From NCBI RefSeq assembly GCF_014279975.1, contig NZ_CP047936.1, positions 372,001 through 436,000 of the forward strand: a stretch of DNA of 64,000 nucleotides, written 5' to 3'. The notes below the pieces were generated by a model. It searched no databases and was not told the origin of the DNA. It saw only the letters and a list, made by a program, of their open reading frames with translations. A program made the position numbers and the translations under genes. Below, piece by piece: positions 1 through 64,000 of the stretch (position 1 is its first letter; the number at the start of each line of letters is the position of its first letter). The DNA is from Synechococcus sp. BIOS-U3-1 (GTDB lineage Bacteria > Cyanobacteriota > Cyanobacteriia > PCC-6307 > Cyanobiaceae).

Positions 1-132
1 ACCTTGAAAGGTTTTCAGACGGCTTCCAAGGAATTTGAGCGCGAAATCAGTAAGGCGATGGCAGATCCGGAGGAACTTCCACCCTCCTCTTCATCCGATG
101 CTGCGTCATCGCCAAAGGGCTCTGAGGACTGA
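1..132 (+). CDS. tatA: TatA/Hcf106-type twin-arginine translocase subunit, C-terminal end
   Basis: Partial gene; its start lies before the window. The visible 43 codons end in TGA and read as the end of a TatA amphipathic helix (TLKGFQTASKEFEREISK) followed by a flexible acidic, Ser-rich tail. That helix-then-acidic-tail pattern is typical of TatA/Hcf106 proteins, which form the membrane pore for export of folded proteins into the thylakoid lumen or periplasm. The transmembrane N-terminus is not visible, so the family call rests on the helix alone. The next gene, pth, starts only 3 bases after the stop, which suggests co-transcription. Confidence 0.7.
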   Translation, partial: TLKGFQTASKEFEREISKAMADPEELPPSSSSDAASSPKGSED

Positions 133-135
133 TCG

Positions 136-768
136 GTGATCAAACGTGGGGACCTCCGTCTGGTGGTCGGACTGGGCAATCCGGGTGAAAAATATGCATC
201 AACTCGGCACAACGTCGGATTCATGGCGCTTGAGCTGCTCACAACACGTGAGGGTGGGAATTTCAAGGCGATGTCAAAACTTCATGGTGACCTCGCTGAT
301 GTCGGTTCCGGTTGCGCTCGACTCAGGTTGCTGATGCCCCAGACCTACATGAATGACAGTGGCCGTTCGATCCGTGCAGCACTGGATTGGTTTGATCTGG
401 GGATTCATCAGCTGATTGTGCTCGTCGATGACATGGACTTGCCGCTTGGACGGTTGCGCTTGCGGGCGCGCGGTGGTGCCGGCGGACATAACGGTCTGAA
501 GAGCACTATTCAGCATCTCGGCACCCAGGAGTTCGCCCGCCTTCGTATTGGAATCGGCGCTCCCGGTCGCAATCCTGAGGAACGCCGTGCCCGCACGGTG
601 TCTCACGTCCTTGGTCAGTTCAACCGTGCTGAGGAACCTCTCCTTCAGGAGGTGCTGCGGGAAGTGTTGTCCGGCCTCGATCACATCCAGCGGCAAGGCT
701 TGGATCGGGCAGGAAATGCCATCAATGCGGTGAATCTGGAGCCTGCTGTTGATGGCGATCCGGCCTGA
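136..768 (+). CDS. pth: Peptidyl-tRNA hydrolase
   Basis: Releases peptides from peptidyl-tRNAs that drop off the ribosome, so that the tRNA can be reused; a cytosolic monomer. The 210-residue product shows the family N-terminus VVGLGNPGEKYASTRHNVGF with the catalytic His near residue 25 and Asn near 15, followed by LVDDMDLPLGRLR and the GGAGGHNGLKS loop. Length is normal for the family. The start is GTG, directly before the conserved N-terminus and 3 bases after the tatA stop. The TGA stop overlaps the ATG of the next gene, so translation is probably coupled. Confidence 0.95.
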   Translation: MIKRGDLRLVVGLGNPGEKYASTRHNVGFMALELLTTREGGNFKAMSKLHGDLADVGSGCARLRLLMPQTYMNDSGRSIRAALDWFDLGIHQLIVLVDDMDLPLGRLRLRARGGAGGHNGLKSTIQHLGTQEFARLRIGIGAPGRNPEERRARTVSHVLGQFNRAEEPLLQEVLREVLSGLDHIQRQGLDRAGNAINAVNLEPAVDGDPA

Positions 769-1025
769 TGGCGCCATTGCCTGTCACCACGGCTCATCTT
801 CGGGTGCACCAACACAGCTTCCGAGACAAGTGTCTGCAGGGTGAGGTTCAGGCGGGTGGCTTCACCTGGACATTTCACTGGTTGTTTGACCGGGGTGAGC
901 TGAGTGTGGAGCCCTCCCTGGGTAGAGCGTTGATTCAGGACGCGTTGCTTCGCTTTCTTGTCAAATCCGACTACAGGCTGGAAGCCGGAGGTGATTACAG
1001 CTTTACTGTGAGGGCGCGTTTCTGA
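768..1025 (+). CDS. DUF3146-like small cyanobacterial protein
   Basis: An 85-residue soluble protein of unknown function. The sequence has a Trp/Phe-rich first half (GGFTWTFHWLF) and the segment PSLGRALIQDALLRFLVKSDYRLEPGGDYSFT-like, which I associate with the cyanobacterial DUF3146 family from memory; the actual sequence has LEAGGDYSFTVRA at its end. It starts inside the pth stop codon, so it is translationally coupled to pth. Its last 23 bases overlap the end of the convergent nuclease-like gene. No catalytic motif is visible and I do not assign a role. Confidence 0.7.
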   Translation: MAPLPVTTAHLRVHQHSFRDKCLQGEVQAGGFTWTFHWLFDRGELSVEPSLGRALIQDALLRFLVKSDYRLEAGGDYSFTVRARF

Positions 1026-1440
1026 GAGGAGCTGGTCCCGGCCAGAAGATTTGGCGGCCCAGCTCCGATTCAAGAATGACCAGGGCAGCCACGGCATCAA
1101 GTTCGGTAGGTGGTATCAGCAAACCTTGGGGGATTAATCGCCGCCATCCTCTTGGCGGCCATAGCTGCCAGTAACGCTTGCGAGCTTGCAGTGTGGTGCC
1201 GCGCTCATCCACCAGCTTGACGGGAAGATCCTCAGGAAGCTCATTCCTCAAGCTGTCGCTGGCTGTGCCATCCCCCAGCACTAAGCATTCAACGGGCGCG
1301 ATCTGCCTCCAGCACTGCAGGGTGTGCAGCACAGCCTTGGTTGCAACGACATGACCTTCGATGACGCAGTCACTTTCGCAATCGACCAGGACTAACCCGC
1401 ATTTGTTGCGTCCTGGGTCAACAGAGACGATCCAGCTCAT
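1003..1440 (-). CDS. RuvX/YqgF-like RNase H-fold nuclease
   Basis: A 145-residue protein beginning SWIVSVDPGRNKCGLVLVD, the first beta-hairpin of the RuvC/YqgF resolvase fold with its metal-binding Asp. LVDERGTTLQARKRY and PPTELDAVAALVILE supply the later acidic positions (Glu in DERGTT, Asp in ELDAVAA). YqgF/RuvX proteins mature the 5' end of 16S rRNA or act on Holliday junctions; which substrate applies here is unknown. It begins inside the stop of the upstream DUF3084 gene (4-base overlap) and converges on the DUF3146 gene. It may be a divergent paralogue rather than the main YqgF. Confidence 0.7.
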   Translation of the reverse strand: MSWIVSVDPGRNKCGLVLVDCESDCVIEGHVVATKAVLHTLQCWRQIAPVECLVLGDGTASDSLRNELPEDLPVKLVDERGTTLQARKRYWQLWPPRGWRRLIPQGLLIPPTELDAVAALVILESELGRQIFWPGPAPLRNAPSQ

Positions 1441-2648
1441 GGAATCTCGTCCTGAAGCGTTGAAGTTGGCCGTAGCCGGCGGCTCGGACGGAGCTCGACG
1501 GCTATGGCATCGGCGGTTTCACTACGCTGCGCGGCCACTGCTTCCAGTTCAACCAGTCCGCCGCTTCGCTCGGTCAGCTCTCGGGCGAGTGTGTTGACGG
1601 CGTTGGCATCAAATTGAAGTCCTTGGCTGAGAGACCCCCGTCGGCGGACCTCCGCCAGGGTGGACGCCAGCAGCAGGTTGATGCGGTTTCGCACCGCTTC
1701 TGGATTGGTGTCTTGGCTGGCAAGAGTCGTTTTGGCCAGAACCTCTCCCTCCATGGTGATGGCCACATTGGGACGCACATCCGGAAAGGCGTAAACCACG
1801 CGCTCACCACGCAGCACATTGGCCGCTGAGCGCAGCAGCACCACCCAGGTGCCAGGTTTGCGGATGGCTTGTTCCAGCCTTTCAATGTCCTGGCGGGGCA
1901 CAAGGATGATTTGGCGATCCGGAGCCTGTCCAGGCAGAACCTTTTGAAAGGCCTGCAAATTGGCTTCTCGCAGCACCTGGTCAATCACTTGCCTGGCTTG
2001 ATCAGGACGATCCAGCTTGAGCGTCACAGTGGCCAATGGCTGGCCACTGCTAATGGCGACATCTCCACGGCGTAGGGCCAGCAGGTTCTCCTCCAGTTGC
2101 TGGAGCTCTGATTCGCCGGAGCTGATCCGTTCCCGCACCGCCCGAAGTTCATTATCCGTGCGTTGGATTTCCGCATCACGGTTGCGCACGTCTTGGCTAA
2201 GTCTCTGCCGTTCCGCCTCAAGTCGGCGAGTCTGCTCCTGCAGGGGTTGAAGTGTGCTGCGCAGCTCGTCGGCTCGTGCCTGGGCATTCGCCAGGATCTT
2301 TCTGGCTTTGATTTCATCGGCGCGAGCTTCTTCGAGTTGCTGACGAGCCTGTCGCTGAGCATTGCGGCTGCCCTTCAGATCTGAGCGGCTGCTTCGTAGG
2401 CGTGCTTCGAGGTCGTTGAGTTCAAACAGGCCAACGCGCAGCTGACGGCTCACCAGAAGCATCAGTCCAAGCGACAGAGCACTGATCAGGCTCCCCGTGA
2501 GCACAGTGATCACTACGGCGGTTTGACGCGGGCGAAGACCGAAAAGGCTCAGACGGGCCTTCCCGACTCTCGAACCCAGTCGATCACCAAGGGTGGAGAG
2601 CACCCCCCCGAGGATCAATAGAGACAGCAGCAGAAGCCAGCCGGTCAC
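1437..2648 (-). CDS. DUF3084 membrane-anchored coiled-coil protein
   Basis: A 403-residue protein of unknown function. Two hydrophobic segments (about residues 3-18 and 45-67) flank a basic loop containing LSLFGLRPRQTAVVITVLTG, a stretch typical of the cyanobacterial DUF3084 family. A long Arg/Glu/Gln-rich coiled coil follows (about residues 75-195), and then a globular domain with VTLKLDRPDQARQVIDQV and a conserved end rich in charged residues. The topology suggests an inner- or thylakoid-membrane anchor with a large soluble part. Same strand as ntcA and overlapping the nuclease-like gene downstream by 4 bases. Confidence 0.8.
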   Translation of the reverse strand: MTGWLLLLSLLILGGVLSTLGDRLGSRVGKARLSLFGLRPRQTAVVITVLTGSLISALSLGLMLLVSRQLRVGLFELNDLEARLRSSRSDLKGSRNAQRQARQQLEEARADEIKARKILANAQARADELRSTLQPLQEQTRRLEAERQRLSQDVRNRDAEIQRTDNELRAVRERISSGESELQQLEENLLALRRGDVAISSGQPLATVTLKLDRPDQARQVIDQVLREANLQAFQKVLPGQAPDRQIILVPRQDIERLEQAIRKPGTWVVLLRSAANVLRGERVVYAFPDVRPNVAITMEGEVLAKTTLASQDTNPEAVRNRINLLLASTLAEVRRRGSLSQGLQFDANAVNTLARELTERSGGLVELEAVAAQRSETADAIAVELRPSRRLRPTSTLQDEIP

Positions 2649-2706
2649 GGACGTTCAAACATGCGGTAGGCCTATGAGGTGCTGCCTATCTTCACCTGTC
2701 GAGGGG

Positions 2707-3447
2707 TTAACTGAAACGTTTGGCCAGTGCAATCGGATCCAAAACAGTGATCTTCTTGCGGTCAATTTCGACTAGGCCTGAATTGCGTAGATCGCCAAGC
2801 AATCGCGTGATCGTGACACGCGTGGATCCGATCGCTTCGGCGATGGCCTGATGAGACAAACGCAGGTCAATGGTGATGCCTTGGGGCCCAGGCACGCCGA
2901 AGTCCCTGCAAAGGACAAGCAGAAAACTCACCAGACGGGAGGACATATCCCGGTGTGTGAGTGTTTCAATCATGGTCTCGGTCTGCAGAATTCGGGTGGA
3001 AAGACCCTGAAGCAAAAGCAATCCCACGCTGGTGTTCGCTTCGATCGCCTGACGCACGGAGCTTGCGGGTGCCGTCACCATCTCCACTCTGGTGAATGCC
3101 ACAGAGTGATAGAAGCGATCGGAGCGATGGCCGGTGAGCAGTGAGAGAACGCCGAACAGGCTGTTCTCTCTGAGCAGGGCAACGGTGATCTCTTCACCCG
3201 ACTCATACACCCTTGACAGCCGCACAGCTCCTCGTCGGATCAGATAGACGCGCTCGGCGGGGTCGCCAGGAAAAAAGATCGTCTTATTCCGTTCCACCAT
3301 TTCGGTGCTGGCACCATCCAGATCACGGATCACTTCCAGCAGGGTGCGGCTGGCTGGGTTGGGCGCATTGGTCAGGCTTGTTTCTGCGGATCGCCCAGCT
3401 TGGGGAGCAGTCCGACTAAAGCCGCGCATCACTTCAGCCATGACCAA
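2707..3447 (-). CDS. ntcA: Global nitrogen regulator NtcA (CRP/FNR family)
   Basis: Transcription factor that senses 2-oxoglutarate and controls nitrogen assimilation genes in cyanobacteria. The 246-residue protein has the NtcA cupin domain ([19 protein letters not shown], then [29 protein letters not shown]) and a C-terminal winged helix-turn-helix with [24 protein letters not shown]. These are near-invariant NtcA signatures. The N-terminus is about 20-25 residues longer than the core, and internal Met codons (MAEV, MRGF) are alternative starts. I looked for a palindromic GTA-N8-TAC autoregulatory site in the upstream gap and did not find a convincing one. Confidence 0.96.
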
Positions 3448-3516
3448 CGCATCAATGCGTGGAAGTTAAGGAGCGATGCGCTGTCACCCTGTAGCAACGA
3501 ACACGGTTCTCCTTGC

Positions 3517-4242
3517 TCAGTCCTCATGCAGTGCATCCAGCTGGGCAGCCATGAGTTGCTTGAGCCCTGGTTCAGCAAGGTCCAGCAAACTGTTGAGCTG
3601 CTGGCGGCTGAATGGTGCGCCTTCAGCAGTGCCTTGTAACTCCAGCAGATCGCCGGCATTGTTCATCACCACATTGAGATCCACATCGGCCCGACTGTCT
3701 TCGCTGTAGTCCAGATCGAGCAAAGCCTGCCCCTCGATCAGCCCAACAGAGACAGCCGCCACCTGGTTGATGACTGGATTGGTGCTGATACGACCTTGTT
3801 GAAGCAGCCGTTCGCAGGCTTTGTGCAAAGCGAGCCATGCCCCTGTGATCGATGCTGTTCGAGTTCCCGCATCCGCCTGAATGACATCGCAGTCGATCAG
3901 CAGGGTGTTCTCACCCAGCGCCTTCATATCGATGGCGGCCCGAAGGCTGCGGCCGATCAGGCGCTGGATCTCCTGGGTGCGTCCTGACAGTTTCATCAGT
4001 TCCCTGCGCTGACGATCAGGGGTGGATCCAGGCAGCAGTCGATATTCAGCGCTGAGCCAACCCAGCCCCTGATCCCGTCGCCAGCGCGGGACGCCGTCTT
4101 CCTGGCAGACGCTGCAGAGAACGGTGGTGCGTCCGGTGCTCACGATGACGGAGCTCAGGGCGAAACCCATGGGATCCCAGTCGGTCGAGAAGGCCCTGAG
4201 GTCGGCGGGTTGGCGGCCATCGTTGCGCTGGGTCTTGCTCAT
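3517..4242 (-). CDS. rph: Ribonuclease PH
   Basis: Phosphorolytic 3'-to-5' exoribonuclease that trims tRNA precursors. The 241-residue product has the family start [11 protein letters not shown], the core [20 protein letters not shown] and the phosphate-site segment [21 protein letters not shown]. Its length matches RNase PH rather than the two-domain PNPase. A single gene between ntcA and the divergent CobO-like/dcd pair, with no close operon partner. Confidence 0.95.
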
Positions 4243-4254
4243 GGGGAAATCGAT

Positions 4255-4443
4255 CTAGATCTTGAGCCTGCCAGTTGGCGTAGAGACACTAGGGATGGTG
4301 TCAAAGGGATTGTGATTTGAGTTTTCGCCGCTAGATTCAAGTGCCACTGGGTCAATTCGATTCCAGTTACGACGGAAGCGACCGAGATGACCGCCAGCCT
4401 GGGCCCAAGCCATCGTTCCCGCCAACAGAGCGGTGCAGATCAT
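4255..4443 (-). CDS. Candidate small protein, divergent from the CobO-like gene
   Basis: A possible 62-residue protein reading MICTALLAGTMAWAQAGGHL followed by a basic patch (GRFRRNWNRID) and a Ser/Asn-rich tail. The N-terminus resembles a short signal or membrane segment. Codons such as CGT, GGT and CTG look like those of neighbouring genes, which is the main reason to list it. It conflicts with the longest form of the CobO-like gene but not with the shorter TTG-start form at 4465. I recognise no family, and it could be chance. Confidence 0.3.
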   Translation of the reverse strand: MICTALLAGTMAWAQAGGHLGRFRRNWNRIDPVALESSGENSNHNPFDTIPSVSTPTGRLKI

Positions 4444-4464
4444 CGGGTTCTGAATCGTGCCGGC

Positions 4465-4995
4465 TTGCATTCCCTGCCATCTCTCCAGCCACAACAGCCC
4501 CTGCATTTAGTAGCTCCTGAGGGGCAGTTGCAGGTGCATACCTCTCCCTATCGAGGAAGTTTCGGCACAGTGCTCAGCCAGGCCCTGCGTACCGCTGGCC
4601 TTGGCAGCCGTGTCGCAGTGATGCAGTTTCTCAAGGGTGGAGTTGCTCAGGGGCCAGATGCTGCGATCACGCTCTGCGATCGCATGATTTGGATGCGGCC
4701 TGCGGTGATCGGATGTCTTTCTGAACCGGCCAGTTCATCCGAATCCACGACTTTGGATGCTGTTCAAGCGATCTGGCAGATCTGTCGCCGTCACTTGGCC
4801 AGCGGTGATCTTGATCAATTGGTTCTGGACGAACTCGGCTTGGCCATTTCTCTTGGCTATCTCAATGAAGCAGAGGTGCGTGACAGCCTGGACGCACGTC
4901 CTGGTTCCATGGATGTGATCATCACAGGACCGTCGATTCCAGAATCTCTCATGGGTCTGGCGGATCAAGTGACGGAACTGCGCAGAGGTTTCTGA
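4465..4995 (+). CDS. CobO/BtuR-like P-loop protein with degenerate Walker A
   Basis: Similar in layout to ATP:cob(I)alamin adenosyltransferase (CobO/BtuR). ALRTAGLGSRVAVMQFLKGG, then LVLDELGLAISLGYLNEAEV and a tail RPGSMDVIITGPSIPE all match CobO landmarks. The nucleotide loop, which should read like GDGKGKT, is replaced by SPYRGSFGT with no GKT/S, so ATP binding by the usual route looks lost. The reading frame is open from an ATG at 4387, but residues before HSLPSL look non-homologous; I prefer the TTG at 4465 (about 176 residues). The stop overlaps the dcd ATG, so the two are translationally coupled. Function unknown. Confidence 0.75.
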   Translation: MHSLPSLQPQQPLHLVAPEGQLQVHTSPYRGSFGTVLSQALRTAGLGSRVAVMQFLKGGVAQGPDAAITLCDRMIWMRPAVIGCLSEPASSSESTTLDAVQAIWQICRRHLASGDLDQLVLDELGLAISLGYLNEAEVRDSLDARPGSMDVIITGPSIPESLMGLADQVTELRRGF

Positions 4996-5588
4996 TGCTC
5001 AAGAACGACCGTTGGATCACTGAACAGGCTGCCGCCGGCATGCTCGAACCCTTTCAAAAAGGGTTGATCCGCCATTTGAATCCCGAACAGAAGCTGGCGC
5101 CTGTTCTCAGCTTTGGGTGTTCTTCCTATGGCTACGACCTGCGTTTGTCGCCTCAGGAATTTCTGATCTTCAAGCACGTTCCGGGAACAGTGATGAACCC
5201 CAAACGGTTCAATCCTGGAAACCTTGAACCCACAGAGCTTCACCACGATGATGACGGTGACTATTTCATCCTTCCCGCCCATTCCTATGGCTTGGGTGTG
5301 GCTCTCGAAAAGATGAAGGTTCCGCCGAATATCACTGTGATCTGCCTCGGCAAAAGCACCTATGCACGACTGGGGATCATCGTGAACACCACACCAGCTG
5401 AAGCCAGCTGGGAGGGGCATCTCACGCTTGAATTCAGTAACAGTTCAGGAGCTGACTGCCGCATCTATGCGAATGAAGGCATCTGCCAACTCTTATTTTT
5501 TGAAGGTGATCCCTGCGACACCACTTACAGCGATCGACAGGGCAAATACCAGCATCAACCTGAGAGGGTGACACTGGCCAAGGTTTAA
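4995..5588 (+). CDS. dcd: dCTP deaminase
   Basis: Converts dCTP to dUTP, feeding dUMP to thymidylate synthesis. The 197-residue protein shows the dCTP deaminase core GKSTYARLGIIVNTTPAE followed by the catalytic-Glu segment EGHLTLEFSN and an end in YQHQPERVTLAKV. The ATG sits inside the stop of the upstream CobO-like gene. The thymidylate synthase thyX lies immediately downstream on the opposite strand, so successive steps of the dTTP pathway are physically adjacent here. Confidence 0.95.
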   Translation: MLKNDRWITEQAAAGMLEPFQKGLIRHLNPEQKLAPVLSFGCSSYGYDLRLSPQEFLIFKHVPGTVMNPKRFNPGNLEPTELHHDDDGDYFILPAHSYGLGVALEKMKVPPNITVICLGKSTYARLGIIVNTTPAEASWEGHLTLEFSNSSGADCRIYANEGICQLLFFEGDPCDTTYSDRQGKYQHQPERVTLAKV

Positions 5589-5618
5589 TTCGTCAAGGAC
5601 TTAATCGCCTAGATCTAA

Positions 5619-5643
5619 GTCAGCAGGGCTGCGACAGTTTTTT
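5619..5643 (+). terminator. Probable rho-independent terminator after dcd
   Basis: Shortly after the dcd stop, GTC-A-GCAG faces CTGCGAC with a very small loop and one bulged A, followed by AG and six T residues. It sits just before the convergent thyX stop. The stem is short, so this is a moderate call from sequence only. Confidence 0.45.
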
Positions 5644-5646
5644 GAT

Positions 5647-6372
5647 TTAGGGAGCCAAACGCGCCTTGTGCAGGCGGTTTTTCTCGTACCAGGCAGCGAA
5701 CTCAGGTGTCCAGTTCTGGAGATGTGGCCACATCAGGTCACAGAGCTCTCGGATTTCCTGCTGTGCATCCAGTTTGGAGCGCAGATCAAGGAAGTGGAGG
5801 AAGGCACGCAGGCTGAAGCTCACAACAAAGTGCTGTCGGTAGTCGAACGGCAGGATGCCTCGGGCATGTTCTTCAGAAAAACCTTCTCGCAACAGATCGC
5901 GATAGCGCTCTGCTGCTTGTTGGCAGATTTTCAGATCGATGAGTCGTTGCTCATTGACGTAGGTGTATTTCTTGCCAAGTCGGTCTCGGTATTCCCCGAC
6001 GGGACGCAGGTAAAACACTTCCTCGAGATCCAATTCCCCATCAGCAGCTCTGCAGATGCGCTCGCCGGTGTAACGCATCGATTGCACATCGAAACTCACG
6101 CCCACCCTGTGCGTTCGCGCTTGCTGCATCACCGAGTGTGGAAACCACCCCACGTTCAGCACGATCTGTGCATGTTCCAGTGGGCCGTAATGGCCTTTCA
6201 TTCCACCCAGCAGCCGCTTGATGCAAATTTCTCCAGCTCTCGTTTCGTCCGGCCACTGATCCCGTTCCATCACCACGAACCCCTCGCTGTAGTCCTGGTG
6301 CATGCCGGCATACACGCTTTGCTGGGGATTGGGTGTGGCGGCGATCAGTTCGACCCTGAAGCGGGAATCCAT
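5647..6372 (-). CDS. thyX: Flavin-dependent thymidylate synthase ThyX
   Basis: Methylates dUMP to dTMP using FAD, NADPH and methylene-tetrahydrofolate. The 241-residue product has LEHAQIVLNVGWFPHSVMQQARTHRVG-type context with the signature region RTHRVGVSFDVQSMRYTGER at residues 86-105. The ThyX motif is normally RHR-x7-S; here it reads R-T-H-R with eight residues before the Ser, a variant I believe occurs in cyanobacteria. Downstream of txlA on the same strand (67-base gap), convergent with dcd. The ATG at 6372 is directly before a typical N-terminus. Confidence 0.92.
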   Translation of the reverse strand: MDSRFRVELIAATPNPQQSVYAGMHQDYSEGFVVMERDQWPDETRAGEICIKRLLGGMKGHYGPLEHAQIVLNVGWFPHSVMQQARTHRVGVSFDVQSMRYTGERICRAADGELDLEEVFYLRPVGEYRDRLGKKYTYVNEQRLIDLKICQQAAERYRDLLREGFSEEHARGILPFDYRQHFVVSFSLRAFLHFLDLRSKLDAQQEIRELCDLMWPHLQNWTPEFAAWYEKNRLHKARLAP

Positions 6373-6439
6373 GGGGTTTTGAGGTGTCGTGTACGGGATG
6401 TCGTTCGATCATCGCCTCTCCGGTGAGCATCGACCGGAT

Positions 6440-6985
6440 TTAGGCGTGGCTTCGTGGACCGGTGGAGTCCGCAGTGGTGCTCTCAGGGAGAGGACTCGTG
6501 CTGCCTACGCCAGCCAGAGCTGGGAGTGGGCTGCCGTGCATCAAGGCGTTTGCGATCGAATCCAGCTCGGTTTCACTGCGTGCTCCAAGCGACCGACCAC
6601 GCATTGTGCCGTCTGCCGAGAACAGGTTCAGCTGGGGAATTCCAGTGACGTCGTAGCGATCGGTCAGATCAAGCCAGCGCGGATTGTCGATGTTGACCAA
6701 AACCACATCCAGATCGGCATTGTGACGTTGTTCAACCTCCAGCATCGCTGGAGCCATTTCACGGCAGACCTCACACCAGTCGGCATAGAACTCGAGGATC
6801 GTGGGCCGACCGTTACTGAGCGCTACTTCTGGGGCAAGCGAACGTCTGGCGAGCTGATCCAGGGGCGATTCAATGGAACCGCCGTTGCGCACCAAGAAAA
6901 GGCTGACAGCCAAGACCAGCGCTGAGATCAGCAGTAAAACTTTCTGCAATGTGGTGAGGCTGGAGTTTGAAGCGCTGTCGGTCAT
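6440..6985 (-). CDS. txlA: Membrane-anchored thioredoxin-like protein TxlA/HCF164 type
   Basis: A 181-residue protein with one N-terminal membrane anchor (about residues 13-33) and a thioredoxin fold carrying the redox pair WCEVC (Cys71 and Cys74) and the cis-Pro segment VTGIPQLNLF. The match to cyanobacterial TxlA and plastid HCF164 is good; these deliver reducing equivalents to the lumen side of the thylakoid for cytochrome assembly. The C-terminal 35 residues are a low-complexity Ser/Thr/Pro tail. Upstream of thyX on the same strand. Confidence 0.85.
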   Translation of the reverse strand: MTDSASNSSLTTLQKVLLLISALVLAVSLFLVRNGGSIESPLDQLARRSLAPEVALSNGRPTILEFYADWCEVCREMAPAMLEVEQRHNADLDVVLVNIDNPRWLDLTDRYDVTGIPQLNLFSADGTMRGRSLGARSETELDSIANALMHGSPLPALAGVGSTSPLPESTTADSTGPRSHA

Positions 6986-7054
6986 CTCGGACTGACATCA
7001 ATGGCACCACTCTGACAGGACAAACCGCTTGCTGTTGCTAGCGTCTGACCGCAG

Positions 7055-7615
7055 ATGTTCGCGTCGTTGATGACGCTTGTCCGCCGCGAATCTGCCTCCA
7101 AGCCGATGCCCGTCTTGCGTTTTCTCCTGTTACCGCTTCGGGCTCCGCTGCTGATCGTTCTGTTTGTGGTGTCGCTGTTCCTCGGCCATCACTGGGCGAT
7201 CCAGGAGGCCTGGCTGGCTGAGGCCCACTCGATTTCGGTCAGCACGTTCTGGGCACTCGAGATGATCCAAGCCGTGGTGGTGGTGGTGATCTGCACCATG
7301 CCCGATCTGCTGTTACGTCAGCTTTCCATGCTGATGGCGTCGAGTCGTGTCCTCAGTTTGATGGTCACGCTCACGCTGTTGATCACAGTTGGCCTCTACG
7401 TGCTGAGTTTGAGTCTGTTGTCGGATGTGTTGATCCTGGGGTCCGCCACCCTGCTGGCGCGCCTTGACCTCAGTCGCATCAAAGTGGTTCCCCCTCCGCA
7501 GCTGATGGCGTTTTGGCTTGCAGTCATCGTGATGACCGGTATCTGGATCGGGCATGATCTGCCCAACCTTCCGGGTTCAATCAGTGCAGCGATCCGTGCC
7601 GCCATCGTGACCTGA
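7055..7615 (+). CDS. Conserved-looking multi-pass membrane protein
   Basis: A protein of up to 186 residues with about four hydrophobic segments (near residues 22-42, 63-82, 98-128 and 148-165) and few charged residues. No catalytic motif is visible and I do not recognise the family. The ATG at 7055 gives a polar 17-residue lead; the internal Met in MPVLRFLLLPLR is an equally good start. It is divergent from txlA and its last 39 bases overlap the end of the convergent transglycosylase gene. Confidence 0.65.
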   Translation: MFASLMTLVRRESASKPMPVLRFLLLPLRAPLLIVLFVVSLFLGHHWAIQEAWLAEAHSISVSTFWALEMIQAVVVVVICTMPDLLLRQLSMLMASSRVLSLMVTLTLLITVGLYVLSLSLLSDVLILGSATLLARLDLSRIKVVPPPQLMAFWLAVIVMTGIWIGHDLPNLPGSISAAIRAAIVT

Positions 7616-9658
7616 ATTGTTGTTCAGATAGGCCCAGAGATTACCCAATACTTTTTTGGTGTAGAGACGAGTTTCAGGGTAAGGAATGCGTTCGACCCAC
7701 AGCTCAGGATCCTCGTCAAGTTCAGCGCTCACCCATGATTCTGCTGCTCCAGGCCCCGCGTTGTAGCTGGCCACTGTCAGCCAAGGATTGCCTTGCCAAC
7801 GGTTGAGAAGACCTTCTAGATAGCGGGCCCCTAGAGTGGCGTTGCGCTGAGGTTCGCGCAGCTCATCGCCACTGAGCTTTGCTCCCGCTACTTCAGCGGC
7901 AGTGGTCGGCATGAGCTGCAACAGCCCTACGGCTCCAACGGGTGAAGCCACGCCTGGTGAGAACCGAGATTCCTGGCGTGCAACAGCCAGAAGCAGCTCC
8001 AATCGCACCTTTTCCTGCTCTGAAGCCGCCACGAACAGAGGCAATAATGGTTTGGGGTGAAGGCTTTTGTGCAGTAGTTGGCGTGTGTTGCAGGTCGGTG
8101 ACACCAGGCGCAGACTTGCTCTCCACAGACGGCTGAGCCCGGTCCAGTAATCATTCATCCCCAGCCGGAGCCGCCCTTCCAGGAGGAGTTGTTGCGGGGA
8201 TGGATCCGCCTGTCTTGCGTCGCTGCGCCAGGTCTCCCAAGCTTCCTGATTCAGTCCTAGGCGCCAGAGCTGGTCAATCAACGCACTGCCGCTGTTGAGA
8301 GGGGTCCATGTGAGGGCGGAGTTCGGCCGGACCGTTTCTGTGGCATTGATGATCTCGTCGCCTGAGAGAACCGGCAACTGTCCAGATCCAAGCCTGGCCT
8401 GAGCTCTCCAGGTGTAGTAGCTGGGTGGTTGTTCACGGATCAATGTCTGCCAAATCCGTCTCGCTTCCTTGTCGTCTCCGAGTTTGTCCATGCTCATCCC
8501 CAGCCAGAACTGCTGGCGCGCACGCAGGGGGTCAGGCAATTGTTCGGTTGGGATCGCAGCGAACCATGTCCTCGCCAATTCCCATTGACCTGAGAGGAGC
8601 GCCTCACGAGCCAGGTCCCATTGCAGTTGCCAGCTGGCTGGATGGCCTGGCCAGCCTTGCAGTACGACCAACCCTCCTTCGCCCCCTGCCAGACGGACCC
8701 GCGCTGCGGCCACATCGGCGGAACGCTTCTGGAGAGATTCAGGCAAAGCGTCGATGAGAGCCCGTTTCGGACGCAAGGGCTCGCTCAGCAGCGCGGCAGA
8801 CTCAAGGGCCTCCTTGCTATCCGGATCATCCTTGGCCAGCTGCACCAACATCGCTTCACCGCGTTGCTGTTGATCCTTGTTGGCTCGAAGCAGTGTTCGC
8901 CCGATTGCCAGGGCTTTTGATGGTGCCAGAGGAGTTCCCTGCAGGCAAAGTTCAGCGGATCGTCCATCCCCGAGCTCAGCCAGGGATGCAGCCAGCTGCA
9001 GACGCTGCTGCTGCTGCAGTCCTTGGCCTGTGATTGCGCCACAGGCCTGGCGAAGCAGACGCTCCGCTCCAGGCCAGGTGGCTCCCCAGCGGGCCAGATG
9101 TATGGCGCTCGCTTGGACTAAGGCCTGCTCGGCATCATCCGGGATTTCAGCTGCGGCCGCTAGGGCAGCGGGATGGGCGGGTTGAAGGCTGAGCAGCTCC
9201 TCTCTCAGTTGCGGCTGGCGATCAGCAAGGTGATAGCGGGCATCGGCACTGGCCACCGAACTGGGAAAACGTTGGAGTAGATCTCGCCAGTGTTGTTGCT
9301 CCTCCTGATCGCGGCCCAGTGTCTTTGCCGCCAGGGCTTGTTGTTTCAGGGCCACAGCGGCCATTGGAGCTGGTCCCCAGCCCTGGCCGGTGAGGAGGTG
9401 CCTGCGCCTTTGTGGAGAATCGCTGCTGCGGCTGCCCAGCATCAGGGCGGCTTCGCGTCGCTGCTCAGGGTTTGTGGACCAGCGGTAGTGCGTCCAGAGC
9501 TGCGCATCACTCAGCTCCGGCGTAATCGGATTGTGCTGGCTGAGCAATAGGGCGCGGCCACCCAGGATCGCCAGAACAGTCAGGAGCGTGGTGCCGCCGA
9601 GAAGCAGCGGTCCGCGGGTCTCTGGAGTGTTCAAGCCGTGGCTGAAAACTGCTGGCAT
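7577..9658 (-). CDS. slt: Soluble lytic murein transglycosylase (Slt70 family)
   Basis: Cleaves peptidoglycan between MurNAc and GlcNAc to give anhydro-MurNAc. The 693-residue protein has one N-terminal membrane or signal segment (about residues 17-37), a long alpha-helical TPR-like region rich in Ala/Leu/Gln, and a C-terminal lysozyme-like domain. That domain shows the catalytic Glu in VARQESRFSPGVASPVGAVG, then LLQLMPTTA and TVASYNAGPG. Length and order match Slt70. Its neighbours glmM and a GlcNAc-kinase-like gene also act on wall amino sugars. Confidence 0.9.
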   Translation of the reverse strand: MPAVFSHGLNTPETRGPLLLGGTTLLTVLAILGGRALLLSQHNPITPELSDAQLWTHYRWSTNPEQRREAALMLGSRSSDSPQRRRHLLTGQGWGPAPMAAVALKQQALAAKTLGRDQEEQQHWRDLLQRFPSSVASADARYHLADRQPQLREELLSLQPAHPAALAAAAEIPDDAEQALVQASAIHLARWGATWPGAERLLRQACGAITGQGLQQQQRLQLAASLAELGDGRSAELCLQGTPLAPSKALAIGRTLLRANKDQQQRGEAMLVQLAKDDPDSKEALESAALLSEPLRPKRALIDALPESLQKRSADVAAARVRLAGGEGGLVVLQGWPGHPASWQLQWDLAREALLSGQWELARTWFAAIPTEQLPDPLRARQQFWLGMSMDKLGDDKEARRIWQTLIREQPPSYYTWRAQARLGSGQLPVLSGDEIINATETVRPNSALTWTPLNSGSALIDQLWRLGLNQEAWETWRSDARQADPSPQQLLLEGRLRLGMNDYWTGLSRLWRASLRLVSPTCNTRQLLHKSLHPKPLLPLFVAASEQEKVRLELLLAVARQESRFSPGVASPVGAVGLLQLMPTTAAEVAGAKLSGDELREPQRNATLGARYLEGLLNRWQGNPWLTVASYNAGPGAAESWVSAELDEDPELWVERIPYPETRLYTKKVLGNLWAYLNNNSGHDGGTDRCTD

Positions 9659-9683
9659 TCTGTGCCCAGCAGGATCGAATTGG

Positions 9684-9887
9684 ATGGTTGCTCAGCGGCG
9701 GCAACCGCGACCTGGCCAGCGCCAACGCTTGCGCCTGGTTGTGGCTTTAGGGCTGGCTTTTGTGGTTTGGGGCATGCGCTGGCTCTGGCCCTTGCAGTGG
9801 CTGCCTGGCTGGGTCGTGCTGCTGGTGGTTTTGTGGGCTCTGCTGGAACTGGCAGCGCTGCTGCTTGTTCCTCAGCGCTGGAACTGA
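9684..9887 (+). CDS. Small two-helix membrane protein
   Basis: A 67-residue protein from an ATG at 9684: a basic N-terminus (MVAQRRQPRPGQRQRLR) then two hydrophobic stretches (about residues 19-35 and 38-60) rich in Trp and Leu. The frame is open further upstream into the divergent slt gene, but the internal ATG gives a positive-inside start and avoids that overlap. No family recognised. It lies 25 bases from the slt start and 86 bases before glmM. Confidence 0.55.
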   Translation: MVAQRRQPRPGQRQRLRLVVALGLAFVVWGMRWLWPLQWLPGWVVLLVVLWALLELAALLLVPQRWN

Positions 9888-9973
9888 TCGGCATCGTGCG
9901 GCTGTGGCCCTGTCCCTGGCTCAAGGATCGGTTGTCTCAAGGCTCTTAAGGTTCAATCCACAAATGAGACCTC

Positions 9974-11362
9974 ATGGCCTCTTCTGCTGCCCATCCGCTC
10001 GGTTCACTCCAGTCTCCCGAGGTCAGTTTTGGGACGGATGGCCTGCGGGGTCGTGTCGGTACGGCGATCACGCCCGCTCTGGCTTTGCAGGTGGGCTTCT
10101 GGTGTGGACGCGTTCTGCCATCGAATGGCCCCGTTCTGATCGGGATGGATTCCCGCTGTAGTGGTTCGATGGTTGTGGCAGCTCTGACTGCAGGCCTCAC
10201 AGCTGCAGGTCGTGAGGTCTGGACGCTTGGTCTCTGCCCAACGCCAGCTGTTCCAGGCTTAATCCGCCGCTTTCAGGCGTCGGGTGGGCTGATGGTTTCG
10301 GCAAGTCACAACCCGCCTGAAGACAATGGCATCAAGGTGTTCGGGCCAGACGGCAGCAAGTTGGGTGCCGCGTTGCAACGCCGCATTGAATCCGGTCTGC
10401 GTGGAGAGGTGGACTCTGCTGGGTCGATGAGTGCCTGTGGCACTGCAAGCCACCGCGCTGAATTGCTGGAGCACTATCGAGACAGTCTGTTGAGCAGCGT
10501 TCAGCATCACCGGCTTGATGGCGTATCGATTGTGCTCGATCTGTGCTGGGGCTCAGCAACAGCCTGTGGTGCAGAGGTCTTCCGCTCACTTGGTGCCGAC
10601 CTCACAGTGCTGCATGGCGTTGCCGACGGCGAACGCATCAATGTGGGCTGTGGATCCACCCATCTCGGACCGCTGCGTGAGGCAGTGATTGAACGCGGTG
10701 CGGCGATGGGTTTTGCTTTCGATGGTGATGCCGATCGGATGCTCGCTGTGGATGGTCGTGGTCGCGTGGTTGATGGTGACCACGTGCTTTATCTCTGGGG
10801 ATCTGTGCTTCAGGACAGGGGTGCTCTGCCTGATCAGCGCCTGGTGGCCACGGTGATGTCCAATCTCGGATTTGAGCGGGCTTGGCAGGCAAGAGGTGGT
10901 CAGCTGGAGCGGACTCCGGTGGGTGACCAGCATGTGCACGCGGCCATGGTGAGCAGTGGTGCAGCCCTAGGGGGGGAACAGTCCGGTCACATCCTGTCCT
11001 CAGCCCATGGACTGGCCGGTGATGGAGTTTTGACTGCGCTTCAGCTCGCCACCCTTTGCAACGGCCAGCAGATGACACTCTCGGACTGGCTTGACCGCAG
11101 TTTCCAGGCCTATCCCCAGAAGCTTGTGAATGTACGGGTCACAGACCTCGCCCGTCGCAAGGGTTGGGCCGACTGCGCTCCTCTTCGAGATCTGGTTGAC
11201 GAAGCAGAGCGTTCAATGGCCGAAGACGGCAGGGTGCTGGTGCGCGCAAGCGGTACCGAGCCTCTCTTGCGGGTGATGGTAGAAGCCGCCGAAGCGGATG
11301 TAGTGGAGCTCTGGACTGCTCGCCTTGCTGAGGCGGCAGATCGCCATCTCAATGCGGCCTGA
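9974..11362 (+). CDS. glmM: Phosphoglucosamine mutase
   Basis: Interconverts glucosamine-6-phosphate and glucosamine-1-phosphate on the way to UDP-GlcNAc. The 462-residue product carries the four hallmarks in order: FGTDGLRGRVG near residue 20, the phosphoserine loop SASHNPPEDNGIKVFG with the active Ser near 111, the metal loop FDGDADRM and the C-terminal phosphate-binding RASGTEPLLRVMVE. Family length is normal (about 450). It converges with, and overlaps by 14 bases, an amino-sugar kinase-like gene. Confidence 0.94.
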   Translation: MASSAAHPLGSLQSPEVSFGTDGLRGRVGTAITPALALQVGFWCGRVLPSNGPVLIGMDSRCSGSMVVAALTAGLTAAGREVWTLGLCPTPAVPGLIRRFQASGGLMVSASHNPPEDNGIKVFGPDGSKLGAALQRRIESGLRGEVDSAGSMSACGTASHRAELLEHYRDSLLSSVQHHRLDGVSIVLDLCWGSATACGAEVFRSLGADLTVLHGVADGERINVGCGSTHLGPLREAVIERGAAMGFAFDGDADRMLAVDGRGRVVDGDHVLYLWGSVLQDRGALPDQRLVATVMSNLGFERAWQARGGQLERTPVGDQHVHAAMVSSGAALGGEQSGHILSSAHGLAGDGVLTALQLATLCNGQQMTLSDWLDRSFQAYPQKLVNVRVTDLARRKGWADCAPLRDLVDEAERSMAEDGRVLVRASGTEPLLRVMVEAAEADVVELWTARLAEAADRHLNAA

Positions 11363-12332
11363 AGGAGGAACGTTCCAGGGCGTAGGCCAGCGCGCCATCA
11401 CAGGCATCCCCCGACGCTGATTGCCAGTTGCTCTTGGGCAGCAGTTGGAACATTTCCTTGTTGACGAGCTGGCGGAACTCCAATAAATGCTCCAGTGCCC
11501 CCCCGCGTGCGCTCAGTGATGGGTTGTCCAGATCGAGTGCTTTCGCAGTGGCGGTTGCTGCCTCAGCGAGCGCGGAGGCAGACCTCTTCAGGATTGCCCG
11601 AGCAGCGGCATCTCCTTGTGCGGCTGCGTCGTCGACCAGGGGCGCCAGCTTCGCTTGGTCGGCTACGCCGTGGTCCGGGCTGACCACGAGCGCTTTGAGG
11701 TCGGCAGCGCTGCGACAGCTCAGCGCCTCCCAGAGTCGTTGGCGCAGGGCCCCATCTGGAGCACGGCCATCGGCCATCTTCACGCTCAGTTGAAGTGCCT
11801 GATGGCCAATATCGAAGGCAGATCCTGCGCCATCCAGACGCCAGCCCCAACCACCGCAGCGATGTTCGCGGCCATTGACGTCTCGGCCAACCACGATCAT
11901 TCCGGTGCCGCTGATCAGCACGATTCCCGCCTGCTCGGGGAATGCGCCTCGCAAGGCGGTGCGTTCGTCGCCGGTTGCCAGACAGCGCGTTTCCGGCAGC
12001 CGCAGTTCTGCAGCGAGCAGCGCTCTACCCCTCGCCTGCAGGGGCGTCTCAGCCTCGATGCCGCTGGCTCCGATGGCCGCAGCATGGATCGGTGCTGTCT
12101 CGTTGGAATCCCGACCCAATTGCTGCGTCCAGTCGAGTCGGGCTCTGTTGAGACTGGAGCGGATGGCAACTCGAAAGCGCTCTTCTCCATCAGCGGCATC
12201 CAGATGGCTGACTCCAGGTCCTGAACCGTCTCCGATTGGTCGTAGCTGGCCGTCCTCCCAGACACTCAGCCGGCAGCGGCATTGGGTCTGTCCGGCATCA
12301 AATCCAGCCAGGATGGGGGCTTGACTGTTCAA
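11349..12332 (-). CDS. BadF/BadG/BcrA/BcrD-type sugar kinase, N-acetylglucosamine kinase-like
   Basis: A 327-residue ASKHA-fold protein. The phosphate-1 loop appears as ILAGFDAGQTQCRCRL, a second loop as ATGDERTALRGAF and the nucleotide loop as GIVLISGTGMIVVGRD, with CGGWGWRLDGAGSAFDIG, typical of GlcNAc/glucosamine kinases in the BadF family. It probably phosphorylates an amino sugar, perhaps for wall recycling given the adjacent glmM and slt; that substrate is inferred from context. Overlaps ictB upstream by 4 bases and glmM downstream by 14 bases in convergent orientation. Confidence 0.75.
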   Translation of the reverse strand: MNSQAPILAGFDAGQTQCRCRLSVWEDGQLRPIGDGSGPGVSHLDAADGEERFRVAIRSSLNRARLDWTQQLGRDSNETAPIHAAAIGASGIEAETPLQARGRALLAAELRLPETRCLATGDERTALRGAFPEQAGIVLISGTGMIVVGRDVNGREHRCGGWGWRLDGAGSAFDIGHQALQLSVKMADGRAPDGALRQRLWEALSCRSAADLKALVVSPDHGVADQAKLAPLVDDAAAQGDAAARAILKRSASALAEAATATAKALDLDNPSLSARGGALEHLLEFRQLVNKEMFQLLPKSNWQSASGDACDGALAYALERSSFRPH

Positions 12333-13627
12333 GGTTTGCGGAGCAACTGACTCAGGGTGGCGAGGCAGAACCAGCCGCTGATCTGCACCTCAGGGCGGAA
12401 GAAGATCGTATCGGCGGCACCCTGGATCAGCAGTCCGGCGATGGCCGCCAGGCAGCCCAGGCAGGGGAGAGCCAGGTCTGAGTCTGCAGTTAGTGCACGC
12501 CAGCCGTTGCGAAGGCTGGCAACCGCGAGACCCACGCAGGCGAGCAGCCCAGGGATGCCTGTCTCTACGAGGATTTCAAGGGGTACTGAATAGGCGCTGA
12601 GGGCATTGAATTTCGGTTGCTGGTAGAGGGGGTAAATGCTGTTGAAGGCTGCGTTGCCTGGGCCGATGCCTAGCCAGGGACGGTCCTGGATCATGTCGAT
12701 CGCAGCCAGCCAAACGTTGATGCGGAAATTGTTGGAACTGTCGCCTCTGCCTGCCAGCAGGCTTGCGACTCTGGTGCGGATTGGTTCCACCTGAGTGGCA
12801 GCAAGGGCTAGCACCATGCCAGTGACAACCAGTAGGGCCAGAGGAAGAAATCGTCTCCAGAACGCAGGCCAGTGGCGGATGTAGCGAAGCAGCAGCAGTA
12901 GCAGCAGAGCACCAAGTGAGGCCACCATCCCGAGCCAGCCTCCTCGGCTGTAACTGAACAGTGTTGAAGCACAGCCCAGGATCAGTGCCGTGGCTGCGTA
13001 GAGCCTCGATCCCAAGCCACGCCAGCGGATGATCGCCACCATGGCGATGGGCAGGATTGGAACCAGGTACCCCGCTAGGAGATTGGGATTGCCCAGTGGC
13101 CCATAGATACGGATGGTGCCCTCCGCCACCGAGTTGGGATCGGCCCAGCGAGCCAGCTCCTCCGTGGGGGCATACAGCTGGCGTAATGCCAGCAAGCTGC
13201 TCAGCAGAGATCCGCCCAGCAAGCCCGCCACCAGACGGTCCCACCATTCAGGCCTGACACTCAGCAGCTGGCGCATCAGGGCATAGACCCCGAGGTAGCT
13301 GATCAATTTCAGGAGCCCTTTGGCGGCAGCGCTCGGTACCGGTGAAAGGCCTGTGGCCAGCACTGCCAGAGCCAGGAACAGCAGCAGCCAGCCAGTCACC
13401 GAGCCGATGCGAGCGGGAGTCCGGGTGAGTGACCAGAGCACCCAGAGGGCTCCGCAGGCCAGCACAATGAGGCCAAGGCCAGCGCGAGTGAGCACTGGAA
13501 GTCCGGCCATCAGCAGAATCAGAACGATCCCTGCCAGCTCGCTCAGGCGCTTTTGCTGTGCCGCTGAACTTGGAAGGAGTCCTTGCCAGCGCAGCAACCA
13601 AGGGGTCGGGGCCGAAGCCTCAGCCAT
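12329..13627 (-). CDS. ictB: IctB-like membrane protein (O-antigen ligase/Wzy_C superfamily)
   Basis: A 432-residue polytopic protein with about ten hydrophobic segments and the conserved RIYGPLGNPNLLAGYLVPIL and FSYSRGGWLGM regions, then a periplasmic-type loop with FRINVWLAAIDMIQDRPWLG and IGPGNAAF. This is the cyanobacterial IctB pattern, first linked to inorganic carbon accumulation, but the fold belongs to the O-antigen ligase family, so a glycan-transfer role is also possible. Stop and start codons overlap with trmB upstream and the kinase gene downstream, so the three are probably one transcription unit. Confidence 0.85.
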   Translation of the reverse strand: MAEASAPTPWLLRWQGLLPSSAAQQKRLSELAGIVLILLMAGLPVLTRAGLGLIVLACGALWVLWSLTRTPARIGSVTGWLLLFLALAVLATGLSPVPSAAAKGLLKLISYLGVYALMRQLLSVRPEWWDRLVAGLLGGSLLSSLLALRQLYAPTEELARWADPNSVAEGTIRIYGPLGNPNLLAGYLVPILPIAMVAIIRWRGLGSRLYAATALILGCASTLFSYSRGGWLGMVASLGALLLLLLLRYIRHWPAFWRRFLPLALLVVTGMVLALAATQVEPIRTRVASLLAGRGDSSNNFRINVWLAAIDMIQDRPWLGIGPGNAAFNSIYPLYQQPKFNALSAYSVPLEILVETGIPGLLACVGLAVASLRNGWRALTADSDLALPCLGCLAAIAGLLIQGAADTIFFRPEVQISGWFCLATLSQLLRKP

Positions 13628-14334
13628 CAGTGATTGAGAGGAACATCATCGGGATTATCGACCCGTTGCCAGGCCATCTCTAGTTCTTCCAGCTTCGGCA
13701 GTGGCTGTTTGTTGCGGCGGTAAAGCACCCTGTAGGCGGGTAGGTCCCGCTCCTGCACATAGCGTTCGCGTTCCGTCGGCACCGGCAGGGGGTTGTCGGC
13801 TCGCCAGGGAAGGCTGTCTTCGGCGGGGCGGTCGAAGCAACCGCACAGTTCCACCAGTGTGACCATCGGTTCTACAACCTCCAGCACATCGCTTTGCAGA
13901 AACAGTTCGCGACTGGGACTGAGAGCCGCAGCGATTGCCAGTAGCAGCGAGGGCTGCATCACCCGGCGTTTGCGGTGGCGACGCTTGAACCAGGGATCCG
14001 GAAACTGGATGCTCACCAGTTGCAACTGATCCGTTGGCAGCCTTGCAAGCCAGCCCTCCAGGCTGATGTTGGCATTGCAGAAGAGGTAGTGGAGATTGTG
14101 ACGTTCGAGTCTGTCTCGGTCACGCTGGGCTGCCAGCACAAGCGGACGCCTGATTTCCACACCCAGATGATTCCAGTCTGGTTTCAGTGTTGACAGCTCC
14201 AGCAAACAGACGCCACGGGCGCAGCCGATATCCAGATGAATGGGGCGATTTGCTGTGTCAAAGAGCTGATCGGGACAGGGCAGCTCCAGAGGCAGCTGGA
14301 AAAAGCGGCTCAGGGGATTGACGTGCTGCCGCAT
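13627..14334 (-). CDS. trmB: tRNA (guanine-N7-)-methyltransferase
   Basis: Methylates G46 in the variable loop of tRNAs using S-adenosylmethionine. The 235-residue protein has the SAM-binding motif [15 protein letters not shown], then [11 protein letters not shown] and the family signature [15 protein letters not shown] with its basic RNA-binding run. The length is normal for TrmB. It starts at the stop of the upstream FIST gene and its stop overlaps the ictB start, so translation is probably coupled in both directions. Confidence 0.93.
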
Positions 14335-15638
14335 CAGGACCTTGTGGAATCCTTTGGAGGATCGCAGCGCAGTAGACCCCAGCAGGCGGTGTAGCCATGA
14401 AGATGAGTGGAACCTCCGAGGGGGCCGATCTCGCCGTTGCAGAAGCTGCCGGCAACTGGAAGTTGTGGAAAGACATCGCGAGCAATGCTGATATCGCCAT
14501 TGGGGCTGCCGAACAAGCCGTTGCCTCGGCCCAAGCAGGCGAACAAGATTCCCATGAGCGGTGCGGCATCGCTGCCTTGATCGTGCCTGGTTTGTAACAG
14601 CTGGCGGGCTTCCAGTCTTGAGGCCTGCGCTTCACGCAGCTGAAATTGGACGTTTTGTCCGGCACGGACGCGATCGGCGACTGCAACCGCGCCGTTGCGG
14701 GGATCGACGCCGATCAGGTTGCGGACCAGAAAGGCTCTTTCGGGTCGATTGCCTGATGTGCCCCCCTGATTGAGTCCGGCCAGCATGGCGTCGGCAACCA
14801 ACTCCTCCCGTTCCACACCCAGGAAGAGTGAGTGCTGCACCAATTCTCTGTCTTCGGCGCTGAGATCGGCGAGGACGCGCTGTAGGCAGGCCACAGGACT
14901 GGCGCGATGGTCGCCGTCACTCAGTTCGAGCAGAACGTTGCGTTGAGCCTGTTCAATGGCGAACACCGGACCGATCGGTCGACATCCCTGGGCGACCACT
15001 GGATCCAAGCTCCAGCGTCCACCAATGGTGAGTCCTACTGCTCCTCCGACGACCTGATCTCCATAGAGCAAGGAGCCATGAGCCGCATTGTGAGCAACAG
15101 CGATTCCTCCGACTTTGGCGATGCCCGGGTAGGCGTAATCCAGTCCGCTCACAAGATCGGTGATGGCATTGCAGCCTGGATCGAGCAGCAGCAGCATCGA
15201 GCGGCTGTGCACAGGATTCACCCCCACCCAGTCCTGCCAGTTCTTGGCGGCTCCATCAAGATCGGGCAAATGGGTGCTGTCGAGACTGAAACTGCTCAGT
15301 TCAGCCCCTGGAAGATTGAGCAGACTGATGCTGAGAGCTGGCGTGCGCTCCACTTCATGGGCTTCGCCTGAGCTCGTGGTGCCAACGACACCACCGCCAA
15401 GACAACCCAGCCAGTGTTTGGCGTTCAGGCGTTTTTGCAGCAGTGGTAAGAGGCGGGTCAAATCGCTCGCGAAGTGACTGGAAATGAACACCAGAGCCAG
15501 ATCTGCCTCATTTGAGCCCAGAACACTGGTCACTTCCCTTGCAGCGTCCTCAAGAGAAGGCTGGCTGGAGAGGGCATGTCGGCATTGGCCCTGCAGCCCG
15601 CGGCTCCGGAACCAGTCGAGAGGATTGAACGGAACCAT
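14334..15638 (-). CDS. FIST-domain (FIST_N plus FIST_C) protein
   Basis: About 434 residues from the ATG at 15638. An earlier in-frame start at 15731 would overlap the divergent neighbour and adds unconvincing sequence. The N-terminal half has [14 protein letters not shown] and [17 protein letters not shown], and the C-terminal half has [19 protein letters not shown] and [19 protein letters not shown], which are typical FIST_N and FIST_C landmarks. FIST domains are thought to bind small ligands such as amino acids in sensory proteins. No kinase, GGDEF or receiver domain is attached, so any partner is elsewhere. It is the first gene of a run with trmB and ictB. Confidence 0.85.
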
Positions 15639-15708
15639 GAATTGGACCTTACCAATCCTGTCGACCTGCTGGATGACCGTGATAATGACTTTCTGATGTC
15701 CCTGGCCG

Positions 15709-16320
15709 GTGTCCGATCTCACAACACGCACCCTGGTGTGGCTGACTTATCGCCTAGGGGCGACGATCGCTCTCGGAATTCCGCTTGTGCTTCTGATTTG
15801 GTCGGTGTTGCGACGTGACCCCGCTTTGGTCAGGTTGCTAGGGATTTACTGGAAAGTGGCGAGTCTGCTTGCCATCAGCGTGTTGCTGCTGACTGATCAA
15901 AGGCCGATCGGCTATCTGACGGCTTTTCTCGCACCTCTCCTGATGGCGGCCTCTCTGTGGTTCTGGGTTGACCTCAATGAGGAGCTGGCTGATAGCCCTC
16001 CGGGTCGTGCGCTGCCGTTCACAGTGCGGGTCTGGCGATGGGCTCTCACGCTGTTCGCTCTGTTTGCTGCCGTCATGTCCGGTTCTGCACTGGGCTGCAC
16101 CCGTCAGCTTGGGACCGATGCATGTCGGGTGTGGCTGGAGGCCCCCCAGGGGCTGCATCGAGTCGCTGAATCGGTATTCGACTTTGTATTCGGCGGTGAG
16201 TGGACCATGGCCGTGGCGGCCTTCATCGGATATGTAGCGCTGGTGGCTTACGGCGTGGGTCTGCTGCAGTGGGCTCTTGTTCGTCTTCCCAAACAGGGAA
16301 GGGTCGCTGGGGATTTCTGA
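15709..16320 (+). CDS. DUF3177-like integral membrane protein
   Basis: A 203-residue protein with about five hydrophobic segments (near residues 16-35, 45-62, 68-88, 105-128 and 160-190). LLTDQRPIGYLTAFLAPLLMAASLWFWVDL reads like the DUF3177 family of cyanobacteria, recognised from memory. The start is GTG. Divergent from the FIST gene by about 70 bases; the next gene begins 2 bases after its stop, so the two form a unit. Function unknown. Confidence 0.65.
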   Translation: MSDLTTRTLVWLTYRLGATIALGIPLVLLIWSVLRRDPALVRLLGIYWKVASLLAISVLLLTDQRPIGYLTAFLAPLLMAASLWFWVDLNEELADSPPGRALPFTVRVWRWALTLFALFAAVMSGSALGCTRQLGTDACRVWLEAPQGLHRVAESVFDFVFGGEWTMAVAAFIGYVALVAYGVGLLQWALVRLPKQGRVAGDF

Positions 16321-16322
16321 TC

Positions 16323-16619
16323 ATGGAGTCCATCGTTCTGGTTCAAGAGCTGGAAGAACGCACGCGTCTGAGTCCTGATCGGGTGGTGAGATTGCACGGG
16401 TTTGTCCTGGATGAGCCATTTGAACTCTTGATCTTTCGTGGCTTCAGCAGCAGTACGACGCATCCAACAGCCTTCGATCCAGATACCTCGGTGCTCCCCG
16501 AGGGCATCCGTCTGGATTGGGCGGAACTGCTTCAGGGTCCATTGAACGCATCTCAGGAGATTGTGCTGGCAGGTCCCATGCAGCCTGATGGATTGTTGAG
16601 TCCGTCGCACTGGGTGTGA
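16323..16619 (+). CDS. Conserved-looking 98-residue protein
   Basis: From the ATG at 16323, immediately after the DUF3177 stop. The frame is open further upstream only because it runs out of phase through that gene. The protein begins MESIVLVQELEERTRLSPDR and contains LHGFVLDEPFELLIFRGFSS, a soluble mixed alpha/beta pattern that I associate with small cyanobacterial and plastid proteins of unknown function. No catalytic residues are evident. Convergent with the tyrosinase-like gene, 31 bases away. Confidence 0.6.
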   Translation: MESIVLVQELEERTRLSPDRVVRLHGFVLDEPFELLIFRGFSSSTTHPTAFDPDTSVLPEGIRLDWAELLQGPLNASQEIVLAGPMQPDGLLSPSHWV

Positions 16620-16650
16620 TACGAGCGGGCGGATGGAAGTTGAGTTGCGA

Positions 16651-19218
16651 TCAAACTGCCGCCACGGAGGGCTCCGCTGAGCTGAAGTTAAAGCTGATCA
16701 AGAGGTCGTCATAATCGGCATCTCCGCCTCCAAAAATATCTTCCAATCCCAATAGATTTTTACCGAGTTGGTAGAAATGGCTGATGCCGTCTTTATTGGC
16801 GTCGGCAAATCCGAAAAATGTTTGTCCATTGACGATTGCATATGGTGCTAGATAGCCAGTCTCGCCATTGAAGGTGGCGGTTTTGATCGAAGCTTCGTCT
16901 GAGTCAGTCGTCAGACCAGTCAATGAATCGAAAATATTGTTATCTCGCAGGGCTTCTTTCGCATAGTCCTCATCACCTGGAGACAGCAGTCTGCCGTTTT
17001 TCGCTTCGACGGTTCCGGTCAAGTCAAGAACGCTGAAGAACCCAACAGTGGGTGCATAGTCTGCATCGCGACCAATGACGATGTCAGCTGTCATTGACTC
17101 ATCCGAGCCCAGAGCGCTGAAATTAAATACGGGTGAGTTGGCATTGCTGTCGAGCCAGTTTTTTGCTGACAATTCTTGTGCGTCGCCCAGTGCAAGTCCA
17201 GCTCTCTGGCCGAAATCCAAATAGTTGGTAATGGCTTCATATGGTGATGCGCTGATGCCGTCGTTAATCAATTCCGGATTGGTTGTGAGATAACGCATTC
17301 CCACGGCTGCGGCCCTGAAGTTCACAAACGGCGTGATCTCGCCTGTTGTGCGGTTCGTATTGAAAAATGCTTCTGGGTCACTAAGCGCCACTGAGTCGGA
17401 GAGGAGATTTGGGTTGCCGGCGAGATAGGCCGCGTCGTCGAATGTGCCGCCGTTGGAATTGATTGTTTTGAGGTTTTGATTGATCGTGGTAGTGAGTTGA
17501 CTTAACGTTAAGTCATTTGCTGTAGAGCTAATAATAATTCCTGGTTGTTCGCCTCCATAAGTAGATAAATAGTTGTTGAGTTGCTCCCTGGCCGCGCCGC
17601 CCCTCTCGGTTAATTTCTGATTGATAGCTGCTGCGATATCAAAAGAGATGCTTGCGTCCATGCGCATTTCCGATCCCCCTCCCATTGGGAATGAGCTGAT
17701 GGTTAAGGAGGGTAGGAAGTCGAATTGATCTATTTTCTCCTGACTCGTGAGTTGGCTGATCTGCTCGGCTCCGCCAATAATAATCTTGATTGGTGCTGAG
17801 CTATTCATTTTAATCTTGTAATCCAGGTCGATTTCGATGGATATTGGGTTGATTTTTTTTGTAGTATCTGAAAGGTCTCGAATCTGATCAATGCTCAGTG
17901 GCAGGTTTGTTGTGATCGCTTGAGTGAGTAATTTGTTGTCTTCCAGGGTTGTCAGCGAAATGTTGTTGAGGTTTTTTTGGCTTGCTATTGGGCGGTATGA
18001 GGGTAATTCCAGTAAAAGGGTGGCTGGATTGGGACCTTTTTCTGTGAATTCATCCAGTTGGTCGTAGGTGTAGTTGGGGCTGTAAAGACTGCTCAGAACT
18101 CTGGTTGGATCGGCTCCCCATTGTGAAAAAGTTGTTGAGTCTTCACTTCCACTTGATGACGGCGCAAAAAATTGATAATTCCAGGGATTATTGGTTAATT
18201 CGCTTGTGCTCAAGTAGCTTGCTTTATCAGAAAAATTCCAGTCACTTAGCAGTTTATCAATATAGGAGTGATGGATCCAAAAGATTGGATCAAAGGCAGC
18301 ACCTTCGACGTTATACATAAGCCCAAATGGGAATCCACTCGCATCGGAAGCGCCTAAGGCTTTGGCGGTGTCTTGCAGGGCCAGATTGACATCGTCGTTG
18401 CTGATCGATTCCTGGCCGGATGGCGAGGCCAGGGCTGAGTTCTCGAAAAAGTTGTCATAGGCGCCTCCTAGCGCAACGTGCATCGTGCCATGTGGATTTG
18501 CATTTAAGAGTTCATTGAAGCTTTTAAAGCTAGTTTGTGCTTGTGCAGTATTCAGACCTGTTTGGATGGAATCAAGAACCGTAATTCCTTCACGAATCAG
18601 GATGTTGCTGAGGCTGATTCCTTCATTGATCAGTACGCTGCGACTGGCTTCATGGAGAGGGGATAAGGTGTCGCGAAATGGTTCGGGAATGATGTCTTCC
18701 CCCTGCTTGGTGTACTCCCAGTAGGGAAGTGCCCATGTGTCAGCTCCCTGGATTCCTGCGGCTTGCAGGACTGTGCGTGCAACTTCTTCAAAGCTTTGAA
18801 GATAAAGACGATGCCAGCTTAAAAAATTAATCCCAGAATCATCCTGCCTTGAGATAACAGCTGGTGAGGTGTTCCCATCATCTTGGCCCCATAAATCCCT
18901 AAAGTGAGTGCAATTCATCAGGGCTGTGTTTCCTAGCAGCACGTCGTCTGCGCTTTCGACATAACCATTGGTTGCCGCCCAGGTCGCAAGAGATTGTCTG
19001 TCTGGTTCAAAAGTCCCGTGAATTCCGGCCTGATAATTCCAGCCCAGAGGGTCGCCTGCGTTGTCTGCTGACCGTTGCTTCATCAGCCCAACGGCTGTTT
19101 CGTAAAGCTTGAGGGCTTGTTGTCCTGCTTCTGTCTTGACGTTATGGCGAACGAAACTGGTGTCAAAGGTCTCCATGCTGGCTTCGGAGAATCGTTCCGC
19201 CAGCTGACTGAAAGACAT
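16651..19218 (-). CDS. Tyrosinase/polyphenol oxidase-like copper protein fused to a DUF4114 domain
   Basis: An 855-residue protein. Residues 60-330 form a type-3 copper domain. CuA candidates are His67 (NYQAGIHG), His105 in NCTHF (the Cys103-x-His105 pair resembles the thioether pair of fungal and bacterial tyrosinases) and His136 in FLSWHRLYLQSFE. CuB candidates are His243 and His247 (NPHGTMHVALGG) and the HH pair at 316-317 in DPIFWIHHSYIDKLLSDW. Residues 350-580 are unassigned and beta-rich. Residues 590-700 contain two segments like the AxYLAxNPxL...A..YxxFG repeat of cyanobacterial surface proteins. The end, LGLEDIFGGGDADYDDLLIS, is a DUF4114 signature. No signal peptide is visible. The gene is clearly AT-rich against its neighbours and stands alone, suggesting acquisition. 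Oxidation of phenols is the family role; the substrate is unknown. Confidence 0.85.
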   Translation of the reverse strand: MSFSQLAERFSEASMETFDTSFVRHNVKTEAGQQALKLYETAVGLMKQRSADNAGDPLGWNYQAGIHGTFEPDRQSLATWAATNGYVESADDVLLGNTALMNCTHFRDLWGQDDGNTSPAVISRQDDSGINFLSWHRLYLQSFEEVARTVLQAAGIQGADTWALPYWEYTKQGEDIIPEPFRDTLSPLHEASRSVLINEGISLSNILIREGITVLDSIQTGLNTAQAQTSFKSFNELLNANPHGTMHVALGGAYDNFFENSALASPSGQESISNDDVNLALQDTAKALGASDASGFPFGLMYNVEGAAFDPIFWIHHSYIDKLLSDWNFSDKASYLSTSELTNNPWNYQFFAPSSSGSEDSTTFSQWGADPTRVLSSLYSPNYTYDQLDEFTEKGPNPATLLLELPSYRPIASQKNLNNISLTTLEDNKLLTQAITTNLPLSIDQIRDLSDTTKKINPISIEIDLDYKIKMNSSAPIKIIIGGAEQISQLTSQEKIDQFDFLPSLTISSFPMGGGSEMRMDASISFDIAAAINQKLTERGGAAREQLNNYLSTYGGEQPGIIISSTANDLTLSQLTTTINQNLKTINSNGGTFDDAAYLAGNPNLLSDSVALSDPEAFFNTNRTTGEITPFVNFRAAAVGMRYLTTNPELINDGISASPYEAITNYLDFGQRAGLALGDAQELSAKNWLDSNANSPVFNFSALGSDESMTADIVIGRDADYAPTVGFFSVLDLTGTVEAKNGRLLSPGDEDYAKEALRDNNIFDSLTGLTTDSDEASIKTATFNGETGYLAPYAIVNGQTFFGFADANKDGISHFYQLGKNLLGLEDIFGGGDADYDDLLISFNFSSAEPSVAAV

Positions 19219-19377
19219 TGTGGAATTATCTGATTTCCCTATCTAGCAGTCGTTTCTTGTGCTGTGAACCTGTTTAAACATGAATTGTTTTCCTTTTTGT
19301 TTTGGTGCCTGCGTAGTTATCGATCAGAGGGTTGATATTGCATTGGTTTGCATTAGCAATTTGATGCTTCTGAGGTC
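19219..19377. other. AT-rich intergenic region upstream of the tyrosinase-like gene
   Basis: 159 bases between the tyrosinase-like start and the ileS stop. It is T-rich and probably contains the promoter of the tyrosinase-like gene, but I see no clear -35/-10 pair or operator. No gene, RNA or repeat is supported. Confidence 0.4.
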
Positions 19378-22287
19378 TCAGATCCTGGCCAGAACGCCGA
19401 TGCAGCGCCCACAGAGTGCTGGATGCTGGCTGTGCTGCCCGATATCACCCTCGTAATGCCAGCAGCGTTCGCACTTGATTCCACGGGCTCTGCTGACCTC
19501 GATGATCGCGGTGTCGTCCGTCTGGGTGGCCAGGAGTTCGGCCCAGGGCTCTCCCCCTAATTGCAGCTGGGACACCAACAGCCAGTCACGCAGACCATCC
19601 GCTTCCGTGTCTCCGTTCTCGTTCAACCAGTAGAGAGCCGCTTGCAGTTCGGGATTTCGGGTTTCGATCCTTACCGCTGCTTCAAGCGATGCCCCGAGTT
19701 CCTGTTGGCTTCGGCACTCCTCCAGAACTTTGTTCACAGCAGCACGTAATTCGCGCAACCTCTGAATCGGTTCGCTGAGGGTCGGATCGCGCCAGTCGGT
19801 CGGAACGTTCGGCCAGCCGCGGTTGAAAATTGATCTTTCCTCCACCGCGTAGGGGAGGTTTTGCCAGATGTCTTCCGCCATGTGGCAAAGCACCGGAGCG
19901 ATCATTCCTGCCAGGCGTTCGATGATCAGCGACATCACGGTTTGGCAGCTTCGCCGTCGGCGGTCTGCGGGAGCGCTCACATAGAGCCTGTCCTTAGCGA
20001 TGTCGAGATAAAAGTTCGACAGGTCGGTCACGCAGAAGTTCTGCAGTAACTGGAAGAAGCGGAAGAACTCGTAGCTCTCGAAGGCTGCTGTGATCTCATC
20101 CATCACCTCTGCAGTGCGCTGGAGCATCCAGCGGTCCAGCAACGGCAGCTCCGCCACAGGAACGGCGTCGTCGGTTGGGTTGAAGTCGTGGAGGTTGCCC
20201 AGCAGGTAGCGGCTGGTGTTGCGCACCTTGCGGTAGACATCGGCGAGCTGGCGAAGGATGCCAGAACCGATCGGCACATCAGCGGAGTAGTCAACCGAGC
20301 TCACCCATAGGCGCAGCACATCAGCGCCGTAGGCAGGCTCCTGCTTCTGGTTCTTGCCGCCCTCGATGATCACCATCGGGTCGACAACGTTGCCCAATGA
20401 TTTGCTCATCTTGCGACCTTTCTCATCCAGGGCGAAACCGTGGGTGAGTACTCGCTGGTACGGGGCATGACCATTCACGGCAACCGACGTGAGCAGTGAG
20501 CTCTGGAACCAGCCGCGATGTTGGTCGGAGCCCTCCAGGTACAGATCGGCGGGATAGCTAAGGCCCTCTTTCTGGCTGGACACTGCGGCCCAGCTGGAGC
20601 CGGAGTCGAACCACACATCCATGGTGTCGCTGCCTTTGCGCCACTGCTCAGCCTGATCGGCATAGGCGGGCGGTAGTAGATCAGCTTCGTCCTTTTCCCA
20701 CCACACATCGGCGCCGTGTTCGGCGATCAGCGCTTCGATATGCGCGAGCGTGTCGGCGTTGAGCAGTACGTCGCCTCCACTGCGGTTGTAGAAGACGGGG
20801 ATCGGCACACCCCAGGTTCGCTGACGTGAGATGCACCAGTCACCCCGTTCCTTCACCATCGCTTCGATACGGTTTCGACCTGAAGCTGGAGTCCACTCGA
20901 CTTGATCGATGGCATCGAGGGCCTGCTGGCGGAAGCCGTCGACGGAGGCGAACCACTGTTCGGTTGCACGGAAGATCGTGGGCTTTTTCGTGCGCCAGTC
21001 ATAGGGGTAGCGGTGTCCGTAGGCCTCCTGCTTCAGCAGTGCCCCTGCCGTCTCGAGTGCTTCGATGATGACTGGGTTGGCGTCCTTCAGGACGTTGAGA
21101 CCGGCGAAGGGGCCCGCCTCCTGGGTGAGCGTGCCGGCTTCGTCGACAGGACACAGAACAGGCAGGCCGTTTTTCTGGCCTGTATAAAAGTCGTCGACTC
21201 CATGGCCTGGGGCCGTGTGCACCAAGCCTGTGCCTGATTCAGTGGTGATGTAGTCACCGCCGATCACAACGGGGCTTGTGCGGTCCAGTAAGGGATGGCG
21301 GTATGTCAGTCCAGCGAGCAGCGATCCCTTCACCGTGGCTTTGCGGACGAGTGGTCGTTCGAGCGTTCTGGCAAGGGAGTCGATGAGGTCGGCGGCAACC
21401 ACAAGCAGCCGCCCCTGGCCATCGTCGACGAGGGCATACTCCAGGCGTTCATTGACGGAGACCGCCAGGTTGGCCGGAATCGTCCAGGGGGTTGTGGTCC
21501 AGATCGCCACCTGAAGTGTCTTCCCGAGTGCGTCGGAATTACTTGGCAATGCGATGCCCTCTGTGCTGAGGGCGTCGCGCAGCAGCGCAGGTACTTCAAC
21601 CGCAGGGAAGGCGACGTAAATGCTGGGGCTGGTGTGGCCATCGGGGTACTCGAGCTCTGCCTCCGCTAGTGCTGTCTGCGAGCTGGGGCTCCAATGAACC
21701 GGTTTGAGACCTCTATAGATGTGCCCTTTAAGCACCATCTCGCCGAAGACCTTGATCTGGGCCGCTTCGTAGGTCTTCTGAAGGGTGAGGTAAGGCTCTT
21801 GCCAGTCGGCCCAGATGCCCCAGCGCTGAAACCCTTTCATCTGGCTGTCCACCTGCTTGCGGGCGTAGGCAGCGGCTTTTTTGCGCAGTTTGATCGGGGT
21901 GAGCGTTTGGCGCTGATCCTGATCCATCGACTGCAGCACTTTCAGTTCGATCGGCAGGCCATGGCAGTCCCAGCCAGGGATATAACGAACCTTGCGTCCT
22001 CGCAGGATCTGATATTTGTTGATCACATCCTTGAGAACCTTGTTCAAGGCATGGCCCATATGCAGGGGGCCATTGGCGTAGGGCGGACCGTCGTGCAGTG
22101 TGAAGATCGGACCTGAATTGTCCAGGCCCAGCTTCAGGTCAATTCCGTTGTCGGCCCAGAAAGACTGCAGCTCTGGTTCCCGCTGTACGGCATTCGCGCG
22201 CATCCCGAAGCTGGTCTGCAGCAGGTTGAGCGTGTCCTTGTAGGAGGGACGTCCTTCGGCGTTGGCGTCGCGCGTCTCCTTGCTCAC
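19378..22287 (-). CDS. ileS: Isoleucyl-tRNA synthetase
   Basis: Charges tRNA-Ile with isoleucine. The 969-residue class I enzyme has the HIGH-type motif as HMGH at residues 76-79 ([17 protein letters not shown]), the editing-domain segment [16 protein letters not shown], the KMSKS loop ([14 protein letters not shown]) and a C-terminal zinc finger ([12 protein letters not shown] and CGRC). Length and order fit bacterial type 1 IleRS. It is transcribed towards the tyrosinase-like gene; a Ycf66-like gene lies 22 bases upstream on the same strand. Confidence 0.97.
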
Positions 22288-22309
22288 GGTTGGGCAGCTG
22301 CAGACGGAA

Positions 22310-22849
22310 TTATCCGTCCTCGTTGGCCGACTTGGGTGCGGTTGCCTCCTTGGGCTGCTCCAATGCCGTTGAAAGAGCTTCCTCCAAGCTGTCTTGCTGA
22401 TTGGAGTCCTCCGGCCGAACCCAGCGTTTGCCGCTGCGGCTGCTGCCCTCTTCGCGGTTGTCAGCCGGTGGCTCAGGCTTCAGGCTGCCAACCGCAGATC
22501 GAAGATTGGCGAGCAGTGTGGTGACGGACATGCTGAGCTGTTGTGCGCTCGTCGCCCAGCGCTCCTTCGATTGCAGGCGCTGTTGCTCGTCCTGGCTGAG
22601 TCGTTGCCAGCGCGATTGGGCCACTTCCGCGCCGAGTCGACTGATCAGCAATGCGCTGCAGATGACGGCGAGCATCGGTGCGCCGCGTAGGCGGTCACTG
22701 CTGGTGACCAAAACCAAGCCCAGCAGCAGCACAATGCCTCCCCAGATTCCGTCTCTGGGTCGACTGAGTTCAGTGGCGAGCAATGGTAAAAACAGTACCG
22801 CTAGGCCCAGCAGCAGACAAAGGTCTCCAGCGATTGTGGCCAGCATCAA
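22310..22849 (-). CDS. Ycf66-like two-helix membrane protein
   Basis: A 179-residue protein. The first 75 residues hold hydrophobic segments (about 5-25, 35-50 and 55-72) with [24 protein letters not shown], which resembles the Ycf66 family of cyanobacteria and plastids. The rest is a charged, Gln/Glu/Ser-rich tail with possible coiled coil. Ycf66 has no settled function. It precedes ileS by 22 bases on the same strand. The family call is tentative because the tail is low complexity. Confidence 0.5.
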
Positions 22850-22900
22850 GGCATCCGCATGTCTGAGTGCATTCTGGTTCTCTGCCTAGAGTTGCAACTT

Positions 22901-22982
22901 GCCCATCTGGCGGAATTGGTAGACGCGCTGGTTTTAGGTACCAGTGGCTTCGGTCGTGGGGGTTCAAGTCCCCCGGTGGGCA
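22901..22982 (+). tRNA. tRNA-Leu (anticodon UAG)
   Basis: An 82-nt class II tRNA. The acceptor arms GCCCATC and GGTGGGC pair (one G-U), discriminator A; D-arm TGGCGGAATTGGTAGACGC; anticodon stem CTGGT/ACCAG around loop TTTAGGT with anticodon TAG; a long variable arm (TGGCTTCGGTCGTG region); T-arm GGGGGTTCAAGTCCCCC. No CCA is encoded. It reads CUA-family leucine codons. It sits between the Ycf66-like gene and crtR. Confidence 0.95.
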
Positions 22983-23036
22983 TCCGTTTCCCTAATTTGG
23001 TTTCACTTACTGCGGTTAGCCAATCACCCCTCGTTG

Positions 23037-24065
23037 ATGACACAGGCTTTCGTACAACCTGCAACGCAAGGCGCCGAGACTCGCTTGCGCTCTGTGCCGA
23101 GGGAGTTCCTGGCACCGCCTGCAGCGTTGAACCTCACTCTTGGGTTGTTCATTGGTGGTTATGTGCTGGCCGCACTGACCATCTGGGGCTGGTTTTCAGC
23201 GGGTTGGCCCCTGCCGGTGCTGTTGGCCACGGGCTTTCTGGCTTTGCACCTGGAAGGCACTGTTATTCATGACGCCTGCCATAAATCAGCACATCCGGTT
23301 CCCTGGATTAATCAGGCCATGGGGCATGGCTCAGCACTGTTGCTTGGCTTCAGCTTTCCTGTTTTTACTAGGGTTCATCTCGAGCATCACGCTCATGTGA
23401 ATGATCCCAAAAATGATCCAGATCACATCGTGAGCACTTTCGGACCTCTTTGGTTAATTGCTCCCAGGTTCTTCTATCACGAGTGGTTTTTCTTCCAGCG
23501 CAGGTTGTGGAAGCGCTGGGAATTGATGCAGTGGGGTCTCGAGCGCAGCGTGTTTCTGGTCATCGTGCTTGCTGCGGTCAAATTTCAGTTTCTCCCCTTC
23601 ATTTTCAACTGCTGGTTTGCTCCAGCTCTAATGGTGGGAGTGACTCTGGGCTTGTTTTTTGATTATTTGCCTCACCGACCTTTTACGTCTCGTAACCGCT
23701 GGAAGAACTCAAGGATCTATCCGGGGCGAATGATGAATTGGTTGATCATGGGTCAGAACTATCACTTAATCCATCACCTCTGGCCTTCTATCCCCTGGTT
23801 TGATTACAAACCTGCCTATGAGGCCACAAAACCTTTACTTGATTCCAAAGGCTCTCCTCAGCGCTTGGGAATTTTTGAAACGCGCCGCGATGGATACAAT
23901 TTTCTCTACGACATTCTTGTTGGTGTCCGCAGTCACAAACGCCGTAGGGGAAAAATGCGTCGCGTTGCCAGATTCATGCCTTTGCGGCGATTGCAGCGAT
24001 CCTGGCTTGGATTTGTCAACCAGATTGCGATCAAAACCGAGCCGAGGCGTTCGTCTACTCGCTGA
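23037..24065 (+). CDS. crtR: Beta-carotene hydroxylase CrtR
   Basis: Membrane di-iron hydroxylase that adds the ring hydroxyls giving zeaxanthin (and cryptoxanthin), the main photoprotective xanthophyll of marine Synechococcus. From the ATG at 23037 the protein has 342 residues. The frame is open into the tRNA upstream, so that ATG is preferred. His clusters are HDACHKSAH, HLEHHAHVND and NYHLIHHLWPSIPW, set among three or four hydrophobic segments. The C-terminal tail is strongly basic. Convergent with gatC. Confidence 0.92.
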   Translation: MTQAFVQPATQGAETRLRSVPREFLAPPAALNLTLGLFIGGYVLAALTIWGWFSAGWPLPVLLATGFLALHLEGTVIHDACHKSAHPVPWINQAMGHGSALLLGFSFPVFTRVHLEHHAHVNDPKNDPDHIVSTFGPLWLIAPRFFYHEWFFFQRRLWKRWELMQWGLERSVFLVIVLAAVKFQFLPFIFNCWFAPALMVGVTLGLFFDYLPHRPFTSRNRWKNSRIYPGRMMNWLIMGQNYHLIHHLWPSIPWFDYKPAYEATKPLLDSKGSPQRLGIFETRRDGYNFLYDILVGVRSHKRRRGKMRRVARFMPLRRLQRSWLGFVNQIAIKTEPRRSSTR

Positions 24066-24066
24066 A

Positions 24067-24360
24067 TTATTCAGCCAGAATTTTGGGTACCCGAAAGAAG
24101 TCTCCTTCTCTTAAAGGTGCTTGTTCGAGAAGCTCTTCCCGCACCTGGGTTGGCTCCACCTTGTCTTCTCTTGTGGCATTGACCACTTCCACAGCACGTG
24201 TGGTTGGCGGAATACCTTCGGTGTTAACGCCCTGGAGCTGATCCACATAATCGAGAATGCGCTCGAGCTGCCCTGTGTAGGTCGTGATTTTCTCTTCAGG
24301 CAGATCGAGGCGGGCCAGATGGGCCACCTTGCGCACGTCGTCGGCGGTGATCTTGCTCAT
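24067..24360 (-). CDS. gatC: Glutamyl-tRNA(Gln) amidotransferase subunit C
   Basis: Small subunit that stabilises the GatCAB complex converting Glu-tRNA(Gln) to Gln-tRNA(Gln). The 97 residues start [20 protein letters not shown] and end [15 protein letters not shown], the family's usual beginning and end, with full length. It overlaps the start of the creatininase-family gene upstream by 4 bases, an odd partner for gatC that suggests a shared transcript. gatA and gatB are not in the window. Confidence 0.95.
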
Positions 24361-25145
24361 GCAGCGGCGAGAAAATTTTCTAGATCCTCGCGCAACGCCT
24401 TCGCTGCTGTGTTCAAAAGCTCTTGGCCATGTTCTGGTCTGGCCAGAAAGGGGTCTGATCCCATGCGTCCGTCGGGGTAGCGGCGGCGGAAGTCCGCAGG
24501 CCCATGAATCGATCCGCAGGGTGCTGGATCTGGCAGCGATCTCTGCTTGCTGATCAGGCTGTCATGGAGATGCAAGGTGACGGCAATTTCGCTGGGAGTG
24601 GCGTGCTGCCCTTCGCGGTCGCCATAGAGCTCGCGGGCCCGCCTCATCACCGAACCGGCCATGAACCAATTCGCCAGCCTGCAGCGCAGGCGTGGGGCAA
24701 CTTCCAGGCCGCGGCTTGCGGCGGTGCCGTAGGCCTGCGCGAAAGCTGCCTTGGTTGTGGCAATGTTGCCGCCATGACCGTTCACCACCAGGATCCGCTC
24801 GAAGCCGTGGGTGGCCAGTGACATCACGAGGTCGTGCATTACGGCCAGCAAAGTTGCAGGCTGCAGGCTCATAGTGCCGGAGAAGCCCAGATGGTGTTCG
24901 GCCATGCCAAAGGCCTGCACAGGCGTGACCAGTACACCGCTGAGCTGTCCGAGCTCGAGCGCCACGGCCTCGGCGGTCAAGGCGTCGGTGCCGATAGCTC
25001 CAGTTGGTCCATGTTGCTCAGTGGATCCGAGGGGGACGATGATTCCCTTGCAGCCCTGAAGATATTGGTCAACGTCTGGCCAGCTCTGCAGAGCCAGGCG
25101 AATCGCGTCTTTGTTGTCGGCCGGGCCGGGGAGAATGGAAGACAT
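24357..25145 (-). CDS. Creatininase-family metal-dependent amidohydrolase
   Basis: A 262-residue protein with the creatininase fold. Metal ligands are suggested by [20 protein letters not shown] (Glu and His) and [13 protein letters not shown], and then by [10 protein letters not shown] and [15 protein letters not shown]. Such enzymes hydrolyse cyclic amides or N-formyl groups, for example creatinine or pyrroloquinoline precursors (MftE-like), so the substrate is open. Overlaps gatC by 4 bases. A 47-residue membrane protein gene lies 44 bases upstream on the same strand. Confidence 0.85.
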
Positions 25146-25189
25146 GCCGCGCTTGGCGTTGGCTTGAAAATCGATCTTGCGAGCTGGCG

Positions 25190-25333
25190 CTAGTGGGCTG
25201 TGCCGTTGCCGTCGTACTGATCGGTGTTGTAATACCCACCCCAGGTGCCGACCAAGAACGTGGCCGCCACGAAGAAGCCGCTGCCGAATAGCAACACTGT
25301 GCCCAGGTTGAAACCGGAGAGTGCAGCATCCAT
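25190..25333 (-). CDS. 47-residue single-pass membrane protein
   Basis: A short ORF from ATG at 25333 to TAG at 25190: MDAALSGFNLGTVLLFGSGF continuing into FVAATFLVGTWGGYYNTDQ and an acidic end. It has one membrane helix (about residues 8-31) and a short polar tail, the shape of small photosystem or NDH-1 subunits. Codon use matches neighbours. It starts 4 bases after the transporter stop at 25338, so it is likely translated from the same message. I do not recognise the family; a role in a photosynthetic complex is a guess from shape only. Confidence 0.6.
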   Translation of the reverse strand: MDAALSGFNLGTVLLFGSGFFVAATFLVGTWGGYYNTDQYDGNGTAH

Positions 25334-25337
25334 GGCG

Positions 25338-26114
25338 TCAGAACTGTTTCTCTAAGCCTGGCAGCGGATTGGTGCTTGTCATCACTTGCATGCTGGGATC
25401 GTCATCGCCCCCGATCTCACTGCCGCTGCTCGGGATCTCAAGCCACTGTCTCAGTCGACCTGTGATCCAGATGAACGGCAGGGTGTCTGCCAGTGCAGCC
25501 GCCGATTTGAACAGATAGCCGCTGGCAATGAACGAGATCAGTTGCGGAGCCACTGGTTCGCCGGGCCGTACAGGTAAGACGCCAGAGGCGTAATGGCTGA
25601 TCAGTACCACCGCGCTGGTGTCGACCAGCTGGCTCACCAGCGTGGAGCCGTTGTTACGCAGCCAGAGGGCCTTGCCATTGCTCACCCTTTTCCAGAAATG
25701 GAACATGCGCACGTCCACAAACTGTGCGGTGAGATAGGCGGCCATGGAGGCGATCACGGATCCAAAGGCCAGGCGTTGAATCTCGAAGAAGGTGGCATCC
25801 GGTGCACCTTCCACTCCTGGCAAGACTCCGCCCAGCCAGAGGATCAGTACCACCCAGCCGTTGAGAAGCAGGCCAACCCACACAACCTGGGTTGCCCTCC
25901 TCTCTCCCCAGAGCTCGCTGATCAGATCTGTACAGAGAAACGTGATGGGGTATGGCAGGGCGCCAACGGCCACCACAATTGGCCAGGAGCCAATGTGCCC
26001 AAGTTCGAGAAAACGGGTCAGGCCAAGGATGTTGAGCATGCCAAGCGTGCCCAGAAACAATCCGGCCAGCACCAGAAAGCAGAACTCTCGCCGTTGCTGC
26101 AGCGCTGGATTCAT
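25338..26114 (-). CDS. yhhQ: Queuosine precursor transporter (YhhQ/VUT family)
   Basis: Imports a queuosine precursor (preQ0 or preQ1), in the vitamin-uptake-like family. The 258-residue protein has six hydrophobic segments and the family landmarks ALPYPITFLCTDLISELWGERRA and AYLTAQFVDVRMFHFWKR, followed by LRNNGSTLVSQLVDTSAVVLI. The soluble C-terminal tail (about 30 residues) is acidic and low complexity. Followed on the same strand by the 47-residue protein and the creatininase/gatC pair. Confidence 0.88.
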   Translation of the reverse strand: MNPALQQRREFCFLVLAGLFLGTLGMLNILGLTRFLELGHIGSWPIVVAVGALPYPITFLCTDLISELWGERRATQVVWVGLLLNGWVVLILWLGGVLPGVEGAPDATFFEIQRLAFGSVIASMAAYLTAQFVDVRMFHFWKRVSNGKALWLRNNGSTLVSQLVDTSAVVLISHYASGVLPVRPGEPVAPQLISFIASGYLFKSAAALADTLPFIWITGRLRQWLEIPSSGSEIGGDDDPSMQVMTSTNPLPGLEKQF

Positions 26115-26298
26115 TGTTGACGCTTCTCGATGGTTTCAGGCTGGCAGGTTCTCTTCCCGCTCGCTTTTGGCCTCAATGCTCGGGGTGGATGCGTCAGGCA
26201 GGCTCCACATGGCCAACTGATTCGGCGTTGTTGGCGATGTTTACGCACCTGAATCTCCTCTGCGAACCTGCAGGAAGCGCACTGAAACAGTCGCTTAA
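26115..26298. other. Intergenic region between yhhQ and the glycosylase gene
   Basis: About 180 bases. I see no tRNA, hairpin-plus-T-tract or repeat. A 24-codon minus-strand ORF starting with ATG near 26216 is too short to support. Presumably holds divergent promoters. Confidence 0.3.
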
Positions 26299-26394
26299 GC
26301 CACTCTCATCGTCACTCAACTCATCACCTCAGATTTCCCGTCTCTTCCTAAGTCTTTCTTCTGCCGCCCCGCAGAAGTTGTTGGACCTGAGCTA

Positions 26395-26970
26395 GTGGGC
26401 TGCAGGTTGGTGAAACGCCAGAGCGATGAAAGTTTGCTTTGGGGCGTGATTGTGGAAACGGAGGCGTATGCGCAGGATGAGCCTGCCTGTCATGGTTACC
26501 GCCGCCGTTCACCGCAGAACGAAACGCTGTTTGGTGAGCCTGGTCGGTTCTACGTGTACGTGAGCTATGGCATTCACCATTGCGTGAATGTGGTCACCGA
26601 TCGTCCTGAATGGGCGAACGGAGTGTTGCTACGTGCCGTTGCGATGCCTGGCGAGCCTGAACGGATAGCGGCAGGGCCTGGTTTGCTGGCACGTCGTTTC
26701 GGGATCGATCGCAATTGTGATGCTCTGTCGGTTTGTGGAGACTGTGATCTCTGGTTGGCACCCCGCCCCTCGGAGCTCATCGAACCTGCTTTGGTGACGA
26801 CCACCAGGATTGGGGTCAGCCAGGGGGAGCAGCTGCCTCTGCGTTGGTATTTGAAGAGCAGTCGCAGCATCAGCAAACGCGCGCGTGGCGATCGCTCACC
26901 AAAGCCAACCGATGCCTTCCAGCTCAGCGCGAGCTGGGCACCTGAGCCATACCCATCTACGATGGTCTGA
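26395..26970 (+). CDS. DNA-3-methyladenine glycosylase (AAG/MPG family)
   Basis: Base-excision repair enzyme removing alkylated purines. From the GTG at 26395 the 191 residues show [20 protein letters not shown] with the catalytic Glu, [20 protein letters not shown] and [15 protein letters not shown]. But the family's conserved beginning ([18 protein letters not shown]) is encoded upstream in the same frame, from about 26356, open back to a stop at 26296. No ATG, GTG, TTG, CTG or ATT lies between that stop and 26395. Either a rare codon such as ATC (26308 or 26323) starts it, or a small lesion removed the start. Ends 16 bases before pyrB. Confidence 0.85.
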
Positions 26971-26986
26971 AGTGAGGTGAGGCCAG

Positions 26987-28027
26987 TTGAGCGCCTGGAC
27001 ACACCGACACATCCTTGATCTCGCAGCCTTTTCGTTAGAAGACTTTGCGACTGTCCTGGAGTTGGCCCATCGCTTCAGATCGATGCCGGCCACAGGTGCT
27101 CGTCGCCTGCCTGCCCTGCAGGGTCGCTTGGTGGCCACCCTGTTTTTTGAGCCAAGCACGCGGACCCGCAGCAGTTTCGAGCTGGCTGCCAAGCGCCTTT
27201 CTGCAGACGTCTCCAGTTTTTCGCCCTCGAGCAGTTCGCTCAGCAAGGGGGAGTCACTGCTCGATACAGCACGCACTTATGTGGCCATGGGCGCCGACAT
27301 GCTCGTGGTGCGTCACCGCTGCACGGGTGTGCCTCGCCAGCTGGCGGAAGCCCTCGAACGCACCGGTGAACGCACCGTGATCCTTAATGCCGGTGATGGT
27401 CTGCACAGCCATCCCAGTCAGGGACTGCTCGATCTTTATACCCTTGCTCACCACTTTGCCCCCAGTCGTCCTCTGCCGCAGGCTCTGGATGGTCGTCGCA
27501 TCGTGATTGTTGGCGATGTGCTCCATTCCCGTGTGGCGCGCTCAAATCTTTGGGCTCTGACTGCCTGTGGTGCCGAAGTCGTGCTCTGCGGTCCGCCCAG
27601 TTTGCTGCCAGATGCTTTCGCCAATTTCATCGCTGGACCGCCGCCAGGCCAGGCCAGTGATCCCGTTGCGAAGCGCGGTTCGTTGACCATCTGCCGCGAC
27701 CTTGATGCTGCGCTGAATGGGGCTGATGCGGTGATGACCCTGCGCTTGCAGAAGGAACGCATGCGTCAGCACCTGCTCAGCGCACTTGATCGTTACCACC
27801 GTGATTACGGTCTCAGCCATGAGCGCTTGGCTCGATGCGGCGCTTCGATTCCTGTGCTGCACCCTGGCCCAGTCAACCGGGGGATCGAGATGAGTGGTGC
27901 CCTGCTCGATGACCTGAGCGCCAACCTGGTGGAGAGTCAGGTGAGCAATGGAATCCCAATCAGGATGGCCTTGCTTTATTTGATGGCAGCGGCGGAATCC
28001 TCTGTGGACTCTCCTGCTTTGGGTTGA
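26987..28027 (+). CDS. pyrB: Aspartate carbamoyltransferase catalytic subunit
   Basis: Makes carbamoyl-aspartate, the committed step of pyrimidine synthesis. The 346-residue protein has the carbamoyl-phosphate loop [19 protein letters not shown], the [14 protein letters not shown] lid, VVRHRCTG, and the substrate loop [13 protein letters not shown]. The start is TTG at 26987, directly before the typical N-terminus [11 protein letters not shown]. Only 16 bases separate it from the glycosylase gene. Its last 52 bases overlap the end of the convergent ndbB. Confidence 0.95.
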
Positions 28028-29481
28028 GGTGAAAGACCGGAAACCTGATTGGAGTAGTAGTCCATCGCTGCTCGCAGTGCTGCTCCAGGCTCTGAGATGG
28101 ATGGGCCTGCGCCTGGTGCCATCGGGAACGCAGCATCCGGTGCGTCCAACCCCATGTGCTGACTTGGCATGCCTGTCAGCAACATCGATGCTCTGGCTTG
28201 AGAGACCACCGCAAAGATCCATTTCAGTAGTAACGAGAAGCGATTCTCCTCATTGGGCATGAAGGCGAGGTGAGCAGCGGCCCAAAGCAGCCAGCCAAGA
28301 CCGCCCTTGAATTTCAATCCACGCAAGTCTGCGACCGCGTCGACGCGATCCAGTACGGCCATGCTGCCGAAATCAAACCAACTGAAATTCGGCCGTGATC
28401 CGCCGGCCACAATTGCGGCAATATCTTTGCCCACAAATCCTCCTGCTTGGGTTGCAGGTCCTGCCATTCCAGGCAGCTGATTTCCATCTCGGGTGTGCTT
28501 GTAGCAGCAGAGATCACCCACCACTCGGATCTCGGGATGCCCCTTCATGGAGAAGTCTGGCTCCACAATCACGCGGCCGGCACGGTCCGTCTCGCAGCCC
28601 ACGGAATCCGCCAATTTGCGCCCCAGGTGAGAGGGCCGAACACCGGCGGTCCAGATCACTGTGGCTGCCTGCAGACGGCGCTCACCATCGGGTGTTCCCA
28701 CAATCACTTCACCGGGTTGCATGCTCTGAACACGCCCTTTGAACAGAAACTCCACGCCAAGCGCTGACAACGTTTTCTGCGCAGCTTGAGAGAGCTCTTT
28801 GGGCATCGCTCTGAGGACGCGGTCGCCTGGGTCGACCAGAATGATCCTGGTGTTTTCCAGATTCAGCTGGCGAAATTCCTTGCGCATGGCATTGCGCATT
28901 AACTCGGAGGCGGCTCCTGCCATTTCGCAACCGGAGGGCCCTCCTCCAACGATCACGACGGTCTGTAGGAAGCGACGTGCCTCAGGGTCAGGAGTCTGTT
29001 CGGCCTGCTCCATGGCCATCAGCAACCGCCGTCTGATCTCTTCGGCGTGCTCCAGGATTTTCATCGGTGGTGCAAAGGTCCGCCACTCTTCGTGGCCAAA
29101 GAAGGTGCTTCCGGATCCTGTTGCCAGCACTAGGTGGTCATAGCTGTAGGCCTTGCCGCTGAAGACGATCTGCTTCTCTTCTGGCTTGATCTCAGTCACT
29201 TCGCCAAGCAGAACCTGCACGTTGCTTTGGCGTCCGACGAGCTGTCGTAAGGGAGTTGCTACATCACCGCTAGAGACCAGCCCTGTCGCAACTTGATAAA
29301 GCAGAGGCTGGAACAAATTGAAGTTGCGTTTGTCGATCAGGGTGACGCGAACGTCTGCCTTGGCCAGCGCCTTGCAGGCACGAACACCCGCAAATCCGCC
29401 GCCCACAATGACGACGTGGGGCGCATGACGAAGGCGCTCTTGAGGTGGATCCAGCTCGAGGAAATAATGCTCTCCAGCCAT
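27976..29481 (-). CDS. ndbB: Type II NAD(P)H dehydrogenase (NDH-2)
   Basis: Single-subunit flavoenzyme oxidising NAD(P)H and reducing quinones without pumping protons. The 501-residue protein has two dinucleotide folds: [17 protein letters not shown] near residue 25 for FAD and [20 protein letters not shown] near 170 for NAD(P)H. It also has WTAGVRPS and the FAD segment [14 protein letters not shown]-terminal amphipathic stretch likely binds the membrane. In cyanobacteria NDH-2 is often proposed as a redox sensor. Converges on pyrB with a 52-base overlap. Which of the ndbA/B/C paralogues it is cannot be fixed from sequence alone. Confidence 0.88.
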
Positions 29482-29559
29482 GGAAGCAAGATTGAAAATC
29501 TCAATTCAGCGTATGGATGCCGGAAGGTTTTGTCTGCGCTTCTCGCAACTTGGTGCTGG

Positions 29560-29901
29560 TTAAAGCAACTTGAATCCTTCAAGTAGCAATCCATAAAGCA
29601 GCCCAATTCGCGTCATATCGAGCAGTTGTCGACCTAAGTGACTGTTGCGTTCTTTGGCCCAGTGCCTTCTTGCCCGAACCATTACTTCCATCAGCCCGAC
29701 ACTGAGCATCGCTGCCACAGGATCCATCAGATTGAGAGCACCTGAGACGGAAGCCACTCCGTTCCCGATCATGAAACTTCCCGTTAGGGCGATGAGCAGG
29801 AGTGATGCTCTCCTCCAGGGATTAGTCGCCCACAGATCAAGCCTCGTCGTGGCTTCGCCGAACGTTCGCTGAAGTCGTGTCGCTTGGAGAGGCGCTGTCA
29901 C
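29560..29901 (-). CDS. ycf20: Ycf20/DUF565 membrane protein
   Basis: A 113-residue protein with two or three hydrophobic segments (about 33-55, 60-75 and 95-110). DLWATNPWRRASLLLIALTGSFMIGNGVAS followed by LNLMDPVAAMLSVGLMEVMV matches the DUF565/Ycf20 pattern of cyanobacteria and plastids. In green algae a Ycf20 homologue is linked to non-photochemical quenching; the cyanobacterial role is unclear. Upstream of ndbB on the same strand, with a large inverted repeat just before its start. Confidence 0.75.
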   Translation of the reverse strand: MTAPLQATRLQRTFGEATTRLDLWATNPWRRASLLLIALTGSFMIGNGVASVSGALNLMDPVAAMLSVGLMEVMVRARRHWAKERNSHLGRQLLDMTRIGLLYGLLLEGFKLL

Positions 29902-29920
29902 TTGGGCCTCCCCTTAAAAG

Positions 29921-29974
29921 AGAGGCAGGGACAACAACCGATGATCCCCATCACCCGGCCCGAACCCTGCCTCT
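29921..29974. repeat. 10-bp perfect inverted repeat with nested inner hairpin
   Basis: AGAGGCAGGG at 29921-29930 faces CCCTGCCTCT at 29965-29974 around a 34-base loop, inside which TGATCCCCATCA can form a second hairpin. It lies about 20 bases before the ycf20 start on the minus strand. It could be an RNA structure in the ycf20 leader, an operator, or a terminator for the gene upstream (a short T run follows on the minus strand). Confidence 0.5.
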
Positions 29975-30126
29975 CAATGTATACACCATTTGTGGGGTGA
30001 TTGCCTCTATCAACCGCTACATATTGAGGCTTTTGATGCAAAAAGCCTGAAATTGACTGATCCTGTGAAAGTTTCTTTCCAAAGAAAAGCCTGAACAGCT
30101 CTGGTTGGCAAGGGGAGGCTTCAGGA

Positions 30127-30327
30127 TCAATCGGATTCAGCTTTTGCTTTCCGAGAGCTTTTGCCTTCAAGAAGTTCAAGTAGCGCTTCCATTTGAGCCA
30201 TCACGCCACGCACTTCTCCGGCTTCTGGAAGGAGGCCGTCTTCCATGACGCCCTGATGCATTTCCCTGAGTTCCTGGCGGATGTAGCGCAGATGGCTCAC
30301 TACCTGTTCTCTTTTCGACTGAGACAT
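30127..30327 (-). CDS. 66-residue helical protein of unknown function
   Basis: From the ATG at 30327 the protein reads MSQSKREQVVSHLRYIRQEL and continues with HQGVMEDGLLPEAGEVRGV, then an amphipathic helix with Leu/Glu and a basic tail (SSRKAKAESD). A longer start at 30393 is possible but adds a basic, poorly conserved-looking extension overlapping the spacer to the gene above. No family recognised. It follows two other tiny genes on the same strand. Confidence 0.6.
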   Translation of the reverse strand: MSQSKREQVVSHLRYIRQELREMHQGVMEDGLLPEAGEVRGVMAQMEALLELLEGKSSRKAKAESD

Positions 30328-30393
30328 CAATCGTGGCTTTCTCAGCCTCTCTTTTACCGCATGGCCTGATTGGAACGCTTCTAACAGCCTCAA

Positions 30394-30546
30394 TCAACGG
30401 CGAGAAAGGCCACCTGCCAGAAGAATCAGACCGTAGGTCAATAGAGCGGAAGGTCTGACGAGCACTGAAAGGCAGGCGGTGATGCTGAGCGCAATGAGCA
30501 GCGAAGGCCGGCTCGCATGCCTAAAGCCAAGCGTGGGCCAGATCAT
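30394..30546 (-). CDS. 50-residue small membrane protein
   Basis: ORF from ATG at 30546 to TGA at 30394: an N-terminus MIWPTLGFRHASRPSLLIAL then a hydrophobic middle (LSITACLSVLVRPSALLTYG) and a basic end (GGLSRR). One long or two short membrane helices are possible. It begins only 3 bases after the stop of the PCP_red-like gene, which argues that it is real and co-translated. No family recognised; short length keeps the confidence modest. Confidence 0.5.
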   Translation of the reverse strand: MIWPTLGFRHASRPSLLIALSITACLSVLVRPSALLTYGLILLAGGLSRR

Positions 30547-30549
30547 GGT

Positions 30550-30723
30550 TTAGCGCTTCGCAAACTTCGCCCTGGCTCTGGCGTAAAAACTTGAATCAAT
30601 GCAGTCAAGTAGGCACTCCCGGGCCATTGATTCAATCCTTCGGCGAACTGCCGGGCGCACAAAAAAGGGGACTTCCTTGAGCAACTTCTCTGCTTCAGCA
30701 CTCCAATTCAACCTTGATCTCAA
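30550..30723 (-). CDS. Small PCP_red-domain protein
   Basis: A 57-residue protein (TTG at 30723; another TTG at 30711 would give 53 residues) ending in TAA at 30550. NWSAEAEKLLKEVPFFVRPA followed by VRRRIESMARE is the core of the PCP_red domain (W-x2-EA-x3-L-x2-VPFFVR-x2-VR-x2-IE-x2-AR), found at the C-terminus of light-independent protochlorophyllide reductase subunit B (ChlB) and as small stand-alone proteins in cyanobacteria. The second half, which often carries an ITxExV motif, is diverged. The reductase itself is not in the window, so the role is unknown. Confidence 0.7.
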   Translation of the reverse strand: MRSRLNWSAEAEKLLKEVPFFVRPAVRRRIESMARECLLDCIDSSFYARARAKFAKR

Positions 30724-30733
30724 AAGACCACGA

Positions 30734-30806
30734 TGGAGAATAGGGGATTCGAACCCCTGACCTCTGCGGTGCGATCGCAGCGCTCTACCAGCTGAGCTAA
30801 ATCCCC
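30734..30806 (-). tRNA. tRNA-Ala (anticodon CGC)
   Basis: A 73-nt tRNA on the minus strand starting GGGGATTTAGCTCAGCTGGT. The anticodon stem CTGCG/CGCAG encloses loop ATCGCAC, anticodon CGC, reading GCG alanine codons. The T-arm AGGGGTTCGAATCCCCT is perfect. The G3-U70 pair, the alanyl-tRNA synthetase identity element, is present. The acceptor has one U6-U67 mismatch. No CCA is encoded. Confidence 0.93.
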
Positions 30807-30877
30807 GGGGTGTGCAACTTAGCGCCGGTTTTCAAAAGCACTCAAAGGCAAAATGATCACCAGTGCTTCGTGCCCGC

Positions 30878-31081
30878 ATGCTGATCACTCCGGAGCGACT
30901 GGCTTCCTTTGATGAGGCATCAGTTGCGATGCTGGCGCGCCGTTTGGAGTACGACGACTACCCAACTCCCTTTGAAGGCTTGAGTGACTGGCATCTGTTA
31001 AGGGCCCTCGCCATCCATCGACCGGAGCTCACCGCTCCCTATGCCCATCTGATCGACCAGGAACCCTTCGACGAGGACTGA
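30878..31081 (+). CDS. DUF2555-like small cyanobacterial protein
   Basis: About 67 residues from the ATG at 30878; an upstream ATG at 30863 adds five residues. The protein has LTPERL-like start MLITPERLASFDEASVAMLA then RRLEYDDYPTPFEGLSDWHL and LRALAIHRPELTAPYAHLID. The acidic YDDYPTPFEGL core and WHLLRA segment resemble the DUF2555 family of cyanobacteria, recalled from memory. Function unknown. Ends 4 bases before coaBC, so it is probably in the same operon. Confidence 0.6.
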   Translation: MLITPERLASFDEASVAMLARRLEYDDYPTPFEGLSDWHLLRALAIHRPELTAPYAHLIDQEPFDED

Positions 31082-31085
31082 GCCA

Positions 31086-32348
31086 ATGCCAGGACTGCTG
31101 AACGGACGACGGGTGCTGGTGGCTGCCTCGGGAAGTATTGCGGCTGTCAAGACTCCGCTGCTGGTCAGTGCGCTTGTTCAGGCGGGGGCTCAGGTCCGCT
31201 GTGTGCTCACCGCCAGCGCTGCCCGCTTGGTGAGCCCACTGGCTCTGGCAACGCTCAGTCGTCAGCCTTGCTTGCAAGACAAGGACCAATGGGATCCTGT
31301 GCGCCCGCGACCACTGCATATCGAACTCGCTGAATGGGCGGATCTGGTGGTGGTGGCCCCTCTCAGTGCAACATCTCTGTCCCGTTGGGTTCAGGGCGAT
31401 GGCGAGGGATTGCTGGCCAGTCTTCTGTTGGCTTGTGAGTGTCCAGTTTTGGCGGCGCCAGCGATGAACACCGCCATGTGGAAACACAAAGCAGTTCAGC
31501 GCAACTGGAACCTTCTGCTTGACGATCCTCGTGTGCTGCCCCTGGCGCCTGAGGGTGGTCTGCTCGCCTGTGATCGACTCGGCACAGGCCGCATGTCTGA
31601 CCCCGTCAGAATTGAGCTGGCTGCCGCAAGCGCCCTCTTACAAGCCACTTCTCAGGGCCTGCTCAAATCCGATTGGCGTGGGAAGCATGTGCTGGTCAGC
31701 GCCGGTCCGACTTTGGAGTCTTTGGACTGTGTTCGCGTCCTGTCCAACCGCAGCAGTGGCCGCATGGGTGTTCTGCTTGCCCAGGCCGCTCATCTACGCG
31801 GTGCGACCGTTGATTTGGTGCATGGCCCGCTGCAGGTTCCACCGTCATGGCTGGAAGGTCTGCAGTGTCATCCAGTGGTGGGCAGTGCTGCCATGGACGA
31901 CATGCTCCAACAATTGCAGCCGAAAGCAGATGCAGTGTTGATGTGCGCTGCTGTGTCCGATGTGCGCCGCACCAGCTCCAGCGTTGTGGAAAAGCTACCG
32001 AAGCAGCAACTTATTGGCTCGATGGAGGGTGGTTGGGAGCTGGTGCCTGATCTACTTCAATCACTAGTGGGTAGGCGTTCTGCGGGTCAATCTGTGCTGG
32101 GTTTTGCCGCTCTGACAGGTTCTGACCAGCAAATACTTGAGCTCGGTCGTCAAAAGCTCCAAGCCAAGGGCTGTGATCTCTTAATGGTCAATCCTGTTGA
32201 CCGCCTCGGTCAGGGGTTCGACAGTGATCAGAACAGCGGCTGGCTTTTAGGGCCTGGGAATCATCATCAGGTCTGTCCTCTCGAGGACAAGCTCGTCTTA
32301 TCCCACCGGTTGCTGGATCGACTGTTGGAGATCAATCGGACCACTTGA
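31086..32348 (+). CDS. coaBC: Bifunctional phosphopantothenoylcysteine decarboxylase / phosphopantothenate-cysteine ligase
   Basis: Two steps of coenzyme A synthesis. The 420-residue protein has an N-terminal CoaC flavoprotein domain: VLVAASGSIAAVKTPLLVSAL, the catalytic His in PLHIELAEWADLVVVAPLSA, PAMNTAMW and the Cys in GGLLACDRLGTGRM. A C-terminal CoaB ligase domain begins near residue 200 with VLVSAGPTLESLDCVRVLSN and SSGRMG. The fused arrangement is the common bacterial form. Downstream of the DUF2555-like gene by 4 bases. Confidence 0.94.
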   Translation: MPGLLNGRRVLVAASGSIAAVKTPLLVSALVQAGAQVRCVLTASAARLVSPLALATLSRQPCLQDKDQWDPVRPRPLHIELAEWADLVVVAPLSATSLSRWVQGDGEGLLASLLLACECPVLAAPAMNTAMWKHKAVQRNWNLLLDDPRVLPLAPEGGLLACDRLGTGRMSDPVRIELAAASALLQATSQGLLKSDWRGKHVLVSAGPTLESLDCVRVLSNRSSGRMGVLLAQAAHLRGATVDLVHGPLQVPPSWLEGLQCHPVVGSAAMDDMLQQLQPKADAVLMCAAVSDVRRTSSSVVEKLPKQQLIGSMEGGWELVPDLLQSLVGRRSAGQSVLGFAALTGSDQQILELGRQKLQAKGCDLLMVNPVDRLGQGFDSDQNSGWLLGPGNHHQVCPLEDKLVLSHRLLDRLLEINRTT

Positions 32349-32385
32349 AGTAGGCAGCCAGCCCAACTTGAAGCAGCCATCCAGT

Positions 32386-32691
32386 TCAAGCAGCCATGTC
32401 GGCGGGATCCTGCTCCAGCAGGTCGATGAAGGTGCGCAATTGAAGGCGGGGGATGTAGGGCCAACCTCCGCTGCGTTCCATCGTTTTGAGCAGAGCGAAC
32501 AGCTTTTGGCGGTCTTCGGGAAGGCTTTCCCGAAACGCACCATCCTGAATCTCTCTGTGAAGGGCTTCCAGATCTCGCAAAAGCAACAGCAGAGACTCGG
32601 GATCGCCTTGATGCTGATCTGAGAGCTCACGGAGTGTTTTCAGCGCCGGCTGCAGCTTTTCCTTGATGGTTTCACTGCCGTCGTGCTGCAT
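32386..32691 (-). CDS. 101-residue helical protein divergent from psbO
   Basis: From the ATG at 32691 the product starts MQHDGSETIKEKLQPALKTL and continues with ELSDQHQGDPESLLLLLRDL, mostly charged helix, ending LRTFIDLLEQDPADMAA. The frame stays open upstream through the psbO leader, but this ATG is the first one placed plausibly for a divergent gene. No family recognised. Convergent with coaBC (37-base gap) and sharing a 118-base promoter region with psbO. Confidence 0.6.
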   Translation of the reverse strand: MQHDGSETIKEKLQPALKTLRELSDQHQGDPESLLLLLRDLEALHREIQDGAFRESLPEDRQKLFALLKTMERSGGWPYIPRLQLRTFIDLLEQDPADMAA

Positions 32692-32809
32692 TGAGAACAC
32701 TTCACGTTGTTGAGACGTGCAAAACGCTAGCCGGTGCGGCCGTTTGACACCTGTAAGATCCGCCTGTCCGGTTGACTTCGTCAATAGCCGGGGTTTCGGC
32801 TTCTCCTCC

Positions 32810-33631
32810 ATGCGCATCCGTCCTCTGCTGGCCCTTGTGCTGGCTTTCTGTCTGACCTTCGTCACTGCCTGCAGCGGAGATGCTCAGGCTGTTGATCGCT
32901 CGAACATCACGTACGACGACATCCGTAACACTGGCAAGGCGAATGATTGCCCCACGCTTCCTGAGTCCGCCCGCGGCACGATTCCACTCACACCTGGGAC
33001 CGATTACCAGCTGCGTGCCATCTGCATGCATCCCAGCCAGGTCTTCGTGAAGGGTGAGCCCGCTAACAAGCGCCAGGAAGCTCAGTTCGTCGAAGGCAAG
33101 ATCCTTACCCGTTACACCTCCAGCCTCGATCAGGTCTATGGAGACCTCGTCGTGAGTGAGAACAGCCTCTCCTTCAAAGAGAAAGGCGGCATTGACTTCC
33201 AGCCCATCACCGTGTTGGTTCCCGGTGGTGAGGAGTTTCCTTTCACGTTCTCCAGTAAGAATCTCCAGGCTCAGGCTGAGGGTGCTGCCATCACCACCAG
33301 TACTGACTTCGAGGGTGAGTACCGCACACCCAGCTACCGCACTAGCAACTTCATTGATCCAAAAGGTCGTGCTCTCACCACTGGGGTGGACTACCCCCAG
33401 GGCCTGATCGGTCTCGGTGGTGACTACCAGAAGCTCGATAAGGAAAACAAGAAGCGCTACATCGATGGTCAGGGTGTGATGAGTCTGTCCATCACCAAAG
33501 TTGATCCCGAAACCGGCGAATTCGCTGGCGTGTTCTCCGCGATTCAGCCCTCCGACTCAGATATGGGTGGTCGTGAAGTTGTTGACGTGAAAATCACTGG
33601 AGAGCTCTTCGGCCAGCTTGAGGAAGTCTGA
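32810..33631 (+). CDS. psbO: Photosystem II manganese-stabilising protein PsbO
   Basis: Extrinsic lumenal subunit that shields the Mn4CaO5 cluster. From the ATG at 32810 the precursor has 273 residues. Its signal peptide is MRIRPLLALVLAFCLTFVTA with Cys21 just after it and an AQA cleavage option at 25-27 before VDRSNITYDDIRNTGKANDC, the mature PsbO start. VTAC could serve as a lipobox, so lipidation is possible. The beta-barrel landmarks FEGEYRTPSYRTSNFIDPKG and GVMSLSITKVDPETGEFAGV follow. A strong terminator lies downstream. Confidence 0.96.
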   Translation: MRIRPLLALVLAFCLTFVTACSGDAQAVDRSNITYDDIRNTGKANDCPTLPESARGTIPLTPGTDYQLRAICMHPSQVFVKGEPANKRQEAQFVEGKILTRYTSSLDQVYGDLVVSENSLSFKEKGGIDFQPITVLVPGGEEFPFTFSSKNLQAQAEGAAITTSTDFEGEYRTPSYRTSNFIDPKGRALTTGVDYPQGLIGLGGDYQKLDKENKKRYIDGQGVMSLSITKVDPETGEFAGVFSAIQPSDSDMGGREVVDVKITGELFGQLEEV

Positions 33632-33674
33632 TTCCTTCAACTCAGTTCGATTCAACACAGTTGGATCAGCAACG

Positions 33675-33695
33675 AGGGGCTTCGGCCCCTTTTTT
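33675..33695 (+). terminator. Rho-independent terminator of psbO
   Basis: AGGGGC-TTCG-GCCCCT hairpin with a stable TTCG tetraloop, directly followed by a T run, 43 bases after the psbO stop. Confidence 0.9.
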
Positions 33696-33774
33696 GTTGT
33701 GACCCCTGTTCGCTGAAGCTGCAGGCTGTTGTCTGGGAGAATCGCGCCGTCTCCCTAAACCACTCCGGCTTTTC

Positions 33775-34941
33775 ATGACTGCCAGCACCCCTTCCTCTCC
33801 GACCGGTGTGATCGCTCCCTATGGCGGCACCCTGGTGGATTTGATGGTTCCTGAGGGTGACAAAGCTGCGCTGAAGGCTTCAGCCAGCAGCAGCATCGAG
33901 TGTTCCGATCGCAATGCATGTGACGTTGAGCTGTTGGTGGTCGGTGGCTTTTCTCCTGAAAGGGGTTTCATGCACCAGGCCGATTACGACGCAGTGGTGT
34001 CAGGGAACCGCACCACTACGGGGTATTTGTTCGGACTGCCGATCGTGATGGATACCGATCGTGAGGACATCACGATCGGGCAGAAGATTCTGCTCACCTA
34101 CAAAGGCCAGGACCTTGCTCTGCTCACCGTTGAGGACAAGTGGGAGCCAGACAAGGTCATTGAGGCCAAGGGCTGCTACGGCACCACGTCGCTGGAACAT
34201 CCGGCTGTGCGAATGATCGTTACCGAACGCCGCCGTTTTTACCTCGGTGGTCTGATTCAGGGCCTTGCACTGCCTTCGCGCGTATTCCCCTGCAAAACTC
34301 CAGCTGAGGTTCGCGCAGGTCTGCCCGAAGGCGAGGACGTTGTGGCCTTCCAATGCCGTAATCCCATCCACAGGGCCCATTACGAGCTGTTCACTCGAGC
34401 TCTGCATGCCAGCAACGTCAGTGAGAACGCTGTTGTGCTTGTACATCCCACCTGCGGTCCCACCCAGCAGGATGACATTCCTGGATCCGTGCGATTTCAG
34501 ACCTACGAGCGACTTGCTGCCGAGGTGGATAACGCTCGCATTCGATGGGCCTATCTTCCCTACGCCATGCATATGGCAGGTCCCCGTGAGGCCCTGCAGC
34601 ACATGATCATCCGCCGCAATTACGGCTGCACCCACTTCATCATTGGTCGTGACATGGCCGGCTGCAAGTCCTCCCTGAGCGGTGACGACTTCTACGGTCC
34701 CTACGACGCTCAGAACTTTGCCAAGGAGTGTGCGCCCGAGCTGACCATGGAAACCGTGCCCTCTCTCAACCTCGTTTATACGGAGGAGGAGGGTTACGTC
34801 ACCGCGGAACACGCTGAGGCCAGAGGGCTGCACGTGAAGAAGCTCAGCGGCACTCAATTCCGCAAAATGCTACGCAGCGGTGAAGAGATCCCCGAGTGGT
34901 TCGCCTTCAAGAGCGTCGTGGATGTACTCCGTTCCACCTGA
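33775..34941 (+). CDS. sat: Sulfate adenylyltransferase (ATP sulfurylase)
   Basis: Activates sulfate to APS in assimilatory sulfate reduction. The 388-residue protein has the nucleotide-binding FQCRNPIHRAHYELFTRAL (QxRNPxHxxH), VHPTCGPTQQDDIPG and HFIIGRDMAGCKSSLSGDDF, with no APS-kinase domain. Length matches the homo-oligomeric cyanobacterial enzyme. A single gene between psbO and ftsH. Confidence 0.95.
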   Translation: MTASTPSSPTGVIAPYGGTLVDLMVPEGDKAALKASASSSIECSDRNACDVELLVVGGFSPERGFMHQADYDAVVSGNRTTTGYLFGLPIVMDTDREDITIGQKILLTYKGQDLALLTVEDKWEPDKVIEAKGCYGTTSLEHPAVRMIVTERRRFYLGGLIQGLALPSRVFPCKTPAEVRAGLPEGEDVVAFQCRNPIHRAHYELFTRALHASNVSENAVVLVHPTCGPTQQDDIPGSVRFQTYERLAAEVDNARIRWAYLPYAMHMAGPREALQHMIIRRNYGCTHFIIGRDMAGCKSSLSGDDFYGPYDAQNFAKECAPELTMETVPSLNLVYTEEEGYVTAEHAEARGLHVKKLSGTQFRKMLRSGEEIPEWFAFKSVVDVLRST

Positions 34942-34987
34942 GCTCACAGCTTCCTATTAACATTCCTTCATCAGAGGCGAAAGACCC

Positions 34988-36841
34988 TTGAACAAACGTT
35001 GGCGAAACATCGGCCTTGGGGCCCTTCTAGTGCTCGCGATCGTTGTGATCGCACCGGCTTTTTTTGGAGGTGGCGGAGCCCCTCAACCTGAGGCACGTTC
35101 TCTTCGCTACAGCGATTTTGTTGAAAGGGTCCAGGAAGATCAGGTCAGCCGAGTGCTCCTTTCTCCCGATCGTGGTACAGCTCAGGTTGTCGAAACCGAT
35201 GGTCGCCGCGCTGAGGTGAATCTCGCTCCCGATAAGGACTTGCTCAAGCTGCTCACCGATCACAACGTTGATATCGCTGTTCAGCCCTCCCGTCAGCCCG
35301 GCGCCTGGCAGCAGGCTGCTTCAAGCCTGATCTTCCCCTTGCTGCTGCTAGGTGGTTTGTTCTTCCTTTTCCGTCGCGCGCAGTCCGGCGGTGGTGGCGG
35401 TAATCAGGCCATGAATTTCGGTAAGAGCAAGGCTCGAGTGCAAATGGAGCCTTCCACGCAAACTACCTTCGGTGACGTTGCGGGTATTGAAGGAGCCAAA
35501 CTCGAACTCACTGAAGTTGTTGACTTCCTCAAGAATCCTGATCGCTTCACCGCTGTCGGAGCCAAGATTCCCAAGGGTGTTTTGCTGGTCGGCCCCCCTG
35601 GTACCGGTAAAACCCTGCTTGCCAAAGCTGTGGCTGGTGAGGCCAGCGTTCCTTTCTTCTCGATCTCCGGTTCGGAGTTTGTCGAGATGTTCGTTGGCGT
35701 TGGTGCTAGCCGTGTTCGCGATCTTTTTGAACAGGCGAAGAAAAATGCCCCCTGCATCATCTTTATCGATGAAATTGATGCAGTCGGTCGCCAGCGTGGA
35801 GCTGGCATGGGTGGCGGCAATGACGAGCGTGAACAGACGCTCAACCAGTTGCTCACGGAGATGGATGGTTTCGAGGGCAATACCGGAATCATCATCGTTG
35901 CGGCTACTAACCGGCCTGATGTTCTTGACTCAGCCCTGATGCGCCCCGGTCGTTTTGATCGCCAGGTCACGGTTGATCGGCCCGACTATGCAGGTCGCCT
36001 ACAAATTCTCGGAGTGCATGCCCGTGGCAAGACCCTCTCTAAGGATGTCGATCTCGACAAGGTGGCCCGTCGGACGCCTGGTTATACCGGAGCCGATCTG
36101 TCCAACCTGCTGAATGAAGCGGCAATCCTTGCCGCTCGCCGCGATCTGAGCGAAGTCAGCAACGACGAGATCAGTGACGCAATTGAGCGAGTAATGGCTG
36201 GTCCTGAGAAAAAGGACAGCGTGATGAGTGATCGTCGTAAGCGTCTCGTCGCTTATCACGAGGCTGGCCATGCTTTGGTCGGCGCCCTGATGCCTGATTA
36301 CGACCCTGTTCAGAAGATTTCGATCATTCCACGTGGTAATGCTGGTGGCTTGACCTTCTTCACTCCAAGCGAAGAGCGGATGGAGTCGGGTCTTTATTCC
36401 CGCACCTATCTGCAAAATCAGATGGCTGTTGCGCTCGGCGGTCGTGTCGCTGAAGAGATCGTCTACGGAGAAGACGAAGTCACCACCGGAGCTTCCAACG
36501 ATCTTCAGCAGGTGGCCTCAACTGCAAGGCAGATGATCACCCGCTTCGGTATGAGCGACAAGCTTGGTCCGGTAGCTCTTGGGCGTTCCCAGGGTGGAAT
36601 GTTCCTTGGACGCGATATCGCGGCTGAACGCGACTTCTCTGAGGACACTGCGGCAACAATCGACGAAGAAGTCTCCGATCTTGTTGCACTGGCTTATAGG
36701 CGTGCCACCAAGGTTCTTGTCGATAACCGTTCTGTGCTCGATGAACTCGCAGAACTGCTTGTGGATCAGGAAACTGTGGATGCAGAAGAGTTCCAGGACC
36801 TGCTAATTCGCAGTGATGTCCGCATTGCCGAATACGTCTGA
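34988..36841 (+). CDS. ftsH: ATP-dependent zinc metalloprotease FtsH
   Basis: Membrane protease that removes damaged proteins; the thylakoid FtsH complexes degrade photodamaged D1. The 617-residue protein has two membrane segments (about 8-26 and 112-128) and Walker A GPPGTGKT at 202-209. Walker B is [15 protein letters not shown], and the SRH region is [20 protein letters not shown]. The zinc motif HEAGH is near 423. The start is TTG at 34988. It resembles the cyanobacterial group that includes FtsH2, but I cannot fix the paralogue. The stop lies 28 bases inside the next gene. Confidence 0.96.
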
Positions 36842-37469
36842 GCCTGATGAGGCTTTGATCCGCTCGCTGCGGGTCCAGCCTCTTCTGATCGTCTTGCGTC
36901 CAGATAGACGCGATCTAGAGCAAGTCTTTTCCATCACCCGTCTCTGCCGTCAGCTCGATCAGCTGGTAGAGGCGGGTGTTCAGCATGTTGAGATTGCTTG
37001 GATTGAGCATCCCCGCTGGAGTGATCTTGTGATGGCGGCGAGATCTCGTCATTTACATCTGTCCCTTGGAGCGGCATCGATCACGCAGCTGTCGGCTCTC
37101 CAGCAGGTGACTGAACTTGGATTCAGCTACGCGATGTCGCCGCTATTGGACAGGGAGCTACAGCGAAGGGCAAAGCTGCTCGATTTTCTATTGGTGCCAG
37201 GTGTGATGACGCCTTCTGAGATCAGGTATGCCTGTGATCTGGGTTGCCGTTTGGTGAAGTTGTTTCCAGCAAGCGTGCTGGGCCGAAGCTTTTATCGTCA
37301 GATCGCTACGCCGATGGGCAATCTTCCTTTCATGATTGCTGCTGGAGGCTTGCGTGCCGATGACCTCAACTCCTGGCTGGAAGCTGGATATGACGCCATT
37401 GCTCTTGGTCGAACGGTGTTCGAAGGCGATGGTTTTGATCCCTCCCTTGCCGCCTGGATGGGCGCATGA
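36813..37469 (+). CDS. eda: KDPG/KHG aldolase family protein
   Basis: Class I aldolase acting on 2-keto-3-deoxy-6-phosphogluconate (Entner-Doudoroff) or 4-hydroxy-2-oxoglutarate. The 218-residue TIM-barrel protein has LLIVLRPDRRDLEQVF, the catalytic Glu in QHVEIAW, the Schiff-base Lys in GCRLVKLFPAS and a C-terminal phosphate loop FMIAAGGLRADDL. It starts at GTG 36813 (or ATG 36816) within the end of ftsH, a 28-base overlap in another frame, so its translation probably depends on ftsH. Confidence 0.85.
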   Translation: MMSALPNTSEPDEALIRSLRVQPLLIVLRPDRRDLEQVFSITRLCRQLDQLVEAGVQHVEIAWIEHPRWSDLVMAARSRHLHLSLGAASITQLSALQQVTELGFSYAMSPLLDRELQRRAKLLDFLLVPGVMTPSEIRYACDLGCRLVKLFPASVLGRSFYRQIATPMGNLPFMIAAGGLRADDLNSWLEAGYDAIALGRTVFEGDGFDPSLAAWMGA

Positions 37470-37512
37470 GTTGTAGTAATGAGACCCATCTGCTACAGAT
37501 AAGAGAGATGTT

Positions 37513-38208
37513 TTGGAGACGATGTCTCAGCTATCCATCAAGTTGAGCGACAAAGCTGACGCTTTGATCGCTCAGTTGCAGAAGGAAATTTTCAATCGTC
37601 GTCGCAAGAAGGTCACCGCCTCCGGCGTTGTCGAGACGCTGGTGGAAAGCGGGGCTCGCTCGCAATCCGACAAACGCTTCTCGACCTCTTGGGTCAATCT
37701 CATTCAGGACATCGAAAAGGCTGCCAAGCTGGCCAATGCCCATGGGAGTAAACCCTCTTCGCTCAGCGATGAAGAGTGGGTGATGGTGTTGAGCCATCGC
37801 AACCGTCAGTCTCCTGGTAAGCCTGTTCGCCAGTCGGCAGCTAAAAAGTCGTCTGCCAAAAAGCCCGCAGCTTCAAAGCTTGCAGCTAAAAAACCTGCAG
37901 CTAAAAAGCCCGCTGCTAAGAAGCGTGCTGCCGTGAAGGCTTCTACAGCCAAGGCTCCAGCAGCGAAAGCTGCAGCCGCCAAGGCTTCCACAAAGAAACC
38001 CGCCTCTCGCAAGCCGACTACGACCAGAGCCGCCAAAAAGGCAACGACAACGTCAACAACCGTGAGCACTGTGAGCAAGCCACGCCCGGCTCGCCGTGCC
38101 CGCAAGGCCACTAAGTCATCCCCTGCTGGGTCTGTGGCTGGACGTATGGCGAAAGCTGCAGCTCAGTTGGGAAGCGGAAGCGGCATCACGTCTCCGGCTC
38201 GTAGTTGA
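37513..38208 (+). CDS. Histone H1-like Lys/Ala-rich protein
   Basis: A 231-residue, strongly basic protein. Residues 1-100 look folded (MSQLSIKLSDKADALIAQLQ then a basic RRRKKVTASGVVETLVESG, a pattern that could be ribbon-helix-helix), with an aromatic end SDEEWVMVLSH. Residues 105-231 are AAKKPAAKK-type repeats, the composition of histone H1 tails and of bacterial nucleoid proteins such as Hc1. A chromosome-binding role is inferred from composition. It lies 43 bases after eda. Confidence 0.7.
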   Translation: METMSQLSIKLSDKADALIAQLQKEIFNRRRKKVTASGVVETLVESGARSQSDKRFSTSWVNLIQDIEKAAKLANAHGSKPSSLSDEEWVMVLSHRNRQSPGKPVRQSAAKKSSAKKPAASKLAAKKPAAKKPAAKKRAAVKASTAKAPAAKAAAAKASTKKPASRKPTTTRAAKKATTTSTTVSTVSKPRPARRARKATKSSPAGSVAGRMAKAAAQLGSGSGITSPARS

Positions 38209-38224
38209 TTTCTCTAGTGCGGCC

Positions 38225-39313
38225 TCACCAGAGGCTGCACTGACCCTGCTGCCTGAGCAGGTGATCAGCTAGGACCAGATTCACCATTGCCTCCACCATC
38301 GGCACGGCTCTGGGCAGCACACAAGGGTCATGCCGACCCTTGGCGGCAAGAGTGGTGGCTTGCCCTCGATCATTGATCGTTTTCTGCTCTTTGCGGATCG
38401 TTGCGGTTGGCTTGAATGCAACTCGGATCACAATTGGCTCGCCGTTGCTGATGCCTCCCTGAATGCCACCGGAATTGTTGGTGGCTGTGCGCAGCCGGCC
38501 CTCATCGCTTGGAAGAAAAGCATCATTGTGCTCGCTCCCTTTCAGCCGCGTTCCGGCGAAACCTGAGCCAATCTCGAAACCTTTGGTGGCGGGTAGTGAC
38601 ATCACCGCTTTGGCCAGATCTGCTTCCAGCTTGTCGAATACAGGCATTCCGAGGCCTACGGGAGGCTTACGGACAACGCATTCAATTAGACCGCCGCAGG
38701 AGTCGCCCTCGCGGCCGATTGCTTCAATCCGTTCGATCATGCGCTCGGCCATTTCAGAATCCGGACATCGCACAATGTTGGCTTCCACGTCTTCGCGGTT
38801 GACAGCGTTGATGTCCACCGTCGCTTCGAGGTCATGAATGCGTCGGACCCAGGCCACCACCTCGGTGCTATTGGCCTTGTAGAGCAACTGTCGGGCAATG
38901 GCACCGGCAGCCACCCGGCCGATCGTTTCGCGTGCTGAGGCTCTGCCGCCGCCGCTGCGGGCTTGGATGCCGTATTTCGCTTGATAGGTGGCATCCGCGT
39001 GGGAAGGTCGAAAAGTAACCTCCATCTCTCGGTAATCCTGGGGTCGCTGATCTTTGTTGCGCACCACCATGGCGATTGGTGTGCCCAGGGTCATGCCATC
39101 CATGACACCGCTCAGGATCTCCACCTGATCGGCCTCCTTGCGCGGTGTGGTGATCCTGCTTTGGCCTGGCTTGCGCCGGTCGAGTTCGGCCTGAATCGCT
39201 GGCAAGTCGAGTTCAAGTCGTGGCGGGCAACCTTCCAGGATTACTCCGACCCCGCCGCCATGGGACTCGCCGAAGGTGCTGATACGGAACAGGGTGCCGA
39301 AACTGCTGCCCAA
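38225..39313 (-). CDS. aroC: Chorismate synthase
   Basis: Last step of the shikimate pathway, FMN-dependent formation of chorismate. The 362-residue product begins [20 protein letters not shown], the family signature, followed by [20 protein letters not shown] and [17 protein letters not shown] at its end. Length is normal. Converges on the histone-like gene (16-base gap) and lies downstream of the cupin gene on the same strand. Confidence 0.96.
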
Positions 39314-39347
39314 TGGAATGCCTTCACTCGTTTGAGCGTAAGAGAGC

Positions 39348-39854
39348 TCAGATCAGCTCGCTTAGGGCCCCTGACGGCTGTTCAGATGTAGGCCTGTCTC
39401 GAAGCATCTCGAAGTCGCTGAAGTCGAAACCTGGTCCGACACAGCAGCTCACCAGGGAGTACTGCCCCTCCGAGCGCGCTGCCATCCAGTGGCCTGCGGG
39501 CACCACGTGCACAGGATTGTGCATTGAGAGCACATGCTGCATGGCTTTGCCTCCCTCCGGTTCAAGAGTCCAGAGACTCAAGGGTGTTCCCTGCAGATGG
39601 GTCCAGACCTCATCGGCCTGATGGACTGCATGCCAGCGGCTTCTGGACCCTGCATTTAGCAGGTAAAGGATGCTGGTGATTGCCGCCCGCTGCTGGCCAT
39701 CGGCACGGGTGACCTGAGATGTGCTCCGATACAGCTCACGGAACCAGCCGCCCTCTGGATGTGGTTCGAGGCTCCAGTCCTGAATCATTTGATTCACGAC
39801 CTCCATCGGCGAGTGGCTCGATGATGGGGACTTGTCTGAGATGGGCTCCATCAC
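39348..39854 (-). CDS. DUF985 cupin protein
   Basis: A 168-residue single-domain cupin. [16 protein letters not shown] and [20 protein letters not shown] followed by [11 protein letters not shown] and [19 protein letters not shown] are the DUF985 (Cupin_5) landmarks. The metal or ligand is unknown. It overlaps the end of the dimethylglycine methyltransferase gene by 4 bases, so it belongs to the betaine-synthesis operon, and a link to betaine metabolism is worth considering from context alone. Confidence 0.85.
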
Positions 39855-40708
39855 TTCAGTGGTTTGTCGAAACGCATCAAGCCCCAGCTGAGCTTCCCTG
39901 ACTGGCCACCATCAACCCAATGGCCCAGCCCGGCATCCATCCGCTCCAGATAACCCGGTGTGATGCTGTTTTCCAGATCCTTCCGGCGCTGTTGCAACTC
40001 CAGGCGGACCCTGCTGTAGTGCTCGATCAGCATCGGTGTGCGGTCATACCATGCAGTGCGTGTTAGTCCTGCTTCGGTACCCCAGCGGTGATACCGCTCA
40101 GGCGACCCGAGATCCGCAAGGTGAATGCGATCGAGAATCGCCGTCAGTGAATCAGCAGTCACGCCATCGGCTGCCATGGGGTCGGTCATCACCATCACGC
40201 CACCTGGTTTCAGCAATCGCGCTGCTTCCCGCATCACCGTCCGGCGGTCACCGGAGTGGAGAATCGCGTCCTGACTCCAGATCACATCGGCGCAGCCATT
40301 GGGGAGAGGTACCGCCTCGAAGGATGCATCGTGAACGGTGATCCGCTCAGAGAGGCCGACTTCTTGATTGAGCAGCCGATGTCGGTTGTTCTCTACTGCT
40401 GAAATGTTGATGGCATCCACGAAGATCCCAGGACTGCTGCAGAGTCGCCTGGCTGCTCCCCCGTAGCCAGACCCAAAGTCAACAACCCTCAGCGTGCTCG
40501 CTTCGTTCGAGGGAAGTGGTTGATCCATCAGTTCGATCAATGCGTCGACAGTGCGACGGCTTGCGGTTGCAATCGGTTCATCGGCAACTTCATAAAGACC
40601 GATGTGAATGTCCTCGCCGCCCCAGATGCGTGCGTAGAACCGATCGGCATCATCACTGTCGTAGTAGTTGGCTGCGGTGCTGGCTGCTTCGGAATAAGTG
40701 CTCGTCAT
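39851..40708 (-). CDS. bsmB: Sarcosine/dimethylglycine N-methyltransferase (betaine synthesis)
   Basis: Adds the second and third methyl groups in the conversion of glycine to glycine betaine, an osmoprotectant. The 285-residue class I methyltransferase has YDSDDADRFYARIWGGEDIH, the SAM loop VVDFGSGYGGAARRL and WSQDAILHSGDRR, typical of DMT enzymes from halotolerant cyanobacteria. It starts 3 bases after the GSMT stop and overlaps the cupin gene by 4 bases. Identification of the two-enzyme route is strengthened by the adjacent GSMT gene. Confidence 0.88.
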   Translation of the reverse strand: MTSTYSEAASTAANYYDSDDADRFYARIWGGEDIHIGLYEVADEPIATASRRTVDALIELMDQPLPSNEASTLRVVDFGSGYGGAARRLCSSPGIFVDAINISAVENNRHRLLNQEVGLSERITVHDASFEAVPLPNGCADVIWSQDAILHSGDRRTVMREAARLLKPGGVMVMTDPMAADGVTADSLTAILDRIHLADLGSPERYHRWGTEAGLTRTAWYDRTPMLIEHYSRVRLELQQRRKDLENSITPGYLERMDAGLGHWVDGGQSGKLSWGLMRFDKPLK

Positions 40709-40711
40709 CGT

Positions 40712-41554
40712 TCAGATCGCAGTGATGTCGGTGTCGAATAGATATTCCTTTTCAGCGACGTGTACGTAAAAGTCGGGATCATCGTGGCCGCGTTGATAGT
40801 CGCCGTAGCTGGTGATTCTCTGGAAGCCCACTTCTCGCATCAGACGTCGCACGTAGCCGTGACGCAGCGGGAACATGTTCAGGTGATAGGTACTGCCATC
40901 ACTGAAGGCATAACGGAAACGGGCTAGTCCATCGTCGACGTGTTCGGGTCCTACTTCGACGTCTTTGCCGCAGTAGACGTTGCTCTTGCCACTTGTGGAG
41001 GTTCCTTCCAGCAGGCGGTCATAGTTGCGGTGATCCAGGATCAGAATGCCGTTGTGCTTCAGCACCGCGTAGTACTCGGCCAAAGCCTTACGACGATCCC
41101 GCTCGCGGAATAGATGGGTGAATGAATTGCCCAGGCAGATCACGGCGTCGTACTCGCCGTGGATGTCGCGGTTCAGGAATCGCCAGTCCGCATGCACCGT
41201 CCGCATTAATAGGTCGCGTTCCCGTGCGTTCTTGAAGGCACGGGCAAGCATGTTGGGGCTGCCATCCACGCTCACGACATCGAAGCCTTCGCGCAGAAGA
41301 CGAACGGAATGGAAGCCCGTACCTGTTGCCACATCCAGCACCGAGCGGGCGCCATGCTCGTGCAGTAACCGTACAAAGAAGTTTCCCTCAGCTTCTTCCC
41401 TGGCATCCCAATCGATCAGGCGATCCCAGCGGTCTGCAAACTGTTCAATGTATTCCTGCTGATAATGATCTGTTTCTCGGACGCGTTCGGGTCGCTGCCC
41501 GAAGCGTTGCGCATCACCGGATTCCGCTGAGGGGTGGCTACTGAGTGTGGTCAT
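40712..41554 (-). CDS. bsmA: Glycine/sarcosine N-methyltransferase (betaine synthesis)
   Basis: First enzyme of the glycine methylation route to betaine. The 280-residue protein has SAM motif I as VLDVATGTGFHSVRLLREGF, VSVDGSPNMLARAFKNARER and a C-terminal ITSYGDYQRGHDDPDFYVHV, the bacterial GSMT pattern. It is first in the GSMT-DMT-cupin operon. Upstream is a 225-base shared region with the divergent betaine importer. Confidence 0.88.
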   Translation of the reverse strand: MTTLSSHPSAESGDAQRFGQRPERVRETDHYQQEYIEQFADRWDRLIDWDAREEAEGNFFVRLLHEHGARSVLDVATGTGFHSVRLLREGFDVVSVDGSPNMLARAFKNARERDLLMRTVHADWRFLNRDIHGEYDAVICLGNSFTHLFRERDRRKALAEYYAVLKHNGILILDHRNYDRLLEGTSTSGKSNVYCGKDVEVGPEHVDDGLARFRYAFSDGSTYHLNMFPLRHGYVRRLMREVGFQRITSYGDYQRGHDDPDFYVHVAEKEYLFDTDITAI

Positions 41555-41779
41555 GCCGGTGGGATCCTCTACTGCGCGGGGCGGTTCGAAGGACAGCAGC
41601 GGCGCTGTCTGACAGCTCGTTACCGACCCTCTGAGCTGTATCGATGTTGCGAAACAGGCTCAATCTGCAACCTAATCACGGCGTTTGCAGCTGTCAGCTA
41701 CGCGGACCGAGGCTCTGTTGCAATCGGATGGTGACTGTCCTGATCAGAGGGTCGGGCCACTGCTATAAGCAGCTCAGGC
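41555..41779. promoter_or_regulatory. Shared divergent promoter region of betaine synthesis and uptake operons
   Basis: 225 bases between the GSMT start and the proV start. No ORF on either strand looks real. It must hold both promoters, but I see no clear -35/-10 pair or palindromic operator. Co-regulation by salt is inferred from the gene functions. Confidence 0.4.
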
Positions 41780-42931
41780 GTGGGCGGAGGCTCTGAAGTG
41801 CAGTCAGAGATCTCCATCGAGTCGGTCTGGAAGCTGTTCGGCAGATCCTCCTCAGAGTTGATTGAGCAGCTGCGCTTAGGCGCGGATCCAGAGCGTCTTC
41901 ATGAAGATCGTGGCGTTCGGGCTGCTGTCCAGGATGTCTCGTTAGAGGTACGCGCCGGCGAGATCTTTGTGGTGATGGGTCTTTCCGGTTCAGGTAAATC
42001 CACATTGCTGAGGATGCTGAATGGTCTGATTTCTCCTTGCAAAGGGGAGGTGATTGTCAAGGGCCGTTCGCTGAACTCGATGAGAGCACAGCAGCTGGCG
42101 GAGCTGCGTCGTCATCAGATGGCGATGGTTTTTCAGTCGTTCGCGCTTTTCCCCCATCGCAGCGTGCTTGAAAATGCCGCTTTTGGTCTCGAGGTTGCGG
42201 GCATGCCTCGCAAAGCGAGGATCGATCGCGCCATGCAAGCTCTCGAGCGTGTAGGCCTGGTTGCAGAGGCCCGCAAACGCCCGCGTGAACTCTCTGGTGG
42301 TATGCAGCAGAGGGTTGGTCTGGCCAGGGCTTTGGCCCTTGACCCGCCGATTCTGCTGATGGATGAGGCCTTCTCTGCATTGGACCCCTTGATCCGCAAG
42401 GACATGCAAGATCTCTTGCTGGACCTGCAAGCGGAGCTCCCTCGCACGGTGGTTTTTATTTCTCATGATCTCGATGAGGCGATCAGGATCGGTGACCGGA
42501 TCGCTCTGATGCAGGCTGGTCGGCTACTGCAGTGCGACACCGCGCAGCGTTTGCTGCAGCATCCCGCCAACGATGAGGTCAAACGATTTTTTCGCGATGT
42601 CGATGTAGCGTCCGTTCTGACAGTGGAGGTGATTGCACAGCCCCCTCCTCATCTGAGTGTCTGCGATGTGGGTGACCCCCTGCCTGATCACGGGGATGCC
42701 ACGGTTTATGTGACGGATCGTCTGCAGCATTTGCGCGGTCTTCTCCGAGGAGGTCTCAGCTGGGTCGACGTGGCTTCCATCAGCACGTTGTCAGCCGGAA
42801 CATCTGTGAAGGATGCCATTGATGTGGTGGCGAATAGTGCCGAGCCGGTGCCAGTTCTGGATGACGAAAAGCGGCTGCTCGGCGTGATCAGCCCTCGTCA
42901 TTTGCTGCTGGCAATGGAGGTAGGCGGTTGA
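41780..42931 (+). CDS. proV: Glycine betaine/proline ABC transporter ATPase with CBS-type tail
   Basis: Energises betaine uptake. The 383-residue protein has Walker A GLSGSGKST, Q-loop FQSFALFPHRSVLENAAFGL, signature LSGGMQQRVGLARAL and Walker B ILLMDEAFSALDP. The C-terminal 110 residues (about 270-383) look like a pair of CBS modules (VYVTDRLQHLRGLL and VPVLDDEKRLLGVISPRHLL), the osmosensing tail of the OpuA/ProV family. The start is GTG at 41780; GTG at 41798 is an alternative. The stop overlaps proW. Confidence 0.92.
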   Translation: MGGGSEVQSEISIESVWKLFGRSSSELIEQLRLGADPERLHEDRGVRAAVQDVSLEVRAGEIFVVMGLSGSGKSTLLRMLNGLISPCKGEVIVKGRSLNSMRAQQLAELRRHQMAMVFQSFALFPHRSVLENAAFGLEVAGMPRKARIDRAMQALERVGLVAEARKRPRELSGGMQQRVGLARALALDPPILLMDEAFSALDPLIRKDMQDLLLDLQAELPRTVVFISHDLDEAIRIGDRIALMQAGRLLQCDTAQRLLQHPANDEVKRFFRDVDVASVLTVEVIAQPPPHLSVCDVGDPLPDHGDATVYVTDRLQHLRGLLRGGLSWVDVASISTLSAGTSVKDAIDVVANSAEPVPVLDDEKRLLGVISPRHLLLAMEVGG

Positions 42932-43827
42932 TGATGATTTTGGCTGCTGCCCATCAAGCCGGTTGGCTGGGTCAGTCGATCGATCTCTGTGTTGAGTGGT
43001 TGTTGGCCAACGCCCAGGGATTGTTTGATGTGATCAAGGTGTCGGTGTTGGCCCTGGTCTCTGTGACCGAGCTGGTTCTGGAGTGGCCACCGGCATGGTT
43101 GTTCGCTCTGATCATCGCGGCGCTCGGGTTCTGGCGAGTCAATGGTGGGTTCGCTCTCTTTGTTCTGCTCGGCTTCAATTTGGTGCTCTCCATGGCGCTT
43201 TGGAGCGAGATGATCGCCACCCTTTCGCTGGTGCTGACAGCCTCCGGTCTGGCTCTTTTGATCGGCCTTCCGCTGGGCATTCTCTCGGCTCGTTCACGAC
43301 TCGTCTGGAGGCTGGTGCGCCCCTGTTTGGATCTGATGCAGACGATGCCTGCTTTTGTTTATCTGATTCCAGCAGTGATGTTGTTCAGCACGGGTGCGGT
43401 TCCTTCGATTCTCGCCACTCTGATCTTCGCCATGCCACCGGTGGTCCGGCTCACGCATCTGGGAATCGTTCAGGTTCCGGATGACCTGATCGAAGCCGGT
43501 CGCTCCTTCGGCTGCAGCGATCGCCAGTTGCTCTGGAAGGTGCAGATGCCCAGTGCCATTCCCACCGTGATGACTGGGGTCAATCAGACGATCATGCTGT
43601 CGCTTTCGATGGTCGTGATCGCTTCGATGATCGGTGGCGGCGGTCTCGGTGATGTGGTGTTGCGTGGGATTCAGCAGCTTGATGTGGGGATGGGGTTTGA
43701 AGGGGGAATCGCCGTGGTGATTTTGGCGGTGATCCTCGACCGTCTCAGTCAGAGCTTCGCCGGGCGACGCGGATCATCACTTCAACAGCGCCTGCGCGCA
43801 TGGATGGCTCTTTGGAGGTCGTCATGA
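42928..43827 (+). CDS. proW: Glycine betaine/proline ABC transporter permease
   Basis: Membrane subunit of the betaine importer. The 299-residue protein has about six hydrophobic segments and the EAA-type loop LIEAGRSFGCSDRQLLWKVQ with MPSAIPTVMTGVNQTIMLSL, typical of ProW/OpuAB. It overlaps proV by 4 bases, and the proX ATG overlaps its stop, so the three form one operon. Confidence 0.92.
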   Translation: MMMILAAAHQAGWLGQSIDLCVEWLLANAQGLFDVIKVSVLALVSVTELVLEWPPAWLFALIIAALGFWRVNGGFALFVLLGFNLVLSMALWSEMIATLSLVLTASGLALLIGLPLGILSARSRLVWRLVRPCLDLMQTMPAFVYLIPAVMLFSTGAVPSILATLIFAMPPVVRLTHLGIVQVPDDLIEAGRSFGCSDRQLLWKVQMPSAIPTVMTGVNQTIMLSLSMVVIASMIGGGGLGDVVLRGIQQLDVGMGFEGGIAVVILAVILDRLSQSFAGRRGSSLQQRLRAWMALWRSS

Positions 43828-44804
43828 GCGGTCGACAGATCCGACGACGAGCTGTCTTACTCGGAGGCCTGGGGGTCGCGGGGATCTCCGCCGCCAGCCT
43901 GGTCAAGCTCAGTGCACCATCCTCCTCGGTGAGTTCTTCAGCCCCGGCTGGCCAAAGAGGTGTGGAGGGCTCCCGCAGTCCGCTGCCCAGTTCTGCATCC
44001 GCAAGACCCACACTGCGTCTTGGTTGGTCACCCTGGGCTGACGCTGAGGTCGTGAGCCTCATCGCTCAGAGGGTGATCCAACAGGCTTATGACTTGAACG
44101 TAGAGCGTGTTCTTGCCGACATCGGCATCCAGTACGCCTCTATCGCTCGCGGTGATCTCGATCTGATGCTGATGGCATGGTTGCCGTTGACGCACCGTGA
44201 CTATTACCGACGGGTGCGCGATCGGGTGGTCGACTTCGGTGCGATGTATTCAGGCCGTCTGGGCTGGGTGGTGCCTGATTACGTGCCTGCCTCTGAGCTC
44301 TCTGCGATTCCTGATTTACGCGATCCTTCTCTGGCGGCACGGTTCGATAACCGCGTGCAGGGGATTGATCCTGGCTCGGGTTTGAATCAGGTCTCGGCTG
44401 AAGCTCTCAAGAGCTATCGCCTCAACAATCTGGAGCTGGTGTCATCAAGCAGTGCTGCAATGACGGCGGTGCTTGATCAGGCCATCCGCAAGCAACGCTG
44501 GGTGGTGGTCACCAGCTGGACACCCCATTGGATGTTCGCCCGTTACAGGTTGCGTTTCCTTCAGGATCCAAAACGGGTGTTTGGCGGTATTGAGTGGATT
44601 CACGCGCTCGGTCGCCCTCAGCTGGATTTGGACATGCAAGATGTGGCTGGTTTCCTGACTCGCTTCCATCTGCCTGATCAGGAGATGTCGGATTTGCTGT
44701 TGCAGGCCAATGATCAGTCTGCTGAGGCCGCCGTGGATGGTTACATCGCCTCGCACCCGGCGCGAATTCGTTACTGGATCACTGGCGAGATTTCGGCACC
44801 CTGA
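43824..44804 (+). CDS. proX: Glycine betaine ABC transporter substrate-binding protein
   Basis: Captures betaine for ProVW. From the ATG at 43824 (ATGA overlap with proW) the protein has 326 residues. The N-terminus SGRQIRRRAVLLGGLGVAGI has a twin-arginine-like pattern before a hydrophobic segment, so export by Tat is possible. TLRLGWSPWADAEVVSLIAQ, GDLDLMLMAWLPLTHRDYY and WVVVTSWTPHWMFARYRLRF provide the aromatic and Asp positions typical of ProX-type binding. A longer GTG or ATG start at 43800 is less likely. Confidence 0.88.
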   Translation: MSGRQIRRRAVLLGGLGVAGISAASLVKLSAPSSSVSSSAPAGQRGVEGSRSPLPSSASARPTLRLGWSPWADAEVVSLIAQRVIQQAYDLNVERVLADIGIQYASIARGDLDLMLMAWLPLTHRDYYRRVRDRVVDFGAMYSGRLGWVVPDYVPASELSAIPDLRDPSLAARFDNRVQGIDPGSGLNQVSAEALKSYRLNNLELVSSSSAAMTAVLDQAIRKQRWVVVTSWTPHWMFARYRLRFLQDPKRVFGGIEWIHALGRPQLDLDMQDVAGFLTRFHLPDQEMSDLLLQANDQSAEAAVDGYIASHPARIRYWITGEISAP

Positions 44805-44850
44805 CCCATTTTGATTCAACAACTTGCTAATCCAACAGCAAGCCAACAAA

Positions 44851-44874
44851 AAGCCCCCTCGTGAGAGGGGGCTT
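44851..44874. terminator. Bidirectional terminator between proX and psbA
   Basis: AAGCCCCCTC-GTGA-GAGGGGGCTT, a 10-bp perfect stem with a 4-base loop, preceded by an A run and followed by CTTT-type bases. It sits between the convergent proX and psbA genes and can serve both. Confidence 0.88.
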
Positions 44875-44912
44875 TCCGATTCAGTTGACCTGAATCGTTT
44901 GTTGATTCCAGA

Positions 44913-45992
44913 TCAACCGATGGCAGGTGCTTGCAGAGCCACAGGTGTGGACTCAGCAGCAGCCAGGTCGAGGGGGAAGTTGTGAGCGTTGCGCTCGTGC
45001 ATGACTTCCATGCCGAGGTTGGCGCGGTTCAGCACATCAGCCCAGGTGTTCAGGACGCGGCCCTGACCATCAAGGATGGACTGGTTGAAGTTGAAACCGT
45101 TCAGGTTGAAGGCCATGGTTGACACGCCAAGGGCGGTGAACCAGATGCCGACAACAGGCCAGGCAGCCAGGAAGAAGTGCAGGCTACGGCTGTTGTTGAA
45201 CGACGCGTATTGGAAGATCAGGCGACCGAAGTAACCGTGGGCAGCCACGATGTTGTAGGTCTCTTCTTCTTGGCCGAACTTGTAGCCGTAGTTCTGGGAC
45301 TCGCTCTCGGTTGTTTCACGAACCAAGGAGGAGGTCACCAGTGAACCGTGCATGGCGGAGAACAGTGAACCACCGAAGACGCCAGCCACACCAAGCATGT
45401 GGAAGGGGTGCATCAGGATGTTGTGCTCGGCCTGGAACACCAACATGAAGTTGAAGGTGCCGGAGATGCCCAGGGGCATGCCGTCAGAGAAGGAACCCTG
45501 ACCGAAGGGGTAAACCAGGAACACGGCGGAGGCAGCAGCCACAGGTGCGCTGTAAGCAACGCAGATCCAGGGGCGCATGCCGAGGCGGTAGGAGAGTTCC
45601 CACTCGCGACCCATGTAGCAGAAGATGCCGATGAGGAAGTGGAAGACAACCAGCTGGTAAGGACCGCCGTTGTACAGCCACTCATCAAGAGAAGCAGCTT
45701 CCCAGATGGGATAGAAGTGAAGGCCGATGGCGTTCGAGGAGGGAACAACAGCACCAGAGATGATGTTGTTTCCGTAGATCAGGGAGCCAGCAACGGGCTC
45801 ACGGATGCCGTCGATGTCGACGGGGGGTGCTGCGATGAACGCAACGATGAAGCAGGTGGTGGCAGCCAGCAGGGTGGGGATCATCAGCACACCGAACCAG
45901 CCCACATAGAGGCGGTTGTTGGTGGAGGTGACCCACTCGCAGAACTGCTGCCAGCCGTTAGCGCCGGAGCGCTGCTGAATGGTGGTGGTCAT
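44913..45992 (-). CDS. psbA: Photosystem II D1 protein, Glu130 form
   Basis: Core reaction-centre protein of photosystem II, binding P680, pheophytin, QB and the manganese cluster. The 359-residue product is full length, starting [20 protein letters not shown], with [20 protein letters not shown] and the C-terminal processing tail of 15 residues after NFPLDLA. Residue 130 is Glu ([11 protein letters not shown]), the feature of the high-light D1:2 isoform rather than the Gln130 D1:1 form. It is one of several psbA copies expected in this type of organism; the others are outside the window. Confidence 0.97.
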
Positions 45993-46056
45993 GAGAACGG
46001 GAAAGAATGTCTCCGAAGAGACGGTTACGGAAGGGCAGGAAGCCCTGCCAAGCCGG

Positions 46057-46086
46057 ATTGTAAAGCAACATTGCGCAAGATGTCGA
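46057..46086 (-). promoter_or_regulatory. psbA sigma-70-type promoter
   Basis: On the minus strand, -35 TCGACA (46081-46086) and -10 TACAAT (46057-46062) are separated by 18 bases. Each differs from consensus at one position. It would give a leader of about 55-60 bases before the psbA ATG, a normal length for cyanobacterial psbA. Transcription start not verified. Confidence 0.6.
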
Positions 46087-46166
46087 CAGCTTTATGAAGC
46101 CCTCGTGAAGAACCATTGAGACCTCGCTCAGGCGTTCTCAGGGACGTGGTTGTTAGCGTCCGAGCC

Positions 46167-47783
46167 ATGCAAGGCCTTTTGCAACCGACTGAGCTTTTGG
46201 CTCAGCCCAAGCTTCCCGGAGAGAGGGTGCTGCTGGTCAGGTTGCCTTGCAATCCGATTTTTCCGATTGGCCCGATCTACTTGGCCGATCATCTCCATAA
46301 ATGCTTTCCAGGAGTTCCGCAGCGCATTCTTGATTTGGCCGCGCTCCCAGTCCTTGATGTGCACCGGGTGCTGCGGATCACCATTGACCAGTTCCGCCCG
46401 ACTCTTCTGGTGTTTTCCTGGAGGGACATTCAGATTTATGCACCTGTTGACGGACGCGGTGGAAACCCGTTGCAGAACTCGTTTGAAGTTTTTTATGCCC
46501 GAAATCCCCTGAAACGGCTGCATGGTGCCCTGGGTGGGCTCCGCCTGATGACCAGTCACTACGGAGAACTCTCCCGCAATCAGGCTCTGGTGCGCAGAGG
46601 GCTTCGTCAAGCCAGGCGTCATCGGCCTGAAGCGAGAGCCGTGCTTGGCGGCGGAGCTGTCAGCGTTTTTTATGAACAGCTCGGTCGCTCACTGCCCAAG
46701 GGAACAATTGTGTCCGTCGGCGAGGGTGAACCTCTCCTGGAAAAACTACTTCTTGGTCACTCACTGGATGGAGAGCGCTGTTTTGTTGTTGGTGACCCCC
46801 CTCGGCGGGGGTTGATTCATGAGCAACCGGAAAGTCGACCGAAAACGGCTTGCGACTACGACTACATCGCCTCGATCTGGCCTCAACTCGACTGGTACCT
46901 CGAGGGCGGTGATTTTTACGTGGGAGTTCAGACCAAACGTGGTTGTCCCCACAACTGTTGTTATTGCGTTTACACAGCTGTAGAGGGCAAGCAGGTGCGC
47001 TTGAACCCCGTTGAAGCAGTGGTCTCAGAGATGCGTCAGCTCTACGACAGGGGGGTTCGAGGCTTCTGGTTCACCGATGCTCAGTTCATTCCAGCGAAGC
47101 GCTACATCGAGGACGCCAAAGAGCTATTAAGAGCCATCAAAGCTGAGGGACTGAAAGACATCCGCTGGGCTGCCTATATCCGAGCCGACAATTTGGACCC
47201 CGAACTAGCTCAGTTGATGGTGGAGACCGGGATGAGCTATTTCGAGATCGGCATTACGTCAGGGTCCCAGGAGTTAGTGCGCAAAATGCGCATGGGCTAC
47301 AACCTGCGCACAGTGCTGGAAAGCTGCAGGATGCTGGCGGACGCAGGTTTCCGAGACCATGTCTCGGTGAACTACTCGTTCAACGTGATCGACGAGCGTC
47401 CGGAGACGATTCGCCAAACCGTTGCTTATCACCGAGAGCTGGAGCGAATCTTCGGCGCAGATCTTGTTGAGCCCGCGATTTTCTTCATCGGGCTGCAGCC
47501 TCACACCCACCTTGAGCAGTACGGCTTCGAAAAGGGCTTGATCAAACCCGGTTACAACCCCATGAGCATGATGCCCTGGACGGCGCGCAAGCTGCTCTGG
47601 AATCCCGAGCCCATGGGAAGCACTTTCGGCCGTATCTGTTTGGAGGCCTTTGATCTAGATCCCTCCGATTTTGGCAGAACTGTGATGTCGTTACTTGAGA
47701 GGGATTATGGCGTGGCTCCTTTGCAGGAAGCACTCCGAGCACCACTTCAAGGTCGCGCCGCTTTGGCCAAGGCCGTGAGCTGA
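46167..47783 (+). CDS. B12-binding-type radical SAM protein, divergent from psbA
   Basis: About 538 residues from the ATG at 46167 (the frame is open from an earlier start at 46116). The N-terminal half has a Rossmann-like segment (LLVRLPCNPIFPIGPIYLAD and AVLGGGAVSVFYEQLG), consistent with a cobalamin-binding fold although no DxHxxG motif is visible. The radical SAM cluster motif is TKRGCPHNCCYCVYTAVEG. It resembles a cyanobacterial family that genome annotations label 'photosystem II high light acclimation radical SAM protein', recalled from memory. The head-to-head position with the Glu130 psbA fits that label. The substrate is unknown. Confidence 0.8.
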   Translation: MQGLLQPTELLAQPKLPGERVLLVRLPCNPIFPIGPIYLADHLHKCFPGVPQRILDLAALPVLDVHRVLRITIDQFRPTLLVFSWRDIQIYAPVDGRGGNPLQNSFEVFYARNPLKRLHGALGGLRLMTSHYGELSRNQALVRRGLRQARRHRPEARAVLGGGAVSVFYEQLGRSLPKGTIVSVGEGEPLLEKLLLGHSLDGERCFVVGDPPRRGLIHEQPESRPKTACDYDYIASIWPQLDWYLEGGDFYVGVQTKRGCPHNCCYCVYTAVEGKQVRLNPVEAVVSEMRQLYDRGVRGFWFTDAQFIPAKRYIEDAKELLRAIKAEGLKDIRWAAYIRADNLDPELAQLMVETGMSYFEIGITSGSQELVRKMRMGYNLRTVLESCRMLADAGFRDHVSVNYSFNVIDERPETIRQTVAYHRELERIFGADLVEPAIFFIGLQPHTHLEQYGFEKGLIKPGYNPMSMMPWTARKLLWNPEPMGSTFGRICLEAFDLDPSDFGRTVMSLLERDYGVAPLQEALRAPLQGRAALAKAVS

Positions 47784-48505
47784 CGCCAGAGCAGAACGCT
47801 CAGAGCAATGATTCCTACCATCCCGCCTAAAGGGTTGGCGTGAGCCCCACCGGGGCCAATGAGCCATTCCGGTGCACTAGGTGATACCTGCAGTAAACCG
47901 GATCGCAGAGCGAACCAGCCTCCGACCAGTCCGCCATGCAGCCCGACGCAGCCCCAAAGGCAACCAGCGTCTAAGCGCCTCTGCACGGCAAGACAGAGAC
48001 CAAGCAGTAATAAGCCTGTAAGCAGACCGAGCATGGGCAGAAAACCCTGATCAAATCGGGTGTGCACGAGGCTGAAAATGACGGCCTGACCGATGACGGC
48101 TGTGCGAGACCCTGTAAGTGCGTTGAGCTCTCCCCACAGCCAGCCCCGGAAGAGCAATTCTTCTGCCAATCCCAGTCCGAAGCAGAGCAGTAAGCCATTG
48201 ACGACATCACCTGTGGTGAGTTCTCCGAGCCAGCGCCCCCAGGACCCCAGCAACAAGGGCAGAGAGATCAATGCCAGCAGGCCAGCAGATCGCAGCAGGC
48301 CTTGGATTAAGCAGGATCCGGTTGATGCCTCGCCGCGTCGGCTGCGAACTCCGAGGGTCAGCCACGGCTGACGACTGTTCCAGCGTTGGCGCACCCAGCT
48401 GGGCAACACCACGATGAACAGCACGAATGTGATGACAGTGCCGATCAGTGATAGCCGAGGAGGTGAGGCCTCAGGCATTAAGTAGGCGGCGGGTTGCGCC
48501 ATCAA
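47747..48505 (-). CDS. CPBP-family intramembrane metalloprotease
   Basis: At least 252 residues with several membrane segments and the CPBP (Abi) motifs: LAEELLFRGWLWGEL (EExxxR), IFSLVHTRFDQG (the His position) and GLHGGLVGGWFALR. Such proteins cleave membrane anchors or peptides. The start is uncertain: the frame stays open upstream past 48600 into the end of clpS and encodes another good helix (RWVTAIALIPALYGLGWL), but no ATG/GTG/TTG occurs there before the TTG at 48505. It overlaps the end of the radical SAM gene by 37 bases in convergent orientation. Confidence 0.82.
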   Translation of the reverse strand: MMAQPAAYLMPEASPPRLSLIGTVITFVLFIVVLPSWVRQRWNSRQPWLTLGVRSRRGEASTGSCLIQGLLRSAGLLALISLPLLLGSWGRWLGELTTGDVVNGLLLCFGLGLAEELLFRGWLWGELNALTGSRTAVIGQAVIFSLVHTRFDQGFLPMLGLLTGLLLLGLCLAVQRRLDAGCLWGCVGLHGGLVGGWFALRSGLLQVSPSAPEWLIGPGGAHANPLGGMVGIIALSVLLWRQLTALAKAARP

Positions 48506-48606
48506 CCATCCCAGTCCGTACAGAGCTGGAATCAGGGCGATTGCTGTGACCCAACGAGGTTGAAGGCTGAGCAGACCACCCCAGGCTTCGGCAATGCGTT
48601 TAACGA

Positions 48607-48927
48607 TTACTCCTCCGGCTCGATTGTGCTGGTGAGCCCTTTCCCCTTAAGGGTTTCGCAGTAGAACTCGGCCGGCTCCAGGTCGCAAACGATCACAAGA
48701 CCCACGCCTGTGTTGTGTGCTTCGAGCATCACGGCCATGCAGTCCTGCTCACTGAGTTGCGGCACCACCTGACGCAAGGTGGTGACCACGTAGTCCATCG
48801 AATTCACCGGGTCGTTGTGAAGCAGCACTTTGTACCGGGGAGAGCGCTTTCGGACCTGCTCCGGTGCCTTGTCCAGGACGGCTGCTCCACCTGGACTGCG
48901 GCTTGGGGTATCCACCGCCATGACCAT
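48607..48927 (-). CDS. clpS: ATP-dependent Clp protease adaptor ClpS
   Basis: Adaptor that delivers N-degron substrates to ClpAP/ClpC. From the ATG at 48927 (or 48921) there are about 105 residues: a flexible N-terminus, then RYKVLLHNDPVNSMDYVVTT, the family's LxNDxxNxMxYV start, and MLEAHNTGVGLVIVCDLEPA, ending in a charged tail. A longer frame exists upstream but runs into dapL. Same strand as dapL, 49 bases downstream. Confidence 0.9.
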   Translation of the reverse strand: MVMAVDTPSRSPGGAAVLDKAPEQVRKRSPRYKVLLHNDPVNSMDYVVTTLRQVVPQLSEQDCMAVMLEAHNTGVGLVIVCDLEPAEFYCETLKGKGLTSTIEPEE

Positions 48928-48976
48928 GGTTCTAAGAGAGTTTGAATCTAAAGGGGCTGGGAGCACTGCTGGTGAG

Positions 48977-50203
48977 TCAGAGGGCCTTGATCCGCGCCAT
49001 GGCGGTGTCGACATTGTCTCGACTGTTAAACGCCGAGAGGCGGAAGTAACCCTCTCCGGCTGCGCCGAAGCCGCTTCCTGGGGTTCCAACCACATTCGCT
49101 TGATTGAGCAGATGGTCAAAGAAGCCCCAGGAGTCCATGCCATCCGGAGTCTTGATCCACACGTAGGGAGCGTGCTCCCCGCCGTAGACGGTGAGGCCAG
49201 CTGAGCTGAGTTCGCGACGGATGATCGCCGCGTTCTCCATGTAAAAGGCCACTAAGCCCTTCACTTCTCTTTGGCCGGCATCGGAATAAACGGCTTCCGC
49301 TCCACGCTGAATGATGTAGCTCACACCGTTGAACTTGGTGCTCTGTCTGCGGTTCCAGAGGCCCCAGAGTTCAATTGCTTCACCATCGGAGGTTTTGCCT
49401 CTGAGCCCCTTGGGAACAACGGTGAGTGCGCAGCGTGTGCCGGTGAAGCCGGCGTTTTTGGAGAATGAGCGGAATTCAATGGCGCAGTCACGGGCTCCCT
49501 CGATCTCGAAGATCGAGTGGGGGAGGCTCGGGTCCTGGATGAAGGCCTCGTAGGCGGCGTCGAACAGGATCAGAGAGCCATTGGCGCGCGCATAGTCCAC
49601 CCAGGCTTTGAGCTGCTGCTTCGTTGCCACGGCACCTGTGGGGTTGTTGGGAAAGCACAGGTAAATGAGATCCACTGGCTCGCTGGGGATCTCGGCAGTG
49701 AAGCTGTTGTCTGCACTGATGGGCAGATAGGTCAGGCCGGCATAGCGACCTTCCTCACCGGCATCACCAGTGCGACCTGCCATCACGTTGCTGTCAACGT
49801 ATACGGGGTAGACAGGGTCGGTGACGGCGATCTTGTTCCCCACCCCGAGGATGTCCAGGATGTTGCTGCTGTCGCACTTGGAGCCATCGGAAACGAAGAT
49901 CTCCTCTGGGCTGATGTCACACCCGCGTGCCTGGAAGTCTTGTTTGGCGATTGCCTCCCGCAGCCAGCCATAGCCCTGTTCAGGCCCATAGCCGTGAAAG
50001 CCTTCTGCGGTTCCCATTTCATCAATGGCTGTTTTCATTGCTTCGCGACAGGCCTGAGGGAGTGGTTCAGTCACGTCGCCAATGCCCAGGCGAATCAGCG
50101 CTGCATCGGGATTGGCGTCAGCAAAGGCCTTCACCCGGCGTCCGATTTCAGGGAATAGATAGCCCGCTTTGAGTTTGAGGTAATTGCCGTTGACCTGAAC
50201 CAC
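48977..50203 (-). CDS. dapL: LL-diaminopimelate aminotransferase
   Basis: Makes LL-diaminopimelate directly from tetrahydrodipicolinate, the lysine and peptidoglycan route of cyanobacteria and plants. From the GTG at 50203 the protein has 408 residues, starting [20 protein letters not shown], the usual DapL beginning. It contains the PLP-Lys segment [20 protein letters not shown] and [20 protein letters not shown]. The frame is open upstream to 50287, but that would overlap the divergent radical SAM gene and add non-homologous sequence. Confidence 0.94.
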
Positions 50204-50265
50204 AGAAAGACCGATTTCTGCGGGCATCCTGCTACATACGATGAAAGAAGTCGGGTCGGAAGACC

Positions 50266-52929
50266 GTGACCGTCGCGTTGAATCCATCCACCGCTCCTGT
50301 TGCGTTTGACGAGCTGGTGGATGCGGGCATCAACAAGCCCGCTCGTTACATGGGACAGGAGCTCGGCGTGCAGCCGAGGGACTGGCATGCCGCCAGGGTT
50401 CGCTGGGCTCTCACCTATCCCGAGCTTTATGAGGTGGGCTCCAGCAATCTGGGCCACATCATCCTCTATTCGATTCTCAATGCCCTGCCTGGGCAGGTGT
50501 GTGATCGCTCCTATCTCCCTGAAGCGGATCTTGCCGAACGGCTCAAGCAGCGTGAACAGGCGCTGTTTGGTGTTGAGAGCCGCTGGCCCTTAAACGCTTT
50601 CGACATCCTTGGCTTCAGCCTGAGTTATGAACTTGGAGCCACCAACATTTTGGAGATGTTGGCTCTCTGCAGGGTGCCGATCCGTGCGGCAGACCGCGGC
50701 GACCTGCCGCTGAGCGACCCGCAGGCCCCCCCGCTGATCTTTGCGGGAGGGCCAACAGCCACAAGCAATCCAGAGCCCTATGCCGCCTTTTTCGATTTCA
50801 TCGCTCTTGGTGATGGTGAGGAGCTGTTGCCGGAGATCGGGCTGGTGCTGGCAGAAGGCAAGCAGGCAGGTCTAACTCGCTCGGCTCTGCTGCTTGACCT
50901 GGCTTTGGTGCCCGGGGTTTATGTGCCGTCTCTCTATGCCCTGGGGCCGAATGGAGTGAGCCTTGAACCGCTCAAGCCAGAACTACCTAAACGTGTGCTT
51001 CGACGGGTGGCTACGCCGATGCCCCATTACGCGATGGGTCTGGTTCCTCACGTGGAAACAGTCCATGACCGGTTGACAGTCGAAATCCGACGGGGCTGCA
51101 CGCGTGGCTGTCGTTTCTGCCAGCCGGGGATGCTCACGCGTCCGGCGAGAGATGTGGAGCCCGAAGCGGTGATCGAGGCCGTTGAGACGGGGATGCGTCA
51201 GACCGGGTACAGCGATTTCTCATTGCTTTCGCTTAGCTGTAGTGATTACCTTGCGCTCCCCGCTGTGGGAGTGGAGCTGCGCAATCGGCTTGCGGATCGC
51301 AATGTCACGCTTCAGCTCCCCAGCCAACGGGTCGATCGTTTCGACCAGAACATCGCCCACATCCTTGGAGGTGCACGTAAGGCCGGGCTCACCTTTGCTC
51401 CGGAAGCCGGCACTCAGCGCCTGCGGGACATCGTCAACAAGGGTCTCACCGACGATGACCTTCTGCAGGGCATCCGTACGGCAATGCAGAACGGATACCG
51501 CAAGGTCAAGCTCTATTTCATGATTGGGCTACCGGGAGAGACCGATGCCGATGTGATCGGCATCGCCGAAACCTGCCGAATGCTTCAGGAGTGTTGCCGC
51601 GATCTGGGCCGCCTCAGCCTTAACACCACCATCAGCAACTTCACACCGAAGCCCCACACACCCTTTCAGTGGCACAGCGTTTCTACAACCGAGTTGCTCC
51701 GCCGTCAGCAACTCCTACGTGATGCTGGTCGACGCCTTCGAGGAGTGCGCTTCAACTTCACGGATGTGCGCCTTTCGGCGATGGAGGATTTTGTAGGTCG
51801 AGGAGACCGGCGGTTGGCGCCTGTGATTGAAGCGGCCTGGCATGCAGGTGCGGGAATGGATGCCTGGTTCGAGGCCCTGGATCGCACCTACAACGCCTGG
51901 ACCAGTGCCATTACCCAGGCCGGACTTGAGGGGCGTTATCGGCAGATGGAGCTTGGTGGTTGGAGTGCAGTGTCGTCGCTGGATCGTGATGACCTTGAGG
52001 CGTTCTGCCAGCAACCCCTGCCCTGGGATCACATCGACAGCGGGATCGACAAGGGTTGGCTCGCTCAGGATCTGCAGAATGCGCTTGCCTCGAGCGTTGT
52101 GCCCGACTGTTCTTTTGAGGCGTGTAGCAGCTGCGGTGTCTGTGGTCCTGATCTGGGGCACAACGTTGTGGTGGTGCCACCTGTAGTCCCAGTGGCCAGA
52201 CCTCAGCAGGCCCCACCGAGTGACCGTGCTTGTCGCATTCGCTTTCGCTTCAGCAAAACCGGAGCGATGGCGCTACTTAGTCATCTTGATCTGGTGCGTC
52301 TTCTCGAGCGGGCATTGCGTCGATCCGAGCTGCCCGTGAGTTTCACAGGTGGTTTTCATCCATTGCCTCGGCTTCAGCTTGCACTTGCGCTCCCGTTGGG
52401 AGTGGAAGGGGAAGGCGAATGGATGGACCTGGAATTCGTGGAGACAGTGGATGCGCTGATGGTGAAGCAACGCTGGCAGCAGACGTTGCCACCGGGATTG
52501 CATCTGATCACGGCTGAGGAGGTGGCTGTGTCATCTCCGAGCCTTGCTCAGCAGTTGCAAGCCAGCCGCTGGCGTTTTGTTCTCAGTGGCTCTGAGCTGC
52601 TGTCGCAGAGTGAATCTGCCACCTGGTCGCAAGCGATCTCGACTCTGCTTGCGCAGAAAGAGCTGATCTGGGAGGACACCGATAAGAAGGGTCGTCCGCG
52701 TCGTCGTGATCTTCGTGAACTGCTCCAGGATCTGCGCCTTTTGGAGCAGCTTGAGCCCTGTTCCGGTGAGATTGGCTCCAGGGCGGAGCTGGAGCTGCGC
52801 GCTGCCGTTGATTCTCAGGGTCGCAGCCTCAAACCTGCCCAGTTGCAGTTCTGGCTCTCGCAACATCTGGGGTTGGACTTGTCACTCTCCCGTGTTCGAC
52901 GGGTAGAGCTGACTCTGTTGCAGTGCTAA
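50266..52929 (+). CDS. TIGR03960-type radical SAM protein fused to a DUF2344 domain
   Basis: An 887-residue protein. It opens with a B12-binding-like domain ([20 protein letters not shown]), then a radical SAM core with [18 protein letters not shown] (CxxxCxxC) and [20 protein letters not shown]. The C-terminal 230 residues ([20 protein letters not shown] and [20 protein letters not shown]) form the DUF2344/TIGR03936 domain. In many bacteria the two parts are separate genes. In cyanobacteria the fusion usually precedes rne, as it does here. The start is GTG. The substrate is unknown. Confidence 0.88.
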
Positions 52930-53192
52930 ATTCAACTCAGGACTTCAATCCAGAGGCTTGAGCCACGGATTCGTCCCGGCCTTCTTGTCCCAATCATTGT
53001 TTGGAACGAGAGGCCTAGGCCTCCGCTCCAGCCAGCGCCTCAGCGCTGATGTGGACCGGCCATAGGAGTGCTTCACTCCGTGCCATTTCGACCTCAGGGT
53101 CTTCTCAAAGCAATTCCAATTCACCTCCGATCAACGAGCCCAGAGGCTCACTGGCCGGTCTCTGCCCTGACGGGCGTCGTCAGTTCCTGTTT
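52930..53192 (+). promoter_or_regulatory. Leader region of rne
   Basis: 263 bases before the rne start codon. The rne frame is open from 53049, but that stretch (Ser/Gly/Asn-rich, no RNase E features) is likely untranslated. Long rne leaders act in autoregulation in some bacteria; I see no defined hairpin here that proves it. Confidence 0.35.
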
Positions 53193-55115
53193 ATGCCCCA
53201 GCAAATCGTCATCGCCGAGCAGCTGCGCATCGCGGCGGTTCTGTCCGATGACCGTGTTGATGAGCTGATCGTGGCGCAAGGCCGCTATCAGATCGGTGAC
53301 GTCTACTTCGGAACGGTGGAGAACGTGCTCCCCGGAATTGACGCCGCCTTCGTGAACATCGGTGAGAGTGAGAAAAACGGTTTCATCCATGTGAGTGACC
53401 TGGGCCCGCTGCGCCTTAAAAAAGGTGCAGCAGGAATCACAGAGCTGCTTGAACCGCGCCAGAAGGTGCTTGTTCAGGTAATGAAAGAGCCCACCGGCAC
53501 GAAGGGCCCTCGCCTCACCGGCAATCTGGCTCTGCCAGGCCGTTATCTGGTGTTGCAGCCCAGTGGCCAGGGAGTGAACATCTCCCGTCGCATCAGCGCC
53601 GAAGGGGAGCGAAATCGCCTCCGAGCTCTCGGGGTGCTGGTGAAACCGCCGGGTGCAGGTCTGCTCGTCCGCACGGAAGCGGAGGGAGTCAGTGAAGACC
53701 AGCTCATTGATGACCTCGAGTCCTTGCTGCGTCAGTGGGAAGCGATTCAGAAAGCAGCTGAAACCGCTTCGCCGCCTGTTCTGCTCAACCGGGATGAGGA
53801 TTTCATCCATCGGATTCTGAGAGACCACACGGGCCCTGATCTGGCTCGCGTGGTGCTCGATGATGCAGCCGCAGTTGACCGAGTGACCACCTTCCTGGGC
53901 CAGGAAGGTGCCCACGTATCAGTGGAGGCACATACCGAATCCGACGAACTGCTTGAGCACTTCAAGGTGAATGCCGCGATCCGTGATGCTTTGAAGCCGA
54001 GGGTGGACCTTCCCTCCGGCGGTTACGTGATCATCGAGCCCACTGAGGCTCTCACCGTGATCGACGTGAACTCGGGTTCTTTCACCCGTTCTGCCAATGC
54101 TCGTGAAACGGTTCTCTGGACCAACTGCGAAGCAGCTGTCGAGATTGGACGTCAGTTGAAGCTCCGCAACATCGGGGGCGTGATTGTCGTCGACTTCATC
54201 GATATGGATTCCCGTCGTGATCAGCTGCAGCTGCTGGAGCATTTCATGACGGCGATGCGCGATGACATGGCACGCCCTCAGATCGCACAACTCACTGAGC
54301 TTGGCTTGGTTGAGATGACGCGTAAGCGTCAGGGCCAGAACATTTACGAGCTGTTCGGTCGAGTTTCCCCTGGTTATGAGGCAGTGCTGCCTGGCAAGGA
54401 TCTTCCTCAGCCTCAAGCTGCCGCCACAGGCCTAGTGAGAACTACGACATCGGCTCGTGCAGAAGTCCCTGCTCCTACTGACTCAGGAGGAGGCCGTCGT
54501 CGTCGTGGTGGCCGCGGCCGTGTGAATGGATCCATCGAGAACAAGGTGGATCCGATCGTTGAAACCATGGTTGCCGGTGAATCCACATCGGATGCGACCG
54601 AGCCAGCGGGCGCCAATCGCCGTCAGGACCCTGAATTGGTTGCTGTGCCAATGGACGATGACCAGGAAATGGTCTTTGGTTGGTTGGGGCTGAATCCTGT
54701 GCTTCTGCTGGATCCACCTCCTGATAATGACAACCTGCTCGTGCGTGTGGTGCGACCGGGAGAAGATGCCGACTCGGTCCTTGAAGATGCACGCCAGCAG
54801 TTGGCAGCAAGTTCAGGTCGCCGCCGTCGCCGCGGCTCCCGCGGTGGTCGAGGTGGAGCACGCAATGGTTCACCTACTCCAGCACCTTCGCCCGTGTCTG
54901 GCCCGGAAATGGCTGAAGAGGCACCATTGCTGGTTGAGATCACTCCGCTTGAGGTGATTCCCGTCAACGACGTTCCGACAGCGTCGCGAACAGTCGCGAT
55001 ATCCGAGTCACCGGTCCCTGAACCTGTTGCAGCAGCAGTTGTCGAGCCTGAGAAGCCCCCTGAAGAGGCCCGCTTAGGTCGTCGTCGCCGACGGTCTTCT
55101 GCGACCGCCGAGTGA
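53193..55115 (+). CDS. rne: Ribonuclease E/G
   Basis: Main endonuclease of mRNA decay and rRNA processing. The ATG at 53193 gives 640 residues with the family start [20 protein letters not shown]. It has the S1 domain ([23 protein letters not shown]), the 5'-sensor and DNase-like part ([16 protein letters not shown], then the catalytic-Asp segment [17 protein letters not shown]) and EMTRKRQGQ. The C-terminal 190 residues are low complexity with Arg-rich runs and end in a GRRRRRSSA-type nonapeptide, which in cyanobacterial RNase E binds PNPase. The rnhB GTG overlaps its stop. Confidence 0.95.
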
Positions 55116-55684
55116 TTGCTGGAGTCGATGAGGTGGGCCGTGGATGTTGGTTCGGGCCTGTCTTCGCTGCTGCAGTCAGTCTCACTGAGGCTGCCGGGAA
55201 TGAACTCTCTGATCTCGGCCTGACCGATAGCAAAGCCCTCTCTCCTAAGCGTCGAGCTGCGCTGGTTCCCGAGATTGAAGCACGAGCGACCAGTTGGGCC
55301 CTGGGCCAAGCGGCTGCGCGTGATGTAGATGGGAAGGGGATCAGGGTGGCGACGGAACTCGCCATGCTTCGAGCTCTTCAAAAACTCCCACACACTCCAG
55401 AGTTGGTGCTGGTTGACGGAGTCCTGCCCCTGCGCCTCTGGACAGGACCTCAGCGCACCATCGTGCGTGGTGACAGCTGTGAGGCCTCGATCGCTGCGGC
55501 CAGCGTTCTGGCAAAGGAAGCGCGCGATGCCTTGATTCGTCGGTTGGCACGACGTTTCCCTGGCTACTCACTGGAACGCCATGCGGGATATGGCACCGCT
55601 CAACATCGAGCTGCCCTGTTGGCTTCAGGTCCCACTCCGATGCATCGTCGCACCTTCCTCACCAAGGTGTTCTCCGGGGTCTGA
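55112..55684 (+). CDS. rnhB: Ribonuclease HII
   Basis: Removes ribonucleotides and RNA from DNA hybrids. The 190-residue protein starts at a GTG overlapping the rne stop by 4 bases and begins [20 protein letters not shown], the signature with the catalytic Asp and Glu. [34 protein letters not shown] and [11 protein letters not shown] complete the family motifs. Its end overlaps the convergent DUF1997 gene by 60 bases. Confidence 0.95.
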
Positions 55685-56227
55685 GCGCTGCCCCGGACTT
55701 GTTGTCATCTCGGATGGTGATTGCAGAGCCCAGTCGTGGAAATCTCGCACCAACTGTCGACCGACCCGACCTTTGATCGTCATCAGGATGCCGTTCAGGA
55801 TCGATTCTCCGGTGCTTTCCAGCACCCGTCTTGGAATCAGCTTCAGCAGTGGTGGCTGACTGACATTTACGCCCAGTTTGGCCTCGCCCTGCAATCCTTG
55901 ATCCGTCACTTCCAGAAGCGCTTCCAGGCTCAGTTGGAAGTCATCCACAAGTCCGAGCCCCTCCAGGCTGGCGTCTGTCGCCTGAATGGAGATCGTTCCA
56001 TCTCCCTGCTTGATCTTCAGTGAAACGACAGGACAGACCTGCAGCTGAAACACTTGCAGTGTGGTGACGGTGTATCGGTAACGACCTGGAGCGATCCGGT
56101 CGAGCTGACGCGCATCCAGCAGAGCTTTGATCACTCGGTCTTCCTGTTGCAGGTAGCTGCGCAGGTGCTTGGTCTGGTTGGCGACCGGCAGATCGAGATG
56201 CTGACTGGCGTGGAAGGCAAGGGTCAT
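55625..56227 (-). CDS. DUF1997 protein
   Basis: A 200-residue protein with the pattern [40 protein letters not shown] and a C-terminal [20 protein letters not shown]-like region (the actual text is [11 protein letters not shown]), which I recognise as the DUF1997 family of cyanobacteria and plastids. It looks like a soluble or lipid-binding beta-rich fold. Function unknown. Convergent with rnhB (60-base overlap) and divergent from pheA. Confidence 0.75.
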
Positions 56228-56277
56228 GCCCCTTGTGCTGACGCGGCATGATCCTATCGATGCAAGTGCTTGGATCC

Positions 56278-57117
56278 ATGCCGATTCGGATGGCGTTTCT
56301 AGGGCCGGAAGGCACCTATGGAGAGCGAGCGGCCAAAGAAATGATCCGGCTGGAACAGATCAGTGATGCTCAGTTGGTGGCATGCACTGGGCTCCGTTCA
56401 GTGGTCGACCACGTGGCTGATGGTCGTTGTGAGGCTGCTGTGGTCCCAGTTGAGAACTCCGTGGAAGGTGGTGTCACGGCCAGTCTTGACGCTCTCTGGT
56501 CTTATCCCGATCTGTGCATTCGACGCGCTTTGGTTCTCCCGATCCGGCATGCCCTGCTCAGCAGTGGTTCGATTGAGAGCGTGACGGAGGTGCTGTCTCA
56601 CCCCCAGGCGCTGGCGCAATGCAGCGGCTGGTTGGCAACCCATTTGCCACAGGCGCTGCAACTCCCGACCACATCCACTGCCGAAGCCGCTCGGATGGTG
56701 AAGGGCAGTCGATTCAGAGCAGCGATTGCTGATCGGTCCGTTGGTGAACTGCAGGGTCTTGGTGAACTGGCATTCCCAGTCAATGATGTTGTGGGCAACA
56801 GAACGCGCTTTCTGCTGCTTCATCGCGGCGAGCGTCTTCGTAGAGGTCAGCTCGCGAGCCTGGCGTTTTCTCTGCATCGCAATGCTCCTGGGGCCTTGAT
56901 CGAAGCTCTGCAGGCGATTGCTGGTCTGGGCCTGAATATGAGCAGGATCGAGTCGAGACCGTCGAAGCGTGAGTTGGGTGAATACGTGTTCTTTGTGGAT
57001 GTGGAATTGCCAGCTTCCGGCGCAGATGCTGTACTGACCAAGCTCCAGACACTTCTCCACCCTCTGTGTGAGCATCTGGCTGATTTCGGCGCTTATCCCA
57101 GTTCGGAATTCAACTAA
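56278..57117 (+). CDS. pheA: Prephenate dehydratase
   Basis: Converts prephenate to phenylpyruvate for phenylalanine synthesis. From the ATG at 56278 the protein has about 279 residues: PIRMAFLGPEGTYGERAAKE at the start, the TRF motif in VVGNRTRFLLLHRG, and a C-terminal ACT domain with the feedback-binding IEALQAIAGLGLNMSRIESR. It lacks a chorismate mutase domain. The ATG at 56248 is an upstream alternative with ten poorly fitting residues. Convergent with the methyltransferase gene (4-base overlap). Confidence 0.92.
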   Translation: MPIRMAFLGPEGTYGERAAKEMIRLEQISDAQLVACTGLRSVVDHVADGRCEAAVVPVENSVEGGVTASLDALWSYPDLCIRRALVLPIRHALLSSGSIESVTEVLSHPQALAQCSGWLATHLPQALQLPTTSTAEAARMVKGSRFRAAIADRSVGELQGLGELAFPVNDVVGNRTRFLLLHRGERLRRGQLASLAFSLHRNAPGALIEALQAIAGLGLNMSRIESRPSKRELGEYVFFVDVELPASGADAVLTKLQTLLHPLCEHLADFGAYPSSEFN

Positions 57118-58061
57118 TCAGTGGCGAGCCGAAAGACGCCGAACTGCATCATTCCCCGAGCGAACGCCCAGCGCATCAGCATCATCGTGGGCGTTTCACG
57201 CAGGCCTTGGAGTAAGGCGGGTGGGCCGAGTCTGAGCACCGCTGAGGGGCGGCGAAATCCCTCCAGGATCGAATCGTTCCAAGAAGGAAGAGTTGCTCTG
57301 GTCCAGTCATCTGTGTCGATTAGCCCCCTGCGCTGACCGCTGCATTCCAGGTTGTGCTGGAACCCCGGGATGCTGGCGAATTCAGGATGAGCCCACTGAG
57401 TCAGCAGCTGGTGCATCACCCAGCGCTCGCGAGCATCCAGAGCACCGTCGCGAGGATCGCGACGGTTCCAATCGGCGACAGCCAGAGCTCCACCTGGCTT
57501 CAGAACCCGGAGAAGTTCATCAGCAAACCGTTGTTTGTCTGGCATGTGTGGGCCTGCCTCCACACTCCACACACCATCGAATTCAGCGTCCGCAAGATTC
57601 AGGTTCAGCGCGTCCATTACGTCGAAGCGGCAGGACAGGTTGTCCGGCGTTAGATCCGTAGCCCGTTGGATCTGTGCGGGACTGATGCTGATTCCAAGCA
57701 CGTCAAAGCCATAGTCCCTGGCAAGAATCCTGGCGCTACCGCCAATCCCGCAGCCCACATCGAGCACTCGTGAGCCGGGAGGCAAGCGATCCAACCCACT
57801 CCAATGCACCAATTCGTGCACAAAATCGGCTTTGGCGCGACGGAAATCCCGTCGCATTGGAGGATCACCGTAATGTCCTAGATGAACGTGCTCACCCCAA
57901 AGGGTTTCGAGCAGACGGTCTTCAGTCCAAGCGTCATACGCAGACGCGACACTGTCACTGGAGTGATAAGTCCGGCTGCGTCGAGTCCAGAGTGCGTAGG
58001 TACCTGCAACGACGACGAGCCCGATCGCGGCCGGAACTAAAAAAGTGGAGAGAGACATCAA
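57114..58061 (-). CDS. MPBQ/MSBQ-type methyltransferase (tocopherol/plastoquinone)
   Basis: A 315-residue SAM methyltransferase with one N-terminal membrane segment (about residues 5-25). SDSVASAYDAWTEDRLLETL, WGEHVHLGHYGDPPMRRDFR, VLDVGCGIGGSARILARDYG and FDGVWSVEAGPHMPDKQRFA match the cyanobacterial 2-methyl-6-phytylbenzoquinol methyltransferase (the Synechocystis Sll0418 type), and are close to gamma-tocopherol methyltransferase as well. Overlaps the LON-domain gene upstream by 4 bases. Confidence 0.8.
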   Translation of the reverse strand: MMSLSTFLVPAAIGLVVVAGTYALWTRRSRTYHSSDSVASAYDAWTEDRLLETLWGEHVHLGHYGDPPMRRDFRRAKADFVHELVHWSGLDRLPPGSRVLDVGCGIGGSARILARDYGFDVLGISISPAQIQRATDLTPDNLSCRFDVMDALNLNLADAEFDGVWSVEAGPHMPDKQRFADELLRVLKPGGALAVADWNRRDPRDGALDARERWVMHQLLTQWAHPEFASIPGFQHNLECSGQRRGLIDTDDWTRATLPSWNDSILEGFRRPSAVLRLGPPALLQGLRETPTMMLMRWAFARGMMQFGVFRLATD

Positions 58062-58720
58062 CCGTTGCCCGAATCGGCGGAGGAGAGGGTGTCGCGGAGG
58101 ACCGTGCGTGCTGCCAACTGACGACGGGTTTCATCGAGCATTTCGAACTCCTGTTCCAGCCGGATACGGGTACTCGTGAGCTCCAGAAGTTCCTGCTGTT
58201 GATCTGCTACGGGGCCGCCGAGGTGAGCACCGATCCAAAACGACAGTTCCCTTGGAAGGTCGGGCAAATCGTCTGGAAGTGCGGTGGGAGAGTCTGTGAG
58301 CTTTCCTGTCAGCTCAACAACGTCTTTCAGGGCTTGGGTGACGGAACCACTGAGGGTATGAAGTTGTTCGAGGTCGATTTCTGGCTCATCCTCGATCCAG
58401 CTCACCATGGCGCTGCGAAAGGGAGTCTCTCGAGTCACATTCAGAACCCTGAAGCGCTGTTGTCCAAGCGTCACAATGTTGCTGCGACCGTCGTCGCCTG
58501 TCTGATGCTGAATCACTTCTGCACAACAGCCGACTGTCGCCATGCTCTGGCTGCGGGGATCCCAACGAACGATTCCAAAGCGTCGATCGCTTTCGAGAAC
58601 GCTCTGCAGCATCATGCGATAGCGCGACTCAAAAATGTGCAGTGGCAGCACGTCGCTGGGGAATAGAACGACATCCGGCAGAGGAAAGAGAGGAAGTTCT
58701 CTGACGGACAGGTCAGCCAC
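58058..58720 (-). CDS. LON substrate-binding-domain protein
   Basis: A 220-residue protein with only the N-terminal LON domain: RELPLFPLPDVVLFPSDVLP followed by LHIFESRYRMMLQSVLESDR, and no ATPase or protease part. This form is common in cyanobacteria and plants. It may act as a substrate-recognition module or a cereblon-like adaptor, but the role is unknown. It lies between rpsJ and the methyltransferase gene on the same strand. Confidence 0.9.
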   Translation of the reverse strand: MADLSVRELPLFPLPDVVLFPSDVLPLHIFESRYRMMLQSVLESDRRFGIVRWDPRSQSMATVGCCAEVIQHQTGDDGRSNIVTLGQQRFRVLNVTRETPFRSAMVSWIEDEPEIDLEQLHTLSGSVTQALKDVVELTGKLTDSPTALPDDLPDLPRELSFWIGAHLGGPVADQQQELLELTSTRIRLEQEFEMLDETRRQLAARTVLRDTLSSADSGNG

Positions 58721-58777
58721 GCACGAAATTGCTGAGGAATCGAATCTTAGGCAGCTGACCGAATGACCGTGCTGGGC

Positions 58778-59098
58778 TCAGAGCTTCACCTCAATATCCA
58801 CTCCGCTGGGCAGATCGAGCTTCATCAAGGCATCAATCGTCTTGGCCGAAGGGCTGTAAATATCAATGATTCGGCGATGAGTGCGGGTCTCGAAATGTTC
58901 GCGTGAATCTTTGTCCACGTGAGGGGAGCGGAGTACGCAATAAATCTTGCGCTTGGTTGGGAGCGGAATGGGGCCAATAGCAGTGGCTGCTGTGTTATCG
59001 GCGGTTTCAATGATCTTGTCGCAAGACAGATCCAGCATGCGGCGGTCAAACGCCTTCAAGCGGATGCGGATCTTCTGCTGGGCAATTGCAGTGGACAT
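58778..59098 (-). CDS. rpsJ: 30S ribosomal protein S10
   Basis: Full-length 106 residues with the S10 signature [20 protein letters not shown] and [20 protein letters not shown], ending [17 protein letters not shown]10 also works with NusB in antitermination. Last gene of the cluster, 148 bases downstream of tuf, in the order typical for cyanobacteria. Confidence 0.97.
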
Positions 59099-59246
59099 GA
59101 AGCGCGAAGAAATCTCCTAAGGAGATCACGAGAGGTGGATTGTCGAGGTGCAGATTGAACGTGTCGTGGCAGCGTTCAGTTCGTTCAGCAATGCTAGGGG
59201 ATGGCCTGACCGTGGTCAGACCATCCTTGCCATCATCTCAGTGAGA

Positions 59247-60446
59247 TCACTCGATGATCTTGGAGACCACGCCTGCACCAATGGTGCGACCACCCTCACG
59301 GATGGCAAAACGCATGCCCATTTCCATGGCGACTGGGCAGATCAATTCGCCAGTCATCTGGATATTGTCTCCGGGCATCACCATTTCCACGTTGCTGCCA
59401 TCTTCCGCTGTGAAGGCGGTGATCTGGCCGGTCACGTCGGTGGTACGGATGTAGAACTGCGGGCGGTAGCCAGCGAAGAAAGGTGTATGGCGACCACCTT
59501 CTTCCTTTTTGAGAACGTAAACCTGACCCTCAAACTTGGTGTGAGGGGTGATCGAGCCAGGCTTGACGAGCACCATGCCGCGCTCGATGTCTTCTTTCTG
59601 AATGCCGCGAAGCAGTAGACCGACATTGTCTCCAGCCATGCCCTCATCGAGAAGCTTGCGGAACATTTCCACGCCGGTGACGGTGGTTTTCCGAGGATCT
59701 CTAATGCCGACGACTTCGACTTCTTCGCCAACTTTCACAATGCCGCGCTCGATTCGGCCTGTCGCAACGGTGCCACGGCCAGTGATGGAGAAAACATCCT
59801 CAATGGCCATGAGGAAGGGCTTATCGACTTCGCGTTCGGGCTCGGGAATGCTGGCATCAACTGCCGCCATCAGTTCTTCGATCTTGGCTTCCCACGCAGC
59901 TTCGCCTTCAATCGCCTTCAGGCCTGAGACCTGAATCACAGGGATATCGTCGCCTGGGAAGTCGTAGCTGGAGAGCAGTTCGCGGATCTCCATCTCCACC
60001 AGTTCGATGATCTCTTCGTCATCAACCATGTCGCACTTATTTAGTGCAACGACCAGAGCAGGTACACCCACTTGCTTGGCCAGCAGAATGTGCTCCTTGG
60101 TCTGAGCCATGGGGCCGTCGGTGGCGGCACAAACGAGAATGGCGCCGTCCATCTGAGCGGCACCGGTGATCATGTTCTTGACGTAGTCCGCGTGACCGGG
60201 GCAGTCCACGTGGGCGTAATGACGGGAGTCGGTCTCGTATTCGACGTGAGCGGTGTTGATGGTGATGCCGCGCTCACGCTCCTCAGGAGCACCGTCAATA
60301 TCGGCGTAGTTCTGGACCTCTGCCTGTCCCTTTTTGGCGAGCACATTGGTGATCGCGGCGGTCAGGGTTGTCTTGCCGTGGTCAACGTGGCCAATGGTGC
60401 CGATGTTGACGTGGGGCTTGTTCCTTTCGAACTTCTCGCGTGCCAT
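59247..60446 (-). CDS. tuf: Translation elongation factor Tu
   Basis: Delivers aminoacyl-tRNA to the ribosome. The 399-residue GTPase shows [20 protein letters not shown] (P-loop), the switch segment [26 protein letters not shown] and NKCDMVDD. Domains 2 and 3 are intact. It lies 42 bases downstream of fusA and is well conserved. Confidence 0.98.
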
Positions 60447-60488
60447 TTTGGTTAAAGAATCGGGGGTGAAATTAAAAGGGGGTAGAGA

Positions 60489-62564
<2,076 letters not shown>

Positions 62565-62649
62565 AGGAAACTCCGGGGTGGGGCGTAAAAAGGCGGGTGA
62601 GATCCTACAGGTCCGCCCCGAGCAAACGAGGCTTCAGAGCGGTGTTGGA

Positions 62650-63120
62650 TCAGTAGCGGTAGTGGGCGAAAGCCTTATTGGCTTCGGCCATCTTGTGGGT
62701 TTCTTCGCGCTTGCGAACGGCACTGCCGGCTTCATTGGCAGCATCCATCAGTTCACCAGCAAGCTTTTGAGCCATGCTGCGGCCATTCCGAGCACGCGAG
62801 AAACTCACGAGCCAGCGCAGCGCCATGGCTGTGCCGCGCTCCTGGCGCACTTCCATGGGCACCTGATAGGTGGCACCACCGACGCGGCGGGCACGCACTT
62901 CAACAAGAGGAGTCGCGTTTTTCACGGCCGTCTCAAAGAGTTCGATGGGGTCGCCACCGGTGCGGTCGCCGATCAGGCTGAAGGCATCGGACAGGATTCG
63001 CTGCGCCGTGGACTTTTTGCCATGCTTCATCAGCCGGGCCACAAGCATCGTGGCGAGTCGGTTATTGAACTGGGGATCTGGGAGGACCGGGCGCTTGACG
63101 GCGGCGTTACGGCGTGACAT
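62650..63120 (-). CDS. rpsG: 30S ribosomal protein S7
   Basis: 156 residues with [38 protein letters not shown] and [20 protein letters not shown]. It organises the 3' domain of 16S rRNA. Between rpsL and fusA in the str operon. Confidence 0.97.
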
Positions 63121-63197
63121 GGACTGTCAAATGAAGAAGGAACGGGGAAGGGTGAAGGTGATGGACAGAAACGATCCAGAAGGCGGATCGTTGGCGA

Positions 63198-63572
63198 TCA
63201 TTCCTTCGGAGACTTGGCGCCGTACTTGGAACGGGACTGACGGCGGTCCTTGACCCCTGCGGTGTCAAGAGTTCCGCGAATGATGTGGTAGCGAACTCCG
63301 GGGAGATCCTTGACGCGACCGCCACGGATCAGCACAACCGAGTGCTCCTGCAAGTTGTGGCCGATGCCACCGATGTAGGCGGTGACCTCGAATCCGGAGG
63401 TGAGGCGCACACGCGCCACTTTGCGCAAGGCCGAATTGGGCTTCTTGGGGGTGGACGTGTACACACGGGTGCAAACACCACGGCGTTCGGGGCAGGCTTT
63501 CAGAGCTGGCGATTTGGTTTTCGCTTTTGAGCTCTGGCGCTCGGTCCGGATTAGTTGCTGAATGGTTGGCAT
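63198..63572 (-). CDS. rpsL: 30S ribosomal protein S12
   Basis: 124 residues with [40 protein letters not shown] and [20 protein letters not shown]; the decoding-site Lys/Pro loop ([11 protein letters not shown]) is wild type in form. First gene of the str cluster. Confidence 0.97.
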
Positions 63573-63648
63573 CGACGGTCGCGTAGCGGCCGGAGATCCG
63601 ACCTGTTCGACAATCCATCACAATACTGGTTCGACCTGCCCGTTTAGA

Positions 63649-63966
63649 TCAAAGGCGGCTGAAAGCATTACCGCAGGCACAGCAGCGCACGGCATCGCCG
63701 TTCAGGATCAGGAAGCCTCCGCCACTGATGTCACTTCGATAATCCAGTGTCAGCCCCTCCAACAAAGCGTGCTGAGCATCAGGAACATGCAGGGTGACTC
63801 CCTCTGCTCTGGCAACGGGTGTTCCGCTGAGTTGGCCTGGCTGAAGACGGATGATGTTCTGTTCACAGTGTCCGGCGGTGAGGTCCAGATGCATCACTCC
63901 TGGAGTGCCTGCAACAGCAGCCTGTCGCCCCAGTTCGGCGGCTGCAGTTGCGGTGATTTGCAGCAT
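63649..63966 (-). CDS. IscA/HesB-like protein
   Basis: A 105-residue protein resembling A-type Fe-S carriers: start MLQITATAAAELGRQAA, a first Cys in TAGHCEQNIIRL and the end SDISGGGFLILNGDAVRCCACGNAF. Canonical IscA ends CGCGxSF; here the motif reads CCACGNAF, so the two C-terminal cysteines and the Gly are partly kept and metal binding is uncertain. The frame is open upstream to the window edge, but this ATG fits the family start. Lies upstream of the str cluster on the same strand. Confidence 0.6.
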   Translation of the reverse strand: MLQITATAAAELGRQAAVAGTPGVMHLDLTAGHCEQNIIRLQPGQLSGTPVARAEGVTLHVPDAQHALLEGLTLDYRSDISGGGFLILNGDAVRCCACGNAFSRL

Positions 63967-64000
63967 GGCGCCCTCAGACCGAAGTTTGGGAAAGGGTTCA

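Follow-up and report, generated by a model that had tools for sequence, protein, structure and literature searches.

Known copper oxidases with a C-terminal domain

Copper enzymes of the tyrosinase and polyphenol oxidase (PPO) kin cause the browning of fruit. Latent plant PPOs, including apple MdPPO1, tomato PPO, and aurone synthase, have a tyrosinase-type core fold followed by a C-terminal beta domain. Bacterial tyrosinases from Ralstonia (7xio), Hahella (HcTyr1, 8b74), and Burkholderia (BtTYR) resemble the protein described here in core and copper ligands. The 482-aa tyrosinase of Verrucomicrobium spinosum has a Tat signal peptide, a C-x-H motif, and a C-terminal latency domain, with neither a caddie protein nor a surface tail; the two positions that bear on activity are occupied by Glu and Asn (PMC10526336). 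The C-x-H motif, situated at the second ligand of the first copper (HisA2), is described in enzymes of fungi and Verrucomicrobium but not in the plant ones (PMC10526336).

We analysed a window of 64,000 nucleotides from the genome of Synechococcus sp. BIOS-U3-1. Its positions 16651..19218 (minus strand, as are all features below unless stated otherwise) encode an 855-aa protein that comprises, by ORF and Pfam analysis and modelling, a type-3 copper oxidase, a predicted latency-type domain, NPxL repeats, and a DUF4114 domain. The core fold and, in a low-confidence model, the kind of C-terminal beta domain are those of the latent plant PPOs, whereas the long loop between HisA2 and HisA3, the C-x-H motif, the repeats, DUF4114, and the lack of a transit peptide set the protein apart. 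Bacterial tyrosinases with a C-terminal domain differ from it in their HisA2–HisA3 spacing, which is nine in the ordinary forms tested, and in their ordinary C-domain (PF25271), which Pfam finds in the G554 enzyme but not here. In contrast to the Verrucomicrobium enzyme, the window protein has Asn239 and Gly244 at the activity positions, 855 aa, no signal peptide, and a DUF4114 tail. The original prediction, made from the sequence, knew of no such architecture in a picocyanobacterium; it is indeed rare but not unique, as homologues with all four parts including DUF4114 (37–38% identity) are encoded in Synechococcus sp. AG-679-A04 (G017) and in G023, two further Synechococcus-type members of the genus.

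We hold, with belief and doubt about evenly balanced, that the gene was acquired horizontally and encodes an intact type-3 copper phenol oxidase on the latent-PPO plan, whose tail keeps it at the surface after export without a signal peptide.

The copper site and the long CuA loop

The ORF begins with an ATG, and its stop-to-stop frame of 863 aa could add at most eight N-terminal residues. Because the frame spans no more than this, no N-terminal signal peptide has been overlooked, and its absence, part of the original prediction, is confirmed. The gene is the sole tyrosinase gene of the genome (one contig, 2.71 Mb). Pfam places PF00264 (Tyrosinase) at residues 128–328 (E-value 1.4e-22; 81.6 bits against a curated cut-off of 22.6) and PF13448 (DUF4114) at residues 793–845 (3.7e-6; 28.2 bits against a cut-off of 27), with no match above cut-off between them; both profiles had been named in advance as the ones the protein should hit.

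The core (residues 20–390; 18049..19161) was predicted as a tyrosinase fold, and modelling bears this out. In a first AlphaFold model, built from 15 alignment rows that included ordinary C-domains, the core helices are well defined with high pLDDT and the remainder is weak, the HisA2–HisA3 loop being of low confidence. The top structural matches of the model in VIA are tyrosinases and PPOs (Z 22–25), Hahella 8b74 is the best for the whole model, and latent plant enzymes align over model residues 13–579.

In sequence order, the predicted ligands of CuA are His67 (HisA1, 19018..19020), His105 (HisA2), and His136 (HisA3, 18811..18813), and those of CuB are His243 (HisB1), His247 (HisB2, 18478..18480), and His317 (HisB3). 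These six, together with His316 and Cys103, are invariant in alignments with four picocyanobacterial relatives and 14 more distant sequences. All the candidate positions listed from the sequence were thus exact, except that only His317 of the HH pair (18268..18273) is a ligand; His316 is a conserved, non-ligating seventh His. The motif Cys103-Thr104-His105 (18904..18912) also lies exactly where it had been placed. It permits a thioether bond but does not prove one, since in Hahella HcTyr1 a comparable Cys and His are not bonded (PMC11609597).

The insertion of about 22 extra residues noted in the CuA region is real: HisA2 and HisA3 are separated by 31 positions in the window protein and by 25–33 in six relatives, as opposed to nine in all 13 ordinary tyrosinases. 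Judged from the sequences, this loop (residues 106–131; 18826..18903) is the hallmark of a small clade made up of sporadic genes in picocyanobacteria, a planctomycete metagenome-assembled genome (MAG), and one more distant cyanobacterium. In a midpoint-rooted tree, the seven long-loop rows, the G403 enzyme included, are joined with support of 93/94; the subgroup of six that excludes G403 has 90/100, and the window protein groups with two other enzymes of its genus (93/90). The places of G403 and of the planctomycete form are unsure because their branches are long. The planctomycete form is 26% identical and lies behind an FN3 domain, and its contig neighbours are planctomycete-like.

Tyrosinase genes occur in three of 31 congeners and in six of 400 family members, and in a sample of 386 cyanobacteria strong matches to a protein of this type came only from the genome of the window and from G354. 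Phenol oxidases receive hardly any discussion for marine picocyanobacteria: among the papers listed by a text search for the two subjects together, none appeared to deal with such an enzyme. The long-loop branch is small and little noticed, and a few genomes of the genus share the four-part architecture.

Activity class

Published work assigns roles to two positions near CuB. Related enzymes lost activity when the water-keeper Glu, which precedes HisB1 by four residues, was changed (PMC10526336), and Asn or Asp directly after HisB1 favours monophenol hydroxylation without being required for it (PMC7693034). The water-keeper Glu is kept in 17 of 20 compared proteins; the exceptions are the window protein (Asn239), the G403 enzyme (Asn), and one G354 paralogue (Gln). 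The position after HisB1 is Gly244 in the window protein, where its four closest relatives have Asn, and the DUF4114-tailed enzymes of G017 and G023 retain both residues. The stretch from Asn239 to His243-Gly244 (18487..18504) therefore lacks the combination associated with monophenolase activity, namely the water-keeper Glu plus Asn or Asp after HisB1. Given Asn239 and Gly244 and the published roles of both positions, mainly diphenolase (catechol-oxidase) activity is the likelier one: the dinuclear copper core would oxidise o-diphenols to quinones and act on monophenols weakly if at all. Pfam, fold, and ligands uphold the assignment to the tyrosinase family, but as the name of an activity "tyrosinase" may be wrong here. 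Relatives that differ at the two positions form a natural test set for tyrosinase versus catechol oxidase.

A full tyrosinase, which would also hydroxylate tyrosine-type monophenols and yield melanin-like or dopamine-derived material, is somewhat unlikely. The four nearest relatives have the HisB1+1 Asn and most of them the water-keeper Glu, and certain enzymes without this Asn still use monophenols (PMC7693034); against it stand Asn239 and Gly244 in the window copy itself, as related enzymes became inactive once the Glu was replaced (PMC10526336). The neighbourhood of one G354 paralogue also speaks for it: directly downstream lies a low-GC tyrosine decarboxylase gene with EF-hands (L024 11901-14267), whose C-terminal family occurs in three of 400 genomes. 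This adjacency is a thin hint that the family uses tyrosine-derived substrates. The other G354 paralogue is followed directly by two low-GC cupin-like genes (L023 6779-8087). A pathway of amine oxidase, SDR, and ThDP enzymes with the G023 tyrosinase was considered and dropped, as the same genes are adjacent without a tyrosinase in relatives.

The repeats, the DUF4114 tail, and possible export

Two NPxL-type repeat units (residues 593–677; 17188..17442) follow the beta domain and are conserved in all five aligned members. Their proposed likeness to repeats of cyanobacterial surface proteins was not confirmed: they match no Pfam model and no other protein of the Synechococcus sp. BIOS-U3-1 genome. 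The DUF4114 domain with its GGGDADYDD motif (residues 793–845; 16684..16842) is, as predicted, the C-terminal end. We found DUF4114 in four proteins of this genome, always at the extreme C-terminus; the other three are otherwise unrelated to the window protein, and their remaining parts have no Pfam match. One DUF4114 gene, of low GC (0.41; L118 6297-7970), encodes no signal peptide and no other Pfam domain. A search of PDB sequences gave no convincing match to DUF4114. Exopolysaccharide binding has been suggested for Myxococcus xanthus PilY1 proteins with DUF4114 (PMC13190605). The tail is dispensable for the family as a whole, since DUF4114 is missing from two G354 paralogues and from the planctomycete form. 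Another enzyme-like protein with this tail is encoded close to the G023 tyrosinase gene (L022 14020-16797); it is of the DUF1254/DUF1214 kind, and its C-terminal DUF4114 match is weak.

We infer a plausible, type I-like export of the window protein from four facts: there is no signal peptide, DUF4114 is C-terminal in three unrelated proteins, the genome encodes a type I exporter, and chitinases of marine Synechococcus are exported and found extracellularly without a signal peptide (PMC4949707). The exporter, an HlyD and ABC transporter pair whose HlyD match is under the curated cut-off, adjoins two RTX genes. It is located elsewhere in the genome, and Pfam finds no RTX match in the window protein. 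The two RTX-type genes (L116 3489-4772 and 5017-6300) encode identical first 90 residues, and the ABC exporter next to them has a cNMP-binding domain.

That the protein is instead a cytosolic phenol oxidase, with nothing exported and a tail that serves assembly or stability only, seems unlikely. It would agree with the missing signal peptide and with the G023 relative, whose gene overlaps the downstream SDR gene by four bases. This SDR neighbourhood is, however, an insertion site whose flanking genes are adjacent in relatives, and the DUF4114 ends and the low-GC, exoprotein-like company of these genes also argue against a cytosolic enzyme. Under the preferred reading of a surface-held oxidase, the protein would leave the cell without a signal peptide, most likely through a type I system, and the repeats and DUF4114 would then hold it on the surface or within the glycan layer. 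Quinones formed at this site could cross-link surface components or deter grazers and competitors. If the enzyme is active at the surface, common marine phototrophs could make extracellular quinones, with consequences for copper demand, grazing, and organic matter.

A single-gene insertion between ileS and a DUF7734 gene

The tyrosinase gene occupies a segment (16620..19377) that extends from the stop of a DUF7734 gene (16200..16619, plus strand) to the stop of the convergent ileS (19378..22287), both genes being identified by Pfam. The two flanks are at most about 40 bp apart in 24 of the 26 congeners with an ileS match; the exceptions are G023, where the gap is about 500 bp, and G001, which has a different low-GC insert of 1.7 kb (L123 5843-7540, GC about 0.40). 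As the insert in G001 is a different one, the convergent pair may be a repeated landing site. GC content is 0.481 in the tyrosinase gene compared with 0.584 (sd 0.021) in the other 44 mechanical ORFs of at least 200 aa in the window, and its GC3 is the lowest among those compared. The genes of four relatives are likewise well under the mean GC of their own neighbours. The insertion site in G023 differs from that of the window gene: there, the tyrosinase gene lies between amine-oxidase and SDR genes whose spacing in three relatives is about 14 bp. These two independent empty sites mean that the gene was inserted singly at least twice. The locus is thus a clean, recent insertion of one foreign-looking, probably horizontally acquired gene, and the two empty sites illustrate the exchange of individual exoprotein-like genes in compact genomes.

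The insertion in G023 has GTTGGCAT on either edge (L022, near 8755 and 11328), which is a short repeat or a case of microhomology; some 10 bp that the empty site contains are absent. No long direct repeat is seen in the flanks of the window insertion, and a promoter scan of the inserted segment gave matches at chance level. A scan of genome contigs with the window protein alone returned no match, and the tyrosinases matched on plasmids stay below 60% identity and align with less than half of the window protein. Phage-borne origin was considered and is unsupported: two viral scans, which are most sensitive to close relatives, and a phage collection were empty.

Just as unlikely as a cytosolic enzyme is a recently gained gene on its way to being lost, whose altered water-keeper would stem from relaxed constraint and whose product would have little effect. 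Presence in only three of 31 congeners and the replacement of two activity residues would fit this, and most recent gains of picocyanobacteria are not retained (PMC7522525). Yet the 855-aa frame is intact with all ligands kept, and the distant G403 enzyme shares the Asn and has Gly after HisB1 as well. Constraint is strong between two relatives, the G017 and G023 genes (dN 0.17, dS 1.27, dN/dS about 0.13).

The C-terminal beta domain and the Met loop

The original prediction had left the beta-rich region between core and repeats unassigned. Because the first alignment held ordinary C-domains, we refolded residues 383–591 from family rows only, which gave a low-confidence model (pLDDT 55) with a beta domain at residues 455–582 (17473..17856). 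The best Foldseek hit of this model is the C-terminal domain of apple PPO (6elt/6elv, E about 0.006–0.009), and the best VIA match is the C-domain of the Ralstonia tyrosinase (7xio_B 345–497, Z 8.3), followed by tomato PPO (7.3). The region is therefore probably no orphan, its modelled fold being closest to the C-terminal latency domain of PPOs. The evidence for this identity is good but not final, as other jelly rolls score almost as high. In sequence, the domain is far from the usual bacterial type, and its profile does not match profiles of ordinary C-domains, so the link to latency domains is one of fold. In the surface-held latent oxidase that we favour, the domain would cover the copper site.

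The densest Met cluster sits in the same part of the C-domain in all six members, e.g., MGTTMSSNGMTMDQGMNHGSMPGA. Clusters as dense as those of five members arise in at most 17 of 2,000 shuffles, whereas the loop of the window protein (PMGGGSEMRM, residues 511–520; 17659..17688) is weak, with three Met left, which is chance level for one protein. For the family, we hypothesise that this Met-rich loop may aid copper loading. A broader version, in which a mobile branch of surface-held copper oxidases spans marine picocyanobacteria and planctomycetes, uses the Met-rich loop in place of a caddie protein, and coats or cross-links the surface with quinones, appears distinctly improbable.

A hemocyanin-type oxygen carrier or sensor without catalysis is very improbable indeed: hemocyanins are among the top PDB sequence matches, but their scores are summed over many repeats of a single chain, and the structure matches favour PPOs, which is not decisive as hemocyanins also have beta domains. 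Elsewhere in the window, a PhotoRC-I RNA motif (Rfam RF01716) lies at 46009-46050 on the minus strand.

Follow-up and report, generated by a model that had tools for sequence, protein, structure and literature searches.

A probably acquired single gene beside ileS in Synechococcus sp. BIOS-U3-1, predicted to encode a secreted, latent catechol-oxidase-like protein with a split CuA motif

How did a lone AT-rich gene come to lie between two housekeeping genes of a marine Synechococcus, and what might its product do? The locus lies in a window of 64,000 nucleotides (C1:372001-436000), the whole stretch of DNA that was analysed, within a 2.71 Mb genome assembled as a single contig. According to the list of open reading frames, the AT-rich stretch is one intact reading frame of 855 codons on the minus strand (16651-19218), and its product meets the definition of the tyrosinase or type-III copper superfamily, with a PF00264 match of 81.6 bits against a gathering cut-off of 22.6 and a C-terminal DUF4114 match of 28.2 bits against a cut-off of 27. 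On its left is a plus-strand gene for a 98-residue DUF7734 protein (16323-16619; PF24869, 59.7 bits), found in 27 of the 31 genomes of the genus, and on its right, on the minus strand, the gene that we take to be ileS (19378-22287), a conserved neighbour in relatives; there the two are arranged tail to tail. Overall, we believe it probable that the gene was acquired horizontally as a single gene, with homologous recombination as the most likely route, and that it specifies a latent, catechol-oxidase-like enzyme predicted to leave the cell by type I secretion.

Composition and gene order at the insertion site

The sequence-only reading of this locus had proposed a recent acquisition on the strength of an AT-rich gene in a GC-rich chromosome, and its two 60-base counts, 35% GC at 17521 and 60% at 20521, are exact. 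The local dip is real, in that the lowest-GC 2.6-kb stretch of the window starts at 16751 (47.5%, against a window mean of 57.6%), and the 5' spacer of the gene is AT-rich as well (39% GC, 19219-19377). The value of 35% does not hold for the gene, however, which has a GC content of 48.1% over 16651-19218 and in which only 6% of the 60-mers are at or below 35%. A second dip (51% GC at 23001-24000) covers a 373-codon reading frame on the plus strand (22944-24065) near the tRNA-Leu at 22900, with histidine motifs that are presumably desaturase-like. Scans of the locus found fewer promoter-like matches than expected from shuffled sequence, and terminator-like matches within the shuffle expectation.

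Against a 400-kb sample of the organism's own chromosome, with a mean GC content of about 54.3%, the composition of the gene is low yet ordinary. GC content is equal to or lower than that of the gene in 120 of 700 overlapping windows of 2568 bp (17%), and among the 216 reading frames of at least 200 codons in the sample, 17 have lower GC, 28 have lower GC3 and 23 have a worse codon-usage score. The comparison of codon usage that the earlier reading had called for, in which a profile matching the chromosome would speak against acquisition, thus gave half such a match, with usage inside the genome's range. In addition, four homologues in three other genomes are themselves AT-rich relative to their flanks (GC fractions of 0.493 against 0.628, 0.438 against 0.534, 0.502 against 0.599 and 0.503 against 0.567), so part of the bias belongs to the gene family. 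Because equally AT-rich windows are common in the genome and the homologues elsewhere are AT-rich too, we reject composition as proof of transfer.

The AT-rich letters, then, are weak evidence for transfer, and the strong evidence is absence from relatives. The site could be read in 26 relatives (of the 31 genus genomes, the four lacking a DUF7734 match, G015, G017, G021 and G026, are all incomplete), and the tyrosinase-family gene is absent from it in all 26. The stop codons of the DUF7734 gene and ileS lie between -23 and +27 bp apart in 24 of these 26 relatives, against 2758 bp here. Presence of the gene at this site in all close relatives, which would have spoken against acquisition, is clearly not what we found, and the claim of acquisition survives on this ground rather than on the compositional one on which it was first made. 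Inserts of unrelated content occupy the same gap in G001 (1698 bp, 41% GC, L126:4842-6539) and G023 (509 bp, 49% GC, L127:3391-3899). Since the reading frames scanned from both inserts gave no family matches, the three uses of the gap differ in content, and these inserts also fit a tail-to-tail gap that serves as a permissive slot.

The tails of both neighbours bear on how the gene arrived. Over its first 70 aligned codons, the DUF7734 gene is 83-90% identical to the nearest clade (L024-L029), which bounds the word "recent" without dating the event: the acquisition is later than the split from this nearest sampled clade. Its last 24 codons (16545-16616, plus strand), by comparison, are only 47-52% identical to the same clade at the nucleotide level, within which this tail is 80-88% identical in the two internal pairs compared; the best match is to clade L032-L034, at 64-67%. 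On the other side, the last seven codons of ileS (19381-19401, minus strand) are 38-48% identical to the organism's own clade and 62-71% identical to L032-L034, so that left and right ends both lean to the same clade. This suggests an exchange through homologous flanks, with a tract running from inside the DUF7734 gene to inside ileS. Because the tails are short, we infer this step rather than observe it; the match to L032-L034 is only 62-71% over 72 and 21 bases, the donor is not among the sampled genomes, and tails of this kind might also arise without recombination, through rapid drift or an artefact at the junction.

Homologues and the mode of transfer

Full-length homologues are found in three of the 31 genus genomes, this one included; the other two (G023 and G017) are 36-38% identical. 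The G023 gene lies elsewhere, flanked by genes for an amine oxidase and an SDR, and the G017 gene lies among other neighbours again; the closest homologue locus with a named host is that of Synechococcus sp. AG-679-A04 (L076), whose protein is identical to that of G017. G069, of a neighbouring genus, has two copies, both without the C-terminal module. More widely, residues 1-439 as a query match four of 399 genomes of the order, one of them weakly, and PF00264 is present in 14 of 386 cyanobacterial genomes. In a planctomycete metagenome-assembled genome (L077:87-3191), a tyrosinase with the same split CuA motif and methionine-rich loop follows a fibronectin type III (fn3) domain; it is 26-32% identical and lacks the C-terminal module. 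In a tree of 21 catalytic domains, the window protein, G023, G017, the two G069 copies and L077 fall together at 95/98, with the window protein joined to its two genus-mates at only 82/90, and the more distant cyanobacterial sequence L098 (G728) stands outside these six on a long branch. No account of a picocyanobacterial tyrosinase was recognised in the literature searched.

The neighbours in relatives, which vary by genome, hint at aromatic substrates: among them are an amine oxidase, a TPP enzyme, an amidohydrolase and a protein resembling tyrosine decarboxylase. In G069 (L125:8487-13266), the gene after the second tyrosinase copy is AT-rich and encodes a tyrosine-decarboxylase-like protein with EF-hand motifs (TIGR03811 at 370 bits, under the cut-off); the two may form an aromatic cassette. 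Directly downstream of the first copy (L124:7278-8586) lies a pair of AT-rich genes of cupin-like type, one of them matching Cupin_2 weakly. The gene in the window stands alone, with no such partner. The possibility that a tyrosine decarboxylase gene came in together with the oxidase gene, on the pattern of G069, was set aside, as the genome gave only a 24-bit partial match.

The locus has none of the marks of a genomic island or mobile element. No integrase was recognised among the reading frames of the window, three of which were scanned with Pfam; no inverted repeat pairs the two ends of the insert, the end repeats are unconvincing, the one direct repeat (75%) being confined to the right side, and no tRNA is adjacent, the nearest being the one at 22900, 3.5 kb away. 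Of the two routes that the earlier reading had offered, a lost vehicle or homologous exchange at the flanks, the second is therefore favoured by the mosaic ends of both neighbours and the lack of convincing flanking repeats. A phage or plasmid vehicle was rejected: a search of 50,697 phage records found no relative, the 38 stretches in viral contigs that fit the pattern include none, and the plasmid matches listed are generic tyrosinases at 24-27% identity, none covering 80% of the query.

Two other histories have to be weighed against recombination between picocyanobacteria. If a phage or mobile element, since lost, had carried the gene in from a distant, AT-rich organism, this would account for the AT-richness of the gene relative to the window and for a planctomycete with the same architecture; we nonetheless regard it as improbable, given that the phage, viral and plasmid searches yielded no relatives beyond those generic plasmid tyrosinases, that the insert has neither end repeats nor a tRNA closer than 3.5 kb, and that the nearest homologues are picocyanobacterial. 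Even less credible, indeed very improbable in our judgement, is an old vertical gene, ancestral and cleanly lost in nearly all relatives, that has become AT-rich through weak expression and light selection. GC content and codon usage inside the genome's range are what such a gene would show, and the presence of family members in several picocyanobacteria, with the 82/90 grouping of this sequence with two genus-mates, is also in keeping with it. It would require, however, many independent losses, so exact that the two stop codons again abut or overlap in 24 of the 26 relatives; the copy in G023, besides, lies at a different site. The locus illustrates clearly that composition can be a weak clue where the order of genes and the mosaic tails of the neighbours are strong ones.

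The copper site, the lid and the predicted activity

The surprise at this locus is not AT-richness but the pairing of a split CuA motif, conserved in the family, with a tail of the export type. Alignment, an AF2 model and structural matches together place a catalytic four-helix domain at about residues 20-390 (18049-19161, minus strand), and all 21 aligned sequences share its H67, C103, H105, H136, H243, H247, H316 and H317 without exception. Six of these are the copper-ligand histidines (H67, H105, H136, H243, H247 and H316), and H317 is a seventh invariant histidine. Because the five-member family has no invariant histidine or cysteine other than these eight residues, H105 is the sole candidate for HisA2. 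C103 lies two residues before it, in the Cys-X-His arrangement known for thioether bridges. The CuB half of the site is conventional, with H243-X3-H247-X68-H316 conforming to H-X3-H-Xn-H. The CuA half reads H-X37-H-X30-H, departing from the canonical H-Xn-H-X8-H given in PMC11608171, with 30 residues (106-135; 18814-18903, minus strand) in place of the usual eight between HisA2 and HisA3.

This split is a family trait. From HisA2 to HisA3 the spacing is 31 here; it ranges from 25 to 33 in seven of the 21 aligned sequences, counting this one, and is 9 in the remaining 14. Besides the window protein, the long form occurs in five relatives built alike and in a cyanobacterial sequence further removed. 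A survey of 17 cyanobacterial loci, 11 of which could be parsed, gave a spacing of 9 in five and a long spacing in five, namely this gene twice, the two G069 copies and one from G728, with L147 lacking a WHR match; the remaining six (L148, L149, L151, L152, L158 and L159) went unrecognised by the pattern and are uncounted. A conserved family with 27-32 residues between these ligands would test how fixed the geometry of the type-III copper site is.

Structural comparison agrees with the polyphenol oxidase (PPO) catalytic fold. The AF2 model has a mean pLDDT of 56 over the whole protein, and of 65 with a pTM of 0.75 over residues 1-590; the ligand-carrying helices are mostly at 80-98 and the remainder is poor. 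Its matches to PPOs have Z scores of 22-25, including the tyrosinases of Hahella (8b74; Z 25.3, 371 aligned residues, about 24% identity) and Ralstonia (7xio; Z 22.9, about 20% identity over the aligned residues). The MelC2 profile (NF047834) scores 36.9 bits against a curated cut-off of 450. An alignment with latent aurone synthase (4z11; Z 24.1, rmsd 3.7, 388 residues) that runs through residue 584 supports, at low model confidence, a C-terminal lid-like beta-sandwich domain of the latent-PPO type at about residues 430-584 (17467-17931, minus strand), in which pLDDT is about 45-72 over most of the domain and lowest (39) in a loop. In that loop, FPMGGGSEMRM at residues 510-520 (17659-17691, minus strand), M512 and M518 do not vary among five family members, and six sequences have three to six methionines there; its pLDDT is below 50 in both AF2 models (residues 501-519), so its position over the copper site is unreliable. 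Beyond the predicted lid are two family-conserved repeats of the NP(D/N/E)L type (residues 594-680; 17179-17439, minus strand), which matched no named family in the Pfam scan.

The activity can be predicted in outline. The position of the water-keeper residue, Glu in 18 of the 21 aligned sequences, is N239 here, and the residue after HisB1 is G244, so that the protein has neither the Glu nor, after HisB1, the Asn or Asp associated with monophenolase function. With Gly after HisB1 and no water-keeper Glu, diphenolase activity is likelier than the hydroxylation of tyrosine, and we expect a catechol oxidase. Such residues are linked to weak monophenolase activity in PMC8049008, which also describes the HisB1+1 rule as not absolute and some residue rules as unreliable predictors of activity.

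Predicted export and comparison with known systems

The C-terminal module (residues 690-855, including DUF4114; 16654-17151, minus strand) is likely a secretion or surface module. Residues of about 690-850 have matches in 13 of the 31 genus genomes, at the ends of large RTX/cadherin-like and other proteins, one of which shows RTX-like repeats by eye. We therefore take the module as a shared domain and a putative secretion signal. The protein has no hydrophobic N-terminus, its 855 residues include a lone cysteine, and acidic residues outnumber basic ones by 110 to 49; the Pfam scan found no RTX nonapeptide repeats (PF00353) in it. In the genome, TIGR01846 picks out an HlyB-type exporter at 729.4 bits (cut-off 725.6), beside an HlyD-type adaptor (174.1 bits, below the curated cut-off of 208.65) and RTX proteins; its position, C1:99-104 kb, is unlinked to that of the gene at 389 kb. 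From these features, type I secretion is predicted as the likely way out. In the same genome (L144:4488-7299), two tandem, near-identical 427-residue RTX-repeat proteins are encoded beside an HlyB/HlyD-type exporter.

Two doubts about function deserve weight. That the protein does not use type I secretion, and stays inside or leaves by another route, we hold to be unlikely, though less so than any other alternative considered here: it has no RTX repeats of its own, the exporter is unlinked and some family members do without the C-terminal module, set against an N-terminus unlike a signal peptide, a single cysteine, an acidic composition, a C-terminal module shared with RTX-type proteins and an exporter in the genome. 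Decidedly unlikely is that it is no oxidase in practice, being instead a secreted copper- or oxygen-binding (hemocyanin-like) protein or a degenerate enzyme. The split CuA motif and missing water-keeper Glu would suit such a protein, and hemocyanins do top the sequence searches; this rank is due, however, to the many repeated units in each hemocyanin chain, the best structural matches are PPOs, and all six ligands are kept in family members that are only 36-38% identical.

The general pathway that we favour, from acquisition to a secreted oxidase, can thus be proposed. For example, consider an ancestor of this strain that took up DNA from another picocyanobacterium in which a single type-III copper oxidase gene had already been inserted between the two tail-to-tail housekeeping genes. 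Homologous recombination would have brought in the insert, and the exchanged tract would have included the 3' ends of both neighbours. The C-terminal module would then send the unfolded, nearly cysteine-free, acidic protein through a type I secretion system, and outside the cell it would fold, take up copper and oxidise o-diphenols to quinones. Six histidines would hold the two coppers, the cysteine two residues before HisA2 may form a Cys-His thioether, and the C-terminal lid would cover the site, making the product a latent phenol oxidase. If this is true, open-ocean cyanobacteria that secrete a phenol oxidase would open a new outlet in seawater for copper and quinone chemistry.

A broader reading is speculative and, taken jointly, rather unlikely. 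It would make the protein part of a distinct split-CuA oxidase branch, with members in a handful of marine picocyanobacteria and in a planctomycete, and with about 16-24 extra loop residues between two copper ligands. The methionine-rich lid loop would take up Cu(I) and pass it to the site after unfolded export, and the single-gene cassette would spread between strains in the tail-to-tail gap beside ileS. In that event, a phenol oxidase would load its own copper outside the cell, and quinones would be made at the cyanobacterial surface.

Among known systems, the Streptomyces-type short tyrosinases (MelC2, NF047834, which is not known to have a lid) and the o-aminophenol oxidases (9t62) are weak matches, mainly in the CuB region; the loop insertions described for the latter in PMC12982950 are located elsewhere than the one here. 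The long bacterial tyrosinases of Hahella and Ralstonia have the same two domains as are modelled here and are among the best structural matches, and the thioether bond is absent from the Hahella crystal according to PMC11609597; general bacterial tyrosinases, unlike the window protein, have a spacing of 9 in all 14 rows aligned. The latent plant-type PPOs (aurone synthase 4z11, tomato PPO 6hqi and apple MdPPO1 6els) share the four-helix domain, the six histidines and the cysteine of the Cys-His thioether type, and have the C-terminal lid that is predicted here. The window protein differs from them in having 30 residues, not eight, between HisA2 and HisA3, a methionine-containing lid loop, no water-keeper Glu, extra repeats and a C-terminal export-type module. 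As for the event itself, the gain of genes in picocyanobacterial genomic islands, as PMC7522525 presents it, likewise brought accessory genes into a Synechococcus lineage, there as islands of gained genes and here as a single gene between housekeeping genes. In this context, the event, acquisition of a single gene, is of an ordinary kind, and what it introduced is an unusual representative of an enzyme superfamily already known.
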